Below, piece by piece: positions 1-64,000 of a DNA stretch of 64,000 nucleotides. The notes beneath the pieces were generated by a model that saw only the letters and a list, made by a program, of their open reading frames with translations, was not told the DNA's origin and made no database searches. Numbering within the stretch: position 1 is the stretch's first letter; each line of letters begins with the position of its first letter. The position numbers and the translations under genes were made by a program. Source of the stretch: Nitrospira sp. CR1.1. Lineage in GTDB: Bacteria; Nitrospirota; Nitrospiria; Nitrospirales; Nitrospiraceae. The stretch covers positions 1 through 64,000 of the forward strand of contig WIAF01000009.1 of the NCBI GenBank assembly GCA_014055465.1, read 5' to 3'.

Positions 1-99
1 GAAGATGACTCCTGTCGAGGACTCCAACGTGGGGCTCATAGGTCTCCCTCCTGCTAGAGTGAATGGATCCCTGCATTCTAGAGGAGAGATAAACTGCGT

Positions 100-427
100 A
101 TGGTCTCGCTTCCGCTTATACTATGGCCCCGAATTCCTCGCCGACCGGTTCATCACCTGGTGTGCGGAACGGGCGATTCAGCTCTGGCACATTCAACCGG
201 GCAAACCGGATCAGAATGCCTTGATCGAGCGCTATAACCGGACGTATCGAACCGAAGTCCTCAATGCGTATGTGTTTGAGTCGTTGGATCAGGTGCGAGA
301 GATCAGTGCCGAATGGTTGCAGAGTTATAACGAAGAGCGGCCTCATGACGCGTTGGCAGGCCTACCGCCCGCCACGTATCGGGCCCAATTGGAGGCCAGA
401 AGTTCTCCCATGACACTGTCTCCTTGA
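100..427 (+). pseudogene. IS3-family transposase OrfB, C-terminal fragment
   Basis: This is the last third of an IS3-type DDE transposase. It runs from the second catalytic block (seen as YYGPEFLADRF) through PGKPDQNALIERYNRTYR, which holds the catalytic Glu, to the usual YNEERPHDALAGLPP ending. The N-terminal integrase half is absent, and the first 30 or so codons of the open frame do not resemble a transposase. The second block is normally DNGPEF; here the Asp is replaced by Tyr, so the fragment would be inactive even if expressed. It belongs to a different IS from the truncated copy on the other strand just downstream. The family call is firm; the left boundary is approximate. Confidence 0.8.
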
Positions 428-442
428 CGGGGGAGCTTACGG

Positions 443-1051
443 CTACTCAAGATGGGGGGACGTCGAATCTTCCAAGGCGCGCGATTGGAATTCCGTTCCA
501 TGATCGACGGTGATGGAGCGAGGCCCCTGGCCCTCCCCGAGGACGCGATCAAGCACCTGGCTAACCGTCTCTCCCGTCATTCGGAATCTCGCCTCTAGCA
601 CCGGACTGCAGCGACTCCAGTTATCCACCACCGTCAAGATTCGAAATGGCCGCCCGTCGGCCAGGGTATCATGGACAAAATCCATGCTCCAGCGCTCGGT
701 CGGCCCGGTTGGACTCGGGGCCGGCCCACGATGCAGGGCGATGTGTTTTCGGCGCCGCACCCGCATGCGCAGCTGTAACCCATCCAGGCGATACAATCGT
801 CGGACGCGCTTCCGATTGATCAGCCAGCCCTCACGCCGCAGCAACACCCAGATCCGCTGATAGCCGAATCGCGGTCGGGCATGGGCCAGATCCCGAATGC
901 GGAGCCGGAGGGCCGATTGATCCTTGGCGCGACTGGTTCGATACCACGAGGCCCGCCCGAACTGCGCCAACCGACAGGCCCGCGCACAACTCACCTGAAA
1001 CGTCCCGTGAAACCACTGGGCCAGTTCCCGGCGGCGAGCGGGCCTCAGACT
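443..1051 (-). pseudogene. IS3-family transposase OrfB, 3'-truncated
   Basis: This is the N-terminal two thirds of an IS3-family (probably IS407-group) OrfB. It carries the HTH-like start (SCARACRLAQFGRASWYR), the RPRFGYQRIWVLLRREGW block, the first catalytic Asp in WSMDFVHD and the second in TVDHGTEFQSRALED. Homology stops straight after that, and the frame reads a few unrelated codons to a stop, so the catalytic Glu and C-terminus are missing. The frame has no good start of its own. It joins the upstream OrfA by a -1 shift on an A7 run at 1051-1057, as expected for IS3 elements. It is therefore a dead, truncated insertion sequence. Confidence 0.85.
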
Positions 1052-1311
1052 TTTTTTCGCAGGGCCTCCGAGAGCATATGCTTGTCGAGCGAGAGATCCG
1101 CCACCAGTCGTTTGAGTCGGGCGTTCTCCTCTTCCACCTGGCGCAGCCGACGGAGTTCGCTCACGCCGAGGTGCGCGTACTTCTATTTCCAGGCGTAGAA
1201 GGTTTGCTCGGCAACGCCCAGTTGCCGACAGACATCCCCGATGGGGGTGCCACTCTCGGCTTGCCGGAGGGCATACACGATCTGTTCTTCGGAGAATTTC
1301 GACCGCTTCAT
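1045..1311 (-). pseudogene. IS3-family OrfA with internal amber stop
   Basis: OrfA of the same truncated element begins MKRSKFSEEQIVYALRQAE, a typical IS3 HTH protein, continues through GDVCRQLGVAEQTFYAWK, and ends with a leucine-zipper-like segment (LRRLRQVEEENARLKRLV). The full protein would be 88 residues. An in-frame TAG at 1183-1185 replaces codon 43, most simply a CAG-to-TAG change. The conserved A7 slippery run lies just before the OrfA stop, where -1 frameshifting would make the OrfAB transposase. With both the amber codon and the truncated OrfB, this copy cannot transpose itself. Confidence 0.85.
1051..1057 (-). promoter_or_regulatory. A7 slippery site for -1 frameshift (IS3 OrfA/OrfB)
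   Basis: On the minus strand the frame reads CGA AAA AAA GTC TGA. Slipping back one base gives AGT CTG AGG, the exact OrfB frame. This A7 heptamer is the usual programmed frameshift signal in IS3 elements. It is non-functional in practice because both frames are damaged. Confidence 0.75.
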
Positions 1312-1789
1312 CGATCCACTCCTTTCGTCGAGGACCGCCGAAGCCGCCATTCTACTCTCGTGTTAGATTGCCGTCGTTTTCTGGGGAGACGTCAAAAGTA
1401 CACGTTGCAATTTCTTGAGAAAGACATGGTAGGTGCCTCGAGAGAGGTGATGAGCTTTTTTGAGCAGTGCTACATCGGTGGTCGGCACCATCAACAGACG
1501 CAAGACATTGCGAACATCCTCCTTTTGTTATAAACACGCATACTTCGAGAGTAAAACACGCTGTTCGCGGAATTCGACAAGCTGAAGGCTGCGGCTCGCA
1601 TCATGGTCGCTGCACAGATGACTGATTCCCGGTCTTCCATATGGGCTTTCTCGCGTTCAATTCATCACATGCGAGCTACGACGCCCCTACTATGCAATCC
1701 TTGCGCGCTCTCAGATACTCCGCGACCGAAGCAGCAGCAGATCAATTCTTATTGGAATCACAGATAGACGGAGAGAGAGGAATGGCCCG
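1312..1789. other. Region without a recognisable gene
   Basis: This stretch lies between the IS3 remnant and the next small frame. On the minus strand, 1363-1527 is a 54-codon open stretch with an internal ATG at 1491, reading like the end of a broken protein (VRNVLRLLMVPTTDVALLKK). I cannot assign it. It may be host sequence cut by the insertion sequence. Nothing else was recognised. Confidence 0.4.
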
Positions 1790-2023
1790 ATGTTAGATCT
1801 GACCAAGAACCAGGCCGTCATTGAGGCATTGGAGTCAGCCGGCTATCAAGAGATCAGACTGAACGTCGTCCCCAAACGCTTTCTGTTTAGCGATGGCCGG
1901 TCCGAAACAGAACCAGCATGCCCAATGGAGCTGACCCCTCACGTGTTTGACATGTTCGTCGCAGGGCGATATCGTGAGGCATGTTCGCTCGTCTATTCAC
2001 CACCGTGTCGCTCGTTACCCTAG
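1790..2023 (+). CDS. Small hypothetical protein
   Basis: A 77-residue frame starts at an ATG preceded by a purine-rich GGAGAGAGAGG stretch. Another ATG nine bases upstream hits a stop at once. The first 60 residues look like a soluble alpha/beta protein (LDLTKNQAVIEALESAGYQ); the tail (YSPPCRSLP) looks out of frame. No family was recognised. It may be a truncated remnant, given the IS debris upstream. Confidence 0.35.
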   Translation: MLDLTKNQAVIEALESAGYQEIRLNVVPKRFLFSDGRSETEPACPMELTPHVFDMFVAGRYREACSLVYSPPCRSLP

Positions 2024-2173
2024 CCGTCTTGTTCAAGCGTCTCGTGACTCGTAAACCTCCGTCACGCCCGTACCGCAAGGCTGAATCGAAGTGGCCCAAC
2101 CGAAGCTACCGCGAACCTTCCTGAATTCTGCCGCGGCATCTGCAAAAAATCTTTTTTGCGACTGTCCTGTCCA

Positions 2174-2665
2174 CTACCCCTGCAAACGACTCCAGAGCTT
2201 CTCGAGCGTTTTCACAAACGTTTTGCATTCGTGGTCGCTGAGGTCAGAGAACAGTTCCGCCACCTGTTCTTTGTACTCCGTGCAGCGCGGAGAGAGCTCG
2301 GTCATGACTTTGTCGGAGAGTTCGATCACGGTGGCCCGGCGATCTGTCGGATGCCGTCGCCGCACGACCAATCCGTCGTTCTCGAGCGAATCAACCAGCG
2401 CGGTGACGTTGGTCGCCGTCACGCCCAGTTCCTTCTTGAGGTCGCTCATGATTCTCGGTCCGCGCTCATGAATTGAACTCAGAATACGCAACCGCTGAGG
2501 CGACAACCCTTTTTCCACTAACAGCGATTCCGACCACCGTTGATAGGCCGGGGCGAAGCTCCACAGCAGTTCAACCAGCCGGTGCCGCGGCAACGTCGAG
2601 ATGCAGGGAGAGACGGATAACCTCTCCTTGGCTTTGATTCGGGGGGCAACCTTCATACGTTTCAT
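2174..2665 (-). CDS. MarR-family transcriptional regulator
   Basis: This is a winged-helix repressor of the MarR family, about 163 residues from the chosen start. The HTH is visible in MSDLKKELGVTATNVTALVDSLE and the wing in GLVVRRRHPTDRRATVIELS, with the typical DRR motif. Flanking helices would form the dimer interface. It is transcribed away from the RND adaptor-pump pair across an AT-rich spacer, the classic arrangement for a repressor of a divergent efflux operon and of itself. The start is uncertain: ATG codons at 2707, 2665 and 2656 are all in frame and none has a clear ribosome-binding site. The effector is unknown, probably a phenolic or other pump substrate. Confidence 0.9.
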   Translation of the reverse strand: MKRMKVAPRIKAKERLSVSPCISTLPRHRLVELLWSFAPAYQRWSESLLVEKGLSPQRLRILSSIHERGPRIMSDLKKELGVTATNVTALVDSLENDGLVVRRRHPTDRRATVIELSDKVMTELSPRCTEYKEQVAELFSDLSDHECKTFVKTLEKLWSRLQG

Positions 2666-2707
2666 CGTGCGGACACGGTACTTCAAAACGCGACAACATT
2701 CAATCAT

Positions 2708-2760
2708 AAATTATTCATAGATACATCATTCATATATTGACTATTCTTCACAGCATGCCG
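2708..2760. promoter_or_regulatory. Candidate divergent promoter/operator region
   Basis: This AT-rich spacer lies between marR and the efflux operon in otherwise GC-rich DNA. It contains the direct repeat ATTCATA at 2713-2719 and 2728-2734, spaced by 15 bases, which would sit on nearly the same helix face as a weak operator. The assignment as the MarR target is inferred from position only. Confidence 0.4.
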
Positions 2761-2847
2761 GATACTGCAGACAGGACTGATAACGAACCGTCGATGCCAT
2801 GTGGATCTGACGCCCTCGTTCACGACCACTCTTCCAACAGGTACATT

Positions 2848-4011
2848 ATGCGCAATGTCCGACATATCTCATGGCTGCTGGCAGTGCTGCTGACGGCAGC
2901 CGCTTGCAACAACGAACAGGCCAGCAGCGGCGGGCAAATGCCTCCCCCCGAGGTCGGGGTCGCGAGAGTGATCTCGAAACCGGTGCAACAATGGGACGAA
3001 TACACGGGCCGCATCAGCGCGATCGACACGGTCGAGTTACGCCCACGCGCCAGCGGCTATGTGGACCGGGTCGCTTATAAGGAAGGCCAGGATGTGAAAC
3101 AGGGCGAGTTGATGTTCCTGATCGACCCTCGTCCCTACCGCGCCGCATTGGAAAATGCCCAGGCGCAACTGGCACGCGCGCGCGTGGCGCAGCAGTTGGA
3201 GACCATCCGCAACAAGCGCGCCCAGGCCTTGATCAATGACAACGCGATCTCGCATGAAGAACTCGACTTGCGGCGCGCCGCGCAGGCGCAAAGCGCGGCG
3301 GATGTGCATGCCGCCGAGGCCGCAGTGGCCACCGCGAAGCTCAACCTCTCCTTCACCGAGGTCCGCGCTCCGGTTTCAGGACGGGCAAGCCGGGCCCTGG
3401 TGACGGTCGGCAATTTGGCCACCGCCGACGACACCCTACTGACGACGGTGGTGTCGCAAGACCCGATGTATGTCTATTTTGATGCCGACGAAAACAGCTA
3501 CCTGCGCTATAAGGAACAGGAGCGCAAAAACGAGCGCAGCGCGCAGGACAATGCCGTCCACGTCGGCCTCGCCAACGAAACCGGCTATCCGCATACTGGA
3601 AGAGTCGACTTTCTCGACACGCAGGTCAATCCGACCCTCGGAACCGTGCGCGCTCGCGCCGTGCTCCCCAATCCAGACCGCATTTTAACCCCCGGTCTCT
3701 TCGCGCGCGTGCAGTTCGTCAGCGGCCAGAAGGCCGAAGCTCTTTTGATCGACGACAAGGCCATTCTCACCGATCAGGACCGCAAATATGTCTATGCGGT
3801 CGATGAGGAAGAAAAGGCGCAACGCAAAGATGTCGTGCTGGGCGGCATGGTCGGCGGATTGCGCGTCGTGCAATCAGGCCTCACGCCGGATGACAGGATT
3901 GTCGTGGTCGGTCTGCAGAAAGTCTTTTACCCAGGCATGCCGGTCGCCCCCGCAGAGGTTCCGATGGGCAAACCATCGGCGCCACCCGCCACAGCCATGG
4001 CCGGGCAATAG
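2848..4011 (+). CDS. RND efflux periplasmic adaptor (MexA/AcrA type)
   Basis: This is the membrane-fusion protein linking the inner-membrane pump to an outer-membrane channel, about 387 residues from the chosen start. That start at 2848 gives a lipoprotein signal (MRNVRHISWLLAVLL then TAAAC); the longer frame from 2737 adds a non-signal-like leader. Visible are the first half-motif of the lipoyl domain (VELRPRASGYVDRVAYKEGQDVKQGE), an alpha hairpin rich in Ala and Gln (about residues 95-165), the second lipoyl half (LNLSFTEVRAPVSGRAS) and the beta-barrel and membrane-proximal domains. The pump gene follows after 11 bases, so the two are an operon. No outer-membrane factor is next to it; the NodT-type protein at 13.3 kb may serve. 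Confidence 0.93.
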   Translation: MRNVRHISWLLAVLLTAAACNNEQASSGGQMPPPEVGVARVISKPVQQWDEYTGRISAIDTVELRPRASGYVDRVAYKEGQDVKQGELMFLIDPRPYRAALENAQAQLARARVAQQLETIRNKRAQALINDNAISHEELDLRRAAQAQSAADVHAAEAAVATAKLNLSFTEVRAPVSGRASRALVTVGNLATADDTLLTTVVSQDPMYVYFDADENSYLRYKEQERKNERSAQDNAVHVGLANETGYPHTGRVDFLDTQVNPTLGTVRARAVLPNPDRILTPGLFARVQFVSGQKAEALLIDDKAILTDQDRKYVYAVDEEEKAQRKDVVLGGMVGGLRVVQSGLTPDDRIVVVGLQKVFYPGMPVAPAEVPMGKPSAPPATAMAGQ

Positions 4012-4022
4012 GGAGGCCGGCC

Positions 4023-7000
4023 GTGGATTTTTCCAAGTTTTTCATCGATCGGCCGATCTTCGCCGCCGTGCTGTCGATCGTCATCTTCGCCGCCGGCTTG
4101 ATCGCCATTCCTATTCTTCCGATCAGCGAGTACCCGGAAGTCGTCCCCCCCGCGGTCATCGTGCGCGCCATCTATCCTGGCGCCAACCCCAAGGTGATCG
4201 CCGAAACCGTCTCGACACCGCTGGAAGAACAGATCAACGGTGTCGAGAACATGATGTACATGAAGTCGGTCGCCGGGTCCGACGGCGTGTTGCAGATGAC
4301 CATCACCTTCCGTCCTGGTACCGACCCGGATGCCGCCCAGGTCCAGGTGCAAAACCGCGTGAGCCAGGCCTTGTCACGGCTGCCGTCGGAAGTGGTCAGT
4401 CTGGGCGTGACGACGCAGAAACAGTCGCCGACCTTTCTGGTGATGGTCCAGCTCCTATCACCAGACGGGAAATACGATGCGCTCTACCTGCGCAACTACG
4501 CCAACATCAAAATCAAGGACGAACTGGCTCGCTTGCCCGGTGTCGGCCAGGTGCAGATTTTCGGCAGCGGCGATTATGCGATGCGTATCTGGCTCAACCC
4601 GGACAAGATCGCGTCGCGCGGGATGACCGCCGGGGACGCCGTCGCCGCCGTGCGGGAGCAAAACATCCAGGTCTCGGCCGGGCAACTAGGCGCGGAACCC
4701 ATCGCGAAAGATACCGACTTTCTCATCTCCATCAATGCCCAGGGCCGCCTGCGCACCGCTCAGGAGTTCGGCAATGTCGTGCTGAAAATCGGGACCGGCG
4801 GCGAGGTCGTCCGTTTGTCCGACGTGGCGCGCATCGAACTCGGCGCCAATGACTATACGTTGCGCGGGCAGCTGGACAATCAGGATGCTCCGCCCATCGG
4901 CATCTTCCAAGCGCCCGGCGCCAACGCGCTGACCGTCCGCGATGCCGTGATCGCCAAAATGGAAGAACTCAAAACACGCTTCCCTCCCGGTCTCACCTAC
5001 CGCTCGGACTACGACACCACGGTGTTCGTACGTGATTCGATTCAGGCAGTGGTGCAGACGCTGATGGAAGCGATCCTGCTCGTCGTGCTCGTCGTGATCC
5101 TATTCCTGCAGACCTGGCGCGCCTCGATCATTCCGTTGATCGCCGTTCCGGTGTCGGTGGTCGGCACATTTGCTGCGCTGTACCTCTTCGGATTTTCGAT
5201 CAATACGCTCACCCTCTTCGGCCTCGTGCTGGCGATCGGCATCGTGGTGGATGATGCGATCGTGGTAGTGGAAAATGTGGAGCGCAACATTGAAGAAGGC
5301 CGCACGCCACTCCAGGCCGCACACCAGGCCATGCAGGAAGTCTCGGGCCCCATCGTCGCCATTGCGCTCGTCTTGTGCGCCGTGTTCGTGCCGATGGCCT
5401 TTCTGAGCGGCGTCACCGGCCAGTTCTACAAGCAGTTCGCCGTGACGATCGCCATCTCGACGGTTATTTCGGCGATCAATTCACTGACGCTTTCGCCGGC
5501 GTTGGCGGCAAAACTGCTCAAGAGCCACGGGACGCCGAAGGACGCGCTTTCGCGCTTGATCGAGCGGCTGTTCGGCTGGGTCTTCCGGCCGTTCAACCGC
5601 TTCTTCAAGGCGAGTTCCGACAGGTATCAGGGCACCGTCTCGCGCACGTTGACACATCGCGGCTCTGTCTTTGCCGTGTATGCCCTACTGTTGGTCGTTA
5701 CAGGCATGCTGTTCCAAGCGGTGCCGCGCGGCTTCATTCCCACCCAGGACAAGTTGTATCTGATGGCCGGGGTCAAGCTGCCGGAGGGCGCCTCACTCGA
5801 CCGCACGGATGCGGTCCTGCGTCAGGTCGTCGCGGTCAGTAAAACAGTGGACGGCGTCGCCCACGCTGTCGCCATGACAGGGCTGAATCCCTTGCAGTTT
5901 ACCAATACGCCGAACTACGGCCTCGCCTTCCTCATCCTGAAGCCGTTCGACGAGCGCCATCGCAGCGCCAAGGACATCAGCGAGGAGATGAATCACAAGA
6001 TCTCCGCTATTAAGGAAGGCATCACGTTCGTGTTGATGCCGCCGCCGATTCTCGGACTGGGCAACGGCGCGGGGTATGGACTCTTCGTGGAAGACCGGGC
6101 GGGATTGGGTTTCGGGGCGTTACAAAATGCCGTCGGTGCCCTGCAGGGAGCGGTCATGCAGACTCCCGGGATGGGCTACCCGATTTCCGGCTATCAGGCC
6201 AACGTGCCACAGCTCGATGCCGAGGTGGACCGCGTCAAGACCAAGACACAAGGCATTACGTTGACCGACCTCTTCGCCACGATGCAGATCTATCTCGGCT
6301 CAGCCTATGTGAACGACTTCAACCTGTTCGGCCGCACCTGGCGCGTCTATGCACAAGCCGACGGCGATTTTCGCGGGAAGGTCGAAGACATCGCCAATCT
6401 CAAAACGCGCAATGACCGCGGCGAAATGGTCCCGATCGGCTCAATGGTGAAATTCAGTCAAACGTACGGACCCGATCCTGTGCTGCGCTACAACGGGTAT
6501 CCTGCCGCCGATTTCATGGGAGAGGCCGATCCGACCAAGTTCTCGTCGGCACAGGCAATGGACACGATTCGCGACATCGCCGGAAAGGTGCTGCCGAACG
6601 GGATGACCATCGAATGGACCGATTTGAGCTTTCAGGAAGCGTCGCAAGGACGAGCGGCCCTGCTGGTATTCCCCGTGGCCATCTTATTAGCGTTCCTCGT
6701 CCTCGCTGCCCTGTATGAGTCCTGGACGCTGCCGCTGGCGGTGATCCTGATCGTGCCGATGTGCATGCTCTGCGCGCTCGCCGGCGTCAAACTCACCGGC
6801 GGTGACAACAATACCTTCGTGCAGGTCGGGCTGGTGGTGCTGATGGGATTGGCGTGCAAGAACGCCATCTTGATCGTCGAATTTGCGCGCGAGCTGGAAC
6901 TGCAGGGGAAGGGCATCGTCGAGGCGGCGCTCGAAGCCTGCCGGCTGCGTTTGCGCCCGATCGTGATGACCTCGGTCGCCTTCATCGCGGGCACGGTTCC

Positions 7001-7220
7001 ACTCGTGCTCTCTCACGGCGCCGGCGCGGAGGTACGCTCCGCCACCGGTATCACCGTCTTCGCCGGCATGATCGGCGTGACCCTGTTCGGCCTATTTCTC
7101 ACTCCGGTGTTTTATGTCGGCCTGCGCATGCTCTCGGGACGCCAGCTGATCAGGCACGATGAACCCACGACGCGCGACGTTCCGGAACAGGCGTACAGCC
7201 CTGCCAAGACTCCTCGTTGA
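4023..7220 (+). CDS. RND efflux pump, HAE1 (AcrB/MexB) family
   Basis: This is the inner-membrane proton-driven drug exporter, 1065 residues, the full length for the family. It starts at GTG after a GGGAGG ribosome-binding site. The N-terminus MDFSKFFIDRPIFAAVLS is the usual first helix. Two large periplasmic porter domains alternate with twelve membrane helices. The proton-relay residues are intact: adjacent Asp410 and Asp411 in helix 4 (GIVVDDAIVVVENVERN) and Lys946 in helix 10 (GLACKNAILIVEFA). With its adaptor directly upstream and a divergent MarR regulator, it should form an inducible tripartite efflux pump for hydrophobic compounds. The substrate cannot be read from sequence. Confidence 0.95.
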   Translation: MDFSKFFIDRPIFAAVLSIVIFAAGLIAIPILPISEYPEVVPPAVIVRAIYPGANPKVIAETVSTPLEEQINGVENMMYMKSVAGSDGVLQMTITFRPGTDPDAAQVQVQNRVSQALSRLPSEVVSLGVTTQKQSPTFLVMVQLLSPDGKYDALYLRNYANIKIKDELARLPGVGQVQIFGSGDYAMRIWLNPDKIASRGMTAGDAVAAVREQNIQVSAGQLGAEPIAKDTDFLISINAQGRLRTAQEFGNVVLKIGTGGEVVRLSDVARIELGANDYTLRGQLDNQDAPPIGIFQAPGANALTVRDAVIAKMEELKTRFPPGLTYRSDYDTTVFVRDSIQAVVQTLMEAILLVVLVVILFLQTWRASIIPLIAVPVSVVGTFAALYLFGFSINTLTLFGLVLAIGIVVDDAIVVVENVERNIEEGRTPLQAAHQAMQEVSGPIVAIALVLCAVFVPMAFLSGVTGQFYKQFAVTIAISTVISAINSLTLSPALAAKLLKSHGTPKDALSRLIERLFGWVFRPFNRFFKASSDRYQGTVSRTLTHRGSVFAVYALLLVVTGMLFQAVPRGFIPTQDKLYLMAGVKLPEGASLDRTDAVLRQVVAVSKTVDGVAHAVAMTGLNPLQFTNTPNYGLAFLILKPFDERHRSAKDISEEMNHKISAIKEGITFVLMPPPILGLGNGAGYGLFVEDRAGLGFGALQNAVGALQGAVMQTPGMGYPISGYQANVPQLDAEVDRVKTKTQGITLTDLFATMQIYLGSAYVNDFNLFGRTWRVYAQADGDFRGKVEDIANLKTRNDRGEMVPIGSMVKFSQTYGPDPVLRYNGYPAADFMGEADPTKFSSAQAMDTIRDIAGKVLPNGMTIEWTDLSFQEASQGRAALLVFPVAILLAFLVLAALYESWTLPLAVILIVPMCMLCALAGVKLTGGDNNTFVQVGLVVLMGLACKNAILIVEFARELELQGKGIVEAALEACRLRLRPIVMTSVAFIAGTVPLVLSHGAGAEVRSATGITVFAGMIGVTLFGLFLTPVFYVGLRMLSGRQLIRHDEPTTRDVPEQAYSPAKTPR

Positions 7221-7234
7221 ATGCGGCGAGGAGT
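7209..7234 (+). terminator. Hairpin over the RND pump stop codon
   Basis: An eight-base perfect stem (ACTCCTCG with CGAGGAGT) and a 10-base loop spans the stop codon. It has only a weak T-rich tail. It could end the adaptor-pump transcript or protect its 3' end. Confidence 0.45.
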
Positions 7235-7395
7235 TGTCACAGATACCCTACCGACCTGCTCGTCGAAAATCGTCTCATCCATGTTCATGATCGAATCGTC
7301 TTCGTGACGTCGTGGGCGACAAACGTGCGGCCGAAACTCACGTGATCTGACAAAATGTGATACGTCCAACCTGGCTCGATCGAAACCACAGCGTG

Positions 7396-8256
7396 TCAAC
7401 GGCTTGCGGACACCCCTGCGACCAATGGCGCAACAGGCCTGCCTCTATCCCCCGTTCCCGCACTTGGCGTCGGCTCAAATCCATATTTGAGCAACAGCTT
7501 CTGGATGCGCGGGCTCACCATGAAATCGAGAAATTCTTCCGCCGCCGCAAACGACTCGGTCCGGCAGGTCCAGACCATCGCCTGGCCAAACAACACCGGC
7601 CTCTGCGCGCCGGCCAGGTGTTCATCAATGATGCGCACATGGCCGCTGTTGATGGCATCGACTCGATAGAGAATGCCCGCATCGGCCTCGCCGCGGACAA
7701 TGACGTTCACCACATCCTCGCTGTGCCTGGCATAGATTGGTCGGAACCCATTCTTATACGCCGGGTCGAGTTTCGTAAGCGCTCGAGCCGTGATATCTCC
7801 CAACCCCGAGGTCCTGGGATCGGCAAGTGCAATGCGAGTCGCGCGATTGGGCATGGCCTCGCGGAAGGACACCGGCGTGGCGAGTGAGGTCGCCGACATG
7901 ACCAGCACCAGCGAGGTTTGCCCGTAGATTCGCGGCCTGTCACCGATTGTCAGACCTTGTTTCTGTAATTTCGTAATCTCCTCAACCGCGGCAGGCAAGA
8001 ACACGTCGATTGCCGCACCCTGCTCGATCTCTCGACGAAGCGTCTGCGAAGGCCCATACACGACCTGCACGGCCGTGCCATATTCCCGCTCGAACAGCGG
8101 AACAATTTCCTGGAAAACCGGCTTGAGGCTATACGCAGCTCCGATCGTGAGCGGTTCCGCCTGCGCCGGTGCTTCATGCATGCCAAGAGTCGTGACCATG
8201 ACCAGGAGACACCACACGGCTCCGGGTTTCCTCATCATCTGCGTCAGCATACCCAT
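7396..8256 (-). CDS. modA: Molybdate-type ABC transporter substrate-binding protein (ModA-like)
   Basis: This periplasmic oxyanion-binding protein has 286 residues. It has a signal peptide (cleavage near APAQA-EP) followed by the ModA fold: AAYSLKPVFQEIVPLFEREYG, then GPSQTLRREIEQGAAIDVFLPAA, DPRTSGLGDITARAL and GEADAGILYRVDA. The family binds molybdate or tungstate. The start at 8256 has an AAGGA sequence nine bases upstream. No modB or modC gene adjoins it, so it either partners with a permease elsewhere or serves a different anion. It is convergent with the efflux operon to the left. The symbol reflects family resemblance only. Confidence 0.8.
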   Translation of the reverse strand: MGMLTQMMRKPGAVWCLLVMVTTLGMHEAPAQAEPLTIGAAYSLKPVFQEIVPLFEREYGTAVQVVYGPSQTLRREIEQGAAIDVFLPAAVEEITKLQKQGLTIGDRPRIYGQTSLVLVMSATSLATPVSFREAMPNRATRIALADPRTSGLGDITARALTKLDPAYKNGFRPIYARHSEDVVNVIVRGEADAGILYRVDAINSGHVRIIDEHLAGAQRPVLFGQAMVWTCRTESFAAAEEFLDFMVSPRIQKLLLKYGFEPTPSAGTGDRGRPVAPLVAGVSASR

Positions 8257-8872
8257 TACGCCATCCTTTCGTTAACCTTCAGCTGCATCCCGAGCAATGT
8301 CTGCGTCCATAGTAGCTGACTGGCTCTGCCCTGCGATGAGGAACGCACGCTCTGTCCCGCAGTATGCGCAAGATCAATGCCTATCACGTGATCCGGCGCG
8401 CCCTCTACATCCCGGGAGTCAATCATCATATTTCACGCAATGTTGCCCGATCCGCAGGCATCGTTCCGACACGCTCGCCCCGGTTAAACCGCGCACCTCC
8501 GCACGTTGCGCTCCGTGCGAATTCACACACACCAGATCAACTGGCTCACATCGCCGGCATCCTGCGCCAGCAGGATGCCGCGTGAAATTCTGCCCCTGCC
8601 TCGCTCCTTCCCCTATCGTTCCCTCTTCTCAGTCCCTGCGGATAATGCGTACTGAGACAACGGCATACCTTTTGCTCCATCACTCTTGAATTCACCGGAT
8701 CGTTGGGTCACAATCCGGCGCGCTGCGACTCACACCGTCTCACTCATACACGAGCGGCCATCCCAGCGGCGAACATGCGGACCCTTTCTGAAGTCGAAAT
8801 CTGACTGAGGCTCATGAGGGATCACGTGACGCACACGGCACAGCACTTCAGGACTTGTGGGGAGAGGCGCGT
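8257..8872. other. 616-base intergenic region upstream of second RND operon
   Basis: No convincing gene is present. The short frames have no recognisable protein character. The region should hold the promoter for the second efflux operon and the one for the ModA-like gene. The one clear structure is an 11-base perfect hairpin at 8555-8580, listed separately. Confidence 0.5.
8555..8580. repeat. Perfect 11-base inverted repeat with GCCA loop
   Basis: The arms are CGGCATCCTGC and GCAGGATGCCG around a four-base loop. There is no T run, so it is not an obvious intrinsic terminator. The arms contain the GCATCCTGC/GCAGGATGC sequence also found at the tips of the repeat at 57848-57972, but in the opposite relative order. 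It may be an operator, a structured leader or a repeat remnant. Confidence 0.6.
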
Positions 8873-10372
8873 ATGAATGCGATTGTCCTCATCGCCTTGC
8901 GAAGGCCCTACACCTTCGTGGTCATGGCCATCCTCATCCTGCTGATGGGCGGACTAACGGTGATCCACATGCCCACCGACATCTTCCCGAACATCACGAT
9001 TCCCGTCACCTCCGTGGTCTGGATCTACTCCGGTCTGCTCCCGCAACAGGTGGAAGGACGCATCACGTATCTGTTCGAGCGCTTTCTGACCTCGACCGTG
9101 GAAGGCATTAAATATATCCACAGCCATTCCTATTTCGGCAGCAGCATCATCAATATTTTCCTGCAGGACGGCGTGGATGTCGGCAGAGCCGAAGCGGATA
9201 TCGTCGGCATCTCTCAAAATGTCGTGAAGGCGCTCCCTCCGGATATTTCGCCGCCCATGATCATGCGTCTCGCCCCCTCATCCATCCCGGTCGCCATGCT
9301 GAAGATCAGTTCCGACCACCTGACGCCGGCGGAACTCTACAACCTCACCTACATGCGCATCCGCCCCCTGCTCGTCACGGTCCCGGGCATCGTCCTGCCG
9401 CACCCGTACGGAGGTCAGGATATGCAGGTCATGGTCAACCTCGATCAGCAGAAACTGCTTGCCCGGCAACTGACGCCGGCGGATGTTCACGCCGTCCTCA
9501 TGAAGCAATATCTCGTGCTGCCGGCCGGCGACATCAAAATCAAGCAAACGGACTGGATCGTCCAGACAAACGCGTCCCCGGTGAAAATCGAGGACTTCAA
9601 CGAGATCCCGATCAAGCGGGAAGGGAATGCCTTCGTCTACCTGCGGGATGTGGCCACCGTGCGCCTCATGGGCCGGGTCCAACAGAACGCGGTGCTCGTG
9701 AAAGGCAAACAGACCGTCATCCTCGTCGCGATGAAAAGCACGGAGGCCTCTACGCTCGATGTCGTCGACGGCATCAAGAAAATGATTCCGCGCGCCGAGC
9801 AAATCTCTCCGAAGGGCGTCTCGATCACGCTCCTCGACGACGCCTCGACCTTCGTGAAGGATTCGATCTTCGACGTCTTGCACGAAATGCTGATGGCCGG
9901 TGCGCTGGTCGGCCTCATCGTGCTGTTGCTGCTCGGCTCCTGGCGGGCGACGGTCATTGTCTGGACCTCGATCCCACTCTCGATTCTGATCGCCGTCATC
10001 GGCCTGCATCTGCTTGAGGAGACGATCAACGTCATGACCCTGGGAGGCTTGGCCCTGGCTGTCGGCATTCTGGTCGATGACGCGACCGTCATGATCGAAA
10101 ACATCGATCGCCATATCGAAATGGGAAAACCGCTCGAACAGGCCATCATCGACGCCGCCAATCAGATCGTGGTCCCGACGCTCGTGGCAACCCTCTGCAT
10201 CGCCATCGTCTGGCTGCCGCTGTTCAAACTCGGCGGCGTCTCCGGGTACCTGTTCAAGCCGATGGCGGAAGCCATCATCATCGCCATGATCGCCTCGTTC
10301 ATTCTTTCACGCACCCTGGTACCGACCATGGCAAAATACCTGATGAAGGCGCACCATGCCGAAGCTGCCTGA
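8873..10372 (+). CDS. RND efflux permease, N-terminal half
   Basis: This holds the first six membrane helices and first porter domain of an RND permease, 499 residues. The ATG at 8873 fits the family N-terminus (MNAIVLIALRRPYTFVVMAI) and has a GGGGAGAGG sequence upstream. Helix 4 carries Asp402-Asp403 (GILVDDATVMIENIDRH). It ends in the cytoplasmic linker after helix 6 (RTLVPTMAKYLMKAHH). The second half follows in the +1 frame with a 17-base overlap, so this is either a natural split gene or one gene broken by a one-base change. The two parts together (about 1066 residues) match one normal permease. Confidence 0.88.
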   Translation: MNAIVLIALRRPYTFVVMAILILLMGGLTVIHMPTDIFPNITIPVTSVVWIYSGLLPQQVEGRITYLFERFLTSTVEGIKYIHSHSYFGSSIINIFLQDGVDVGRAEADIVGISQNVVKALPPDISPPMIMRLAPSSIPVAMLKISSDHLTPAELYNLTYMRIRPLLVTVPGIVLPHPYGGQDMQVMVNLDQQKLLARQLTPADVHAVLMKQYLVLPAGDIKIKQTDWIVQTNASPVKIEDFNEIPIKREGNAFVYLRDVATVRLMGRVQQNAVLVKGKQTVILVAMKSTEASTLDVVDGIKKMIPRAEQISPKGVSITLLDDASTFVKDSIFDVLHEMLMAGALVGLIVLLLLGSWRATVIVWTSIPLSILIAVIGLHLLEETINVMTLGGLALAVGILVDDATVMIENIDRHIEMGKPLEQAIIDAANQIVVPTLVATLCIAIVWLPLFKLGGVSGYLFKPMAEAIIIAMIASFILSRTLVPTMAKYLMKAHHAEAA

Positions 10373-12059
10373 ACCGCACGAGCCGTCCGCCGTGAACCCG
10401 GCATCGAACATCTTCGTCCGTTTTCAACAGAGGTTCGAGCGCGGATTCAACCGGTTCCGTGATCGCTACGAAGCGCTCCTCGAATGGGTGCTGGCTCACC
10501 GGCGGCTCTTCGTCGCCTCATCGCTGGCCGTCGCCATGTGCTCCCTCTCCCTGTTCTACTTTCTCGGACGGGACTATTTTCCAGAAATACGGTCAGGCGT
10601 CATTCAAATGCATCTGCGGGCGCCGCTCGGGACTCGGATCGAGGTATCCGGGCGCATTGCCACGCTGGTCTCCAACAGCATCGAAGAGTTGCTGCCCGAC
10701 AAGGTGGAACACATCGTGAGCAATTGTGGATTGCCGGTGGGCCCGCACAACCTGGCGTTCATTCCGACTCCGACCATCGGCTCTCAGGATTGTGACTTGA
10801 CGATCCTCTTGCACGACGAGAAGTCTCCGGTGTGGGACTACCGGCATATTCTCCGCAAAGGTTTGAGAGAGCGCTATCCGGGAACCGAATTCACGTTTCA
10901 GCCGTCCGATCTGACCGCCAAGATTCTCAACTTCGGCGCGCCGGCGCCGATCGATATCCAGATCAGCGGCCCGGACATGTATCCCAACTATGAATTCGCC
11001 CGTAAGCTGGTCGGCAAGTTACGGGACATTCCCGGATCGGCCGACGTGGTGATTCAGCAGACGATGCGCACGCCGACTCTCACGGTCGAAGGGAACCGCA
11101 CGTTCGGACTCGGCGTGAACAGAACCCTGAAAGATATGGCCGAAAACCTGCTCATGACGACCGCCGGCAGCCAACAGGTCGATCAAGTCTATTGGCTCGA
11201 TCCCAGCACCAGCATGTCCTACTTGATCAACGTGTATACGCCCCAGCCGCAGATTGACAGCGTCAATAGCCTCAAGACCATTCCCATCGAAGCGTCGGGT
11301 CACCCGTCGAACGACCAGGACGTGCAGCTGCTCGGCAATCTGGCCGAAATTTCAGCGGAAGGCACACCGGGAGTCATCACGCACGGCAACCTCATGCCGC
11401 TGTTCAACATTTATGTCTCCGCCGAAGGGCGCGACCTCGGGGGCGTGCTGGCGGATGTCGAACAGATCACCCGGACCATGCACGACGAATTGCCCAAGAG
11501 CGCCGCACTCGAAATCCATGGCCAGGCGGCGCTCATGCACGACGCCTACTTCGAGCTGATCTTTGGACTCATTGCCGCGGTCATGCTGGTGTATCTGCTG
11601 ATCGTCGTCAATTTCCAATCCTGGTTGGATCCCTTCATCATCATCACCGCCTTGCCCGGCGCGTTGGCCGGCATCGCGTGGTCCCTGTTCCTCACCCATA
11701 CACGACTCTCTGAACCGGCGCTCACCGGTGCCATCATGACCATGGGCACGGCCACCGCCAATTCAATCCTCGTCGTCTCCTACGCCCGCGAACGGCTTCA
11801 GGAGCACGGCAATGCCGTGCAAGCGGCGATCGAGGCGGGCACCACACGCTTTCGCCCGGTGCTCATGACGGCGTCAGCCATGATCCTCGGTATGGTGCCC
11901 ATGGCGACCGGCTATTCGACGAATGCGCCACTGGGTCGCGCCGTGATCGGCGGCCTCCTCATGGCGACCGTCTTTACCCTGTTATTCGTGCCCTGCGTCT
12001 ACGCACTGATGTACAACAGCCGATCAACAGGTCGGCAGGATGTCACCACCCATGCCTAA
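10356..12059 (+). CDS. RND efflux permease, C-terminal half
   Basis: This is the second half of the permease, 567 residues: helix 7 (LFVASSLAVAMCSLSLFYFLG), porter domain PN2/PC2 and helices 8-12. Its own ATG at 10356 lies inside the end of the first half. The first 20 residues (EPHEPSAVNPASNIFVRFQQRFERGF) look like the ordinary inter-half linker. In helix 10 the residues are GTATANSILVVSYA; the Lys that takes part in the AcrB proton relay is Ala here. I recall this substitution in a subfamily of RND pumps, so it need not mean inactivity. It overlaps the adaptor gene downstream. Confidence 0.88.
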   Translation: MPKLPEPHEPSAVNPASNIFVRFQQRFERGFNRFRDRYEALLEWVLAHRRLFVASSLAVAMCSLSLFYFLGRDYFPEIRSGVIQMHLRAPLGTRIEVSGRIATLVSNSIEELLPDKVEHIVSNCGLPVGPHNLAFIPTPTIGSQDCDLTILLHDEKSPVWDYRHILRKGLRERYPGTEFTFQPSDLTAKILNFGAPAPIDIQISGPDMYPNYEFARKLVGKLRDIPGSADVVIQQTMRTPTLTVEGNRTFGLGVNRTLKDMAENLLMTTAGSQQVDQVYWLDPSTSMSYLINVYTPQPQIDSVNSLKTIPIEASGHPSNDQDVQLLGNLAEISAEGTPGVITHGNLMPLFNIYVSAEGRDLGGVLADVEQITRTMHDELPKSAALEIHGQAALMHDAYFELIFGLIAAVMLVYLLIVVNFQSWLDPFIIITALPGALAGIAWSLFLTHTRLSEPALTGAIMTMGTATANSILVVSYARERLQEHGNAVQAAIEAGTTRFRPVLMTASAMILGMVPMATGYSTNAPLGRAVIGGLLMATVFTLLFVPCVYALMYNSRSTGRQDVTTHA

Positions 12060-13239
12060 CACCTCTGGTCGAACACTCACGATCATCACCCTGATCGGGT
12101 TGTGCGGACTGTACCTTGGCTATCGGGTCTATACCAGCAAGAGCGACGCCGCGTTGCTGCGCGAAAAGACGCTCGAAGAATCGGTTTCCACGGTCTCGAT
12201 CGTCCATCCCACCCCGACCGCGGCAACCGAAACCATCACGCTCCCCGGCAATGTGCAGGCCTGGTTTCAAGCACCGATCTACGCGCAAGTCTCGGGATAT
12301 GTGAAGATGTGGTACAAGGACTACGGCGCGCTTGTGAAGAAAGGCGAAGTCCTTGCGGAAATCAACGCGCCGGCCCTCGACGCCCAATATGAACAGTCCA
12401 GAGCGGATCTTGCGGCCGAGAAGGCGAAATATGCGTTGGCCGACTTGACCGCCAAACGCTGGACGGCGCTCAGGAAAAACCATGCGGTCTCCGAGCAATC
12501 AATCTCGGTCCAGGAAGCCAACGCAAAAGCCGAGCTGGCCAGGGTCCGGGCCGCGGAGCAGAACGTCCGCAACTACGAAGCCTTGATCCGGTTTAAAACC
12601 ATCGTCGCACCCTATGACGGCGTCGTCACCGTTCGCAACATCAACGTCGGCGACTACGTCAATAAGGAAGGCACGATCAGCGCGCCCGGCTCGATCAGCA
12701 ATCTGTTCACCGTCGCCGACGTCAGCATGTTGCGGCTGTTCGTCTCGGTGCCGGAGGCGTTCGGTCCCTTTCTTCAGCCCGGCCTGACCGCTGACGTGAC
12801 CGTGCCGCAATTACCCGGCCGCCATTTCACGGCTAAATTCCTGACCGTCGCCCGTGGATTCGACACCAAAACACGGACGGCCGTGACCGTCTTCACCATC
12901 GACAACGAAGACCGGGCCCTCTGGCCCGGCTCGTACGCCAAGGTAGAAATCACCGCGCCGGTCGACCGGAAAGTCCATACGATTCCTTCGACCGCACTGG
13001 TCTTCCAGGAGCACGGCACGCAAGTCGCTGTCGTGACCGAAGACAGCCACGTGCACTTACAGCCGATTACGGTCAGTCGCTTGCTAGATAGTGCCGTCGA
13101 AGTCGAGGCAGGAATCTCCGCGGGCGACCGCATCGTGAACAACCCCAGCGCCGCATTACTGGAGGGCGACAAGGTTCGAGTCGTCACGCCGGCGCCCGGC
13201 TATGACCTGATCAGCACGGACGGACCTGCCAAGGAATGA
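12052..13239 (+). CDS. RND efflux periplasmic adaptor
   Basis: This membrane-fusion protein has about 395 residues, with an uncleaved N-terminal anchor (TIITLIGLCGLYLGYRVY). The lipoyl halves are visible (PIYAQVSGYVKMWYKDYGALVKKGE and FKTIVAPYDGVVTVRNINVGDYV), with an Ala-rich alpha hairpin between them. The barrel domain follows (NLFTVADVSMLRLFVSVPE). The ATG at 12052 overlaps the permease stop by eight bases; an ATG at 12040 is also possible. Tight coupling to the two permease halves and the downstream outer-membrane factor makes this a full tripartite system. Confidence 0.92.
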   Translation: MPNTSGRTLTIITLIGLCGLYLGYRVYTSKSDAALLREKTLEESVSTVSIVHPTPTAATETITLPGNVQAWFQAPIYAQVSGYVKMWYKDYGALVKKGEVLAEINAPALDAQYEQSRADLAAEKAKYALADLTAKRWTALRKNHAVSEQSISVQEANAKAELARVRAAEQNVRNYEALIRFKTIVAPYDGVVTVRNINVGDYVNKEGTISAPGSISNLFTVADVSMLRLFVSVPEAFGPFLQPGLTADVTVPQLPGRHFTAKFLTVARGFDTKTRTAVTVFTIDNEDRALWPGSYAKVEITAPVDRKVHTIPSTALVFQEHGTQVAVVTEDSHVHLQPITVSRLLDSAVEVEAGISAGDRIVNNPSAALLEGDKVRVVTPAPGYDLISTDGPAKE

Positions 13240-13270
13240 CCTCTACCATGACAATCGACGCGGGGGCGCC

Positions 13271-14884
13271 ATGACTTGCACTCGCAGACAAAGCGCCGGG
13301 CGAGCGCCGCTTCTCTCGCCGACGTCCAGGCGAGTCGGAGTGGTCCTGCTGACGCTCGTCCTGACGGGCTGCTCCTCCTTTCCGGCTGCCGATCTGTCGC
13401 CCACCTATGAGCCGACCCAGTTCGTGGTGCCCGCCTCGTGGCATGGGTCGAGCCCCTTTGTGGAAGCCAAGCCGTCGGACGGCGAACTTCGTTCGGAATG
13501 GTGGACGGTGTATGACGACCCCGTACTCAACATGCTCGAAGCACAGGCCATGGAGGCCAACCCCGATTTGCAGGCGGCCGCCGAGCGGTTCGTGCAGGCG
13601 CGTGATGTGATGATGAAGGCGCGATCACAATACCTTCCCCGCATCGGCCTCGGGTTCGACGCCTCAGGCAACCGGGAATCCATCGAGCACCTGTTCAGGC
13701 CACCCGACGTTCCCCGGTATGAATCGACCGTCGCCGCCGGCGGCATCGCCTCCTGGGAGCCGGACTTTTGGTCGGCTCTGCGCAATGCCACGCGCATCGA
13801 AGTCTATCGCGCCGAAGAACGCGCCGCCGACTACGGACTCGCGCGTCTCAGTTTGCAAGCCGAACTCGCCGCCAACTATTTCCTGCTACGCGGCTACGAT
13901 GCGCAAGCCGCGATCTATTCTCAATCGATCGACCTGTATCGGGAATCGCTGGACATCGTGAACGCCCAGTTCGCGGGGGCAATCGCCTCGGCGCTGGATG
14001 TCGCCCGGGTTGAATCGCTTCTGTTCAGCACAGAAACGAAGTACGCGCAGATCCAGGGCCATCGGCAGGTGACCGAACAGGCTATCGCCATCCTGCTCAA
14101 CCGCGCCCCCGCCGGATTCACCATCGAGCCAATCACGGAACTGCGAGTGGCCGCGTTTAAAGTCCCGCAGACTATTCCCTCCACCCTGCTGGAGCGCCGA
14201 CCGGACATTGCCGGGATGGAACGCAAGATGGCGCAAGCCAACCGCGCGATCGGGATTGCCCGCGCCGCGTTTTATCCCAACGTCTCGTTCCGGGCCGGAG
14301 GCGGGTTTGAGGATGCCGGGATCAGCTTGTTCAGCCTCGCCAACAGTTTCTTTTCCTACGGCTCATCCGTCGCACTGCCGTTATTTCAAGGCGGGTATCG
14401 CCGCGCGCAATTGCAACAGGCCTGGTCGGCCTACCGCGAGACGGAAGACCGCTATCGTTCGACCGTCCTCAACGCGTTTCGAGAGGTCGAAAACAATCTA
14501 AGTCTGACCAATCGTCTGTCGGAGGCAGCCGGCAAGCAGGATGCCGCCGTTGGCGCCACCCTCCATGCACAAGAGCTGACCATGGAACTGTATCTTGGCG
14601 GCTTAGCGTCCAGCCTGGAACTCATTTATGCGCAGGTGGGCACACTCATCGCACGCATCGAGTCTGTACAGATCAAAGCCGAACTGCTCAAGACGTCGGT
14701 GATGCTCATCCGGGCGCTCGGCGGAGGGTGGAACCGTCGTCAATTGCCGAACGACGAAGAGATTCAGCCGTTCGGGACCTTCCAATACGTGAATCTCGAT
14801 AAACCACCTTCGGTCCGCGGCATCGATGTAAACGCGGCCGACAATTCGAAGCACAATGACCTGACCAGACCGGCCGTTCGGTAA
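13271..14884 (+). CDS. Outer-membrane efflux lipoprotein, NodT/OprM type
   Basis: This is a 537-residue TolC-like channel subunit. A lipoprotein signal ends with LTGC (Cys34), then WWTVYDDPVLNMLEAQAMEANPDL opens the family repeat. Each half carries the long coiled helices typical of TolC-like trimers, including ERRPDIAGMERKMAQANRAIGIARAAFYP and an equatorial segment. It is the last gene of the second RND operon, 31 bases after the adaptor. It would provide the outer-membrane exit and may also serve the MarR-linked pump, which lacks one. The C-terminal 40 residues are low in recognisable structure. Confidence 0.93.
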   Translation: MTCTRRQSAGRAPLLSPTSRRVGVVLLTLVLTGCSSFPAADLSPTYEPTQFVVPASWHGSSPFVEAKPSDGELRSEWWTVYDDPVLNMLEAQAMEANPDLQAAAERFVQARDVMMKARSQYLPRIGLGFDASGNRESIEHLFRPPDVPRYESTVAAGGIASWEPDFWSALRNATRIEVYRAEERAADYGLARLSLQAELAANYFLLRGYDAQAAIYSQSIDLYRESLDIVNAQFAGAIASALDVARVESLLFSTETKYAQIQGHRQVTEQAIAILLNRAPAGFTIEPITELRVAAFKVPQTIPSTLLERRPDIAGMERKMAQANRAIGIARAAFYPNVSFRAGGGFEDAGISLFSLANSFFSYGSSVALPLFQGGYRRAQLQQAWSAYRETEDRYRSTVLNAFREVENNLSLTNRLSEAAGKQDAAVGATLHAQELTMELYLGGLASSLELIYAQVGTLIARIESVQIKAELLKTSVMLIRALGGGWNRRQLPNDEEIQPFGTFQYVNLDKPPSVRGIDVNAADNSKHNDLTRPAVR

Positions 14885-15034
14885 ACGTATATCTGCTTTT
14901 GTCTGACCGTCCTTTCGAAAAAAACTGGACCATTCAGCCTGATGCGTCGTCTGTACTCTTTGCTGTCATGGGTTTTCCCGGCGTCGTCATTCTTCTCGTT
15001 TCCGACGGGTCTCGATCCCTCAGAAGCCAGACTC
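14885..15034. other. Convergent intergenic region
   Basis: 150 bases lie between the end of the outer-membrane factor and the end of the hybrid kinase. No strong hairpin with a T run was seen on either strand. Confidence 0.4.
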
Positions 15035-18000
15035 CTACAACTCAATGGCTCTTGTCTGCTGCTTGCGTCGTCTTAGGATTGCAGCGTAGAGCTCTTCGGC
15101 CGCTGCTTCCTTCGGTATGAGGCAGACCGCTCCTGCGCGCTTCATGGCCTCTTGGTTCTCATCGGCCGCATTGACTGAGAGTCCGATGATGACGGTCTCC
15201 GGATAGCGACGGGTAATATGCTCGGTCGCCTCGATGCCGTTCATCCGTGGCATGCTGATGTCCATGATCACCACCGTTGGCTTCAACTGCTCCATAAGGC
15301 ATATGGCCTCCTCCCCGTTCCCCGCTTCGCCGACCACCTGGATATCCGCGTACGCATCCAACACGGAGCGCAACCCTTGCCGGACCATGGCATGGTCATC
15401 GACCATCAGCACGCGAATTGTCGCGTGTGGCTGGATGTCGTGCTGCGGACGGGGGAGCACGTGAGAGGACTCAAGCCGATGCACGCGCTCCTCCCTATGG
15501 CTCGCAAACGGCAAGGTGAGGGTCGCGATGGTCCCCCGTCCAGGCGCCGATTGTATCTCGAACGACCCAGCGAGCGCCTTCATGCGTTCTTGAATACTGA
15601 ACAAGCCGAACTTCGACGAAATCCCGCCGCTAGGGATATCAGCAGCAGCAGCAGCAGCAAGATCAAAGCCTTGGCCGTCGTCCTGCACCTCAATTCGTAA
15701 CATGCCATCGGCCTGAGACATTCGAACGGTGGCCTCACCGGTTGCCGCATGTTTCGAGGAGTTGATCAACAGTTCGCGCACGCATTGGAACAGGAGGAGG
15801 ACTTGGTCTTCCGGGAGCTTCGGTCCGTCGCCGTCGGGCACGGTGACGGTGACGGATTGATGATGCTTCTGCATGTATGACCCGAGCCATTGGAGGGCGG
15901 CGGCCAGGCCGTGGTCCCGCAGAACAGTCGGGCTCAGGTCCGCGACAAGCGTACGGGTGTAAGTGAGTGCGTCCGACAGCATGTCGTCTACCTGCTTCAG
16001 CAAGGTGTCACCGCCCGGCACGCCGGCCACGATTCGCTTTCCTTGCCCGATCGTGATTTTGCCGAACACCAACAGTTGTTGCAGATGGTCATGCAATTCG
16101 GTTGCGATGCGCTTACGCTCACGCTGTTCGGCGAGAGTCAACTCGCTTGCGAGAGCGCGCAACCGCTCTTGCGACTGTCGTAATTCAGCCGTCTTCTCGC
16201 TCACCGCCTGCTCCAGCTCGACATTCCAATGCTGCAATTGTTTTTGCGCTTTCGTCAATTCGGCTTCGGTCTGCTTGCGCTCGGTGATGTCTCGCGAGAT
16301 CGCCAGCAGGTGAACAACCCGTTCGCCGGTGTCGCGGACCGGACTGACGGTGACCTCCCACCACTTGGGCCGGCCCTTGGCGGTGGGACAGAAGGCCTCG
16401 AATGCAGTGGTTGTCCCGCTCCCCGCCGCCGCGATCGAGCTGCGAATGGACTCCTCTGCTTCAGCCGGCCACAGACTCCACCAGTCCTTGCCGGCACACT
16501 GCGACGCGAAATCGTCGATCTCCATCTGACACTGGCCCGGATCGTTCATCAGCAGCAGATGGCCGTCGAGGTCAAGCACTTTCACGCAGTCCGGACTGCT
16601 CTTCATCAAACTGCGGTTGAATTCCTCACTCTGCCGCAAAGCCTCTTCCGCTCGCTTGCGTTCGGTGATGTCCGTCATGACACCGTAGGAGTGGGTGGCT
16701 TCTCCTTCTTCGTTAAAGACATATTCTCCCCGTCCGGCAATCCATCGTATCTCTTCCGTATCGGCTCGGATGACACGGAAGTCCGGTTGATAGGGGGTTC
16801 GCTCCCGGCGTGCGCGCCAGAGTTCTTGCTGCACCGGCTGACGGTCATCCGGATGCATGGCGTTCACGAAGATATCGATGTGAGCCTTCCCACCCGGTGT
16901 CGGCATGAGGCCGAGAAATTCAAAATGCTCCCGGTTCCAGATGCACTCGCCGGTCCGGACGTCCCACTGCCAACTGCCCAGGCGACCGGACGTCAAGGCA
17001 AACCGCATCTGCTGTTCGCTTGTGCGCAGCGCCCGTTCCGTCTCGACACGATGCATGGCCGCCGCCACGAGATCGGCGACCACCTTCATGACGTCGATGT
17101 CATCCGTGCTGAACCGGGACCTCGAGCGGGTCCCAAACGACAACGTGCCGATCACGCGGCCCTGCATCTGCAACGGATGGCAGCAGTACGCTTGGATTCC
17201 GTAGGACTTCACCAGTTCGGTGCGCCGGTCATCGGAGTGCCCAACATCTTCGGCCACGATGCGCCGGCCATCGCGCGCGACACAGCCACAGACTGCTACG
17301 CCGGAATCGAGCCATTCGAGTTGGCGCACCTCCTCCTGAGAAATGCCCGCGCAGGCGTTGAGCCGCAGCCGCCCTGCTTCGTCGTCCGCCAGGAAGTTGA
17401 AGAAAACGTCGCAGTCGAGGAATTCCATGATTGTTCGGCAGAGATCCTCGACCAGACCCTGAGGATCTTCACTTCCAAGTAGTCGGGCGGCGGTATCGGA
17501 GAGGAGCTCATGACGGCGAGCCTGCCAGTGCAACGCCTGCTCGGCTTGCTTCCGCTCCGTGATGTCGAGCGAAACCCCGCTGAACCGCACCGGTTCGTCG
17601 CTCTCATCGTAGGAGAAGCGTCCATAGAGCGAGAGCCAGCGCACCTCCGCCGTATCGGCGCGGAGAATGCGGTGCTCCTCAGCGAACAATCCCTGATCTT
17701 GTCTGGCGTGCTCGATAGAAGTTAGCACCCTCTCGAGATCATCGGGATGGAATCGATCTTTCCATTTTTGCATCGACACAGGACCGCCCTCCGGTTCATA
17801 TCCTTGCATCGCCGCATGGCGCCGATTCCAACGTGCCGCCCCGGTCCGCACATCGATATCCCAGGAGCCCAAGTCCGCACCATCAAGTGCCAGCCTTAAT
17901 CGCGCCTCGCTTGCCCGTAACTCTCGCTCAAGCCGGGCTCGTTCCAGCGTGACGGCGAGCTGATCGCAGACGGTTTGAATCATTTGCACGTCGCCCTCCC

Positions 18001-19783
18001 GCAAATAGCTGCGTCGGCCAGAAATGAAGGCGATCGTCCCAATCAGTTCACCGTGAGCTAGCAGCGGAAATCCCGCATAACTGGTGGCACCGGCTGCCCG
18101 CAGCACCTCACTACCTGGATGTGGCGAGTGTTGGAGGTCTTCGACGATAATCCGTGTTTGCCATTCCGCCACACGCCCGCACAGCAGCTCGCCGTAGCGC
18201 ATCGTCGCGAAGCGGCGTTGGTCTTCGTCCGTGATGCCGCCATGCATATCCAATCGGAGAAGACCCGGCTGTTCGCTAGGCCGATAGTGGTAGAACATTT
18301 CCATGTCGATAAGCCGGGCGATGTCCTGGAATATACTTTCAAGCAGGTGCCGTTCAGGCTCTTGACTGGTCAGCAATCGATGCGCGGTTCTGGCGAGTAG
18401 ATCGAGCCGGTGAGTGCGTTCACGCAACGACTCCTCCGCCCGGTCACGCTCAATGACGATGCCGGCGAGATGAGCGCCGACCTCGGCGATGCGGCGTTCC
18501 CAGTCGGTGGGCTCGCGCGCCTCTCCCAGGCAGAGAAAGAAGGAGGCGATGGCGTGTCCCTCATGACCAAAGACCGGCTGAGAATGGCAAGCCCTGATGC
18601 CGTGCGTGAGGCACAACTCCCGCCACATCGGCGACCAATGCTCACTGCCTTCGATGTCCTGACAAGTGATCGGCTGGCCGGTATGGATCGCCGTCCCGCA
18701 GGTGCCGATGGGCAGGTCATTGATCGGCGCGCCCTTGATGGCGTCGCCGAACGTCGGCGCGAGATGAACGGAAAACGCATGGCCCATGACGCTGCGGGCG
18801 GTGTTCGCGATCAACAGTGCCGCGCGGGCGGTGGGCTGTAGGCGCGTCACGATGTCGGTCAGCGCATCGAAGCACTCTTTCGTCGGCTGATTGCCGGCGA
18901 TGCGCTCGAGGAGTTGATGCTGCTCGGCAAGGAGGGTCTCTTGCCGCTTGCGTTCGGTGATGTCGGCGACCGTCGCCGCGACCGAGCGCGGCATGCCGGC
19001 TGCATCGCGAATGACCGAGACCTCGTTGTGAACCCAGACCCAGGAGCCGTCCGGTTTCACATAGCGTTTCTCGACGGTAAAACTGCAGCGGAGCCCGTTC
19101 ACCGCCTCGCGGAATTGTTCCAGGTTCCCCGGCAGGTCGTCCGGATGCGTGAGGTCTTGCATCCGCAGCGTCAGCAGCGCGTCACGCGACCGGCCGACAA
19201 TGTCGCAGTACCGGTCGTTGACGAGGATAAAGCGCCCCATGAGGTCGGTCTGCGCAATACCCGTCGTGCTTTGATTGAAGATGGCGGCAAGCCGCTCTTC
19301 GCTCTCTCGTAATTCCGCATTCGCCCGATGCAGGGTTTCCGTCCGCTCTTGCACCAGCCGCTCCAGCTCATCCTGCCGGCGCTTTTGATGAAGGCCGTAG
19401 AGGATGGCGCGTTCCAAGCTGCCTGCGTCCAACCGCTGTTTGTCCAAGTAATCGGACGCCCCCGCCTGCAACGCCGCCACGTCGAGGTCGCTCGCTCCCT
19501 GGCCGGTCAGCAGAATGGCTGGCCCACGCATCTTCTTGGCCTCGCGCAGCAGCTCGATCCCGTCGTGCGCGCCCAAGCGATAGTCGAACAGGTACACGTC
19601 ATGCTCCCCGCGTCCGATGGCCTCCACTGCCGTGTCGAAATCGGGCACCCAGTCGAGCGTATACTGACGATGATTCATATCCGCGATCAGGTCTCGGGTC
19701 AGCAGGTAATCATCCTCATCGTCTTCGACCAGGAGGACGCGAACCGGCCTCTTCTCATTTGGGGGCTCGTGCTCGGTGCTCAT
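15035..19783 (-). CDS. Multi-sensor hybrid histidine kinase with N- and C-terminal receiver domains
   Basis: This is a cytoplasmic signalling protein of about 1582 residues; residue numbers here count from the longer start at 19810. In order: receiver (1-140, acidic LVEDDEDDY, phospho-Asp near 76 in YLFDYRLG); a coiled linker; PAS (to ADITERK near 283); GAF (310-470); GAF (480-640); PAS (to LDITERK near 750); GAF (790-940); PAS (to TDITERK near 1050); PAS (to RDITERK near 1177); NarL-type kinase core with His near 1238 (ATELHDHLQQLLVF) and an Asn box near 1348; C-terminal receiver (phospho-Asp near 1519 in VVIMDISMPRMNG). No membrane helix was seen. The ATG at 19783 gives an ATGA overlap with the response regulator upstream, so I prefer it over 19810. 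Confidence 0.93.
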   Translation of the reverse strand: MSTEHEPPNEKRPVRVLLVEDDEDDYLLTRDLIADMNHRQYTLDWVPDFDTAVEAIGRGEHDVYLFDYRLGAHDGIELLREAKKMRGPAILLTGQGASDLDVAALQAGASDYLDKQRLDAGSLERAILYGLHQKRRQDELERLVQERTETLHRANAELRESEERLAAIFNQSTTGIAQTDLMGRFILVNDRYCDIVGRSRDALLTLRMQDLTHPDDLPGNLEQFREAVNGLRCSFTVEKRYVKPDGSWVWVHNEVSVIRDAAGMPRSVAATVADITERKRQETLLAEQHQLLERIAGNQPTKECFDALTDIVTRLQPTARAALLIANTARSVMGHAFSVHLAPTFGDAIKGAPINDLPIGTCGTAIHTGQPITCQDIEGSEHWSPMWRELCLTHGIRACHSQPVFGHEGHAIASFFLCLGEAREPTDWERRIAEVGAHLAGIVIERDRAEESLRERTHRLDLLARTAHRLLTSQEPERHLLESIFQDIARLIDMEMFYHYRPSEQPGLLRLDMHGGITDEDQRRFATMRYGELLCGRVAEWQTRIIVEDLQHSPHPGSEVLRAAGATSYAGFPLLAHGELIGTIAFISGRRSYLREGDVQMIQTVCDQLAVTLERARLERELRASEARLRLALDGADLGSWDIDVRTGAARWNRRHAAMQGYEPEGGPVSMQKWKDRFHPDDLERVLTSIEHARQDQGLFAEEHRILRADTAEVRWLSLYGRFSYDESDEPVRFSGVSLDITERKQAEQALHWQARRHELLSDTAARLLGSEDPQGLVEDLCRTIMEFLDCDVFFNFLADDEAGRLRLNACAGISQEEVRQLEWLDSGVAVCGCVARDGRRIVAEDVGHSDDRRTELVKSYGIQAYCCHPLQMQGRVIGTLSFGTRSRSRFSTDDIDVMKVVADLVAAAMHRVETERALRTSEQQMRFALTSGRLGSWQWDVRTGECIWNREHFEFLGLMPTPGGKAHIDIFVNAMHPDDRQPVQQELWRARRERTPYQPDFRVIRADTEEIRWIAGRGEYVFNEEGEATHSYGVMTDITERKRAEEALRQSEEFNRSLMKSSPDCVKVLDLDGHLLLMNDPGQCQMEIDDFASQCAGKDWWSLWPAEAEESIRSSIAAAGSGTTTAFEAFCPTAKGRPKWWEVTVSPVRDTGERVVHLLAISRDITERKQTEAELTKAQKQLQHWNVELEQAVSEKTAELRQSQERLRALASELTLAEQRERKRIATELHDHLQQLLVFGKITIGQGKRIVAGVPGGDTLLKQVDDMLSDALTYTRTLVADLSPTVLRDHGLAAALQWLGSYMQKHHQSVTVTVPDGDGPKLPEDQVLLLFQCVRELLINSSKHAATGEATVRMSQADGMLRIEVQDDGQGFDLAAAAAADIPSGGISSKFGLFSIQERMKALAGSFEIQSAPGRGTIATLTLPFASHREERVHRLESSHVLPRPQHDIQPHATIRVLMVDDHAMVRQGLRSVLDAYADIQVVGEAGNGEEAICLMEQLKPTVVIMDISMPRMNGIEATEHITRRYPETVIIGLSVNAADENQEAMKRAGAVCLIPKEAAAEELYAAILRRRKQQTRAIEL

Positions 19784-20226
19784 GCGGGCAGCTCCACGAT
19801 TTCCAACCAATACTGACCAATCGCTTTGATGACCGTGACCAACTGCTCGAACGTGACGGGTTTCGTGATGTACGAGGTCGCGCTCAGGTCGTACGTGCGC
19901 AGAATATCCTCTTCCGCCTTCGAGGTCGTGAGGATGATCACGCGAAGGTGCTTGAGGAGTGGATCCGCTTTGATCTCCCGCAGCGCTTCGCGCCCGTCTT
20001 TCTTCGGCATGTTCAGATCGAGCAGCAGCAGGCCGGGGCGCGGCGAGGCGGCGGGGTCGCTGTAGGGGCCTCGTCGCTTCAGGTAGTCCATCAGCTCTTC
20101 GCCGTCGGCCACGAAGCGCAGGTCATTGAGCAGCCGGCACGTGTCGAAGGCATCCTTCGTCATCATCCGGTCGTCGGCGTCATCGTCGGCCATGAGAATC
20201 GTCACCGTGCGATTCTTGTCATGCAT
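19780..20226 (-). CDS. Rcp1-type single-domain response regulator
   Basis: This CheY-like receiver has 148 residues and no output domain. It shows the acid pocket (ILMADDDADDR), phospho-Asp70 (GLLLLDLNMPKKDG), the Thr switch (VIILTTSKAEED) and Lys (SYITKPVTFEQ). This version, with a long loop before the phospho-Asp, is the partner type of phytochrome-like kinases. The open frame extends upstream but that part is antisense-like sequence; the ATG at 20226 overlaps the kinase stop by eight bases, fixing the start. It probably passes phosphate between the kinase upstream and the hybrid kinase downstream. Confidence 0.93.
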   Translation of the reverse strand: MHDKNRTVTILMADDDADDRMMTKDAFDTCRLLNDLRFVADGEELMDYLKRRGPYSDPAASPRPGLLLLDLNMPKKDGREALREIKADPLLKHLRVIILTTSKAEEDILRTYDLSATSYITKPVTFEQLVTVIKAIGQYWLEIVELPA

Positions 20227-21421
20227 GGTTCGTCTGCTCCTTTGCGTGTCGAACGGGAAGGGTGATCCGGAACGTCGCGCCCTTCCCCGGCTCGCTGTCG
20301 GCTGTAATGGACCCGCCATGGCGTTCCACGATCTTCCGGCAGATCGCGAGCCCCATCCCCGTGCCTTCGTACTCCTGGCGACCGTGGAGTCGCTGGAACA
20401 CCTCGAAAATCCGGTCAAGATATTTGACGTCGAATCCGATGCCCTGGTCTTGGACGGTCAGTTCACAGGAGCAGGCGGCCGAGCCGGGGCCGTTGTGGCC
20501 CACGAGCCGGCCTTGCACCGATACGTTGGGCGGTTCGCCCGGGCGATGGAACTTGAGCCCGTTCGCGATGAGGTTCTGGAGCAATTGCCGCATCTGCACA
20601 GGGTCCGCCTCGATCGTCGGCAGGGCGCCGACGTCGATACGACCGCCCGCCTGCTGCAAGCGGCCTTCCAGATCGGCGCACACTTCCTGGACCGTCGCGG
20701 CGAGATCCACGGGAGCCATCGGCTGCGTCTTCGTGGTGACGCGCGAAAAGGTCAGCAGGGCTTCGATCAGATTGCGCATTCGCGCGGCGGCCGCCTGCAT
20801 GCGTTCGAGGTAGTCCCGACCCTTCTCCCCGAGACCGTCGGCACTGGTGGCCTGCAAGCGGTCGCCGAATGCCTGAATCTTCCGCAGCGGCTCTTGCAAG
20901 TCGTGCGACGCGACCGACGCGAATTGTTCCAGTTCTTTATTGCTGCGGCGAAGGGCGTGGTTGGCCGTGACGAGTTCAGCCGTGCGTTCCTGGACCCGCC
21001 GTTCCAACTCATCGTGGGCCTGTTGGAGCGCGCGCTCCGCCTGTTTCCGCAGGGTGAGATCCGTCAGCGTCGCCACGGTGCAGCGTCCTTCGGGCATCTC
21101 CACCGGCGTCAGGCCGATCTCCACCGGGACTTCGCTGCCGTCCTTGCGCCGGGCGAACAGATCCCGTCCAACGCCCATCGCGCGTGGTTGCGGATGGGCG
21201 GCGAATCCGGCGCGGTAGTGTATATGTGGCGGGCGGAAGCGCTCCGGAATGAGCAGCTCGACCGGCTGCCCGATGAGCTCCTCGTGCGTGTAGCCGAACA
21301 GCGTGGTCGCCTGCCGGTTCGCCAGCCTGATGCCGCCGTCTGGACCGACCATCAGGACGGCGTTCGGTGAGAATTCGACCAACAGGCGGAACCGCTCGTC
21401 GCTCTTTCCTTGTGTCGTCAT
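20219..21421 (-). CDS. PAS-domain sensor histidine kinase (Cph1-like core)
   Basis: This is a soluble kinase of 400 residues. A PAS domain covers residues 8-125 (FSPNAVLMVGPDGGIRLANR, LFGYTHEELIGQPVE). A coiled linker follows to 165, then HisKA with His173 (ASHDLQEPLRKI). The ATPase domain has the N box (LLQNLIANGLKFHRPG), the G1 box (VQDQGIGFD) and the G2 box (GTGMGLAICRKIVERHGG). The kinase core is of the type paired with Rcp1-like regulators; the chromophore-binding phytochrome part is absent, so the signal is sensed through PAS. It heads a tight three-gene cassette with overlapping ends. Confidence 0.93.
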   Translation of the reverse strand: MTTQGKSDERFRLLVEFSPNAVLMVGPDGGIRLANRQATTLFGYTHEELIGQPVELLIPERFRPPHIHYRAGFAAHPQPRAMGVGRDLFARRKDGSEVPVEIGLTPVEMPEGRCTVATLTDLTLRKQAERALQQAHDELERRVQERTAELVTANHALRRSNKELEQFASVASHDLQEPLRKIQAFGDRLQATSADGLGEKGRDYLERMQAAAARMRNLIEALLTFSRVTTKTQPMAPVDLAATVQEVCADLEGRLQQAGGRIDVGALPTIEADPVQMRQLLQNLIANGLKFHRPGEPPNVSVQGRLVGHNGPGSAACSCELTVQDQGIGFDVKYLDRIFEVFQRLHGRQEYEGTGMGLAICRKIVERHGGSITADSEPGKGATFRITLPVRHAKEQTNHA

Positions 21422-21453
21422 GGTTTTCGTGTCTCGATGAGGTCCGATGCTTC

Positions 21454-21822
21454 CTAAGAAGCCAGGCTGCTGTCACTCAATGGCGCTTGTCTCCTGCTTT
21501 GTGTCGTGTGTAGGATGGCGTCGTAGAGATCTTCGGCCGCCGCCTCCTTCGTCATGATGCGGACCGCGCCGGCCCGCTTCATGGCCTCTTGATTCTCTCC
21601 CTCGGCATTCACCGACAGTCCAATAATGATCGTCTCCGGATACTGGAGTTTGACCTGCGTCGTCTCCTCGATCCCGTTGATGTCCATGACCACCACCGCT
21701 GGCCGCAGCTGGTCCACGAGATGGACGGCCTCCTCGCCGCTTCCCGCTTCGCCGACGACCTGAATATCCGCATAGGCATCCAAGACCGACCGCAGCACAT
21801 GTGTTTTGAGAGACGGCCGCAT
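21454..21822 (-). pseudogene. Degenerate receiver-domain protein
   Basis: This is the remains of a LuxR-type receiver domain without output. The beta1 strand and acidic pocket are missing: the frame enters at VLDAYADIQVVGEAGSGEEAV. The phospho-Asp is present (VVVMDI), but about five residues of the following loop (normally NMPPM) are deleted, giving MDINGIEE. The C-terminal half (GAVRIMTKEAAAEDLYDAIL) is nearly the same as in the receivers on either side. With the pocket and loop gone it should not be phosphorylated. A GTG at 21834 is an alternative start. Confidence 0.75.
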
Positions 21823-21826
21823 CGGA

Positions 21827-23309
21827 CTACACACGTTTCACCGCTCCGAGAATGGCATCATAGAGATCTTCGGTCGCCGCTTCCTTGGTCATTAGCCGAA
21901 CCGCACCGGCCCGCTTCATCGCGACGGCGTTGTCGTCGCCGATATTCACGGAGATGCCAATAATCGTGGTCTCCGGCCATTTGATCTTAATCTGTGTCGT
22001 CGCTTCAATCCCATTCATGGGCGGCATGTTGATGTCCATGATCACCACCTGCGGTCGGAGTTCGTCGACGAGTTTCACTGCCTCAACGCCATCCCGCCCT
22101 TCGCCGACGAACTCACGCACGGTGCTTCCGAGGATGTGCTCCTTTTCAACACCGAACCATGTGGTGAAGGCTTCGTTGACCGAAACATAGCGGCGTTCGA
22201 TATCCAGATAAAAGATGAGCGCCGGGACGCTGTTGCTGAGCAATTCCAGATGCTGCTCGCTCTTGCGAAGGGCTTCCTCCACCTGTTTGCGCTCGGTGAT
22301 GACGCGCATGATCTTCGACGCGCCGAGGATGTCGCCCTGTTTGTCTCGAATAGGCGTAATGGTGAGCGACACGGCAATATCCCGGCCGTCTTTGCACCTT
22401 CGCACGGTTTCATAGTGCCTGATGGATTCACCAGCCCTGAGCCGATCAAGAATGATCCGCTCTTCGTCCATTCGATCAGGCGGAAAGAGCAAAGTCACCG
22501 GTCGACCGATCATTTCAAGCGCTGTATAGCCCAGCAAGTCCTGTGCTCCCCTGTTCCAACTTGTGATGGTGCCCTGTAGATCTTTGCTGATGATGGCGTC
22601 GCCGGTGCTTTCGACGATTGCCGCCAATTTCGCCTGCTCCTGTTCGGCCCGCAAGATGTTGTCCACGTCCGTCACCGAGCCAACCCATCGGTTGACTTTT
22701 CCCTGGTCATTGCGCACAGGCAACGCCGCGCGATTACCCAGGCATAGTATACGTCTATACGGCGCAACCGTTGTTGGGATTCGAACAGCACGCAGTTCTC
22801 CATACTATGAAGCCATTGATCAAGATTCGCCGCGCGATTCTCGGGATGCAGGGCATCGGCCCATCCGTGACCCGATAGTTGCTCGGGTGTCCGTCCGGTG
22901 AACCGGCACCACTCTTCACTCATCCAGATGTTCCCCCCAGCTGCGTCCGTTTCAAACAAAAAACTCGGCACGGCTTCCGCCAAGGTGCGAAATCGGACCT
23001 CACTCTCGCCTAACCGTTCCTCGAAGCGTTTCCGCACGGTGATGTCATGGACGATGACCACTGCGCCGGTTGGACGGCCCTCTTCCAAGATCGGACTACA
23101 GGTATTGGACACCGGGAAAGGGGTGCCGTTTCGATGCCAAAAGACTTCAGGTCGGCAGGAAACAGGCGTCGTATCGGCTGGCCGATGATTTCTTGAGCGG
23201 TATATCCGAATAGCCTTTCGGCAGCGGCGCTCCAGCCAATGACGATCTCGTCGAGCGTCTTAGTGATCAGGGCATTGGAGGAGAGATCGGGGAGATCGAT
23301 TTCAAGCAT
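21827..23309 (-). pseudogene. Decaying multi-PAS sensor kinase fused into a receiver domain
   Basis: This reads as one gene broken into three frames. 23010-23309 encodes a PAS start (GWSAAAERLFGYTAQEIIGQPIRRLFP). The reading then shifts to 22672-23112 (HDITVRKRFEERLGESEVRFRTLAEAVP, a second PAS). It shifts again at about 22720 to 21827-22723, holding the end of that PAS, a third PAS (IISKDLQGTITSWNRGAQDLLGY) and a fourth that breaks off at EHILGSTVREF. From there it passes directly into the middle of a receiver (VGEGRDGVEAVKLVDELRP, phospho-Asp in VVIMDINMPPMNG). The kinase core and receiver N-terminus are missing, as expected of a large in-frame deletion. The last segment (298 residues) may still be expressed. 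Confidence 0.78.
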
Positions 23310-23731
23310 CTAGATAGGGCCCCTGAGTCGCTAGAGGGCGAGGTAGCGTGCTATCTATACTGGTATCTATCTACTAGAAGTAAGATATTATAAGTAAGAT
23401 ATGTCCGCTGCTCGAATTTCACGACGGAGCTCGATGCTTGTACTATATGTCCGGAGCGTAAAGAAACTCCTACAGGTGAAAACTAGGGAATTCCCTAGGG
23501 ACCTTACTCGCGTGAGCCCCTCTGCCTGCTGAAATCCTGAGAACTCCCGCTCCGCAAAGTCACCGGCTGCCCATTGCACCGCCAGTGGATTGGTCCGTGT
23601 CGGCATGGATAGGACGAGGCTGAAAGGCAATCACGCCGCCTCGAGTCCAGGGCGATCGGCAGGCGGCCATCGCGCCATTCGGCCTTCAAATCCATTTTCT
23701 CCGAATCTACCCCTAGACAAGCACGGACTCA
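23310..23731. other. 422-base region without a recognisable gene
   Basis: The part next to the broken kinase is AT-rich and holds an 11-base direct repeat, AAGTAAGATAT, at 23378-23388 and 23392-23402. The short minus-strand frames between 23388 and 23695 have no recognisable family. This may be the scar of the lost kinase N-terminus. Confidence 0.45.
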
Positions 23732-24166
23732 TTACTGCGACCGGAAGTGAATCCGCACGGTGAGTTCGCCGTCAACAGGGTCGTCACCTTTGAGTTGAGG
23801 CAGGAAGGTCCATTTGTTCAGGGCAATGATGCCGGCGATCGTGAGTTCGCGATGTTTCGCTGATTCAAGCACAACCACCGTCACCTGAGCGTCCTTCGAA
23901 ACGAGCAGACGCGCCTTCATCCAATCATCGAGGGGCTTCCCCTCCAGCGACGAAGGAATCGCCGGCCATGGCGTGGATTTCGGCACCGGCCCCACCTGCT
24001 GATCCTTGTTCAGCGGCAGCCCGTGCACATGCACTTCGGGCAGCTCGATGATGTCCGCATCCAACGCATGATCCGCCTCATGCGTCGCCTCATCCCCCGT
24101 CGCAGCCAAGGCCGCAATGGGCAACCAAACACCTACTACCAGTGAAATTGCCTGTATCCATTTCAT
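23732..24166 (-). CDS. Secreted TonB C-terminal-domain protein
   Basis: This protein of 144 residues has a signal peptide (MKWIQAISLVVGVWLPIAALA) and a short acidic, His-containing segment (THEADHALDADIIELPEVHVHG). A TonB-C-like domain follows from about residue 75, with the usual order of a VTVVVLESAKHRELT strand, the ALNKWTFLPQLKGDDPV loop and VRIHF. It lacks the long Pro-rich spacer of true TonB proteins. It lies just downstream of the TonB-dependent receptor gene, separated by a palindromic repeat, and probably serves that receptor. The ATG at 24166 fits the signal peptide better than 24175. Confidence 0.7.
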   Translation of the reverse strand: MKWIQAISLVVGVWLPIAALAATGDEATHEADHALDADIIELPEVHVHGLPLNKDQQVGPVPKSTPWPAIPSSLEGKPLDDWMKARLLVSKDAQVTVVVLESAKHRELTIAGIIALNKWTFLPQLKGDDPVDGELTVRIHFRSQ

Positions 24167-24248
24167 AATTTCCATCCTACCCCATGACCTGACGGCTGCT
24201 CAAACGGGCGGGTCATCCAGCAAGGTCGCATTTTCCCACAGTCGGGAC

Positions 24249-24369
24249 AGATGCCCAACAAGGTCGTCCGGCAAGGCCGCAGGGAACTCGGCGACTGAGG
24301 CGTACCCTTGCGGTACGTCGCAGGGAGACGAGTGACTGAGAACGCCGCCGGCAACCTTGTTCGGCATCT
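24249..24369. repeat. 121-base palindromic (MITE-like) repeat, copy 1
   Basis: The terminal inverted repeats are 16 bases with one mismatch: AGATGCCCAACAAGGT on the left, and ACCTTGTTCGGCATCT on the right. An inner palindrome surrounds CGTACC-TTGC-GGTACG. The overall order matches the repeat at 57848-57972 when reverse-complemented (GCGGCGTTCTC, ACGTAC, GTACG, TGCGGCCTTGC). It encodes nothing and lies four bases past the receptor stop codon, so its transcript could act as a terminator-like hairpin. Confidence 0.8.
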
Positions 24370-24372
24370 GAC

Positions 24373-26805
24373 CTAGAAAAACCATTGACCGCGGAAAAAG
24401 AACGACCGTGGCATCCCCGCATGGGCGACACCCAGACCGATGCTCCCCTCGCCCTGGTTGATGTAATACTTCTGATCCAACAGATTGATGATGTCGAATC
24501 CCAAGAGAAACTTCTGCCCTTCCCACGGCAATGGAAACACATGGGCAATGGACAGGTTATAGATGGTGTAGGAGGGACTGTGCGTAGAATTGGTCTTCGC
24601 CTCCTCATTTTCGGCGGACCGTAACCCGGACGCGAACAACATCTGGCCGGTCATGGTCGTTCGCTCCAGGAATTTGTAGGTCACCACGGCTGAACTTGTC
24701 AGTGTCTGCATGTGATCACAGAACACTCCGCCCCGGGAATTGATGTCGGCGATTTCCTTGGCCTCCAACAGGAAATGCCCGGACTGCAATCCGTACCCTT
24801 TGCATTGTCCCCAGGCCACGTTGCCTCGCGCGGTCAGATTGTCGGTCAACTGCAACTTCAACGCGCCGTCGATCCCGCGCTGCCAGCCGCGCTCGAACGC
24901 GAAGTAATTCAAGAGCGGGGTTGTCCCGAATTGCCCGGCATCCGACAGGAAGTTGCTGAGCTTGTACCAGCCGGTGAATTGCAGGGTGGCGTAGCGATTC
25001 AACGCATGGTAACTGCCGACTTCGAAATAATGCGCGCGCTCGGCCCGCACCGTATTGTTGGTCACATCCTCCGGCTGCGCCCTGGTCCCAAGCGTGTTCA
25101 GTTTCGCAAATGAAATCGCTTCCAAGTTCGGCGGCGTGAACATCCGGCCATAGAACGCATGGAAGACGTTCGACTGGTCATACTTATAGGTGGCGCCGAG
25201 CCGCGGACTGATCTGGCCTTCGTTCCGCAAATACTGCACGGCATCTCCGCGCAGGCCCAGGTTGAAAGTCCACTTGTCGTTCGGGCTCCACTGATCCTGA
25301 ATCCAAAACTCCTGCCGATACCCGATCTGACGATTGTCGGCGTTGAGACTGAGCAGGTCGCCGGTCGGATTCCCCGCCCCGTCGTCGGCAAAGGTATAGA
25401 GCCGGGTCTTGTTCACCGACTGCGTGCGGTCGATCTGAAACCCAGCTTTGATGAGATGCTCTTTACTGTGCACATAGGTGTAATCGAATCGCAGGCCGGT
25501 CGAGTAGGCATTGCGATCCTGATCGGCGGATGAGAATGGCTCAGCCGGATCGGCCGTATACGCGAGCACATTGAGCGGGTCGGTTTTGAACGTCGCGCGC
25601 GTGTGCCGCATGTACCCGGCGAGGCTGAAGAAGTTGTTGGCGTTGACGTCGTGCCGCCAGACCATGTGGCCGTATTGGTTGTTCTCCTTCTGAAATTCAT
25701 TGATGGCCTGGGAGGCCACCGGCGTAAACCCCGGCCGCCCCGCTTGCAGGAGCGGCAACATCTGTCCGCTTGGATCCAGTTCGAGACCCGGCGTCGTGGG
25801 AATCTGATACTTCGCGACGGAGTTCAGAAACAACCAGGTGAAGTTGTTCTTATTGTCGTGCTGGTAGTCGCCGCGGATAAAGGTCTGGTTTCGCTCGCTC
25901 TGACCGTGGAACACGGAATGGCCCAGCGTCGGCGGCTCGATCCCGCGGTTCGTCGCCGTATGGCTGTTCAAAATATAGAATCGGAACTTTTCACCGACCG
26001 TGCCGCCATATTCGAATGACGGATTGAGCGTCCCATTCGAGCCCCCCATCATCTGCACCGACCCGAATGCCGGTTTGGTCCCGCTTTTGGTGGTAATGTC
26101 CAACACCGCCGCCGCCTTGTTGCCGTACTGCGCCTCCATCCCGCCTAGAATGACATCGGCTCGATCCCAGGCACGGGGGCTGATGACATCGGAGAAGGTC
26201 GACGAGACGGTGTCCGGAATCGGCACACCATCGATGCGCAGCTGCAGATTCGCGTGGTCCTGCCGGATATGCACCTGTTTGAGCGAACCGTAGACCGCGC
26301 TCGGAATCGTCAGCAGCACATCCTGGAGATCGGTATTGTTGCCTCGCGGCAAGGCTTCGATCTCTTTCCGGCTGAGCGCATAGGTCTCGCTCGAGGCCTT
26401 GTACTGAATCGGCGCCAGCGGCGAGACCACCTCAAGCGAGATCTCAGTGGTCTTCGCCAGCGTCAGCGTGACCGGTCCGACAGGCTCCGTCCCACGTTTC
26501 AGGATGAGATATTCGCTCCGATAGATATCCAGCCGGGCGCTTACGGAATAGGTGCCCTGGGATGGCAGCTCCACCGTAAACTCTCCCGCATCATTGGCCA
26601 CCGCCGTCACGACGACAGTCCCCTCCTGATCCTTCACCTCGACAGAAGCCTGGGCCACGCGCCGGAGATCCTGGTTCTGCACGATACCAACCAGAGTCCG
26701 ACCGACGTCCACCGTCGGCTGTTGGGCGTGCGCGGACAGGCCGACGACCGCTCCCAGCCAGCATCCTAGACATAACACCGTGGAGATTCTAAACGACCAC
26801 ATCAT
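24373..26805 (-). CDS. TonB-dependent outer-membrane receptor
   Basis: This protein has about 810 residues from the chosen start. The ATG at 26805 follows GAGGGAG by a few bases and opens a good signal peptide (MMWSFRISTVLCLGCW, then SAHAQQ); the frame extends upstream through another gene. After the signal comes a carboxypeptidase-regulatory-like domain (GRTLVGIVQNQDLRRVAQASVEVKDQ). The plug follows (IEALPRGNNTDLQDVLLTIP, LQLRIDGVPIPD, GMEAQYGNKAAAVLDITTKSG) and then a long beta barrel ending in aromatic FFFRGQWFF. It imports a scarce ligand, probably a metal complex given the His-rich protein upstream. The ligand itself cannot be read. Confidence 0.93.
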   Translation of the reverse strand: MMWSFRISTVLCLGCWLGAVVGLSAHAQQPTVDVGRTLVGIVQNQDLRRVAQASVEVKDQEGTVVVTAVANDAGEFTVELPSQGTYSVSARLDIYRSEYLILKRGTEPVGPVTLTLAKTTEISLEVVSPLAPIQYKASSETYALSRKEIEALPRGNNTDLQDVLLTIPSAVYGSLKQVHIRQDHANLQLRIDGVPIPDTVSSTFSDVISPRAWDRADVILGGMEAQYGNKAAAVLDITTKSGTKPAFGSVQMMGGSNGTLNPSFEYGGTVGEKFRFYILNSHTATNRGIEPPTLGHSVFHGQSERNQTFIRGDYQHDNKNNFTWLFLNSVAKYQIPTTPGLELDPSGQMLPLLQAGRPGFTPVASQAINEFQKENNQYGHMVWRHDVNANNFFSLAGYMRHTRATFKTDPLNVLAYTADPAEPFSSADQDRNAYSTGLRFDYTYVHSKEHLIKAGFQIDRTQSVNKTRLYTFADDGAGNPTGDLLSLNADNRQIGYRQEFWIQDQWSPNDKWTFNLGLRGDAVQYLRNEGQISPRLGATYKYDQSNVFHAFYGRMFTPPNLEAISFAKLNTLGTRAQPEDVTNNTVRAERAHYFEVGSYHALNRYATLQFTGWYKLSNFLSDAGQFGTTPLLNYFAFERGWQRGIDGALKLQLTDNLTARGNVAWGQCKGYGLQSGHFLLEAKEIADINSRGGVFCDHMQTLTSSAVVTYKFLERTTMTGQMLFASGLRSAENEEAKTNSTHSPSYTIYNLSIAHVFPLPWEGQKFLLGFDIINLLDQKYYINQGEGSIGLGVAHAGMPRSFFFRGQWFF

Positions 26806-26903
26806 AGCTCCCTCACGAATATTCCCCGCCTGCGCGAAACCAGGGACAGAGCCCCGGTTGCTTGACGCAGGACGACCACTGATCCACAGATGGCGGCGCG
26901 GAA

Positions 26904-27224
26904 TTATCGTTGAGGAGGTGCGCGAGAGGCGCGGGATGCAGGAAGCGACTGAGAGACAAGGACAGGGGCCGGCACGGGATGCGGCGGCCCATGGGCGAGG
27001 AATGCACAAGAGGCCGGCGCGTCGCCGGCGAGGGAATGGCCCGTGTGATATTGCACCCACTGGCACAGGTCGGTATCGGAGTGTTCATGCCCGTCGTGGT
27101 CCGCCGCCGCCAGCTCGTGATGAATCTCCAAGGCTGCGGCGAATGGCGCCATCGCGAGCAACATGCAGGCGAGCACGAGCGCGACGACCGGACTGGATTT
27201 TTTCTGGGCGAAATGACGAAACAT
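26904..27224 (-). CDS. Small His-rich secreted protein (DUF2946-like)
   Basis: This protein has 106 residues. A signal peptide or anchor (SSPVVALVLACMLLAMAPFAAA) is followed by a His-rich segment (EIHHELAAADHDGHEHSD), a Cys (DLCQWVQYH) and a second Cys near the His of SCAFLAHGPPH. This looks like the small periplasmic metal-handling proteins that precede TonB-dependent receptors. It is transcribed just ahead of the receptor, with a 98-base gap. The ATG at 27224 is chosen because upstream codons do not form a signal peptide. The link to copper or another transition metal is inference. Confidence 0.6.
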   Translation of the reverse strand: MFRHFAQKKSSPVVALVLACMLLAMAPFAAALEIHHELAAADHDGHEHSDTDLCQWVQYHTGHSLAGDAPASCAFLAHGPPHPVPAPVLVSQSLPASRASRAPPQR

Positions 27225-27395
27225 ACGTCCTGACCGAGCTCTGCGTGAGGCGAGAGTTGTACCAAGGGCACGCGTTGAATGCAAGCCGATCCCCCGACAA
27301 CCCTCCACACTGGACTTTATCCTACAGAATTCGATATCTTAGCTGGAAATCTTGAATAGACGCACGAACTAGCCAGACCTTTCAAAGGGACCACC
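27225..27395. promoter_or_regulatory. Divergent intergenic region
   Basis: 171 bases separate the His-rich protein and DAHP synthase genes. The half nearest the synthase is AT-richer (GAATTCGATATCTTAGC) and is the likely promoter side. No metal-regulator box could be assigned with confidence. Confidence 0.35.
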
Positions 27396-28454
27396 ATGAC
27401 CAGGCCGATCGATAACCAACATGTCATAGAGATTAGACCGCTCCCCGCTCCCCGCGAGGTAAAGACGCAACTCCCCATCAGCGATGAGGTCTCCGAGCTG
27501 GTCTTCCAGACGCGGCAGGCAATCCGGAACATCCTGCACGGCCGTGATATGGACCGTCTCATCGTGATCGTCGGCCCCTGCTCGATTCATGATCCCGATG
27601 CCGCCTACGAGTATGCCGACCGCCTGAAGCCTGTCGCTGATGCCGTTCGGGACAAACTGCTGATCGTAATGCGCACCTATTTCGAGAAACCCCGAACCAC
27701 GGTGGGCTGGAAGGGCCTGATCAATGACCCTCACCTGGACGGCACCTGCGACATCGCTCAGGGCATTCAGCTGGCCAGGACCATTCTGCTGAACATCAAC
27801 GGCAAGGGCCTGCCCTGCGCCACCGAACTGCTTGATCCCGTTACGCCGCAATACATCGCCGATCTCCTGAGCTGGACTGCCATCGGGGCCAGAACGACAG
27901 AAAGTCAGATTCATCGCGAAATGGCCAGCGGCCTCTCAATGCCGGTTGGCTTCAAAAACGGCACGGATGGAAGCCTGCAGGTCGCTATCAACGCCATGAT
28001 CACCAGCCGGAGCCCCCACCATTTTGTCGGCGTGAACGCCGACGGCATCACCTCGATCATCAAGACCACCGGCAACCCCGATCACCACATCGTGTTGCGC
28101 GGCGGCGGCGGACGCACCAACTACAGCGTGGAGGACATCGCCCGCGCGGAAGCCGCCGTGGCCAGCGAAGGCTTGGCCCGCGGCGTGATGGTGGACTGTT
28201 CGCACGACAACTCCGGCAAGAACCATCAACGCCAGGTTCAAGTGGCCAGCGACGTCCTGAAACAATTTCAACAGGGCCGGCGCTCGATCATGGGGTTCAT
28301 GTTGGAAAGTCACCTCCAAGGGGGCCGTCAGAGCTGGGACCCGAACAAGGCGTTGACCTACGGCATGTCCATTACCGATTCCTGCCTGGGCTGGAACGAC
28401 ACCGAAGCCTTACTCTACGGCATGGCGGACGCGCTCGCGGCCAGGACGGTGTAG
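27396..28454 (+). CDS. aroG: 3-deoxy-7-phosphoheptulonate synthase (class I)
   Basis: This enzyme condenses phosphoenolpyruvate with erythrose 4-phosphate, the first step of the shikimate pathway, in the cytoplasm. It has 352 residues, the usual length of the AroG/F/H type. Visible motifs are the PEP-binding VGPCSIHDP, MRTYFEKPRTTVGWKGLINDP, the KNGTDGSLQVAINAM block, and the metal and substrate loop (DCSHDNSGKNHQRQ). The N-terminal 45 residues match the region that binds the aromatic amino-acid inhibitor in this class; which amino acid inhibits it cannot be told. The start has an AAAGGG sequence upstream. Confidence 0.96.
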   Translation: MTRPIDNQHVIEIRPLPAPREVKTQLPISDEVSELVFQTRQAIRNILHGRDMDRLIVIVGPCSIHDPDAAYEYADRLKPVADAVRDKLLIVMRTYFEKPRTTVGWKGLINDPHLDGTCDIAQGIQLARTILLNINGKGLPCATELLDPVTPQYIADLLSWTAIGARTTESQIHREMASGLSMPVGFKNGTDGSLQVAINAMITSRSPHHFVGVNADGITSIIKTTGNPDHHIVLRGGGGRTNYSVEDIARAEAAVASEGLARGVMVDCSHDNSGKNHQRQVQVASDVLKQFQQGRRSIMGFMLESHLQGGRQSWDPNKALTYGMSITDSCLGWNDTEALLYGMADALAARTV

Positions 28455-28515
28455 GCGCTGCACCGTCCCGCCGTTTCGGGTCTCGCCCTGACAGTCCGAT
28501 ATTGGAATCCACACC

Positions 28516-29295
28516 ATGCTGATCGATACCCATACGCATCTCGACGATGCGCGCTACAATTCCGACCGCGACGCCATGATCGCCAGGGCGCGGGAAGCCG
28601 GCGTGGAGACGATGATCACGATCGGCTGTGACCTCGCGACAAGCCGATCAGCGGTCGCCCTCGCTGCCCACTACCCGTTCGTCTACGCCTCGATCGGCGT
28701 CCATCCGCACGAAGTGAAACACATCACGGACAGTTGGTATGACGACCTCCGGCAGTTGGCCCGGCACAATAAGGTCGTGGCCTACGGCGAGATCGGCCTT
28801 GACTACCACTACAACCACTCCAATCCAGAGGAGCAACGCCTCCGGTTTCGCGAACAGCTTCAATTGGCTCGTGAACTGAAACTCCCCGTGATCATCCATA
28901 CCCGGGAGGCGCAGGACGATACCATACGCATTCTGAAAGAAGAGCGGGCTTCAGAAATCGGCGGAGTCTTTCACTGTTTTTCGGGGGATGCCTGGCTGGC
29001 GAAGGATGCGCTGGAGTTGGGGTTCTACCTGTCGTTTTCGGGCATTCTGACATTTCAGAATGCGACCATGTTGCGCGAGATCGCCAAGACGGTGCCGGCC
29101 GACCGGCTGCTCATCGAAACCGATTGCCCGTACCTCACGCCGATTCCTCATCGCGGCAAACGCAACGAACCCGCCTATGTGAAACATGTCGCCGAGATGC
29201 TGGCCACGCTCGCAGCCAACGGCGCCGCCATGACTGCGAATGACATCGGCCGGCTTACCAGCGACAACGCGCGCCGTCTGTTCAAAATTCCTTGA
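28516..29295 (+). CDS. tatD: TatD-family metal-dependent hydrolase
   Basis: This TIM-barrel enzyme has 259 residues, full length. Metal ligands are visible in MLIDTHTHLDD, GEIGLDYHY, PVIIHTREA, GVFHCFSGD and IETDCPYLTP. TatD proteins are 3'-to-5' exonucleases that act on DNA and RNA ends and are linked to DNA repair and apoptosis-like DNA turnover. It lies 61 bases after DAHP synthase on the same strand. Its 3' end overlaps the convergent NYN gene by 14 bases. Confidence 0.95.
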   Translation: MLIDTHTHLDDARYNSDRDAMIARAREAGVETMITIGCDLATSRSAVALAAHYPFVYASIGVHPHEVKHITDSWYDDLRQLARHNKVVAYGEIGLDYHYNHSNPEEQRLRFREQLQLARELKLPVIIHTREAQDDTIRILKEERASEIGGVFHCFSGDAWLAKDALELGFYLSFSGILTFQNATMLREIAKTVPADRLLIETDCPYLTPIPHRGKRNEPAYVKHVAEMLATLAANGAAMTANDIGRLTSDNARRLFKIP

Positions 29296-29815
29296 GTTGC
29301 TGGTTTCGTTTGCGCTGGGACTTGGGCAGCTTGCGGGGATTGCCGCCTTTCTCCTTTGATCGTTTCACCACCTCGGCCTCGCCCCGGTCCAATTCTTTGA
29401 ATGCCGGAGCAGCCGCCCGCGACGGCCGGTCGTAGAGTTTGGCGCGAAACTCGGGCGATCCAATAACGAACGCTCCAGCGGCCCTTGCTGCGTTGGCCAC
29501 TTCATGGTCCGAGGACACCACCGCGCAATCCCTGCCATACAAGCTCGCGAGCCGTTGAATCACCTGATCGGCGCGCTCGCCCCGCTTGGAATACACGACC
29601 TCGACGCCCGACTGGAACTCACGCTGCTCCGCGCCCAGCCCGCCCTGCCAGCCGTCGAAGACCACGGTGACCGCATGTCCTTTGCGATGACGATATGCAG
29701 CCAACGTCTGAAGAAGTCCTTCGCGCGCCGCCTCGAGGCGGCCGAAACCGGACGGCCCTGCCATACCTGGGCTTCCCAGAAGGTTATATCCGTCGACAAG
29801 AAGATGTGTCGCCAT
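29282..29815 (-). CDS. NYN-domain ribonuclease-like protein (YacP/Rae1 family)
   Basis: This is a PIN-like fold protein of 177 residues. It begins MATHLLVDGYNLLGSPGM, the first acidic strand of the NYN domain, and continues with VTVVFDGWQGG, VYSKRGERADQVIQRLA and CAVVSSDHEVANAARAAGA, each with the acidic residues expected for metal binding. The relative YacP/Rae1 of Bacillus cleaves mRNA in the ribosomal A site. The C-terminal 25 residues are strongly basic (KRSKEKGGNPRKLPKSQRKR), perhaps for RNA binding. It is divergent from the amidase gene. Confidence 0.88.
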   Translation of the reverse strand: MATHLLVDGYNLLGSPGMAGPSGFGRLEAAREGLLQTLAAYRHRKGHAVTVVFDGWQGGLGAEQREFQSGVEVVYSKRGERADQVIQRLASLYGRDCAVVSSDHEVANAARAAGAFVIGSPEFRAKLYDRPSRAAAPAFKELDRGEAEVVKRSKEKGGNPRKLPKSQRKRNQQLKEF

Positions 29816-29920
29816 CTACAATGACCCGGTTTCAGCGCTTTTGTTGACAATACCATAAACATCTGAGAAAAGGCCTAGATGGTACCTTGCCGAACAGAGT
29901 TCCGCCTCGAACCCCGGGTG

Positions 29921-31237
29921 ATGGTGTTGCTCCGATCCTGCCTCATCCTGACTCTCGCCTGGTTCCTGGCTGGGCCGGCCCCTCTGTCGAGCGCGGAAAT
30001 GCCATCGGAGCCGGCCTGGCCGCAGAGTCCCCCGATGTCCGGGGACGCGGCGCCCCCTCACTTTCTACTCATCAAAAAAGACTCCGCCGGCTCTTCGCGG
30101 TATCCGATCATCGTCCGCGACCTGCGCACCTGGTCCACTCCCGAGGGCACCCGGTTGGTGCTCGACCTGAATCGCAAGGCGTCCTTCACCGAAACTCATG
30201 CGCGAAATCCTGATCGGGTCGTCATAGAAATTTCGAATACGATTCTGGGAAAGTCCTCCCGTCAGCGTGTCTCCGGCGGCACGATTCCCCAGTCGTTTCA
30301 CATTACGCAAAGTCGCCCGCGAGTCGTGACCATTACCCTAGCGCGCGCTCAAGGGTCGAAGTATACGGTCTTCTCCCTGGACAACCCGGACCGTCTCGTC
30401 ATCGACATCTCTCACAAGGCGAAGGATCAAGTCCGGCAGATCGGTGAAACTTCAACTACCTCGCCGTCGGCCCCTGCTGTGGCGCTCCCGACTCCCCCGA
30501 CGATTCCAAGCCCCACAGTGACGGAGCCAGTTCGCCCGACAGCCCCAAAACCGGCCAGTCACATCCAGACGATCGTGATCGATCCCGGGCATGGGGGCAA
30601 AGACCCCGGCACCATTGGGCAACATGGGACGACGGAAAAGGATGTCACCTTAAAAGTCGGACTGCTGTTGAAGGATCTGCTCAGTTCCCTGCCCAATACC
30701 CGCGTGCTCATGACCCGGGAGCGGGATGCCTTCATCGAATTGGAGGACCGGGCCAAGTTTGCCAACGGCAAGGATGCCGATCTGTTCGTGTCCATACACG
30801 TCAACTCGCATCCACACAAAGGGGTTCGCGGCCTGGAGATTTACCATTTCGGGGAAGCGAAAGATCAGCGTGCGCTGGAGGTGGCCGCGCGGGAAAACGG
30901 CACCCCGCTGAACAGTACCGGCCTCGGAGTTGAGTATATCCTCGCAGATCTCCTGACAACCAAAAAAATCGAGCATTCACAAGAACTGGCCTGGACCGCC
31001 AAGCAGGCCATGGTGACCAATCTCAATGGACGGTATAGCACCATCGATCATGGCGTGAAGACGGCGCCCTTTTATGTCCTTCGGTTCACCACCATGCCCA
31101 GCATTCTCGCTGAAATTGCCTTCATGTCGAATCCGGCGGAAGAGGAACAGATGCGGACGCAGCCGTTCCTGGCGCATATTGCGGAATCGATCTTCGAAGG
31201 AGTCAAAACCTATCTCCGTACCAACCCTGCCCGATGA
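29921..31237 (+). CDS. amiC: N-acetylmuramoyl-L-alanine amidase, AmiC type
   Basis: This enzyme cleaves the peptide stem from MurNAc in peptidoglycan, mainly at division septa. It has about 438 residues from the ATG at 29921, which starts a signal peptide (MVLLRSCLILTLAWFLAG). An AMIN targeting domain (roughly 45-150, TRLVLDLNRKASF and NPDRLVIDISHKAKD) is followed by a Pro/Thr-rich linker and an Amidase_3 domain. The zinc ligands are His in VIDPGHGGKDPG, Glu in TTEKDVTLKVG and His in FVSIHVNSH, and the catalytic Glu is in LAEIAFMSNP. An earlier ATG at 29879 would bury the signal. Confidence 0.95.
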   Translation: MVLLRSCLILTLAWFLAGPAPLSSAEMPSEPAWPQSPPMSGDAAPPHFLLIKKDSAGSSRYPIIVRDLRTWSTPEGTRLVLDLNRKASFTETHARNPDRVVIEISNTILGKSSRQRVSGGTIPQSFHITQSRPRVVTITLARAQGSKYTVFSLDNPDRLVIDISHKAKDQVRQIGETSTTSPSAPAVALPTPPTIPSPTVTEPVRPTAPKPASHIQTIVIDPGHGGKDPGTIGQHGTTEKDVTLKVGLLLKDLLSSLPNTRVLMTRERDAFIELEDRAKFANGKDADLFVSIHVNSHPHKGVRGLEIYHFGEAKDQRALEVAARENGTPLNSTGLGVEYILADLLTTKKIEHSQELAWTAKQAMVTNLNGRYSTIDHGVKTAPFYVLRFTTMPSILAEIAFMSNPAEEEQMRTQPFLAHIAESIFEGVKTYLRTNPAR

Positions 31238-31284
31238 CAGCCGCCTCCCCGTTAGGCTAGAGTTCTGCTTTTCGCCTTGACCCT

Positions 31285-32046
31285 ATGACTACGTTCAAGC
31301 TCGTCCTCGAGTACGACGGCACGCACTACTCAGGCTGGCAACGCCAACTCAATGCGACGACCGTCCAGGCCGCCGTGGAAGATGCGCTTGCGGCGGTTGC
31401 CCAGACGCGGATCCCGATTGTCGGAGCCGGTCGCACGGATGCCGGTGTGCATGCCCTCGGGCAGGTCGCGAGCTTCAGAACCGATCGCGGCCTTTCTCCG
31501 CGAGAATGGCTCCGCGCGTTGAATGCCCATCTCCCCTCCGACATCAGCGCGCTGTCGGTTGACGAAGTTCCGGATTGTTTTCACGCGCGATATTCCGCCA
31601 CCGGCAAGCTCTATGAGTACCATATCCTGAATCGATCGGAACGGGCGGCCCTGCTTCGAGAACGAGCCTGGACGGTATACCAACCTCTCGACGTCGCAGC
31701 GATGACCGAAGCCGCTGCTTCCCTGCTCGGTTCACACGATTTTTCCTCGTTTGAAACCGCGCCGACCGACAATACAAATCCGCACTGTCGATTGCAGCAG
31801 TCGGAGCTCCGCCGCCAGGGCGTCCTGATTGTGCTGTCGTTCTACGCCGACCGGTTTCTCAAACAAATGGTCCGTACGCTCGTCGGAACGCTCGTGGAGG
31901 TGGGTCGGGGAAAAAGAACAGCCTCGGATATAGAAAGCATCCTCACCGCCCGTTCACGCCCCGCAGCGGGCAGAACAGCGCCGGCTCATGGGTTGTATCT
32001 CGTGCGGGTCGACTATGATGAACGCCCAATACCTTCTGCCACTTAA
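31285..32046 (+). CDS. truA: tRNA pseudouridine synthase A
   Basis: This enzyme converts U38-U40 in the anticodon arm of many tRNAs to pseudouridine. It has 253 residues, the usual length. Motifs include LEYDGTHYSGWQRQ at the start, the catalytic Asp in GAGRTDAGVHALGQVA, YEYHILNRS and the C-terminal FLKQMVRTLVGTLVEVGRGK. It follows the amidase by 47 bases on the same strand. Confidence 0.96.
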   Translation: MTTFKLVLEYDGTHYSGWQRQLNATTVQAAVEDALAAVAQTRIPIVGAGRTDAGVHALGQVASFRTDRGLSPREWLRALNAHLPSDISALSVDEVPDCFHARYSATGKLYEYHILNRSERAALLRERAWTVYQPLDVAAMTEAAASLLGSHDFSSFETAPTDNTNPHCRLQQSELRRQGVLIVLSFYADRFLKQMVRTLVGTLVEVGRGKRTASDIESILTARSRPAAGRTAPAHGLYLVRVDYDERPIPSAT

Positions 32047-32126
32047 GTGACTTCCCGGTGAGACAGAATCGGCTATTTTTGTTATAGTTCCGCCGACACC
32101 GCCCTTCACCTTAACAGGAGACTTCC

Positions 32127-32444
32127 ATGAAACATCTCTGCGCAGTGTTGTCCTCGCTCGTGTTGGCCGCCGTACTCATCACCCCGCAGCTCAGCCACGC
32201 GGGAGCCCAACAGAACAAAATGAAGACCTGCAACGCCGATGCAGACGCCAAGGGCTTCAGCGGAGAAGGCAAAGGCGACCAGCGCAAGGCGTTCATGAAA
32301 GAGTGTCTCTCCGCCAAGCCTGCAAAGGCTGCGGCCGGTGCGTCTCAGCAGAACAAGATGACGACCTGTAATAAGGATGCCAAGGCAAAAAATCTGGCGG
32401 GCGAGGAGCGAAAGAAGTTTATGAAGGAATGCCTGTCCAACTAG
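32127..32444 (+). CDS. PsiF-repeat small periplasmic protein
   Basis: This protein has 105 residues. A signal peptide (KHLCAVLSSLVLAAVLITP, cut near SHA-G) is followed by two copies of a PsiF-type repeat: QQNKMKTCNADADAKGF to FMKECLSA, and QQNKMTTCNKDAKAKNL to FMKECLSN. Each repeat holds two Cys residues that could form a disulfide. E. coli PsiF is induced by phosphate starvation; its function is unknown. An AACAGGAG sequence lies upstream of the start, and a strong hairpin terminator follows. Confidence 0.88.
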   Translation: MKHLCAVLSSLVLAAVLITPQLSHAGAQQNKMKTCNADADAKGFSGEGKGDQRKAFMKECLSAKPAKAAAGASQQNKMTTCNKDAKAKNLAGEERKKFMKECLSN

Positions 32445-32453
32445 GCCCAGCAA

Positions 32454-32490
32454 CCCCGGCACGGCGGAAGACTGTGCCGGGGATCAGTTT
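32454..32490 (+). terminator. Intrinsic terminator after the PsiF-like gene
   Basis: A nine-base perfect stem (CCCCGGCAC with GTGCCGGGG) and an 11-base loop is followed by ATCAGTTTT. It lies 10 bases past the stop codon. Confidence 0.8.
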
Positions 32491-32582
32491 TCACCGCGTC
32501 CACGACGCCTGTGCGGTGCCTTCGGCGCGACGATGTACCTCGAGTCGGGAAAGAAACGATGGCAGATTGGAATTCGTGCAGG

Positions 32583-33233
32583 CTAGCGGCGCGTATCCGT
32601 GTCAGGGTTTTCGAGTTTTTTTCGTAGCTCGATCAGTTCCATCTCCAGCGCGGCGAAACGATCGGCCATAGGATCAGGCATATTCGTGTGATCCATCGTG
32701 GCATCGGGAAGCCGCTCGCCTTGCGATTTGATGATCCTGGCCGGCACACCGATCACGGTCGAATTCGGAGGAACCGATTTGACCACGACGGAGTTCGCGC
32801 CGATTTTCACATTGTCGCCGATGGTGATTCCACCGAGAATTTTTGCCCCCGCCCCGACCACCACGTGATTCCCCAACGTGGGGTGGCGCTTGCCGCGCTC
32901 TTTGCCCGTGCCGCCGAGAGTCACGCCCTGAAACAGCGTGACATGGTCTCCGACTTCGGCGGTTTCGCCGATCACCACACCCATGCCATGGTCGATAAAA
33001 AAAGAAGCGCCGATCTTTGCGGACGGATGAATCTCGATTCCGGTCAGCCATCGCGCCAGTTGGGAAATCGCTCTCGGGAAAAACGGCACCTGGCGTTCTT
33101 TCAGCCAATGCGCGAGCCGGTAGGCCAGCAAGGCGTGAAATCCGGCATACGTCAAAATCACTTCGAGCCTGCTGGTGGCGGCAGGATCCCGGTCGAAAAT
33201 CGCCTGGAGGTCTTGAGAAATCTCCTTCAACAT
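32583..33233 (-). CDS. cysE: Serine O-acetyltransferase
   Basis: This enzyme makes O-acetylserine from serine and acetyl-CoA, the first step of cysteine synthesis. It has 216 residues, the short (EpsC-like) form that lacks the long N-terminal helical domain of E. coli CysE. A left-handed beta-helix is clear from hexapeptide repeats ([31 protein letters not shown] is the family core, with catalytic Asp-His). The substrate loop [18 protein letters not shown] and [21 protein letters not shown] follow. It lies 38 bases after ispF, likely in one operon with ispD and ispF. Confidence 0.95.
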
Positions 33234-33271
33234 AGCTGGAACAGGCTCACGCGTGTAATCGGCCCGGCATG

Positions 33272-33757
33272 TCAGTCGCGCTCGATCAGACAGACGGCTT
33301 GCGCAGCGACCGCTTCTTCGCGTCCCACCGCATCCAAGCCTTCACCGCTCTTCACTTTCACGTTCACCAGTTCGGGGTCGACTTGCAGCACCCCGGCGAT
33401 CGTCTTCTGCATGGCAGCCAAATGCGGACTCAACCGGGGCGCCTGGGCAATGATGGTGCTATCGACATTCGCAAGACGGTATCCCTTCGCGCGCAGTTTG
33501 CCGACGACATCTTCGAGCAACTTGAGGCTGGAGATATTTTTGAACCGCTGGTCAGAACTCGGATAGTGGCGGCCAAGATCTCCTTCCCCCATCGCCCCCA
33601 GCAGCGCATCGCAGATGGCATGCACTAACGCATCGGAATCGGAATGCCCTTGCAGCCCCTTGTGATGCGGAATTTCGAGTCCGCCGAGAATCAATTTTCG
33701 TCCGGCTACCAAGGGATGAATATCCCACCCGCACCCCACGCGTACACCCGTCGTCAT
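33272..33757 (-). CDS. ispF: 2-C-methyl-D-erythritol 2,4-cyclodiphosphate synthase
   Basis: This is the fifth step of the non-mevalonate isoprenoid pathway. It has 161 residues, the usual length. The zinc ligands are in [11 protein letters not shown] and the [18 protein letters not shown] block, and the [23 protein letters not shown] and [17 protein letters not shown] motifs are all present. The start overlaps the ispD stop by four bases (ATGA), indicating translational coupling. The trimer uses zinc and a divalent metal. Confidence 0.97.
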
Positions 33758-34524
33758 TCTGCACTCCTCACTGCTGTTCGTGAACGGAGAATCGCCTCTC
33801 CGATCACGAGGTCTTCCGGCCTTGTGACCTTGATATTTTCGCCGCTTCCCTCGACCACCACGACCGGCTTCCCCAACAACTCGACGAGATGCGCATCATC
33901 CGTCGCATGGATGTTTCCCAGAAGAGCCTTACGATGCGCGTCCTCCAGGCACGCGCGCCGAAAGGCCTGCGGAGTTTGCGCAAGCCACAAGGGACCGCGA
34001 TCGATGGTCCGCTCGATCACGCCGCCGGTCCCCACATATTTCACCGTATCACGCATCGGGAGTGCAATGATGGCCGCCCCATGCTCCGCCGCCGCGTCAA
34101 CGACCCGGCGAATCATCTCGCCGGTCAAAAAAGGCCGCACCGCATCATGAACGAGGACGATGTCGGCCTCACTCACCTCGGCCAGCGCATGGCGAACCGA
34201 ATCCTGCCGTTGCGCTCCGCCGGGCACGACCTTGGTGACCTTTCCGAATTCACCGGTCGCCACAAAATGGTCGAGGCAATATTGGCGTTCCGCTTGAGGC
34301 ACGGCCAAAATGATCTCATGAATGACCGGGGAGGCTTGGAGGACTCGAAGAGACTGCGCGAGAATCGGTCGCCCGCCCAAGGCGAGAAACTGCTTGGGAA
34401 CAGGCCCTCCCATACGAAGGCCGCGGCCGGCCGCCGGCACGAGGGCCACTGTCCTCAAACCCGCCCGTGATGAGTGGGGCTCAGGAACGGACACGGATAG
34501 ACTCACGGAACATGGATGCACCAC
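33754..34524 (-). CDS. ispD: 2-C-methyl-D-erythritol 4-phosphate cytidylyltransferase
   Basis: This enzyme adds CMP to MEP in the isoprenoid pathway. It has 256 residues from the first ATG; the catalytic fold begins near residue 25 (ALVPAAGRGLRMGGPVPKQFLALGG), so a later start is possible. Further motifs are VVPGGAQRQDSVRHAL, DIVLVHDAVRPFL, QTPQAFRRACLEDA, and ATDDAHLVELLG. It sits directly ahead of ispF with an ATGA overlap, giving an ispD-ispF-cysE group. Confidence 0.96.
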   Translation of the reverse strand: MVHPCSVSLSVSVPEPHSSRAGLRTVALVPAAGRGLRMGGPVPKQFLALGGRPILAQSLRVLQASPVIHEIILAVPQAERQYCLDHFVATGEFGKVTKVVPGGAQRQDSVRHALAEVSEADIVLVHDAVRPFLTGEMIRRVVDAAAEHGAAIIALPMRDTVKYVGTGGVIERTIDRGPLWLAQTPQAFRRACLEDAHRKALLGNIHATDDAHLVELLGKPVVVVEGSGENIKVTRPEDLVIGEAILRSRTAVRSAE

Positions 34525-34607
34525 AACTTACTCACCGGTGCCCCCACCTGGCTCTCCGACGCCGCCCATCACAAAGGACCGGCCCACCGGGACTGTTCAT
34601 CACCCGA

Positions 34608-35633
34608 CTAACCACGCGCGACCTGATATTCTTCCCGCTCCGACTCCTCCTTCAGGCGGGTGAAGATCATCCGTCCCGCCGTGGTTTGGAGCACACTGGT
34701 CACGGTGACATCCACATTGCGGCCGATGCAGCGCCGCGCATTGTCTACGACGATCATCGTGCCATCATCCAGATAGGCCACGCCCTGCCCGGCTTCCTTG
34801 CCTTCCTTCAACACGAAGACGCGAATGGTTTCTCCCGGCAACACGACCGGACGCAAGGCGTTACAGAGCTCATTGATGTTTAACACACGCACGCCCTGCA
34901 GTTCGGCGACCTTGTTCAGATTCAAATCATTGGTCACAATGCGCCCCCCCACTTTCTTGGCCAACACCACCAGCTTGGCGTCGACCTCTTTGACGTGAGG
35001 GAAATCTTCCTCGATGATGCGCACATCGACCTCGGGCATTTTTTGAATCTTGTTCAAAATATCCAACCCGCGCCGTCCGCGCGCACGCTTTAGGGAATCG
35101 GATGAGTCCGCAATATGTTGCAATTCATTCAAAATAAAATGAGGCACCAGAAAAGGGCCTTCGAGAAACCCTGTTTCGCAGAGGTCTGCCACCCGGCCGT
35201 CGATGATCACACTCGTATCCAGCACCTTAAGACAGGCCTGGGAGGATCCTGACATCGACGGCCCGTGATGAACTCCGGGAAATTGTTCCTGCCCGAACCG
35301 CGCGCCCATGGCCAAGCCAAGATAGGGAAACCCTAACAGAAAGACCAGCCCGCCGATGTGAAACAGAAAGGTCTCGACATCGAATACCGCGCTGCCCACC
35401 CACTCCACCAACCCGGTCAGCACCAGACCGCCGGCAAGCCCCACCGCTCCACCGACAATAATCCCGAATGACAGTCTCCGGAGCGCATACTCCCCGGCGA
35501 GAATCATCCCGCCGGCGACCGCTCCCATGCCTAACCCTACCAACAAAAACCCGCGACTCGGGTCCTGGGCCCGCAGAAACAAGGCCAGCCCCGCAAGAGC
35601 GCTGAGAAGAACAAATATGGCCCGTGTTACCAT
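34608..35633 (-). CDS. PIN/TRAM-domain membrane protein (YacL family)
   Basis: This protein has 341 residues from the ATG at 35633, which has an excellent AGGAGG site eight bases upstream. Four membrane helices occupy the first 120 residues. A PIN ribonuclease-like domain ([19 protein letters not shown], with acidic residues also in [19 protein letters not shown]) and a C-terminal TRAM RNA-binding domain ([23 protein letters not shown]) follow. Proteins of this architecture often precede ispD, as here. The biological substrate is not known. An in-frame ATG at 35687 overlaps the protease gene but lacks a site. Confidence 0.93.
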
Positions 35634-35683
35634 ACTGTTTTCCTCCTCTCTGTGATCGGCTTCGAATAGATGATTCGAAGCAA

Positions 35684-37234
35684 TCACGGCCTCAGCGTCA
35701 AATAAATAGCCCGCCCCTGCCGCTTTAACAAGAGCAAGACCGCCTGGTCTTTCGGCAAATTTGCGGCCACATGTTCGTACGACTTGAGCGTGCCCACCGC
35801 CTTGCGATTCACCTCCAACACAAGGTCACCCTCGCGCACCCCGGCCTCTTCCGCCTGACTCCCCGCTTTGACCCGGACCACCACAATCCCGCGGTCGCCC
35901 GACTTGAGCCCATACCGGCCGGCTAACTCGGTATTCACCTCTCGCACGTCAATATCCGAGAGCAGTCCGGCTGGCGCAATCGACTCACCGCTGTCTTCCG
36001 CCGAAGCCTGCGACAGATTTTTAGGCTGCTCAGCAATGGCAAGATCGATGGACTTCGGCTTCTTTTCACGAATGAGCTTCACCGTGACTTTTTTCCCGAC
36101 CACGGTTTGAGCCACGGCATTTCGCAAATGGGCAGGCGAATCCATCGGCTTGCCGTCATACTCGACAATCACATCTCCCCGCTCGAACCCGGCCTTTTTC
36201 GCCGGGCTATCATCCATAATGTCGCTGACGAGCACACCCTTCACATCTCTGGGCACGCCGAATTGTGAAGACAATTCCGGCGTCAGCTCCTGAATGGAGA
36301 CGCCCAACCAGCCACGCACGACTTTCCCGTGCTGAACCAGCTGCTCCATGATGGAATGGGCCATGTTGCTCGGAACGGCGAAGCCGATTCCCATGTTTCC
36401 GCCGCTTTGGCTGTAGATGGCGGTATTGATGCCGACCAACTCGCCGCGGACGTTGACCAGCGCGCCGCCGGAATTGCCGGGGTTGATAGCCGCATCGGTC
36501 TGAATGAAGTCTTCATATTCGGCAATCCCCGCCGCCCGGCCAAGGGCGCTGACGATGCCCAGCGTGACGGTCTGTGTCAGACCGAAGGGATTGCCGACCG
36601 CCAGGACAAACTCGCCGACTTCCAGCTTGTCGGAATCAGCCCAGGCCACGGTCGGCAGACCGGTCGCCTCGATTTTCAGAACTGCCACGTCGGTCTTTGC
36701 ATCCGTTCCGACCAGCTTCGCTTTGAATTCCCGTTTATCCGACAGGAACACCTTGATCTCGTCGGCCTTATTCACCACATGGTTATTCGTGATGATCAAC
36801 CCGTTGGCATCGACGATCACTCCGGACCCCAACCCCTGCTGCTTCCGTTCCTTCGGCGCCTCGAAGCGCTTCATCCATTCCTCGCCGAAGAAGCGTCGAA
36901 AAAAGGGATCATCGAACGGCGTGCCCTTGCCTTCTTCGCCGCTCCCGTTGCGGGTCGCGAAAATATTCACGACCCCGGGTTTGACGAGCTTGGCGACATC
37001 GACGAAACTCTGGCCTCCGGCGCCCGGCAACGTCGGCTGTACCGCCGTTGAGACCGGCCGGGGAACCGGGGCCTGCACCGCGGGCGACTCCGGAACGGCA
37101 TGTCCTGTCGGCAACCATCCCAAATCGGAGGTCAGAACAACCCCGATCAGGACGCCTGCAGATAACAGCAATGCCGGAAATATCCAGGATCGCCTTGATT
37201 GCCGCTGCTCGGGTGGAATAGGAGCGTCATCCAT
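35684..37234 (-). CDS. HtrA/DegP-type periplasmic serine protease
   Basis: This envelope quality-control protease and chaperone has 516 residues. An N-terminal membrane anchor ([19 protein letters not shown]) is followed by a Pro-rich linker, then a trypsin-like domain with His152 ([12 protein letters not shown]), Asp182 ([12 protein letters not shown]) and Ser255 ([11 protein letters not shown]). Two PDZ domains follow (about 300-390 and 415-510). The [10 protein letters not shown] stretch is the typical LA loop. The protein degrades or refolds misfolded periplasmic proteins. It is the gene ahead of the PIN/TRAM protein; the aldolase gene on its 5' side is 27 bases away. Confidence 0.95.
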
Positions 37235-37261
37235 GGTGGTTCGTGTCGGCAGCCGAGCTGA

Positions 37262-38191
37262 TTACGGCTTCTCGCCCGCGTACAGTCCCATGATCGTGTT
37301 CAAAAATTTTACGGCTTCCGCTTTCGGCCGCTGAAACGAATTCCGACCGATGATCGAGCCGAACCCGCCACCATCGCGGATCGCCCGTACTTCTTCAAAC
37401 ACCGTCTTTTCGTCGCTCTTCGCGCCGCCGGAGAAAATGACGATGCGACGCCCGTCGAACGAACTCTGCACGATATGCTTCACGCGCTCCGCCAATGTCG
37501 CAGTGGGAACCTTTTCGGCCTCATACACCTTCTTAGCCGCAGCCTGCTCGAGGTGGGCCGTCGGCAATTTCACCTTGATGATATGAGCCCCAAGTTGCGC
37601 CGCGATCTGAGCAGCGTAGGCGACCACGTCGAGGGCCGTCTCCCCTTCCTTGCTGAGTCCTGACCCACGCGGGTACGACCAGACCACGACGGCCAATCCG
37701 CAACTCTTGGCTTCTTCCGCAATCGCCCGCAATTGCTCATACATCGCATTGCAGTGGGACGATCCCGGATAAATCGTGAATCCCACCGCCGAGCAACCCA
37801 ATCGCAAGGCATCCCGGACGCTGCCGGTCACCGAGGGCATCGGATCCTTTTCATCGTGAAGCGTATCGTGGCTGTTGAGCTTGAGAATGAGTGGGATTTG
37901 CCCGGCGAAATGGCTGGCGCCGGCCTCGATGAACCCGAGCGGGGCCGCATAGGCGTTGCACCCGGCATCGAGCCCCAGCTGAAAATGGTACTGCGGGTTG
38001 TAGCCGCCGGCATTGGGCGCGAAACTTCTGGCCGGACCATGTTCGAACCCCTGGTCCACCGGCAGGATCACCAATTTCCCCGTGCCCGCCAGCTTGCCGT
38101 GATTCAGCAGCCGCGCGATGTTCGTCTTTGTTCCCGCATTGTCGCTCTCATACCAGCTCAAAATTTCCTGGACCCGATTGCTCATAATCAA
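37262..38191 (-). CDS. fbaB: Class I fructose-bisphosphate aldolase (DhnA/FbaB type)
   Basis: This Schiff-base aldolase cleaves or makes fructose 1,6-bisphosphate and has 309 residues. Visible are LVILPVDQGFEHGPARSF, the NAYAAPLGFIEAGA strand, VVVWSYPRGSGLSKEG, the strand AHIIKVKLPTAHLEQA with the probable active-site Lys, and the phosphate-binding IVIFSGGAKSDE and GGFGSIIGRNSFQRP. This is the archaeal-type class I fold, unrelated to the animal enzyme in sequence. It is followed upstream by fructose bisphosphatase on the same strand, so the pair supports gluconeogenesis and carbon fixation. Confidence 0.94.
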   Translation of the reverse strand: MIMSNRVQEILSWYESDNAGTKTNIARLLNHGKLAGTGKLVILPVDQGFEHGPARSFAPNAGGYNPQYHFQLGLDAGCNAYAAPLGFIEAGASHFAGQIPLILKLNSHDTLHDEKDPMPSVTGSVRDALRLGCSAVGFTIYPGSSHCNAMYEQLRAIAEEAKSCGLAVVVWSYPRGSGLSKEGETALDVVAYAAQIAAQLGAHIIKVKLPTAHLEQAAAKKVYEAEKVPTATLAERVKHIVQSSFDGRRIVIFSGGAKSDEKTVFEEVRAIRDGGGFGSIIGRNSFQRPKAEAVKFLNTIMGLYAGEKP

Positions 38192-38221
38192 CCTCCCAAC
38201 AAACCTCGATCACATTAGCCG

Positions 38222-39214
38222 TTACGCCCGTCCCTGCACATAGTCTTCCGCCAGACTCACATCCTCAGCACTTCCGATAATCAGGGGAATCCGCTGATGG
38301 AGCGCCTTGGGCTCGACATCGAGAATACGCATCGTCCCCGTCGTCGCTTTGCCCCCTGCCTGTTCGACAACCATGGCGAGCGGGTTGCCCTCATACATCA
38401 ATCGTAGTTTCCCTTCCGGCTTGTCCTTCTCTCCCGGATACAAATAGATGCCCCCGCCCAGGAGGATGCGATGCACATCCGCAACCAAACACCCGCTGTA
38501 TCGCCCGGTATAGGGGCGCCCGGTCGGCTTGTCCTGCACTTTCAGATAATCAAGATATCGCTGTGTGCCGGCAGGCCAGCGGTGGTAGTTCCCTTCATTC
38601 ACTGAATAGACCTTGCCACTCGCGGGAATGCGAATATTCTCGTTGGACAGCAGATACTCACCGATGGACGGCTCGAGCGTGAAGCCATGCACCCCTTGCC
38701 CGACCGTGAACACGAGCATGGTGCTGGCCCCATACAACACATACCCGGCGGCGATCTGCTCAGTTCCCTTTTGAAGCAACTCATCCTCGACAGACTGCCC
38801 CGTCCGGGATCTGCGGATAGAGAAAATCGCGCCTAACGGCATATTGACATCCGTATTGGAGGATCCGTCCAGAGGATCTACCAATAACATGTACTTCGCG
38901 CCTTCATGGACCATTTTCAGGGGCTTTTCCATCTCTTCAGAGGCCAGGACGCAGACCAGACCGCTGTGTTCAAAGACGCGAACAAAGGTGTCGTTGGCAA
39001 TCTGATCAAGTTTCTTGACGATCTCACCCTGGACATTCGTCTCTCCAGTGGTGCCGAGGATCTTGTTCAACCCGGCCCGACGCAAGTCGTGAGCAATCAT
39101 TTTGCCGACGAGGCCGATTTGGGTCAGCAGGACGGAAAATTCTCCGGTCGCTTCAGGATGCGCGGCCTGTTGTTCGATAATAAAACGGCTGAGCGTAATG
39201 GGAAATTTCGCCAT
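38222..39214 (-). CDS. fbp: Fructose-1,6-bisphosphatase, class I
   Basis: This enzyme hydrolyses fructose 1,6-bisphosphate to fructose 6-phosphate, the committed gluconeogenic step. It has 330 residues. The metal-binding core is LLVDPLDGSSNTDVNMPLG, preceded by the Glu pair in VLASEEMEKP. Substrate contacts include NEGNYHRWP, RYSGCLVADVHRILLGGGIYLYP and GKLRLMYEGNPLAMVVEQAGG. The product feeds the mannose pathway of the next region. It is 30 bases ahead of the aldolase gene. Confidence 0.96.
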   Translation of the reverse strand: MAKFPITLSRFIIEQQAAHPEATGEFSVLLTQIGLVGKMIAHDLRRAGLNKILGTTGETNVQGEIVKKLDQIANDTFVRVFEHSGLVCVLASEEMEKPLKMVHEGAKYMLLVDPLDGSSNTDVNMPLGAIFSIRRSRTGQSVEDELLQKGTEQIAAGYVLYGASTMLVFTVGQGVHGFTLEPSIGEYLLSNENIRIPASGKVYSVNEGNYHRWPAGTQRYLDYLKVQDKPTGRPYTGRYSGCLVADVHRILLGGGIYLYPGEKDKPEGKLRLMYEGNPLAMVVEQAGGKATTGTMRILDVEPKALHQRIPLIIGSAEDVSLAEDYVQGRA

Positions 39215-39347
39215 GCTGAGGATTCCTCATGGATTGAGCAACGACGGGCCGAAACGCCGAGGGCTTCAGACAGAGCCGAAGCCCTCCCCACGAACCTGGC
39301 GCGATTATAGCGGTTTCCGGCCAAGCGAGCAAACCACGGCCGGTACG

Positions 39348-40178
39348 TTATGGCTGGGCGGCCGAACCATAGCCCTCCGTTAGTTCAGCCACGATGGACC
39401 CCACCACGACCTTCGCCTTCATTCTCACGGGCACCCGGTGCTGATCGGTCGTGAACCAGACACGGATATTGCCTTCGTTCAAAAAAATGCCCTGAAACGG
39501 CATGATCACCACCACACGGGCCGTTTCTGCCTTCCCCCACCGACCCTCCACGGCTTCAAGGGCTTCGACGCGCACGTCCATCTTGTAATTTTTCTTGTCA
39601 TGATGGACCGTCATCGCGAGTGAGGCCCCCGGCACGAACGGCAGAACCTTGCGGACATAGTACAGACAGGACATGGCGTCCTGCGCATCCGGCGGAAGAG
39701 GGAGCTCGTCGGTTTTTCCGTCTTTGACGGCCGTCACCAGGCCTTCGTGATGCCGGAAGGTATAGTCGAAGTCGTTAAAGCGTTTTCCTTCCCGGCGGGC
39801 AAACGTCATGTGGGTCGGCAGGAATGTCTCGAGATCGACCTGCGAGACCCCTCGATTGTCGACGGGGTAAAACTTCGTCACCGTCGGGCTCGACCGGGCC
39901 GTCATGTTCAGGATGAGCTGCTGCCGCCCCCGTTCGTCCGGCCCTTCTTGCACGATCATTGTGGCGATTCCTGCGCGCATTCCTAGCCAGGTCACGTCGT
40001 AGGCGAGACGCTCACCGTTGGCAAAGGGCAGCGGCGCAGAAACCGATGGCTGGCCCTGCGGGCCCATTTCTGCATGAGGCACCGTGGGAACCAGGATAGA
40101 GGCCACAATGGCCGCGATGAATACGAGAGTGAGAGGGAGTGACGAGAGGGGGAGGGGCACCCTAGATCGACAGCACAC
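39348..40178 (-). CDS. DUF3108-domain secreted protein
   Basis: This protein has 276 residues. A signal peptide (LSSLPLTLVFIAAIVASIL) is followed by a domain of the DUF3108 family, a predicted beta-rich envelope protein. Recognisable stretches include ERLAYDVTWLGMRAGIATM, DNRGVSQVDLETFLPTHMTFARREG and NIRVWFTTDQHRVPVRMKAKVVVGSIVAEL at the end. Function is unknown; the family is found near surface-polysaccharide and lipid A genes. The start overlaps the phosphomannomutase stop by 17 bases, so the two are translationally linked. Confidence 0.85.
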   Translation of the reverse strand: MCCRSRVPLPLSSLPLTLVFIAAIVASILVPTVPHAEMGPQGQPSVSAPLPFANGERLAYDVTWLGMRAGIATMIVQEGPDERGRQQLILNMTARSSPTVTKFYPVDNRGVSQVDLETFLPTHMTFARREGKRFNDFDYTFRHHEGLVTAVKDGKTDELPLPPDAQDAMSCLYYVRKVLPFVPGASLAMTVHHDKKNYKMDVRVEALEAVEGRWGKAETARVVVIMPFQGIFLNEGNIRVWFTTDQHRVPVRMKAKVVVGSIVAELTEGYGSAAQP

Positions 40179-41562
40179 GCCGCGCCTGTGCCAGTTCGGT
40201 TTCGATGGTCGCGCGAATCACGTCCAACCTGGCCGGTGAAGGAGCCTCAAACCGGAGTACCAGCGCGGGTTGCGTGTTGGAAGCCCGAATCAAACCCCAT
40301 CCGTCCTCGAAAACCGCGCGTACCCCGTCGATCGTCACCAATTGCCGCATGCGGAGATTCGACGCCCCAACCGGCTGGCCGGCATCGAGATAGGACGCCA
40401 GCTGGCGATGCACCTGCTCGACCAATTGAAATTTCACGGCGTCGGGACAGTCCACCCGAATTTCCGGTGTCACCGTCGTCTGCGGGAGATCGGCCACCAG
40501 GCTTGAGAGCGATTGCTTGGTCTTGGCCAGAATCTCCACTAACCGGCAGGAGGCATAGATCGCGTCGTCAAACCCAAAGTATCGGTCGGCAAAAAACATA
40601 TGGCCGGACATTTCGCCTGCAAGGACGGCCGATTCGGCTTTCAATTTCGCCTTCATCAGGGAATGGCCGGTTTTCCACATGATCGGGCGCCCGCCCTTGG
40701 CCGCGATGTCGTCGTACAAACATTGCGAAGCCTTGACCTCAGAGATAAAAGTAGTGCCAGGTCTCTGGGCCAGAATATCGCGCGCATACACGATCATGAG
40801 GCGGTCACCCCAGAGAATCTCTCCCCGCTCATCGATGGCGCCGATGCGATCGGCATCTCCGTCGTACCCGATGCCGGCGTCCGCTTTGTGCTCCCGCACA
40901 GTGGCAATCAGATCTTGAAGATTCTCCACCACTGTGGGATCGGGATGGTGGTTTGGAAAACGCCCGTCCAACTCATCATAGAGCCCGGTGACCCGACATC
41001 CCATCTGCTCCAACGCTTGCTTGGCGACCAATGACGCCGCGCCGTTCCCGCAATCGATAATCACATGCAGGTGGTCGGCACGGACGCCCGAGAATACAGT
41101 TTTGAGATGCTGCAGGTAGTCCGGAATGATGGGATGAGAGGACAATTTCCCAGGCCCGGAACTGAATTGGCCCACCTCCATGACGCGCCGCAATTGCTGA
41201 ATCTCTTCGCCATGGATCGCTTCCTTCCCAATGCAGATCTTGAAGCCATTGTATTCGGCGGCATTGTGACTGCCGGTGATCATGATCCCGCCCTGGACCG
41301 GCAACGTGAACAAGGAAAAATACAGTAGCGGCGATGCACAGAGTCCCAAATCCACCACATCAAGCCCGCCGGCAAGCAACCCTCGAAGTAATGCCTGCTG
41401 TAAGGCAGGCGAGCTCAGACGTCCGTCCCGCCCGAGACTGATTCGCGAGGCACCTTGCTTCCTGGCCATGGTCGCATAGGCGCGCCCCACCTGCTCGGCG
41501 ATCGCTTCCGTGAGGTCTTCTCCGACAATGCCCCTGAGATCATATTCCCGAAACAACGCCAT
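40162..41562 (-). CDS. Phosphomannomutase/phosphoglucomutase
   Basis: This enzyme interconverts hexose 6- and 1-phosphates and has 466 residues, the full family length. The four domains are visible: MALFREYDLRGIVGEDL at the start; the phospho-Ser loop MITGSHNAAEYNGFKI (TGSHNP in most, here TGSHNA); the metal loop GYDGDADRIGAID; the sugar loop GEMSGHMFFADRYFG; and the C-terminal phosphate-binding RASNTQPALVLRFEA. It lies nine bases after ManC, so together they make GDP-mannose from mannose 6-phosphate. Confidence 0.95.
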   Translation of the reverse strand: MALFREYDLRGIVGEDLTEAIAEQVGRAYATMARKQGASRISLGRDGRLSSPALQQALLRGLLAGGLDVVDLGLCASPLLYFSLFTLPVQGGIMITGSHNAAEYNGFKICIGKEAIHGEEIQQLRRVMEVGQFSSGPGKLSSHPIIPDYLQHLKTVFSGVRADHLHVIIDCGNGAASLVAKQALEQMGCRVTGLYDELDGRFPNHHPDPTVVENLQDLIATVREHKADAGIGYDGDADRIGAIDERGEILWGDRLMIVYARDILAQRPGTTFISEVKASQCLYDDIAAKGGRPIMWKTGHSLMKAKLKAESAVLAGEMSGHMFFADRYFGFDDAIYASCRLVEILAKTKQSLSSLVADLPQTTVTPEIRVDCPDAVKFQLVEQVHRQLASYLDAGQPVGASNLRMRQLVTIDGVRAVFEDGWGLIRASNTQPALVLRFEAPSPARLDVIRATIETELAQARRVLSI

Positions 41563-41571
41563 TCCAGTCTC

Positions 41572-43020
41572 CTAACGTGCCCGGCCGAGCCGCCCGTAAT
41601 CGTCTTGGAACCGCACAATGTCATCTTCTCCGAGATAGGGCCCATTCTGTACTTCGATGATATGGAGGACTTCCGCGCCAAGATTTTCGAGACGATGGGC
41701 CGTTTCCACAGGAATCGCCGTGCTCTGCCCCACCTGCAGATCCAGGACCTCGTCGCCGCGGGTCACCCGGGCAGTTCCCGTGATCACCACCCAGTGTTCG
41801 CTACGCTTATGGTGGAGCTGTAATGACAACCGTCCCCCCGGGTTCACCGTCACACGCTTCACTTTGTATCCCGGCCCTTCCTCCAACACGGTATAGGACC
41901 CCCAGGGGCGGAACACCGTTAGGTGTTCCAGATGTTCCGGCGCTCCCTGCTGCTTGAGAATTTCCACCATCTGCTTCACGTCTTGCGAGCGGGACTTCGG
42001 GCAGATCAACGTGGCATCCGGCGTATCGACCACAACCATATCCGTGAGGCCGATGGTGGCGACAACCCGGCGATCGGCATAGAGGACGGAATTGGTGCTG
42101 TCCAAATCGATGACTCGACCGCTGACCACATTGCCGGCCTTGTCGCGCGGCGCGACCTCTTCAAGGCTGCTCCAATTGCCCACATCCGACCAGCCGAACC
42201 CCACCGGAATCATGGCCGCATGCGCCGACAGCTCCATCACGCCGTTGTCGATCGATACCGACGGAACTTTCTTGTAGGCCGCTTCAATCTGCTGGGGGGC
42301 GGCGCCCGACATCATCAGGGAATGGACCTTCTGCACGGCTTTAGCCAGTGGCGGCTGGTGGCGGCTGATTTCGTCTCGAATGGTGGCTGCCTTCCAGAGG
42401 AACATCCCGCTATTCCAAAAGTAATTGCCGTTGCGGAGGTACTGCGCCGCCTTTGTCCGGTTCGGCTTCTCGACAAATCGAGCGACCGGGTGGCCGGTCA
42501 GCCGACCCTTTTTGGCCAACACGGTTCGCCGATTCGGCTGAATGTATCCGTATCCGGTCTCCGGCCTGGTCGGCTCGATGCCGAACGTCACCAAATGCCC
42601 CTTTTCGGCAAGCTGCACACCCAACGCCACCGCGGCCTGAAACGCCTTTTTTCCGGTAACGACATGATCCGCCGGCAAGACCAGCATCATCGCCTCGGGA
42701 TCGCGCCGAAGCAGCTCCGCCGCCACCAGCGCAATGGCCGGGGCGGTATTGCGCCCGACCGGCTCAATCACATAGTTGTCTTTGAGGTCGGACTTCCACT
42801 CTCCCAATTGCACGCGAATCGAATCCGCCTGCCCGGGATTGGTGGAGATGAGCACCCGATCGGGTCTGGCACAGGAGAGCACGCGCCGCATGGTCTGCTG
42901 AATGAGCGTCTCCTCGCCGATGATGCGTAGAAGTTGCTTGGGATAAAGATGCCGGCTCAACGGCCAAAACCGGGTCCCGCTGCCGCCCGCCAAAATAACC
43001 GGATAGAGGTGGTCTACCAT
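41572..43020 (-). CDS. manC: Mannose-1-phosphate guanylyltransferase / mannose-6-phosphate isomerase
   Basis: This bifunctional enzyme, of 482 residues, makes GDP-mannose and can supply mannose 6-phosphate. The N-terminal nucleotidyltransferase has ILAGGSGTRFWPLSR and YPKQLL, with FVEKPNRTKAAQYL and GWSDVGNWSSL further on. The C-terminal cupin (from about 365) has RPWGSYTVLEEGPGYKVKR and the metal His in QLHHKRSEHW. It gives the main sugar donor of the glycan locus. Confidence 0.96.
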   Translation of the reverse strand: MVDHLYPVILAGGSGTRFWPLSRHLYPKQLLRIIGEETLIQQTMRRVLSCARPDRVLISTNPGQADSIRVQLGEWKSDLKDNYVIEPVGRNTAPAIALVAAELLRRDPEAMMLVLPADHVVTGKKAFQAAVALGVQLAEKGHLVTFGIEPTRPETGYGYIQPNRRTVLAKKGRLTGHPVARFVEKPNRTKAAQYLRNGNYFWNSGMFLWKAATIRDEISRHQPPLAKAVQKVHSLMMSGAAPQQIEAAYKKVPSVSIDNGVMELSAHAAMIPVGFGWSDVGNWSSLEEVAPRDKAGNVVSGRVIDLDSTNSVLYADRRVVATIGLTDMVVVDTPDATLICPKSRSQDVKQMVEILKQQGAPEHLEHLTVFRPWGSYTVLEEGPGYKVKRVTVNPGGRLSLQLHHKRSEHWVVITGTARVTRGDEVLDLQVGQSTAIPVETAHRLENLGAEVLHIIEVQNGPYLGEDDIVRFQDDYGRLGRAR

Positions 43021-43068
43021 ATCTCCAGGGCTCCGCTTCCGTTCAACAGGACAGGGATGGCCATCGCT

Positions 43069-43608
43069 TCACCGGGGTTGTTGCGCTGCCAGGATGAGAT
43101 CCGCCAATTCCCTCACGGCGCCCTCCCCGCCGTTTTTCTTGCACACATACCGTACGACCTTCAACACGGGAGGCATGCCATCGGCCGGAGACGCAGAGAA
43201 TCCGACCGCGCCCAACGCCTGGAGGTCATTCACATCATCACCGATGTAGGCCACTTGCTTCATTGTGAGGCCATGCCGCGCGATCAGATCTTTCAACACT
43301 GCGAGCTTATCATAGGCCCCTTGGTGGACCTCGGGGATTGTGAGTTTCTGCGCCCTACGCATGACGATTTTCGTCGATTCCTGGGTGATGATCGCCGTCA
43401 CGATTCCCGCCTTTTGCAACAGCTTGATCCCCATCCCGTCACGCGTATTGAACTTTTTCCATTCGTCTCCGGATTCGGAATAGTACATGCCGGCGTCCGT
43501 CAGCACGCCATCGACATCCGTGGCGAATAAACGAATGCCGCGGAGAATCCTCAGGAGGGAAACAGATGGCTTCGATAGAGTGCTGGTTCGACGTGTCGTG
43601 CTAGGCAT
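43069..43608 (-). CDS. kdsC: KdsC-type HAD phosphatase
   Basis: This HAD-family phosphatase has 179 residues. Catalytic motif I is ATDVDGVLTDAGMYYS, motif II ITQEST, and motif III IGDDVNDLQALG, with the signature GMGIKLLQKAGI. KdsC releases phosphate from Kdo 8-phosphate for lipopolysaccharide; close relatives act on sialic-acid-like 9-phosphates. No Kdo synthase is adjacent, so the substrate is open. The N-terminal 25 residues are basic and atypical, so a later start is possible. It is in line with manC, 48 bases upstream. Confidence 0.88.
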   Translation of the reverse strand: MPSTTRRTSTLSKPSVSLLRILRGIRLFATDVDGVLTDAGMYYSESGDEWKKFNTRDGMGIKLLQKAGIVTAIITQESTKIVMRRAQKLTIPEVHQGAYDKLAVLKDLIARHGLTMKQVAYIGDDVNDLQALGAVGFSASPADGMPPVLKVVRYVCKKNGGEGAVRELADLILAAQQPR

Positions 43609-43721
43609 GCGAAGGCTTTCGGGGGCGATGTTAACAAGCCATCACATGAAACTCAAGAAAACTCAGCCCAATGCGAAGGGATCGTTCGGGCCGATGGGAG
43701 CTTGAACGAAGGACAGAACTC

Positions 43722-45122
43722 TCAATAGGCATGCCGGTGAACAAATCCCCGCCAAACCGTGAGCAACATGATTTTGATGTCAAACCAGATCGACCAATGC
43801 TCGATGTAATACAGATCATGCTCGATCCGCTTTTCCAGTGACGTGTTTCCCCGCCAGCCGTTGATTTGGGCCCATCCGGTGATTCCAGCCTTCATCTTAT
43901 GACGCAGCATGTATTGAGGCAGGGTTTCGCGGAATCGCGCGATGAATTCGGGCCGCTCGGGCCGCGGACCAACAATGCTCATTTCCCCTCGCAAGACATT
44001 CCAAAATTGAGGGAGCTCATCCAAACTGGTCCGCCGCAAGAACGCTCCGATGGGCGTCCGCCGATCGTCGTTGGGTTGCGTCCAGACCGGCCCCGTCTCG
44101 GATTCCGCGTCCATTTTCATCGAGCGAAACTTCAACATCTCAAACGCCTGCCCATCCAGCCCCATCCGGAGCTGACGGAAAAAGATCGGGCCGGGAGACG
44201 TCAGTTTCACCAACGCGGCGACCAGGCATAAGACCGGCGAAAACGCTACCAGGGCCGCAAACGCCCCGACAATATCCAACACCCGCTTGATGACCAGATT
44301 CCAGCCGTGGAGAGGCGACCCTTGCAACGTAATCAACGGAAGGCCTTCGAACATTTCCGCTTCCGCCCGCAGACTCACGAATTCACACATCGCCGGCAAC
44401 GCCTTCACCTCGACCATGGTGGTGGCCAGGAACCCGAACATCTTCTCCGCCCACTGCTCATCTTCCGGAGGAAGGCAGACGAACACGATATCGATCCCGG
44501 ACTGAACACGTTCCTGGAGATCATCATACCGTCCGAGCACCGGCACCCCGTTGATCCGCTCGCCCACTTTCCGGGAATCGGCGCTCAAAAACCCATGCAC
44601 CCTCACGCCCAGTTCCGGGTGCTGAGCAAGTGCGTCCACCACCCGGCGTCCCAATCGACTGGTGCCGATAACTAACGCATGGCGCTGGTTGTATCCATGA
44701 CGACGCAGAAAACGGAGCGCCTCCCGGAACAGCACCCGTGAAAACCCCAAGGTGATGAGGTTCAACAGCCAGAAATACAGCAACACCAACCGGGAATATT
44801 CGTATTGCCGGAAGAAGAACGTGAGAGCCACGAGGATCAACACGGACAACGAATTGGCTTTCGCTACGTCGAAAAACTCAGACAATCGCGTGCCCATCCG
44901 CCGCGGGCGGTAGAGATCGAAGGCCTGGAACGACACGCCCCAGACGGCGATGATCGGGACCAACAACAACAGATAGATCCGGAGCGGAGGAATTCCTTTA
45001 GTGGCAGGCTCAACGATCTCTGAAAAACGCAGGTAGTAGGCCCCGACCCAACAGGCGCAGATCAGCCCCAGGTCGATACAGAATAGGAGGCTCTTGAGAA
45101 ACTGGGAGTGGCGTTTGAGCAT
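43722..45122 (-). CDS. Undecaprenyl-phosphate sugar phosphotransferase (WcaJ type)
   Basis: This initiating enzyme transfers a sugar 1-phosphate onto undecaprenyl phosphate at the inner membrane. It has 466 residues. Four to five N-terminal helices (first at 10-30, SLLFCIDLGLICACWVGAYYL) precede a CoA-binding-like domain (ALVIGTSRLGRRVVDAL). A further helix near 285 leads to the catalytic region with KLTSPGPIFFRQLRMGLDGQAF, RRTSLDELPQFWNVLRGEMS and VGPRPERPEF. The ending WRGNTSLEKRIEHDLYYIEHWS is diagnostic. It starts the lipid-linked glycan that the surrounding glycosyltransferases extend. Confidence 0.95.
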   Translation of the reverse strand: MLKRHSQFLKSLLFCIDLGLICACWVGAYYLRFSEIVEPATKGIPPLRIYLLLLVPIIAVWGVSFQAFDLYRPRRMGTRLSEFFDVAKANSLSVLILVALTFFFRQYEYSRLVLLYFWLLNLITLGFSRVLFREALRFLRRHGYNQRHALVIGTSRLGRRVVDALAQHPELGVRVHGFLSADSRKVGERINGVPVLGRYDDLQERVQSGIDIVFVCLPPEDEQWAEKMFGFLATTMVEVKALPAMCEFVSLRAEAEMFEGLPLITLQGSPLHGWNLVIKRVLDIVGAFAALVAFSPVLCLVAALVKLTSPGPIFFRQLRMGLDGQAFEMLKFRSMKMDAESETGPVWTQPNDDRRTPIGAFLRRTSLDELPQFWNVLRGEMSIVGPRPERPEFIARFRETLPQYMLRHKMKAGITGWAQINGWRGNTSLEKRIEHDLYYIEHWSIWFDIKIMLLTVWRGFVHRHAY

Positions 45123-45129
45123 GCGCCCT

Positions 45130-46284
45130 CTATGAAGCCGTCCCCGTCAACGCCTCCATGGCGAAGGCGTTCATACGCTCCTTGAAGATCCGGCGGTCGA
45201 ATGCGGCCACGTGGGCACGAATGGCCTGCGGGTCAAATTCCGCCCGGCGACGCTCGCACGTCTCCATGGCCTCGACGAGAGCCTCGACCGATTGCGTGAA
45301 GAAAAACACTCCTGTGCCGGACGGTCCCGCGACGGCCACAGAACCGGCCCCCTGCAACGGCACCACGGTCTCCAGCGCGCCCCCACGCCCAAAAGCCACC
45401 ACGGGCTTACCGCAGGCCATTGCTTCCAGCGGGACGATACCAAAATCCTCCTCCCCGGGAAAGAGCAGTGCGCGACAGCGTGCATAATGATCCCGTACGA
45501 CGCTGTCCGGTTGCCAGCCGAGAAACTCCACCGTCGGTCCGGCAAGCTTGCGCAACCGTGCCTCTTCCTGCCCCTTGCCGATGATCTTTAGTCGCCGTTT
45601 CATAACATTACATGCCTGAATGGCCAGATCAACCCGCTTATACGGGGCAAAGGCCGTGACCATGAAATAAAAGTCCTCTGATTGCTCCGAGGCTTGAAAG
45701 GTCTGCCAATCGACCGGCGGATGCAGCACTGCCGCCGGCCGGTGGTAATACCTCTCCACCTTCCGGGCGATGTTGTGCGAATTCGCGACGAATTGATCCA
45801 CTCGCGCGGCGGAGGTCACGTCCCACGCCTGTAAACGCTCCCTGAACAGCGTCATGCCCAGTCTCGCCAGAACTCCCGACCTTCCGCTGCCGGCGTAGTT
45901 TTCGAACTGATCCCACACATACCGCATCGGCGCATGGATGTAGCAGAGGTGTTTTGCGCCTGCCGGTGGACGAATGCCCTTGGCGACGCAATGGCTCGAG
46001 CTTAAGACCAGGTCGTAGGCCGGCAGACGAAATCGCTCGATCGCCGCAGGAAACAGCGGCAGGTAATAACGATAGAACCGATCAGCAAAGGGAAGAGACT
46101 GAATACAACTCGTCCGGATATGGCGGCGTTCAATCGTCGGAGAGACCGTGCCTTTGATGTGGAGCAGGGTGTACAGGTCAGCATTCGGAAACAATTCACA
46201 AAAGGCCTCGAGACAACGCTCTCCCCCTCGCATGCCGGTCAACCAGTCATGAACGATGGCAACTCGCAGACTACCTGATTGCAT
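45130..46284 (-). CDS. Glycosyltransferase family 4 (WbaZ-like)
   Basis: This GT-B glycosyltransferase has 384 residues. The N-terminal domain opens with VAIVHDWLTGMRGGERCLEAF. The nucleotide-binding C-terminal domain has YFMVTAFAPYKRVDLAIQACN, GKGQEEARLRKLAGPTVEFLGW, and the donor-site FPGEEDFGIVPLEAMACGKPVVAFGRGGALETV. Family members often use GDP-mannose, consistent with the supply genes downstream. It sits eight bases ahead of the initiating transferase. Confidence 0.94.
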   Translation of the reverse strand: MQSGSLRVAIVHDWLTGMRGGERCLEAFCELFPNADLYTLLHIKGTVSPTIERRHIRTSCIQSLPFADRFYRYYLPLFPAAIERFRLPAYDLVLSSSHCVAKGIRPPAGAKHLCYIHAPMRYVWDQFENYAGSGRSGVLARLGMTLFRERLQAWDVTSAARVDQFVANSHNIARKVERYYHRPAAVLHPPVDWQTFQASEQSEDFYFMVTAFAPYKRVDLAIQACNVMKRRLKIIGKGQEEARLRKLAGPTVEFLGWQPDSVVRDHYARCRALLFPGEEDFGIVPLEAMACGKPVVAFGRGGALETVVPLQGAGSVAVAGPSGTGVFFFTQSVEALVEAMETCERRRAEFDPQAIRAHVAAFDRRIFKERMNAFAMEALTGTAS

Positions 46285-46357
46285 TTAGTCCGTAGCCATC
46301 GAGAGTCTTACCGACATTCTGACGAGCACAGCTTCCCGCTGTGTCACAACCGTTCTT

Positions 46358-47587
46358 TTATCCGGCCAACGCCTTCTCATACATCTCTTCGAGCCTGTCG
46401 ATGTGTGACTCAAGATGATCAGGGGAAGACCAGTATCGATGATAGGCTGCACGTCCCATTCGGCGCACAGTCTGATCGTCGCGCATGACCCGCATTTTTG
46501 CGGCAAGATCTTCGAGATCGCCTCCCTTGAACCACAGTCCAGTCACGCCGTCAGCAACACTTTCCCTGGCAGCCGACGTATCCGGAACAATCGCGGGAAT
46601 GCCCAATGCCGCGGCCTCTACAACGGCAAGCCCTTGCGTTTCATAACAGAGTGACGGAGCCACCAACACCCGCGCTTTGGACAGGGCCTGCATGAGTTCA
46701 GGCCGGTCACACCATCCAGTAATCTCCGCGGACGGGAGTTCTTGTTCAATAGATTTGCGGCACTCGCCCTCACCCACAAAGGTCACCGGATAACCTGTCT
46801 TCTGCCCTGCGAGGGCGAGCAGCAGACATCCCTTTTCGCGTGCCAATCTGCCCACGAAGATATACGCTGAATGGTCCTCGACAGTGACCGGATCACATTT
46901 TGGCATATCGATCGGATTCCGGACCACATGCGTGGTCGAACGGGGAGGCAGGGTCTCGCGCAGCACACCTTGGCACAACCGTGAGGGAACAATAAACTGT
47001 TGGACACAGCCTGGCAAACGCCCCATTCGCTGCTGTACGATTTGCCGCACCACCCGCCAGATTTTGTGCCCAAAATTTCGCTTATCACAGGCGCTCGCAA
47101 TACAAGAGAGAGAGAGCGGGCGAAGATGACAGGCCTCCCCTTTCGGGTAGTGAAAGAAGGCCCCGTTCGGGCAGGCTGAAAAGTAATCATGCAGCGTGCA
47201 TACGACTCTGAAACCACGCACCGCAGCCTGGCGCACCACGCTCGCAGACAGTGCTTTCGTCCATCCATGAACATGGACGATGGTCGTCGCCGGACTGAGT
47301 TGCTTCAGGAGAAGGGCCATTTCCCGTGAGGCCCTGAAATTCCACATCCCCTGAACAAATGCACGAAGGCGATTGGGATCCTCCACGATTTCATGTTGTC
47401 CGAGGCAGATGGTAGAAAGATTCGGCTGCTGAAGGTCTATTGAGATCGGCCCGACGGCAGCAAACAAGATAACCTTGTAGCCTCTTGAGGCCAGTGCCTT
47501 GGCACTGGCCAAGGCCACTTGGGCGGACCCGCCGTTCACATACGCAAAATCGTTGAGGACCAGAATCGTTATATCACGCGGGCGCAT
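46358..47587 (-). CDS. Glycosyltransferase family 4
   Basis: This second GT-B glycosyltransferase has 409 residues. It starts ITILVLNDFAYVNGGSAQVAL, then VCTLHDYFSACPNGAFFHYPKG; the C-terminal domain has YIFVGRLAREKGCLLLALAG, TFVGEGECRKSIEQELPSAE and the donor-site LVAPSLCYETQGLAVVEAAALGIPAIVPD. Cys residues are abundant in the middle (CHLRPLSLSCIASACDKRNFG), a pattern I have seen in some GT4 proteins. It is part of the same minus-strand operon. Confidence 0.93.
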   Translation of the reverse strand: MRPRDITILVLNDFAYVNGGSAQVALASAKALASRGYKVILFAAVGPISIDLQQPNLSTICLGQHEIVEDPNRLRAFVQGMWNFRASREMALLLKQLSPATTIVHVHGWTKALSASVVRQAAVRGFRVVCTLHDYFSACPNGAFFHYPKGEACHLRPLSLSCIASACDKRNFGHKIWRVVRQIVQQRMGRLPGCVQQFIVPSRLCQGVLRETLPPRSTTHVVRNPIDMPKCDPVTVEDHSAYIFVGRLAREKGCLLLALAGQKTGYPVTFVGEGECRKSIEQELPSAEITGWCDRPELMQALSKARVLVAPSLCYETQGLAVVEAAALGIPAIVPDTSAARESVADGVTGLWFKGGDLEDLAAKMRVMRDDQTVRRMGRAAYHRYWSSPDHLESHIDRLEEMYEKALAG

Positions 47588-47630
47588 GACAACCGACCAG
47601 TAGCATCATCGATACACTCCAGCCATAGCC

Positions 47631-48581
47631 TCAGCTGCCCTCTTCGTTCAGAAGTTTTCCGTACCGCCCTCTCAAGCCGATTGCCCATCGCCAGAATTCT
47701 CTGACTGGTGCCTTTCTACTGAACCGTACCAAATTCCAAGCACAGAGCCCCGGCAAACTGGCCGTAAACAGTACTCTACCCCAAACGCGCGACCGATCCA
47801 ATCGCGCATCCAGCAGACGATAGGCATAGCCGCACGACCATCGCGGCGCGGCATATCCATAATTGGACCTCAACATCCTGACAGTTTCTGCGTAGGTGGC
47901 GACACGGTCTTTCACGGTTTTGCAGTCGTTGTGCAGTCGAATACTGGCCAGCGGGACCGGCACATACTGAAGCCGATATCGCTTCGAGATCCTAATCCAC
48001 AGATCATAATCCATACAGTAGCGGAGGGAATCGCGGATAAACCCGACCTGCTCTATCACCGATCGTCGCACAAACGTCGCTGGTTGGGCGATAAAACAGG
48101 TTTCCTTGAGGCGATCCGCCGAGAAGGGTTCGGAAGGAAACCGCCCGAGCGATGTTCCATCCTGAGAGATGTGAAAACCATCGCCATAGATGAGCGCGAC
48201 ATCTGGATGATTCTGCAAATAGCTGACCGCCGTCGAAATCGCGCCCGGGAGGTAGATATCATCGGAATTCAGCCACGCCACAATCTCTCCAGTGGCTCTT
48301 TTCCACCCCTTATTGATCGCCTCCGATTGTCCCCTATCTGGTTCAGAAACCCAGGAAATCCTGCTCCCGTAACTTTTCAATATCGATACCGTCTCATCCG
48401 TAGAATCACCATCTATCACCATGTATTCGACTGCCGGATAGTCCTGAGAGAGCACGCTTTCGATGGTTTCACGTATGAAGCGGCCCTGATTGTAGGAGGG
48501 AGTGACGACGGTGACGGTGGGAAAAATCTGTGGATCAGAAGCGCGTGTCGCGCAGGCAGGCTCCTGCTCACGGAAAGCCAT
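47631..48581 (-). CDS. Glycosyltransferase family 2
   Basis: This GT-A glycosyltransferase has about 316 residues. Motifs are TVTVVTPSYNQGRFIRETIES, YMVIDGDSTDETVSIL, SEPDRGQSEAINKGWKRATGEIVAWLNSDD (the DxD-like site) and the acceptor segment YCMDYDLWIRIS. An ATG at 48581 is preferred because the longer frame overlaps the gene upstream. It resembles the GT2 at 58194-59177, which shares the SEPDxGQxxAINxG core. Confidence 0.92.
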   Translation of the reverse strand: MAFREQEPACATRASDPQIFPTVTVVTPSYNQGRFIRETIESVLSQDYPAVEYMVIDGDSTDETVSILKSYGSRISWVSEPDRGQSEAINKGWKRATGEIVAWLNSDDIYLPGAISTAVSYLQNHPDVALIYGDGFHISQDGTSLGRFPSEPFSADRLKETCFIAQPATFVRRSVIEQVGFIRDSLRYCMDYDLWIRISKRYRLQYVPVPLASIRLHNDCKTVKDRVATYAETVRMLRSNYGYAAPRWSCGYAYRLLDARLDRSRVWGRVLFTASLPGLCAWNLVRFSRKAPVREFWRWAIGLRGRYGKLLNEEGS

Positions 48582-48585
48582 CACG

Positions 48586-49602
48586 TTAGAGCACTTGCCT
48601 GTCAAGGACGAACAGGTACTGGCGCTTGACCAGAAGCCGAACACGCTGGATAACGAGCCTCACTTTCTTAGCCATTCGAATAAAAAGGGGCTCAACCTGC
48701 ACCTGGTCCCTGAGGCCTCTCGCAACGGAGGATGCTCCCAGAAATGGGGCTGTCATGTGTGCGGCGTCAAGAAGCGCTCCAATATATGGCACGTAGACGA
48801 ATCGACGAACCAGAGGGGATAGTTGCTGCTTATACCAGTGAATACTCGGATCGTACACCCATTGATTTAATTGCTTGAGACCATGGAAATGATAGAAGAC
48901 GAGAGGATCGCCCGCGACCACGACTCTGCCGTCTTTCCCTTCCAGCGGATAGGTTGCCAAATTCCATGGTGCGACATTGGCGCCCTTATGTTGCAACACA
49001 ATCGTGCCCGGAAACCGTGCTGGCCAATCGTCCAGATATTTTTGGTCGCCATACTTGCCATCTTCGCGTCGATCATAACACCATTCAATGCATCGATTTC
49101 TCCACCACGACAAGCATGCACGCCCCCGCTCATCGTTTCGAAAACTCAGCCATCCCACATTGTATATCCCGGCCTCTTCCAATTCCTTTAAGAAGGACGG
49201 GAATCGATGAGCGATGATGGCCACCGAATTGTTCCCGATTTCCTTATACAGCGGTGAAACATCGGAGAAGAAGAATAAATCGGAATCGAGATAGGTCAAC
49301 AGATCAACTTCAGTCTCGCGCTCCAAAATAAATCGGGGCAAGACGGGCGTGCATGTAAAGTAATACTCAATGCGGGATCGATTTTGTTTCGCCATGAGGA
49401 GTTCATCATCCCCGCGCTCCAATTCGTCGAGCGAGAGCGGAATAACCCCCGGCAAATCCATCCGGCGAAGCACGTCAAAACACGCCTGATCCAAACACAG
49501 CACCCACAACCGGAAGGAGCCGCAATGCTGAGTGAGGGAACGATGCAGCGCAAGGCCTCTCGTCAGGTAGTGCTGATCAAAATATGTGCAAAAATAGCGC
49601 AT
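48586..49602 (-). CDS. Nucleotide-diphospho-sugar transferase (GT8-like)
   Basis: This protein has 338 residues from the ATG at 49602 (MRYFCTYFDQHYLTRGLALH). The frame continues upstream but into the aminotransferase gene. It has the fold of small GT-A transferases that move along acceptors: FRLWVLCLDQACFDVLRRM, VDLLTYLDSDLFFFSDVSP (the DxD motif), YNVGWLSFRND, DQKYLDDWPARFPGTIVLQHKGANVAPWNL and FYHFHGLKQLN. A specific family was not assigned with certainty. Confidence 0.85.
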   Translation of the reverse strand: MRYFCTYFDQHYLTRGLALHRSLTQHCGSFRLWVLCLDQACFDVLRRMDLPGVIPLSLDELERGDDELLMAKQNRSRIEYYFTCTPVLPRFILERETEVDLLTYLDSDLFFFSDVSPLYKEIGNNSVAIIAHRFPSFLKELEEAGIYNVGWLSFRNDERGRACLSWWRNRCIEWCYDRREDGKYGDQKYLDDWPARFPGTIVLQHKGANVAPWNLATYPLEGKDGRVVVAGDPLVFYHFHGLKQLNQWVYDPSIHWYKQQLSPLVRRFVYVPYIGALLDAAHMTAPFLGASSVARGLRDQVQVEPLFIRMAKKVRLVIQRVRLLVKRQYLFVLDRQVL

Positions 49603-49612
49603 TACACGTTCT

Positions 49613-50746
49613 CTAAGGCCGCGTTCTCCAGGCGGCGATTGAATCCGTAATGCGACGAAGCTGCTCGCCCGTGACATGGGGGTGCATGGGAAGACTAAGA
49701 ACCTCCTGAGACAGCCGCTCAGTGTGTTCCAGGCAAGGACCGTCAATGCACACACGATCTCGATAGGCCGGCTGACGATGGATAGGGACCGGGTAGTGAA
49801 TGGCAGTTCCGATTGAATGGCTGCCCAAGTGGTTCTTCAGATCATCCCGGCGAGTGCTCCTGACCACATACTGATGAAAGACATGATCGTATCCCGCTCG
49901 ACGAGCGGGCAGGACCAAGCCCGACGTCGCCAAGGCCGTGTCATACTGCCTGGCCACCTGCTGCCGCCGAGCATTGTCCTGACTGAGGTATCGCAGCTTT
50001 ACGCGCAAAATAGCCGCTTGGACTTCATCAAGGCGCGAGTTGAGTCCGGGCAGATCACTCACATATCGCTCTCGCCATCCATACTCACGAACTAATCTGG
50101 CGGCCACACAGAGAGACCGATCATTCGACACAATCGCCCCGCCATCACCAATGGCCCCCAGATTCTTCGTGGGATAAAAGCTGAATGCGGCCGCATCCCC
50201 CCACGTCCCGGTCTGGCGCCCGTGAATGGTTGCTCCATGGGACTGAGCGCAGTCCTCAATTACCTTGAGATCCTGTTTCTTCGCGATTTGGAGTATGGCC
50301 GGCATATCAGCCGGATGGCCGTACAGATGCACAGGAATTACCGCCTTAATTCGCCGTTCAGCTTTCCTCCTCAACGCATGTTCCAGGTGATGCGGGTCCA
50401 TCGTCTGGGTGTGTGGATCCACGTCAATTAACACGGGCACCGCCCCGGCCAGTTCGATCGCTGCGACAGTGGCCACTGCAGTATGAGAGACCGTGATAAC
50501 TCCGTCTCCGGGGCCTACTCCGCAGACGCGAAGCGCGACATGCAAGGCATCGGTTCCGCTGCCAACCCCCACCGCGTCGGACACACCCAAAAAAGATGCA
50601 AATTCTTGCTCGAATGCGGCGACTTCCGGGCCCAAAATGTATCGCCCGCCCGAAAGAACCCGCTGCACGGCTTCATCGATTTCCTGCCGGTGCGCCTCAT
50701 AATCGGCTAGCGGATTCGCGGCTGCAATAGAAGAGTGTTCCGTCAC
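49613..50746 (-). CDS. DegT/DnrJ/EryC1-type aminotransferase
   Basis: This PLP-dependent sugar aminotransferase has 377 residues. The PLP Lys lies in FSFYPTKNLGAIGDGGAIV; the cofactor Asp-Gln pair is in KVIEDCAQSHGATIHGRQTG; the start is PLADYEAHRQEIDEAVQRVLSG and GVGSGTDALHVALRVCGVGPGDGVI follows. The enzyme puts an amino group on a nucleotide-linked keto-sugar, so the glycan should contain an amino sugar. It is 10 bases ahead of the GT8-like gene. Confidence 0.95.
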   Translation of the reverse strand: MTEHSSIAAANPLADYEAHRQEIDEAVQRVLSGGRYILGPEVAAFEQEFASFLGVSDAVGVGSGTDALHVALRVCGVGPGDGVITVSHTAVATVAAIELAGAVPVLIDVDPHTQTMDPHHLEHALRRKAERRIKAVIPVHLYGHPADMPAILQIAKKQDLKVIEDCAQSHGATIHGRQTGTWGDAAAFSFYPTKNLGAIGDGGAIVSNDRSLCVAARLVREYGWRERYVSDLPGLNSRLDEVQAAILRVKLRYLSQDNARRQQVARQYDTALATSGLVLPARRAGYDHVFHQYVVRSTRRDDLKNHLGSHSIGTAIHYPVPIHRQPAYRDRVCIDGPCLEHTERLSQEVLSLPMHPHVTGEQLRRITDSIAAWRTRP

Positions 50747-50756
50747 AGAAATACCT

Positions 50757-50930
50757 TCATAAATACTGCCTTAAATGCTGGCGATAGTAGGTCCCAGTAC
50801 GAGCCAGCCCATCGAATAATAGCGCACCGGGCACCCATCCCAGCGCGGAGCAAATCTTATCGAACAGTGACTAGCAATCGCCGACATCGATCTTTTTGCG
50901 ATCGTCCGGCAGCACCTGCGGTGTCAGGGG
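50757..50930 (-). pseudogene. Duplicated 3' stub of the NAD-dependent epimerase gene
   Basis: This fragment reads LPDDRKKIDVGDC, a TAG stop, then FDKICSALGWVP, FDGLARTGTYYRQHLRQYL and a stop. It lines up with the last 55 or so residues of the epimerase at 52736-53722 (FPSDRKKIDIGDYYSNFDRIRSMLGWEP, then LARTVAFYRQHLAQYL). The rest of the gene is missing and the copy has diverged, including the in-frame stop. It is a dead remnant of a duplication or of recombination between related gene clusters. Confidence 0.85.
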
Positions 50931-51237
50931 CCACGCATCCTTGCTCCCTCAGTTCATTGAACCCGAGCGGGCAATTTCCCGGAAAACGTCGACGCAAACC
51001 GGCCGCTTCAAGCACAATCATGCATGATAGAGGCAAGGCTTGAGTGCGCAGCGTTGCATCTTGTCATCGCGTCCGCAATCGGCGCAAGCCCCCTCGGTGG
51101 GCGCAGATGCACGTCTGCTCCACATCACCTGTTACGGAACAGGGCCGTGATAGTGAGTGCCCTGGCCCCAACTGCCGCTGTCAAACGATTCAACGGTCAC
51201 CGGACGCAATAGATAACGCCTACCACCCGCCTGGCTG
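50931..51237. other. 307-base region without a recognised gene
   Basis: This lies between the epimerase stub and the fused methyltransferase gene. The short frames on both strands were not recognised. Probably more debris of the same rearrangement. Confidence 0.4.
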
Positions 51238-52608
51238 TCATTGAGTGCCGGAATGCACGTGTTCGCGGCACTGAAAAAGCAAATCGTGATGGGAGAGTTC
51301 CTCTTTCAACTCATAATACGGCGCCAGATACTGCTCGATCTCTTTGCGGTATCGCGCCTCGACGAGGATAAATTGAGGCCGGTGACGAGAAAGATCCAAC
51401 CCCTCCAATGCCTTGCGTTCGTACCCTTCCAGATCCAGTGACAAGAGGTGAACCTGACTAATCCCATGCTTGTCGAGCAATCCGCTTAGAGTCGCACTTG
51501 GCACCTCCATTTCAAAGGTATTAGAGAGCGCCTGCACCTGTATCCCCGCTTTCACGTGCTGTTCCTCTTCTTCCGCGGTCTTCATTCCTCCCTTGATAAC
51601 CGACATGAGATCCGCGTACCTCAACGTAACTGACTTGCCTGCCTCCATTGGAGCAACCAAAGCAACCGCTTCTACTATGGACCGTGGCCTATGAAGCCGG
51701 CATTTACGCGCAAGTTCTGGAAGAGGCTCGACCAGCAACCCGTGCCACCCGCGGCAAGCCTCAAAGTGCAACGTATTACTTTGCTTTACGCCGTCGTTCG
51801 CCCCTGCCTCGACAAAGACGCCACCGTCAAAGTTGAGATACTGCTCAAGTTTCTTGTCGAGGTCGTTCAAGGCAAAGTAGCGCTGCACCTTACGCATGAG
51901 AAGCACCCGTGAAAAGTGCCGCTGGTAGGGAGCTGGCCCCCAAAATTCCTGAATTTCGAACCCGAGAGCACGAGCCGCCATGTCAATAGATGCATACTGT
52001 GGCCGCTCGGCATTATTCAGGACGATCGTGCCTCCAAACTTCAATTTATGGAGGGCATGTTTAAAGCAGGAGGGTCGCGCACGGCCGTCAATCAAGACAA
52101 GGTCGAAGGAGTGATCCTGATACGTATCAATCGTTGCCGCATAATCGCGGAAGGCGCAACCGGAAAATCGGACTTCGGCTGAAACATACGCATCCGGATC
52201 ACTTGCGAGATGCAGGGCAGAGACAGCAGAGGGAGACGGAGAAACAAGGTGCGGGATCCAGCGCGCCTGACTGCGCCCACCCATTTCTGCTTGCACACAT
52301 TTAAACCATTCGAGGTCATGCTCGACGGACACAAGTTCACGAACACGGTCGGCAAAAAATAGCGTTGCCCCCCCGCACCCATACTCGAAGACGCGAGAGG
52401 TATGGGATACCGACTTTTCTAATAAGGCCACCGCATCGAAGTTGATCCACGGGCGACGATCACCGAATCTATTTCCGCCAGACTGCAGGCTGTGCGCCCA
52501 ATCGGAATACCACCGGGAGAGCGCTTCACGGCTACAATATGGCCGATGTTTGATCGATAACTTGAGACATTCGTAAATGTAGCGTGGAAGTTCGTATGTC
52601 CCCCGCAT
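51238..52608 (-). CDS. Fused class I methyltransferase and FkbM-family methyltransferase
   Basis: This protein of 456 residues carries two SAM-dependent domains. The first (about 45-240) has VFEYGCGGATLFFADRV as the SAM loop, LVSVEHDLEWF, and FDLVLIDGRARPSC. The second (about 255-450) is an FkbM domain with VFVEAGANDGVKQSNTLHFE, HGLLVEPLPELA and LLSLDLEGYERKALEGLD. FkbM domains add O-methyl groups to hydroxyls of sugars and polyketides. The fusion suggests two methylations, or a degenerate N-terminal domain, on the same glycan. Domain calls are good; substrates are inferred from location. Confidence 0.88.
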   Translation of the reverse strand: MRGTYELPRYIYECLKLSIKHRPYCSREALSRWYSDWAHSLQSGGNRFGDRRPWINFDAVALLEKSVSHTSRVFEYGCGGATLFFADRVRELVSVEHDLEWFKCVQAEMGGRSQARWIPHLVSPSPSAVSALHLASDPDAYVSAEVRFSGCAFRDYAATIDTYQDHSFDLVLIDGRARPSCFKHALHKLKFGGTIVLNNAERPQYASIDMAARALGFEIQEFWGPAPYQRHFSRVLLMRKVQRYFALNDLDKKLEQYLNFDGGVFVEAGANDGVKQSNTLHFEACRGWHGLLVEPLPELARKCRLHRPRSIVEAVALVAPMEAGKSVTLRYADLMSVIKGGMKTAEEEEQHVKAGIQVQALSNTFEMEVPSATLSGLLDKHGISQVHLLSLDLEGYERKALEGLDLSRHRPQFILVEARYRKEIEQYLAPYYELKEELSHHDLLFQCREHVHSGTQ

Positions 52609-52735
52609 GACATTCCTTAACCGCGATTTCGGTACGTGAAGGCCCCTGTCCTTCTACCGAATGGCGTGTGACATCGATCGTCCGACTCAGCCATTGGCGT
52701 CTGCCAGCCTGGGGATTTCTGCCCGGGAAGCTCTC

Positions 52736-53722
52736 TCATAGGTACTGTGCGAGATGCTGGCGATAGAAGGCCACGGTACGAGCCAGCCCATCGGACAATG
52801 GCACTCTAGGCTCCCATCCCAGCATGGAACGGATCCTGTCGAAGTTTGAATAATAGTCGCCGATATCGATCTTCTTCCGATCGCTGGGAAAGGTCTTCAG
52901 TGCATAGGCGCCGGAACCACTGACCTTCACAAGCAACTCGGCCAAACTCTTTAAACTGATGACGGCCTCCCCCCCAAGATTGAACACTTGCCCATTAGCC
53001 GCATCGCTCGCAGCCGCCAACAGAAATGCCTCCACCGCGTCATCGACATACGTAAAGTCTCTTACCTGGTGGCCATCCCACACATCGAAGGCATTGCCTT
53101 GAATCACCTGTCGAACCCAGATGCCGAGAAAGGTCTGGCGGGCGTCTTTTATCCGCATCCTGGGTCCGTAGGTATTGGTCAGACGCAACGCGCACGCGCG
53201 GAGATCGTACACGTTGTTGTATAAAATGTGATACCACTCTCCGGCCATCTTATTGATCCCGTTGACGTCCACAGGCCTCAATAAATGATCTTCGGCCACG
53301 GGGAGCGAATCAGGCTTCCCATAGATCTGCCGAGTGCTGGCGAAGACGATCTTCACACGCGGGTTGTATCTTCTGCAGGCCTCCAGAATGGACAGCTGGG
53401 CACGGCAATTAATTTCCAGGTCCGTCGAGGGATCTTGCATAGAGTCCATATGACTCGTCTGACCCGCCAGATTAAACAGATAGTCCTTTCCCTGCACCAG
53501 ATACCGCATGCTATGCTCGTCACGCACATCGGAAATATTAATGTGCAACCGCGACTCGTACCCGCTTGTATTCGACAAGTTGCCGCCATACTCGGGAATC
53601 AGGCTATCAACGACCGTGACATCGGCCCCAAGGTCCACTAGTTTCATCGCGAGTGTCGAGCCGATAAATCCCAGGCCACCCGTGATCAGAATGCGACTAT
53701 CGCAGAATGCCTGACTCGTCAC
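52736..53722 (-). CDS. NAD-dependent epimerase/dehydratase
   Basis: This extended SDR enzyme acts on nucleotide sugars and has 328 residues. The Rossmann loop is ILITGGLGFIGSTLAMKL; the NAD site has DYLFNLAGQTSH; the catalytic Ser/Thr stretch is KIVFASTRQIYG. A Lys in the place of the usual YxxxK is in GINKMAGEWYHILYNN (Asn-Lys instead of Tyr-Lys, so check the catalytic Tyr). It continues LRACALRLTNTYGPRM and RDFTYVDDAVEAFLLAAA. It has the size of UDP-glucose 4-epimerases or dTDP-glucose dehydratases. A broken copy of its 3' end sits at 50757-50930. Confidence 0.9.
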   Translation of the reverse strand: MTSQAFCDSRILITGGLGFIGSTLAMKLVDLGADVTVVDSLIPEYGGNLSNTSGYESRLHINISDVRDEHSMRYLVQGKDYLFNLAGQTSHMDSMQDPSTDLEINCRAQLSILEACRRYNPRVKIVFASTRQIYGKPDSLPVAEDHLLRPVDVNGINKMAGEWYHILYNNVYDLRACALRLTNTYGPRMRIKDARQTFLGIWVRQVIQGNAFDVWDGHQVRDFTYVDDAVEAFLLAAASDAANGQVFNLGGEAVISLKSLAELLVKVSGSGAYALKTFPSDRKKIDIGDYYSNFDRIRSMLGWEPRVPLSDGLARTVAFYRQHLAQYL

Positions 53723-54729
53723 GACCCCGCTCTCCTGAGCGCCGGAAATGTCCTTTTGATCCAGGTCTTGACCGGCGCAGGAACCAACCGTTTTACCAAT
53801 TGACGCATGCTGTGCCGCCGCCTTGCCAAACGCTGGAGCGCCCCGATCGTCTCGGCATTCATCAGACGACTGGCGTTGTCATGGCCAAATTTCTTCTCGT
53901 ACTCCAGGACAATATCCGCCGCATACCCGATTTGATTGTCAATGAGCGAAAAGACCCAGAGGAGAACGTATTGCCGGGAGTCGCATCGAGCCGAGGCTAA
54001 CGACGATAGTGTTCGAAGGTATCGAGCATTGACCCAACCCGGACTCGTCCGGATCGCCTGCATGAGCCCCTCCTTGGATAATCGCTGATGATTCGTGAGC
54101 AAATGAGACACTGTCGTTTCGCTCATACGAGCCGTTCCCTGGACATCAAGATTCGACAACCAAAACCCGCTCCGCACAAGTTTCTGATGGGCTTCGACAA
54201 ACAGATCTTCGCCAAGGTACGCGTCCATCAAACCGGGCTCAATATCCAGCGCGAGCACTCGAGAACGAACATCAGGGCGCAGACTTTCAAAAAGACGGTA
54301 ATCCGTCCCCTGCGAGTCAACCTTCAACCAATCGATACCGGACAATTGAAATCGTTCGAGCACTGCGTTGAGCGTGGTCGCCCGAACCTGCGCCTCTTTT
54401 TCGACTGTAAAGAGATCGGAAAACACATAGTTTGACAGCGATTGTGCATCCGGGCGAAGGGTACTGGAACAGGTAGGCGACTTTGTAAAATAAAACACGG
54501 CCTCGGTGACTGCGGGATCTGCCGTGACAGCCTCATCGACAACCACAGATTTCCAAAACACTCCTTGTGTTTCTTCCCTGGGCTCGCGTAGGTCGGGGTC
54601 AAACCCGAGATAGATTGACTGTGTGGCAATGGGTCCCCACATCTCCGGGAACCCGACCGAGGCCCCAATGTCCGCCAATATGGGGTGAATTTGTAACTCG
54701 TGAAGCAAGCGATTCACAGGGATGTTCAT
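53719..54729 (-). CDS. FkbM-family methyltransferase
   Basis: This protein has 336 residues with a SAM-binding start (HPILADIGASVGFPEMWG) and the FkbM core IDWLKVDSQGTDYRLFESL, followed by LALDIEPGLMDAYLGEDLF. It is linked by ATGA overlaps to the genes on both sides, so all three are co-translated. The C-terminal 80 residues are basic and helical (RLARRRHSMRQLVKRLVPAP). It probably O-methylates a residue of the glycan. Confidence 0.9.
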   Translation of the reverse strand: MNIPVNRLLHELQIHPILADIGASVGFPEMWGPIATQSIYLGFDPDLREPREETQGVFWKSVVVDEAVTADPAVTEAVFYFTKSPTCSSTLRPDAQSLSNYVFSDLFTVEKEAQVRATTLNAVLERFQLSGIDWLKVDSQGTDYRLFESLRPDVRSRVLALDIEPGLMDAYLGEDLFVEAHQKLVRSGFWLSNLDVQGTARMSETTVSHLLTNHQRLSKEGLMQAIRTSPGWVNARYLRTLSSLASARCDSRQYVLLWVFSLIDNQIGYAADIVLEYEKKFGHDNASRLMNAETIGALQRLARRRHSMRQLVKRLVPAPVKTWIKRTFPALRRAGS

Positions 54730-56564
54730 GACCGTGGGGCTTTCTCATTCCCGGCGGCCAGCACGGGCCTGAAGAGGAATCCTTGATACTCATTTTGCTC
54801 TGGCGCATTCTTAATGACAGGCTGAAAGCCCACGATAAATTCACGGACCAGCTGCAGACCGGCGACCCTTGCCGCATCCAGAAATTCCTGGCGGTTCAGG
54901 CACCAGGCCAAATACTCCGTGTTGTATCCATATTGATAGGGCCGCTGAACAAAGACGAACGATTTGGCATTGCTGACCACCGGCAGTTGCGTAACCAACA
55001 AATACCGACCTGTAGCACGCGCGAGCCCTTGAAGGGTAGCAACCCAGTCTCTCGCATATTGCAGGGAGGTACTTGCATTCACAAGGTCGTACGTTCTAGT
55101 CAGACACGCTTCGTCAGTGCAGAACTCTACGCCAGGATTGAGAGCTCGTCCTTCTGCCACCAGCAACTCCACATCTTTACAGTAATAATCAATGATCAAC
55201 TGCGGATACAACGCCCTGTTGAGTAGGCCGTAGTGCCCGAGGCCGCCTCCCCAATCAAGCATCGAGATCTTCGATGACTCCAGCGCGCACAGGCCGAGCA
55301 CATACGCATAGCTCATGACAATATTGTGACAGGCAAGATTCTTATACGTATCGGGATCCGAATCGAAAGAAAATCCCAGCGGTCCGTCAAGAGCGAGTTT
55401 GCGGGAAAAGGCCGTCCATCTGGACCGTTGAGAAGCACGAACCGCAGGCACATTCCAGCCCTTGATGGCCGGATCTGTCTCCATCCGGCCGAAACCCTCC
55501 GGAATATACTCCCATTCACTGGCTTCTCGACCACGCGATCGCACGAGCGGCCGCAGGGCCGCAACAAGCACAGGTGGCAGTATCATCCTTAGAACGTTCG
55601 TGTCAGCGAGCATCCGCACACTGCGCTTGACCGTTCGGAGCACATTCAAAACCGGCTCAGGCAATCTTTTCCGTACAGCGTTACGCCACCGTGACGGCCA
55701 CGACGGCTCTTCGCCACAGGCACTACGCCACAGAGAGGAGCAAGCAGGATGCTCCATGGGTGTCGGCCACTTGGAAGGGATGGCCGGGCAAGGTTCCAAC
55801 GATGGATTCGACCAATAACTACCGTCGCTCGCATGCGTCGCATCAGCATCAAACCCGATATGTTCTACGAGGGTGCGAGGCGGGCGAAAACACAATCCGC
55901 CTGCGACAATGTGCCGATAGAGCCATCGCACCGCCCAAATATTTTTGCGTTGTTCTTCATCGGCCATCGCGGGCAAATCCGCTCCGTACCGATAAATATC
56001 CTTCCCTATCCGTTGACACTCGCGCATGAACCCTAGCGCATCGACATCCATACCCTGCCAGGCCCGGGCCCAAGTACCCCATACCCAACACTCGGATCTT
56101 CCATCGAAATACGGCTGATCACCGACATCCTCCGGAGTGACTCTCGGGTGAGTCCACCCCGTCACACTAAAAACCTCCGGGCTCTGCGCGTATGCATCTA
56201 AGGCCGCGCACAAGTACTGATACGTCCCCGGCACACACACAAGATCATCCTCAAAAACGATGACGCGTTCATGGGTTTTGAGCACCTGCTGCACACCATC
56301 AAGAATGGATCGGCCGAGCCCCCAATTCCGCTCTCTTTCGCATACCACTGTTTTACACCAGGAAATGCCGTGAAGAATCTCACGCACAGCCTCCACACGG
56401 GACGCCGCCTCTGCATTCCTCGGACCGTCGCTGAATACATACAGGAGCGGGATCTTCTCTCGCTCCAAGCAAGCCAGGGTCTGCAGCAAATGCCTCGGAC
56501 GAGCATAGGCGAACAGCACTACCGGGACTATGTTCGTCACGTCGTCCTCCCCAAGCAACAACAT
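54726..56564 (-). CDS. Fused glycosyltransferase and TIGR04325-like methyltransferase
   Basis: This protein has 612 residues in two parts. Residues 1-300 form a GNT-I-like GT-A transferase: VVLFAYARPRHLLQTLACLE, LYVFSDGPRNAEAASRV, RNWGLGRSILDGVQQVL, RVIVFEDDLVCVPGTYQYL (the metal-binding EDD) and GRSECWVWGTWARAW. Residues 340-605 resemble the TIGR04325 methyltransferase family: ISMLDWGGGLGHYGLLNRAL, LIIDYYCKDVELLVAEGR and YDLVNASTSLQYARDW. The linker near 310-340 looks like a membrane-proximal helix. One protein would add a sugar and methylate it. Overlap with the next gene is ATGA. Confidence 0.88.
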   Translation of the reverse strand: MLLLGEDDVTNIVPVVLFAYARPRHLLQTLACLEREKIPLLYVFSDGPRNAEAASRVEAVREILHGISWCKTVVCERERNWGLGRSILDGVQQVLKTHERVIVFEDDLVCVPGTYQYLCAALDAYAQSPEVFSVTGWTHPRVTPEDVGDQPYFDGRSECWVWGTWARAWQGMDVDALGFMRECQRIGKDIYRYGADLPAMADEEQRKNIWAVRWLYRHIVAGGLCFRPPRTLVEHIGFDADATHASDGSYWSNPSLEPCPAIPSKWPTPMEHPACSSLWRSACGEEPSWPSRWRNAVRKRLPEPVLNVLRTVKRSVRMLADTNVLRMILPPVLVAALRPLVRSRGREASEWEYIPEGFGRMETDPAIKGWNVPAVRASQRSRWTAFSRKLALDGPLGFSFDSDPDTYKNLACHNIVMSYAYVLGLCALESSKISMLDWGGGLGHYGLLNRALYPQLIIDYYCKDVELLVAEGRALNPGVEFCTDEACLTRTYDLVNASTSLQYARDWVATLQGLARATGRYLLVTQLPVVSNAKSFVFVQRPYQYGYNTEYLAWCLNRQEFLDAARVAGLQLVREFIVGFQPVIKNAPEQNEYQGFLFRPVLAAGNEKAPRS

Positions 56565-56736
56565 CTTTTCGGGCCTTCCTGATTTATCGGCGCTTCATGC
56601 TGACTACAAGGCGGGACAGTGCCACCGTTGACAGCCCATGAGAAGAGCTCCTGAGGCAAGCCTATCCACTCATCCATTCCTCGCACCTGTGTGTTCAGGA
56701 TAAATCTTAATCCTTGGAACCTGCATGCCGCTTGCA

Positions 56737-57831
56737 TCAGTTAGGGCTGGCCGCCTCTCCTTCCCGGCTATGAAAGTGCCGGTAGAAATTTCGAAAATAC
56801 CCCTCGGGAGAAAGAAACGTCCGCCAAAACTCCCGACAGCTTCTCTGCAGGTCTCTAAATTGCTGGTCTGTCAAAGCATCATGAAATTGTGTAATCTTTT
56901 CAGGCAATCGCTCAAGCTCGCTTTGATCAACCCACACACAGTGCTGCTTCCAGGCAATCGACGAGTGGTATGGTAACAAACAGTCGGTATCGACAAACAC
57001 AGGAATTCGTCCGCAGGAGAGTGTTTCGTACAATCTGTAGGAAAAGTTTCCGGCGCCTCTGACACAGAGCACGTAGTCACTGCCACAGATATTCTCCACG
57101 TACTCTTTACGAGCCTGCGCCAATACATGCCAATCCGGTTCTCCGGTCGGCGACAGCGCCCCTCCAAGAAATCGATCCCTTAGCACAAAATTTGTTTCTA
57201 CACGAGAGCTTTCTTCCAGTACCTGCACGGCCGCTGCCCGGAGGTACCGGCCCCTGGTATCTGCGCCGGTCGATTGAGCCTTCCAATAATCCCTCACCCC
57301 CAGCGCAACTCGTTTCAGCATCATGGGTCGGGATGGCGCGAAGCCGCAAAAACCGACGACAGGCTTCCCTCGCTTGGGACGAACCGGGCTCTCACCTTGG
57401 AGATATCGATCGACAAAATCCTCACTCCACGCCGGCAAGGCAAATTCATTCGGAGACTTCCGTGATCGAAACACCGAGGTGCGAAAGGCCAGCCAGCGGG
57501 AATTCGGCAGCGTTTTCATGGAATCACTCGAAAAAAATAGTGCCATGGGCTTCCCTGCGGCCTGTGCTTCCTGACTCAATTGTTCTGCCAAAACAATCCC
57601 CTCTTTACTGAAGGCACCGTGCTCCCAGCCAAACGGGAGTATTGCAACATCGGCATCCTTCAAAGAAGTGAGAGAGAGAAACTGACGACCACGTTCGGCA
57701 AGTTGATCAAAACGGCCGGTATTCGGATCACCCTGAGGCTCGGGATTTGTACCCCAAAACGGATAGAGCAGGGTGACATGCGGCAACCCTGCCGGGAGAT
57801 ACGCCCGATCCGTGAAGAACTTCAACATCAT
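56737..57831 (-). CDS. Exostosin-like (GT47) glycosyltransferase
   Basis: This protein has 364 residues of the exostosin family, uncommon in bacteria and best known from eukaryotic heparan sulfate enzymes and plant xylan enzymes. Motifs are DADVAILPFGWEHG at the start, GFCGFAPSRPMMLKRV, and the donor site SDYVLCVRGAGNFSYRLYETLSCGRIPVFVDTDCLLPYH. The start lies five bases downstream (in coding sense) of the palindromic repeat at 57848-57972; the CTAGAGG end of the repeat sits about where a ribosome-binding site would be. It is separated from the other genes by 172 bases on its 3' side. Confidence 0.9.
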   Translation of the reverse strand: MMLKFFTDRAYLPAGLPHVTLLYPFWGTNPEPQGDPNTGRFDQLAERGRQFLSLTSLKDADVAILPFGWEHGAFSKEGIVLAEQLSQEAQAAGKPMALFFSSDSMKTLPNSRWLAFRTSVFRSRKSPNEFALPAWSEDFVDRYLQGESPVRPKRGKPVVGFCGFAPSRPMMLKRVALGVRDYWKAQSTGADTRGRYLRAAAVQVLEESSRVETNFVLRDRFLGGALSPTGEPDWHVLAQARKEYVENICGSDYVLCVRGAGNFSYRLYETLSCGRIPVFVDTDCLLPYHSSIAWKQHCVWVDQSELERLPEKITQFHDALTDQQFRDLQRSCREFWRTFLSPEGYFRNFYRHFHSREGEAASPN

Positions 57832-57835
57832 CGTC

Positions 57836-58051
57836 CCGCAACCTCTAGCAGGATGCTGAAAAAGTCCACCAGCGGCGTTCTCGCCTCGTTCAGCGGCTCA
57901 ACGTACGACAAGAGTACGATTCGCCGCTTCACTCGCTGCGGCCTTGCTGGATGGCCTTTCTGCGCATCCTGCCTACTATCCTGATACCAACACGCCACAT
58001 GAGCTGATCGCGGCGTAGCGTGCAAAAAATGAGGTTTTCCGCAACCTCTAG
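57836..58051. repeat. Composite repeat with 13-base direct flanks
   Basis: CCGCAACCTCTAG occurs at 57836-57848 and again at 58039-58051. Between them lies the palindromic repeat and about 65 further bases. The right copy forms a hairpin with GAGGTT just before it. The direct copies could mark a target duplication or repeat-mediated rearrangement. Confidence 0.65.
57848..57972. repeat. 125-base palindromic (MITE-like) repeat, copy 2
   Basis: The terminal inverted repeats are GCAGGATGC at the left and GCATCCTGC at the right. Internal sequence (GCGGCGTTCTC, CGTACG-ACAAGA-GTACG, TGCGGCCTTGC) matches, in the same order, the reverse complement of the repeat at 24249-24369. No protein is encoded. 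It sits 5' of the exostosin-like gene and 3' of a GT2 gene, splitting the operon. Confidence 0.8.
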
Positions 58052-58193
58052 ACAAACCACCGCCTCGAAGCGCTTAGCCCGCATGATTCATGACGGTTCG
58101 TCGTGAAGTCGCCCGGGCACGTTGGGAGACCGGCGCGCGGAGCCGGGAGAACCCGTGGCGTCCTCGTACAGGACGTTGAGGGGCCAAGGCGGG
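58052..58193. other. GC-rich spacer with short hairpins
   Basis: There is no gene. Short stems are present (CGGG-AGAA-CCCG and CGTCCT-CGTAC-AGGACG near 58142-58176). It lies between the repeat and the end of the GT2 gene and may be the end of another mobile or structured element. I cannot name it. Confidence 0.4.
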
Positions 58194-59177
58194 TTAGGCA
58201 AATCCCTCGCAAACAATGCCCACGCGTTTTAATCCCCACACAGCCAGGGGCCTGAACCAGGCAGAACACGGCAACCTGCCGTAAAGGAGCACCCTATAGC
58301 ACTTCCTCCTCAGCACAAACCAGGTCCTCTGCCAGGAGACTTTGCCCTTCTGCTCAGGAGACGGAATGCCATGCGCACGCCGAATATCCTGTTCAATCTG
58401 TGCCCTTTTTGCCGCTGACTCCGTCGACAACTTGGAAGCCGGATGGACTCTATAGCACCCGCCGGATCGGCCAAGCAGAACGGGTCGAGAAACCACTTGG
58501 CCAACTCTGATGAACCAGTCCCAATCGAACCCTACCGAGATGTCTTCGCGCAGAGGTCCGACCCTGGCCAGAAGGCCTCTCTGAATGAAAACGGCCTGGC
58601 TCGAGAGATTCCAGCCGAGACAAGTCAGTTCACGCAAGGCAAACGGCACAAAGCGAGACTCCTGATACACTCTGCTCTGATCATCAATTAAATACACATT
58701 GCCAAAAAACAGGTCGCCATCCGGATTTCTGCGCAACGCCTCTGTTACCGCATGAAAGAATCCAGGGAGATAAAGATCATCTGAATTCTGCCACCCAATC
58801 AACTGGCCCGTCGCCATCGCCATTCCCCTGTTTATGGCTGCAGCCTGGCCGTTATCTGGCTCGCTGACCCAATAGGACACATAGCGGTCATATCTTTTCA
58901 GCACATCGAGAGTACCGTCTGTGGATCCCCCATCCATAACGATAATTTCAGTATTGGGATACTCCTGGTTCAAAATCGACCGCAGGGTCATTTCCAAAAA
59001 TTGCCCCTGGTTATAGGAAGGAATGATGACTGAAATCCTGGGAAACCGATTGTCTACAGGTGGCCGAGTACTCGGCGAGCAGAGAAGATCCCTCGTGAAA
59101 CCCTCTATTTGTTGCGACAGTGCTTCCCAAGACTTGCTGACCGCTTGAACCTTTTTCATATACCTACTGTCGCACAT
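58194..59177 (-). CDS. Glycosyltransferase family 2
   Basis: This GT-A transferase has 327 residues. Motifs are ISVIIPSYNQGQFLEMTLRSIL, IIVMDGGSTDGTLDVL, SEPDNGQAAAINRGMAMATGQLIGWQNSDD (the metal site) and SVGFDWDWFIRVGQ. The last 30 residues are basic and hydrophobic (WFVLRRKCYRVLLYGRLPCSAWFRPLAVW), perhaps for membrane contact. It is related to the GT2 at 47631-48581. Confidence 0.92.
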   Translation of the reverse strand: MCDSRYMKKVQAVSKSWEALSQQIEGFTRDLLCSPSTRPPVDNRFPRISVIIPSYNQGQFLEMTLRSILNQEYPNTEIIVMDGGSTDGTLDVLKRYDRYVSYWVSEPDNGQAAAINRGMAMATGQLIGWQNSDDLYLPGFFHAVTEALRRNPDGDLFFGNVYLIDDQSRVYQESRFVPFALRELTCLGWNLSSQAVFIQRGLLARVGPLREDISVGFDWDWFIRVGQVVSRPVLLGRSGGCYRVHPASKLSTESAAKRAQIEQDIRRAHGIPSPEQKGKVSWQRTWFVLRRKCYRVLLYGRLPCSAWFRPLAVWGLKRVGIVCEGFA

Positions 59178-59425
59178 ACATTCTGGAAGGTGTGGTTATT
59201 CCAATGCCCGTAGGGATCATCCCTGAAACTGAGAAAATCACCTTTCCAAGAAATCGTCATCTCACTTGGATACGATGGCGCCGCGAGCAGGGATGGAACA
59301 CCGTTCTTCGCACGATCTTGCGTGTTGCTGGAGACCGCCCATTGTCGCCACAGAGCTGTCTCGCCGATGCCATGCGGTTCCGCGCGATGACGGAACACCT
59401 CCGTCAAACCATACGCTCTGAGCAC
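59156..59425 (-). CDS. Small hypothetical protein
   Basis: A GTG-started frame of 89 residues lies between the ABC transporter and the GT2 gene, in line with both, nine bases after the transporter stop and overlapping the GT2 start by 22 bases. The C-terminal half (GDFLSFRDDPYGHWNNHTFQNV) looks like a real protein fragment, perhaps the end of a lost gene. No family was recognised. Confidence 0.35.
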   Translation of the reverse strand: MLRAYGLTEVFRHRAEPHGIGETALWRQWAVSSNTQDRAKNGVPSLLAAPSYPSEMTISWKGDFLSFRDDPYGHWNNHTFQNVCATVGI

Positions 59426-59434
59426 CGCATAGCG

Positions 59435-61240
59435 CTATTCTGCCGCTGAGTTCACCTTAGTTGAAGGGCTGGTTGTAACTCCGCCGGGTTGCCGCCCGGA
59501 GCAAATCGGCGCTTGAGTGAGCCGCGCGAGGTCCAAGACCTGGGACACACGGGAAGCGATCCCGCGATCGTGCGTAACAAACAGAAGAATCCTGTCACGA
59601 AATTCTTCAATCAAGTTCGTCACCACACGTTCACGAATATCATGATCCAATGCGGCGGTGCTTTCATCCAGCACAAGAACTTCCGGCCTCCGCAACACGG
59701 CACGGGCAATACCCAAACGCTGGCGTTGCCCGCCGGACAGGTTGCTTCCTTGATAGTGCAGCACGGTCTCCTCCCCCTGAGGCAACCGGGCGATCACGTC
59801 GTTGAGGCACGCAATCTCGCAGGCATGCCGCACAACCTCGCGATCGATGGAGACGCCCAGAGTCAGGTTGTGAAGAATTGAGTCATGAAACAAGGGAACT
59901 TGCTGCTCGACAACCCCCACATGCTGCCGCACTGAAAAGGAGCTGATTCCCGCAAGATCACCTCCATTCACAAGAATCCGGCCTTCGGTGGGGGCGTACA
60001 ACTTCAGCAAAAGATCGATCAGGGTTGATTTTCCGGCTCCCGACGGTCCGATCAGGGCATAACTCTGCCCCCTCTCAAACCGGGCGTTTAAGTGATCAAT
60101 GACGGGCTTCGCACGATGATACCGAAAACCGACCGATTCAAACTCAATGGAAGAAATCCCTTTATCCAGCTGGATGCCGACCTCCGCGGGAGTCGATTCA
60201 AGCGCCGCCACGAGGGACATCGCACGGGTGACCTCCTCCCCTGCCATAAGATCAGACACCGTTCGCATAAAGATGTCGAGGGACTGGCCAAGAAGCGGGA
60301 AGAAACGCAGGAGTAAGATCGCAAGAACCACGAAATCCGCATAGCGATCTGTAAAGCTGCCATTACCAAGTAGGAGAGCGGCGCCAACAGCCGCTCCAAA
60401 CACCAACACCAATGAAGGCCCTGTCCGTGCCAGGTCCTTGAGGGCATCCACCTTGAAGCACGTCCACACGTACGTGCCAATCATGTCCGCATAGCGTGTC
60501 GAAACAAAGCCTTCGGCATTGTAGGCCCGAATCGTTCGCAGGGAATTCAAACATTCTACAAAATGCGTGTTCAGAATCCGCGATTGCAGTTGCTGCTCCG
60601 TCCCCAGTTGATGCGAGCGACGGAATGATCCCAGCAGTGCCACCCCTGCGATGGCAATAAAGAGTGACACGCCCCCGCCTGTCCATGGTGACTTCACGGT
60701 GATCGCCAGCCAATAGAGTCCGGCAAGCGCCATGACTGGCACCAATCGACTCACCGACATCACGATCTGACTAGCCCGGTTCGCTTCGTCGCCCGCGAGG
60801 CTAATGTAATAGCCGATGGTATTCTTCTGGACGTCGCGGAAGCTTAATCCCTGCACGAATGCCTTGAACGCACGGGATGAAAAATGTGCGATCAGATCCC
60901 GATACACATGACTCACCGTCAGGCTCGCAGCGGTATCAGTGAGCAGCCTCGTCGTCATGAGGCCGAGGAACAGGAGCAGGAACGAGCGAAGGGTCGATGG
61001 GGCGCCGACGGCATCCATAAGCCATCGCCATCGACTGTCTGCAGCAATGTCATCACCGGAGGCCAAGTGGGTAACCGGGAACAAACTCATCATGGCCGCC
61101 AATTCAAGACCAACAGAAAGGAGGGAAAGGAGGGTCGCAAGAAACAGGATGGGGAACTGGCGAAACGAATACGAAAGAAGTCCCACCAAGGCCTTGCCCC
61201 GGCCAATCACTCCGGGCTTGACGGGATCATCACTATTCAT
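59435..61240 (-). CDS. ABC transporter, fused membrane and ATPase domains (MsbA/PglK-like)
   Basis: This half-transporter has 601 residues and would work as a dimer. The first 340 residues hold six membrane helices; the ATPase domain has Walker A (LIGPSGAGKSTLIDLLLKL), the Q loop (VGVVEQQVPLFHDSI), signature (LSGGQRQRLGIARAVL), Walker B (VLVLDESTAALD) and the switch His (LFVTHDRG). Transporters of this type flip lipids or lipid-linked oligosaccharides; in this locus it is the best candidate for glycan export across the inner membrane. It overlaps the FkbM gene upstream by eight bases. Confidence 0.93.
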   Translation of the reverse strand: MNSDDPVKPGVIGRGKALVGLLSYSFRQFPILFLATLLSLLSVGLELAAMMSLFPVTHLASGDDIAADSRWRWLMDAVGAPSTLRSFLLLFLGLMTTRLLTDTAASLTVSHVYRDLIAHFSSRAFKAFVQGLSFRDVQKNTIGYYISLAGDEANRASQIVMSVSRLVPVMALAGLYWLAITVKSPWTGGGVSLFIAIAGVALLGSFRRSHQLGTEQQLQSRILNTHFVECLNSLRTIRAYNAEGFVSTRYADMIGTYVWTCFKVDALKDLARTGPSLVLVFGAAVGAALLLGNGSFTDRYADFVVLAILLLRFFPLLGQSLDIFMRTVSDLMAGEEVTRAMSLVAALESTPAEVGIQLDKGISSIEFESVGFRYHRAKPVIDHLNARFERGQSYALIGPSGAGKSTLIDLLLKLYAPTEGRILVNGGDLAGISSFSVRQHVGVVEQQVPLFHDSILHNLTLGVSIDREVVRHACEIACLNDVIARLPQGEETVLHYQGSNLSGGQRQRLGIARAVLRRPEVLVLDESTAALDHDIRERVVTNLIEEFRDRILLFVTHDRGIASRVSQVLDLARLTQAPICSGRQPGGVTTSPSTKVNSAAE

Positions 61241-62333
61241 TGACCAACCAGGTCGAGCTCCGGGGGCGATAGAACAGCCGGGACAGACGATTCCTCCATG
61301 AGGAAACGAACTCCCTGATCGTCCATCCTCGCGGAGACTCCTTCATGGAATAGTGCCGATGGCGATGCCAGGCCATTACCGCATTGCGTAAGCCCTCGGC
61401 TTCAGGGCTCGGAAGAATATGGTCCTCCATCACACGCGTCAGGAGATAGTGTGCTTCGGCAAAGAACCCATACGCACAATACAAGACAACCAGCTTGCGC
61501 AAGCCAGATCTGTCGCCAGCTTTTAGGAGATGTTCCGCTCCACGAAAATACAAGGCATCAACTTCCCAAATTCGTTTGGACAGACTCGTGGAACTTTCGT
61601 GCACTCCGAAAACTTGCCGAGGGTAATAGGTACGGTCACCGTGCACCGGCCGATGTAACCGAACGGGACGCAGGTCGAACAACGTAAACCCGCGAGAACG
61701 GAGAAACTCGTCTACCTCCCCCATTGACGGTTGCTCAAGATAGCCACCGGGAAGCCCCACTTCCAGCTCGACGCCCAGGGTCGACTGTCGAAGCCGTTCC
61801 CCCAAACCATGCAGCACTTCGATCTCTGCCCCCTGAACATCTAATTTAAGAAAATCAACTTGTTGAATACCGGCCTCATTCAAGACGTCATCCAGGCGAC
61901 GGGTCTGAATCCTATGCGCATGAATGGGGAAAAAATATGATGGATCACCAAATTCATTGAGTGCATCGCTACCAGGCTTCAGCAGGGAACTCCCGGTTGG
62001 AACATTCGTCTCGTACAGGACTCGCTCGCCACCCGATGCGGACAAGGCCGTTTCAAATACATGAGCCTTCTTCCGGCGATTTGATTTCTTGTATGCCTTT
62101 CGCAACTCTTCGGCCCGCGCCGCGTTCGGTTCAAACAGACACAGGGTAGCCCACTCGTCCAGCACCTGAAGATACCAGGGCAACCCGTAGGCCGCCCCCA
62201 CATCCGCAATGACGAGATCCTCTGCATCGAGAAGAAGTTCGAGCGCGTGATCGAAAGAGACCATTGGTGAATCAACTGACTCGCTGGGTTGAAAATCCCT
62301 GACTGATGACATCCTTCGCGCGGGAAAGCTCAT
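61233..62333 (-). CDS. FkbM-family methyltransferase
   Basis: This protein has 366 residues from the first start. A SAM loop (DLVIADVGAAYGLPWYL) is followed by CLFEPNAARAEELRKAY, RIQTRRLDDVLNEAGIQQVDFLKLDVQGAEIEVLHGLG (the FkbM core) and LGVELEVGLPGGYLEQ. The C-terminal 120 residues are helical and resemble the tail of the FkbM protein at 53719-54729. The start overlaps the oxygenase stop by 62 bases; an ATG at 62264 would remove the overlap and is plausible. Confidence 0.9.
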   Translation of the reverse strand: MSFPARRMSSVRDFQPSESVDSPMVSFDHALELLLDAEDLVIADVGAAYGLPWYLQVLDEWATLCLFEPNAARAEELRKAYKKSNRRKKAHVFETALSASGGERVLYETNVPTGSSLLKPGSDALNEFGDPSYFFPIHAHRIQTRRLDDVLNEAGIQQVDFLKLDVQGAEIEVLHGLGERLRQSTLGVELEVGLPGGYLEQPSMGEVDEFLRSRGFTLFDLRPVRLHRPVHGDRTYYPRQVFGVHESSTSLSKRIWEVDALYFRGAEHLLKAGDRSGLRKLVVLYCAYGFFAEAHYLLTRVMEDHILPSPEAEGLRNAVMAWHRHRHYSMKESPRGWTIREFVSSWRNRLSRLFYRPRSSTWLVNE

Positions 62334-63588
62334 ACCGCATACGACCTTGTATCGCCGCCTTTACGATACTCCTACGGGACGCAGGAGGTTGTCGCCGCGA
62401 AGCCACTGCCCGCAGGGCAATTTGAACCGCCCACCGCTCCCCCCTCTCAACCTGTGACCCGCGGTGGATTCCCGCGGAGCCATCAAACACAATGAGAGTG
62501 CCCGGGGGTCCCAGAAACGTATCCTCGCCAGCTAGCAAACGACGCGACAGATCGCTCTCATCCACGATGTCATCACCGAAATGCGTGGTCCCGCGAAACG
62601 CAGACGGTAAGGTCAGGAGGTCTCGCCTATGATCCTTTAGAAAAAACCGGGGACGATAATAACCCAGCTTATAGTCCAATCGATCGGCTTCCATTGGGAA
62701 CGACTTTGTCTGCTCCATATCAAATCCCTTGTGGAGCGCAAACAGAAACGGAGAGCGGCGCCATCGATGGCTGCCTCTCACATACCGAAAAGGACCGGAC
62801 GCCGCGTCAACGGCGGAAAGATAGAGCATCGCCTTCACAATATCCGGATCCGCGTCGAAATGCATGTACACCGTTTTTGCTGTGGGCAAATCACTATCCA
62901 CGTAGCAGTTCTTATACCAATTCTGGCAAGGATGCGAAAAATCCAAGGCTGCATACAGCCATTCCATTTCACATCCCATGTAGTGCGACACCGCCGACAC
63001 AATGCCTTTCGAGTGGAGCGCTCGCTGAATGGAGCCCGCGGCGGGCGAACATGGATCGAGGGGCATCGCACAATGGCGTGCCGGGCTGGCCTCTTTTCGC
63101 TTTCGCAGCACAGCACGTTCCCACCAGGTGTGGCGCCACACAGAGGATGCCAGATCAGCAGTCACCGGACATTGGTAGTACCCGTTCGTCCGAAGACCAT
63201 CGACGAACCCCGTCAGGTTCGCCGGCAATGCACGAGGATCCGTAGGGTTCTCTGCGCGGCGGCGATCGAACACAAGCTGATCGCTCAGAAATTGCCGGGC
63301 CTGACTAATGGCTTGCTTCGTGGTCCGGCGTAGTTCGATACGCATTTCCGCGCTCAGGACGTATTGTTCCAATTCTGTGATGACCGGCCCTACCTTTGCC
63401 GCAAATTCACTCGACACCTTTTCAGAATCGGGTCTTCCGACCTGAAGCAAAGCTAGATAGGCATTGTCGATCGACTCGATGAATCGGAACACGAGGGTGT
63501 CGTCCAGCGTACATTTGACATTGAGGCCACTGAACGCTGGATGCTGATCATACTGAATACGAGGAAGCGTCAGGTCGGATTCCATCAT
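62272..63588 (-). CDS. Phytanoyl-CoA dioxygenase-like (PhyH) oxygenase
   Basis: This is a putative non-haem iron and 2-oxoglutarate enzyme of 438 residues. The iron site is the HFDADPDIVKAMLYLSAVD segment (His near 245, Asp two residues on) and His near 372 (GSAGIHRGSQVERGERWAVQIAL); GPFRYVRGSHRWRRSPF is the family core. A long N-terminal extension (1-160) carries helices. Such enzymes hydroxylate or demethylate small molecules and lipids; here the target could be a glycan sugar or its lipid carrier. It lies 30 bases after an upstream frame. Confidence 0.82.
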   Translation of the reverse strand: MMESDLTLPRIQYDQHPAFSGLNVKCTLDDTLVFRFIESIDNAYLALLQVGRPDSEKVSSEFAAKVGPVITELEQYVLSAEMRIELRRTTKQAISQARQFLSDQLVFDRRRAENPTDPRALPANLTGFVDGLRTNGYYQCPVTADLASSVWRHTWWERAVLRKRKEASPARHCAMPLDPCSPAAGSIQRALHSKGIVSAVSHYMGCEMEWLYAALDFSHPCQNWYKNCYVDSDLPTAKTVYMHFDADPDIVKAMLYLSAVDAASGPFRYVRGSHRWRRSPFLFALHKGFDMEQTKSFPMEADRLDYKLGYYRPRFFLKDHRRDLLTLPSAFRGTTHFGDDIVDESDLSRRLLAGEDTFLGPPGTLIVFDGSAGIHRGSQVERGERWAVQIALRAVASRRQPPASRRSIVKAAIQGRMRYELSRAKDVISQGFSTQRVS

Positions 63589-63618
63589 AGTGTCCGATCG
63601 AAGAATGCGTGGGCAACA

Positions 63619-64000
63619 TTACACGGTAGAGACCGCGGCATCCCGGCGTTCTTCGCCCAAGGCCAGCAGCCGCCGTGCCAGGTTTCCTCCGAAGGAGGAC
63701 CGCTGAGAGTCGTACAGTGCCTGAGCGATGCGGGCGACCTCAGCTCGCAACATGCGGTCTTCCACCTCAAGCGTCACCTCACTCGCTTGCATTCGAGAGG
63801 CAAGCTCTAATGGCGTCTCGAGGTTTCCTCGCAGCAACGCATCAATATCATTTCCGCCCGCAAGCACCTTCGGCCGCCGGCGACAGTCGCCTCGCTGATC
63901 AAAATGCGGATCAAATTTCCTCCGAAGCCGGTGAAGAATATGTTTCCCGAATGAAAGGTGAGCAGGCTTCACATGTTCTCTTTTCGGATATCCATCCTGG
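63619..64000 (-). CDS. Hypothetical protein, open at the right edge
   Basis: This frame of at least 126 codons runs off the window edge with no stop upstream, so the start cannot be fixed; a GTG at 63972 is possible. The C-terminal half is helical and charged (ASEVTLEVEDRMLRAEVARIAQALYD, then FGGNLARRLLALGEERRDA). No family was recognised. It lies 30 bases ahead of the oxygenase and is probably part of the glycan operon. Confidence 0.5.
   Translation of the reverse strand, partial: QDGYPKREHVKPAHLSFGKHILHRLRRKFDPHFDQRGDCRRRPKVLAGGNDIDALLRGNLETPLELASRMQASEVTLEVEDRMLRAEVARIAQALYDSQRSSFGGNLARRLLALGEERRDAAVSTV

Follow-up and report, generated by a model that had tools for sequence, protein, structure and literature searches.

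The window, a 64,000-nucleotide stretch of the Nitrospira sp. CR1.1 genome (positions 1 to 64,000 of contig WIAF01000009.1), carries an RND permease that is encoded by two overlapping genes. The first (8873..10372, +) specifies an N-half of 499 residues, counted from the ATG at 8873 (the ORF list offers an alternative TTG start at 8855), with TM1-TM6 and the first periplasmic loop. The second (10356..12059, +) specifies a 567-residue C-half with the Iα helix, TM7-TM12 and the second periplasmic loop. The genes share 17 bp (10356..10372, +), the C-half frame being +1 relative to that of the N-half. On the 1021-position Pfam ACR_tran profile, the N-half occupies 4-496 (377 bits) and the C-half 500-1020 (243 bits); the profile is thus fully covered by the two halves, which together form a complete permease, with its cut between TM6 and TM7 and its two genes overlapping in different frames, as the original prediction had held. 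Scored alone against whole-permease NCBIfam models of the named HAE1 subfamilies, the N-half reaches at best 324.8 (cut-off 1250) and the C-half 197.3 (cut-off 701.45). The AlphaFold model of the N-half (pLDDT 77.6) matches CusA and AcrB chains in Foldseek with a TMq of about 0.8, identity to solved pumps being about 25% in this fold comparison. In the poor C-half model (mean pLDDT 53.8), a low-confidence tail of residues 1-16 precedes a predicted amphipathic helix at residues 19-47 (10410..10496, +), taken as Iα, and a next helix at 49-73, a low-confidence order that would place the cut just before the Iα helix linking TM6 and TM7. Genes for a periplasmic adaptor (RND_mfp; 12040..13239, +; 219.8 bits against a cut-off of 94.9), which shares 20 bp with the C-half gene, and for an outer-membrane channel of the NodT family (13271..14884, +; outer_NodT 297.2 against 210.05) complete a tripartite operon.

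The surroundings hold other transport genes. Within 2174-7220, a MarR regulator is divergent from an OqxAB-like pair, an intact OqxB-like permease and its adaptor (2737-7220) lying upstream of the split pump; in several relatives, the aligned stretches of this permease show 93-98% identity. Alone between the two RND operons stands a gene (7396-8256, -) for a ModA-like molybdate-binding protein, and an integrase-core (rve/HTH_21) gene (443-994, -) is probably an insertion-sequence remnant.

The start of the second gene is kept with striking regularity. Of 45 distinct split junctions, 42 have an ATG of the C-half frame precisely 17 nt upstream of where the N-half stop ends; the ATG is displaced in the other three (L052, where it takes a TAATG arrangement, L082 and L171). 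The AT of this ATG falls in a CAT codon at 41 of the 45, against 196 CAT and 200 CAC among the other histidine codons of the N genes, these being counts over related rows and not a probability. The N-half is 499 residues long in most split relatives, and two loci with insertions in its tail (L045 and L079) nonetheless retain the Shine-Dalgarno (SD)-like site, the ATG and the 17-bp overlap. A GAAGG/AAAGG/GAGG-like site precedes the C-half ATG in most relatives. That of the window, GAAGG (10345..10349, +), lies 6 nt 5′ of the ATG and is weak taken alone, since 30% of internal-ATG controls match its predicted anti-SD pairing of -3.5 kcal/mol. Across 33 junctions the mean is -4.4 kcal/mol, compared with -2.1 for 1,869 internal ATGs, a signal that is statistically weak; the 33-junction table includes a wrong C match (L076), a locus broken by a run of N (L086) and one taken at the first of two ATGs (L049), and the 45-junction count is the cleaner one. 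No homopolymer lies at the junction, as had been noted at the outset, the nearest run being AAAA at 10333-10336, about 20 nt upstream and inside the N-half.

Several of these features could also serve programmed +1 frameshifting at the overlap, which would produce a single full-length permease and was one of the readings originally put forward. The C frame is indeed +1 to the N frame, both are open across about 26 nt (10347-10372), the N-half stop is TGA in 42 of the 45 junctions, and the overlap is near constant in length. However, a shift-prone site is not kept: the last sense codon of the N-half is of eight kinds in 33 rows (GCA 18, GCC 4, GTT 3, CCA 2, GCT 2, ACA 2, CAG 1, CCG 1). The TAATG arrangement and the two other displaced starts likewise speak against frameshifting, as do the first ~18 residues of the C-half, which vary as in a free N-terminus, and the extra N-half that some genomes encode by itself. 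The kept ATG with its SD-like GAAGG fits independent initiation better, and programmed frameshifting is accordingly judged improbable, although shifts at a low level may occur.

In a scan of named genomes, the best matches belonged to Nitrospira and other Nitrospirales, including N. moscoviensis NSP M-1 (L072), whose permease is split; more distant relatives in Methylococcus, Nitrosomonadaceae and Methylocystaceae were fused. Across 61 genomes, that of the window and those of 60 relatives, homologues close to the C-half (78-84% identity) lie mostly in open frames of only about 565-576 residues, so that those relatives are split too. At the level of the order, 81 of 235 genomes matched at E<=1e-150, and in 50 of them by hand count, a second family included, the open frame of the C-half measures 564-598 residues. 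Whether relatives carry the gene split or whole, a check proposed from the start, can be answered for 100 distinct loci with both N and C segments: the gene is split in 44 and fused in 56. One clade of 49 rows (SH-aLRT 95) takes in every split locus together with five fused ones, and every relative outside it is fused; an earlier tree of 88 loci, 33 of them split, had four fused loci within the clade (L057, L077, L078 and L084). To account for the split and fused labels, the tree needs four changes, three or more of them on well-supported branches. Because the tree came from a quick search without bootstraps and was midpoint-rooted, one split followed by later re-fusions is the most economical history without being the only one possible. 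The five fused loci within the clade indicate that the cut can be undone and is dispensable. On the simplest reading of these sequences, the split would be a stable, ancient arrangement in the nitrite-oxidising Nitrospira that goes back to one cut in a Nitrospirales ancestor.

Both halves are under selection. In eight split pairs, the N-half has dN of 0.010-0.062 and dS of 0.27-0.73 (dN/dS 0.02-0.14) and the C-half dN of 0.024-0.127 and dS of 0.33-0.90 (dN/dS 0.06-0.16), low ratios that point to purifying selection on each. The split is real and old, and very probably functional. A recent mutation, one of the original suggestions, is contradicted by the conservation, the kept start codon and this selection.

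It might still be that the halves act separately, for example as N-half homo-oligomers, without pairing, a reading to which the nine genomes that duplicate the N-half without the C-half would lend themselves. Yet N-half always accompanies C-half at the locus and vice versa throughout the 61 genomes, contig breaks such as that in G010 excepted, and with only fused relatives outside the clade this reading is very unlikely. Least credible of all is an artefact of sequencing or assembly, or else a decayed pseudogene, which has parallels in NolGHI, named as three and described in a passage of one review as “coding for a single gene” (PMC8277102), and in a plasmid relative (L211) that resembles a simple frameshift, but which is opposed by the low dN/dS of both halves and by the identical junction in independent assemblies, single-contig genomes such as G001, G004 and G009 among them; the early judgement that a simple sequencing slip was less likely is borne out by the recurrence of the same 17-bp-overlap split in dozens of genomes. 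The plasmid relative, from Cupriavidus campinensis (NZ_CP043441.1), is a 44-50% identical permease whose frames overlap by 465 bp across the TM6-TM7 linker, with no start codon at the junction, and looks like a single-strain frameshift. Another broken RND permease occurs in the window's own genome (L203 and L209, G000:C22:2409-5472), which around position 850 of the profile breaks into two frames, 996 and 211 residues long; it may be a plain frameshift.

The locus is thus best read as a genuine two-gene RND permease, whose coupled cistrons would give two polypeptides that pair into one normal pump protomer, a reading to which we assign a probability of roughly 0.87. The real split pump that had been among the initial possibilities is upheld by conservation over Nitrospiraceae and a second family, by the start kept in 42 of 45 junctions and by purifying selection on both halves. 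In outline, a break, most simply a single one, would have arisen in a fused ancestral gene of a Nitrospirales ancestor, within the cytoplasmic TM6-Iα linker, and the two cistrons would have stayed translationally coupled ever since through the GAAGG inside the first gene's end, the ATG and the 17-bp overlap. The two polypeptides, with six TM helices each, would insert into the membrane separately, and N-half and C-half would then pair to form one 12-TM protomer of the usual trimer, served by the adaptor and channel encoded downstream. As far as sequence can tell, two polypeptides assembling into a normal pump are the likely product.

A precedent for such a division exists in the laboratory. 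Eda, Yoneyama and Nakae reportedly divided MexB artificially into two halves in 2003. The split pump resembles such halves in being an RND permease made as two polypeptides and, judging from the low-confidence model and the profile boundary at 496/500, in being cut at the N-terminal end of Iα. It differs in being natural, conserved and encoded by overlapping genes, in having tandem N-halves in some genomes, and in lacking the TM10 lysine, whereas the MexB halves are a laboratory construct. SecD and SecF, RND-superfamily export proteins that occur naturally as two genes or one, differ in serving protein translocation and in belonging to another subfamily. Passages of a paper from 2014 state that MexB remains functional when divided artificially at the N-terminal end of Iα, and that Iα moves with the second repeat (PMC4359379). 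Since the cut sites match, the natural split would reproduce a construct known to be workable. No natural split drug-type RND permease was found in the literature searched, a result bound to the collection and terms used. The split pump is a natural new variant on a known pump type: it shares with HAE1 permeases (AcrB, MexB, MdtB and OqxB) the ACR_tran fold, the TM4 aspartate pair and an operon with adaptor and channel, and differs from them in consisting of two genes, in having a TM6 arginine and no TM10 lysine, and in that each half, when scored by itself, falls below every NCBIfam cut-off.

The proton relay of the pump departs from the textbook arrangement. Passages of the review describe a relay of D407, D408 and K940, in which K940 bridges the two repeats (PMC8277102). 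The N-half of the window retains the TM4 proton-relay aspartates as D402 and D403 (10076..10081, +), equated with AcrB D407/D408 through the DD motif. The basic residue at the K940 position is absent, A468 in TM10 of the C-half (11757..11759, +) taking its place. The original observation that the second half lacks the helix-10 lysine of AcrB therefore stands, but not as a peculiarity of the split, for alanine occupies this position in 100 of 100 distinct C segments, split and fused. A tie between lysine loss and the split is ruled out, since fused relatives also lack the lysine. A base is found instead in TM6 of the N-half, at R480 (10310..10312, +), and it covaries with D403. Among 108 distinct TM4-TM6 segments, positions 403 and 480 (with D402) read DD/R in 71, DN/Y in 22, DN/F in 12 and DD/F in one, the recombinant second N-half of L165, two being unreadable. 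On a tree of 112 rows built without columns 403 and 480, position 403 changes 10 times and position 480 nine times; in seven independent well-supported pairs the two changed in the same direction 6.9 times on average and never in the opposite one (median p 0.016).

The same charge pattern extends across the window's genome, whose 20 distinct RND permeases were surveyed on both strands, the other permeases being aligned pairwise at 24-36% identity. Nine have two TM4 aspartates, and each of these has exactly one base at TM10 or TM6: a TM10 lysine in six (L187-L191 and L193), a TM10 arginine in one (L204), and a TM6 arginine in L200 and the window pump. The eleven with one TM4 aspartate have a base at neither site. 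Eight distant plasmid relatives were examined, from 25 listed of 60 records, and comprise six DD/R, one Asp-Glu/Arg and one DD/Tyr, with TM10 alanine in all eight; the fused Burkholderiaceae plasmid relatives L215 and L217 are DD/R. Exceptions to the rule are a Methylosinus permease (L213) with DD and Tyr480 and no base in TM10, the Asp-Glu-Arg of L214, and the DD with Phe480 of the second N-half of L165. From this pattern we infer that the TM6 arginine replaces the TM10 lysine in the split pump's family, split and fused members alike, an exchange that would place the whole charge triad in the N-half. Proton coupling would then run through D402 and D403, balanced by R480 in place of the TM10 lysine. 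Counted from a conserved proline, five residues separate R480 from the site that aligns with AcrB S481, a residue said in a passage of the MexB paper to contact D408 (PMC4359379), and this proximity makes a direct contact of R480 with D403 plausible. A literature search by title and abstract found no paper on a TM6 arginine in an RND relay. A Burkholderia RND cluster of “uncertain function” has HAE1 TM4 residues and is missing K940, as the Nitrospira pump does, and differs in that neither a split nor a TM6 arginine is reported in the parts of that source consulted (PMC2891726).

In some Nitrospira genomes the N-half has been duplicated on its own. Two N-halves stand in tandem on the same strand in nine of 175 family genomes, 73 of which have a match at E<=1e-150: the single-contig genomes G001, G007 and G143, and G030, G078, G131, G134, G135 and G136. 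A tenth case (L086, G156) has the start of its second N-half interrupted by assembly Ns. The retrieved loci confirm an N-N-C order with one C-half, followed by the adaptor where the contig extends that far. In five spacers (L166, L067, L168, L165 and L073), the opening ~20 codons of a C-half come between the first N-half (N1) and the start of the next one (N2), a leftover that would be the footprint of tandem duplication. By eye, the remnant in these spacers yields a frame some 28-29 codons long, overlapping N1 at the latter's end and terminating in an ATGA that includes the start of N2; this frame was possibly kept for translational coupling. A further pump copy in one of these genomes (L186, G135:C4) is decayed, its N-half lying in two frames and its C-half and adaptor being truncated.

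The tandem copies are mosaics of near-identical and divergent stretches. In G078, G007 and G001, N1 and N2 share 98-100% identity over codons 361-495 but just 83-93% over codons 121-240. The converse holds in G135, G136 and G030, where codons 61-300 are 99-100% identical and codons 361-495 92-96%; G143 is like these three, with a porter identity of 92-98%. The copies are partly homogenised in G134 and almost wholly, N-terminus excepted, in G131. In G135, G136, G143 and G030, N1 has Asp402-Asp403 with Arg480 and N2 has Asp402-Asn403 with Phe480. The N2 relay segments of G135, G136, G143 and their kin group together (SH-aLRT 96), and the porter segments group with the N1 of the same genome, a disagreement between trees that gene conversion predicts. 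G030 carries the same residues, with a relay segment placed elsewhere in the tree, which suggests, at modest support, a separate origin of its N2 relay. That the N2 copies are simply dead through Asn403 is ruled out, as Asn403 occurs in 34 of the 108 segments, many of them from ordinary fused permeases.

These patterns invite a more tentative proposal, which we consider possible and yet doubtful: that the cut freed the N-half for solo copying and retuning, giving mixed trimers, and that a pair of TM4 aspartates requires one positive partner and no more, from either TM10 or TM6. Gene conversion would hold the N1 and N2 porters alike in G135, G136, G143 and G030, with the relay segment staying different. 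If so, protomers of these four genomes would take up differing proton numbers per cycle within mixed trimers, and in G001, G007 and G078, with the same relay and a different porter, mixing would instead concern the substrate range. The MdtB/MdtC heterotrimer offers a likeness, as described in passages of its source (PMC12802153): an operon with two versions of a permease part that in the tandem genomes, too, possibly mix in one trimer. The difference is that MdtB/MdtC doubles whole permeases, whereas the tandem genomes double the N-half only.

What was not to be expected of a split permease is this apparent duplication and retuning of a free-standing N-half in some Nitrospira, together with the charge rule. 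A natural, long-lived two-gene RND permease would mean that evolution, and not just a laboratory construct, can do without the covalent link between the transmembrane repeats. The split pump would equally be a naturally occurring case where one repeat is free to change and the other is kept. The alternative of TM6 arginine and TM10 lysine is a possible explanation for RND pumps without K940, which were earlier left with an uncertain function. Tandem N-halves, finally, would permit direct tests of trimers that mix protomers of different proton stoichiometry.
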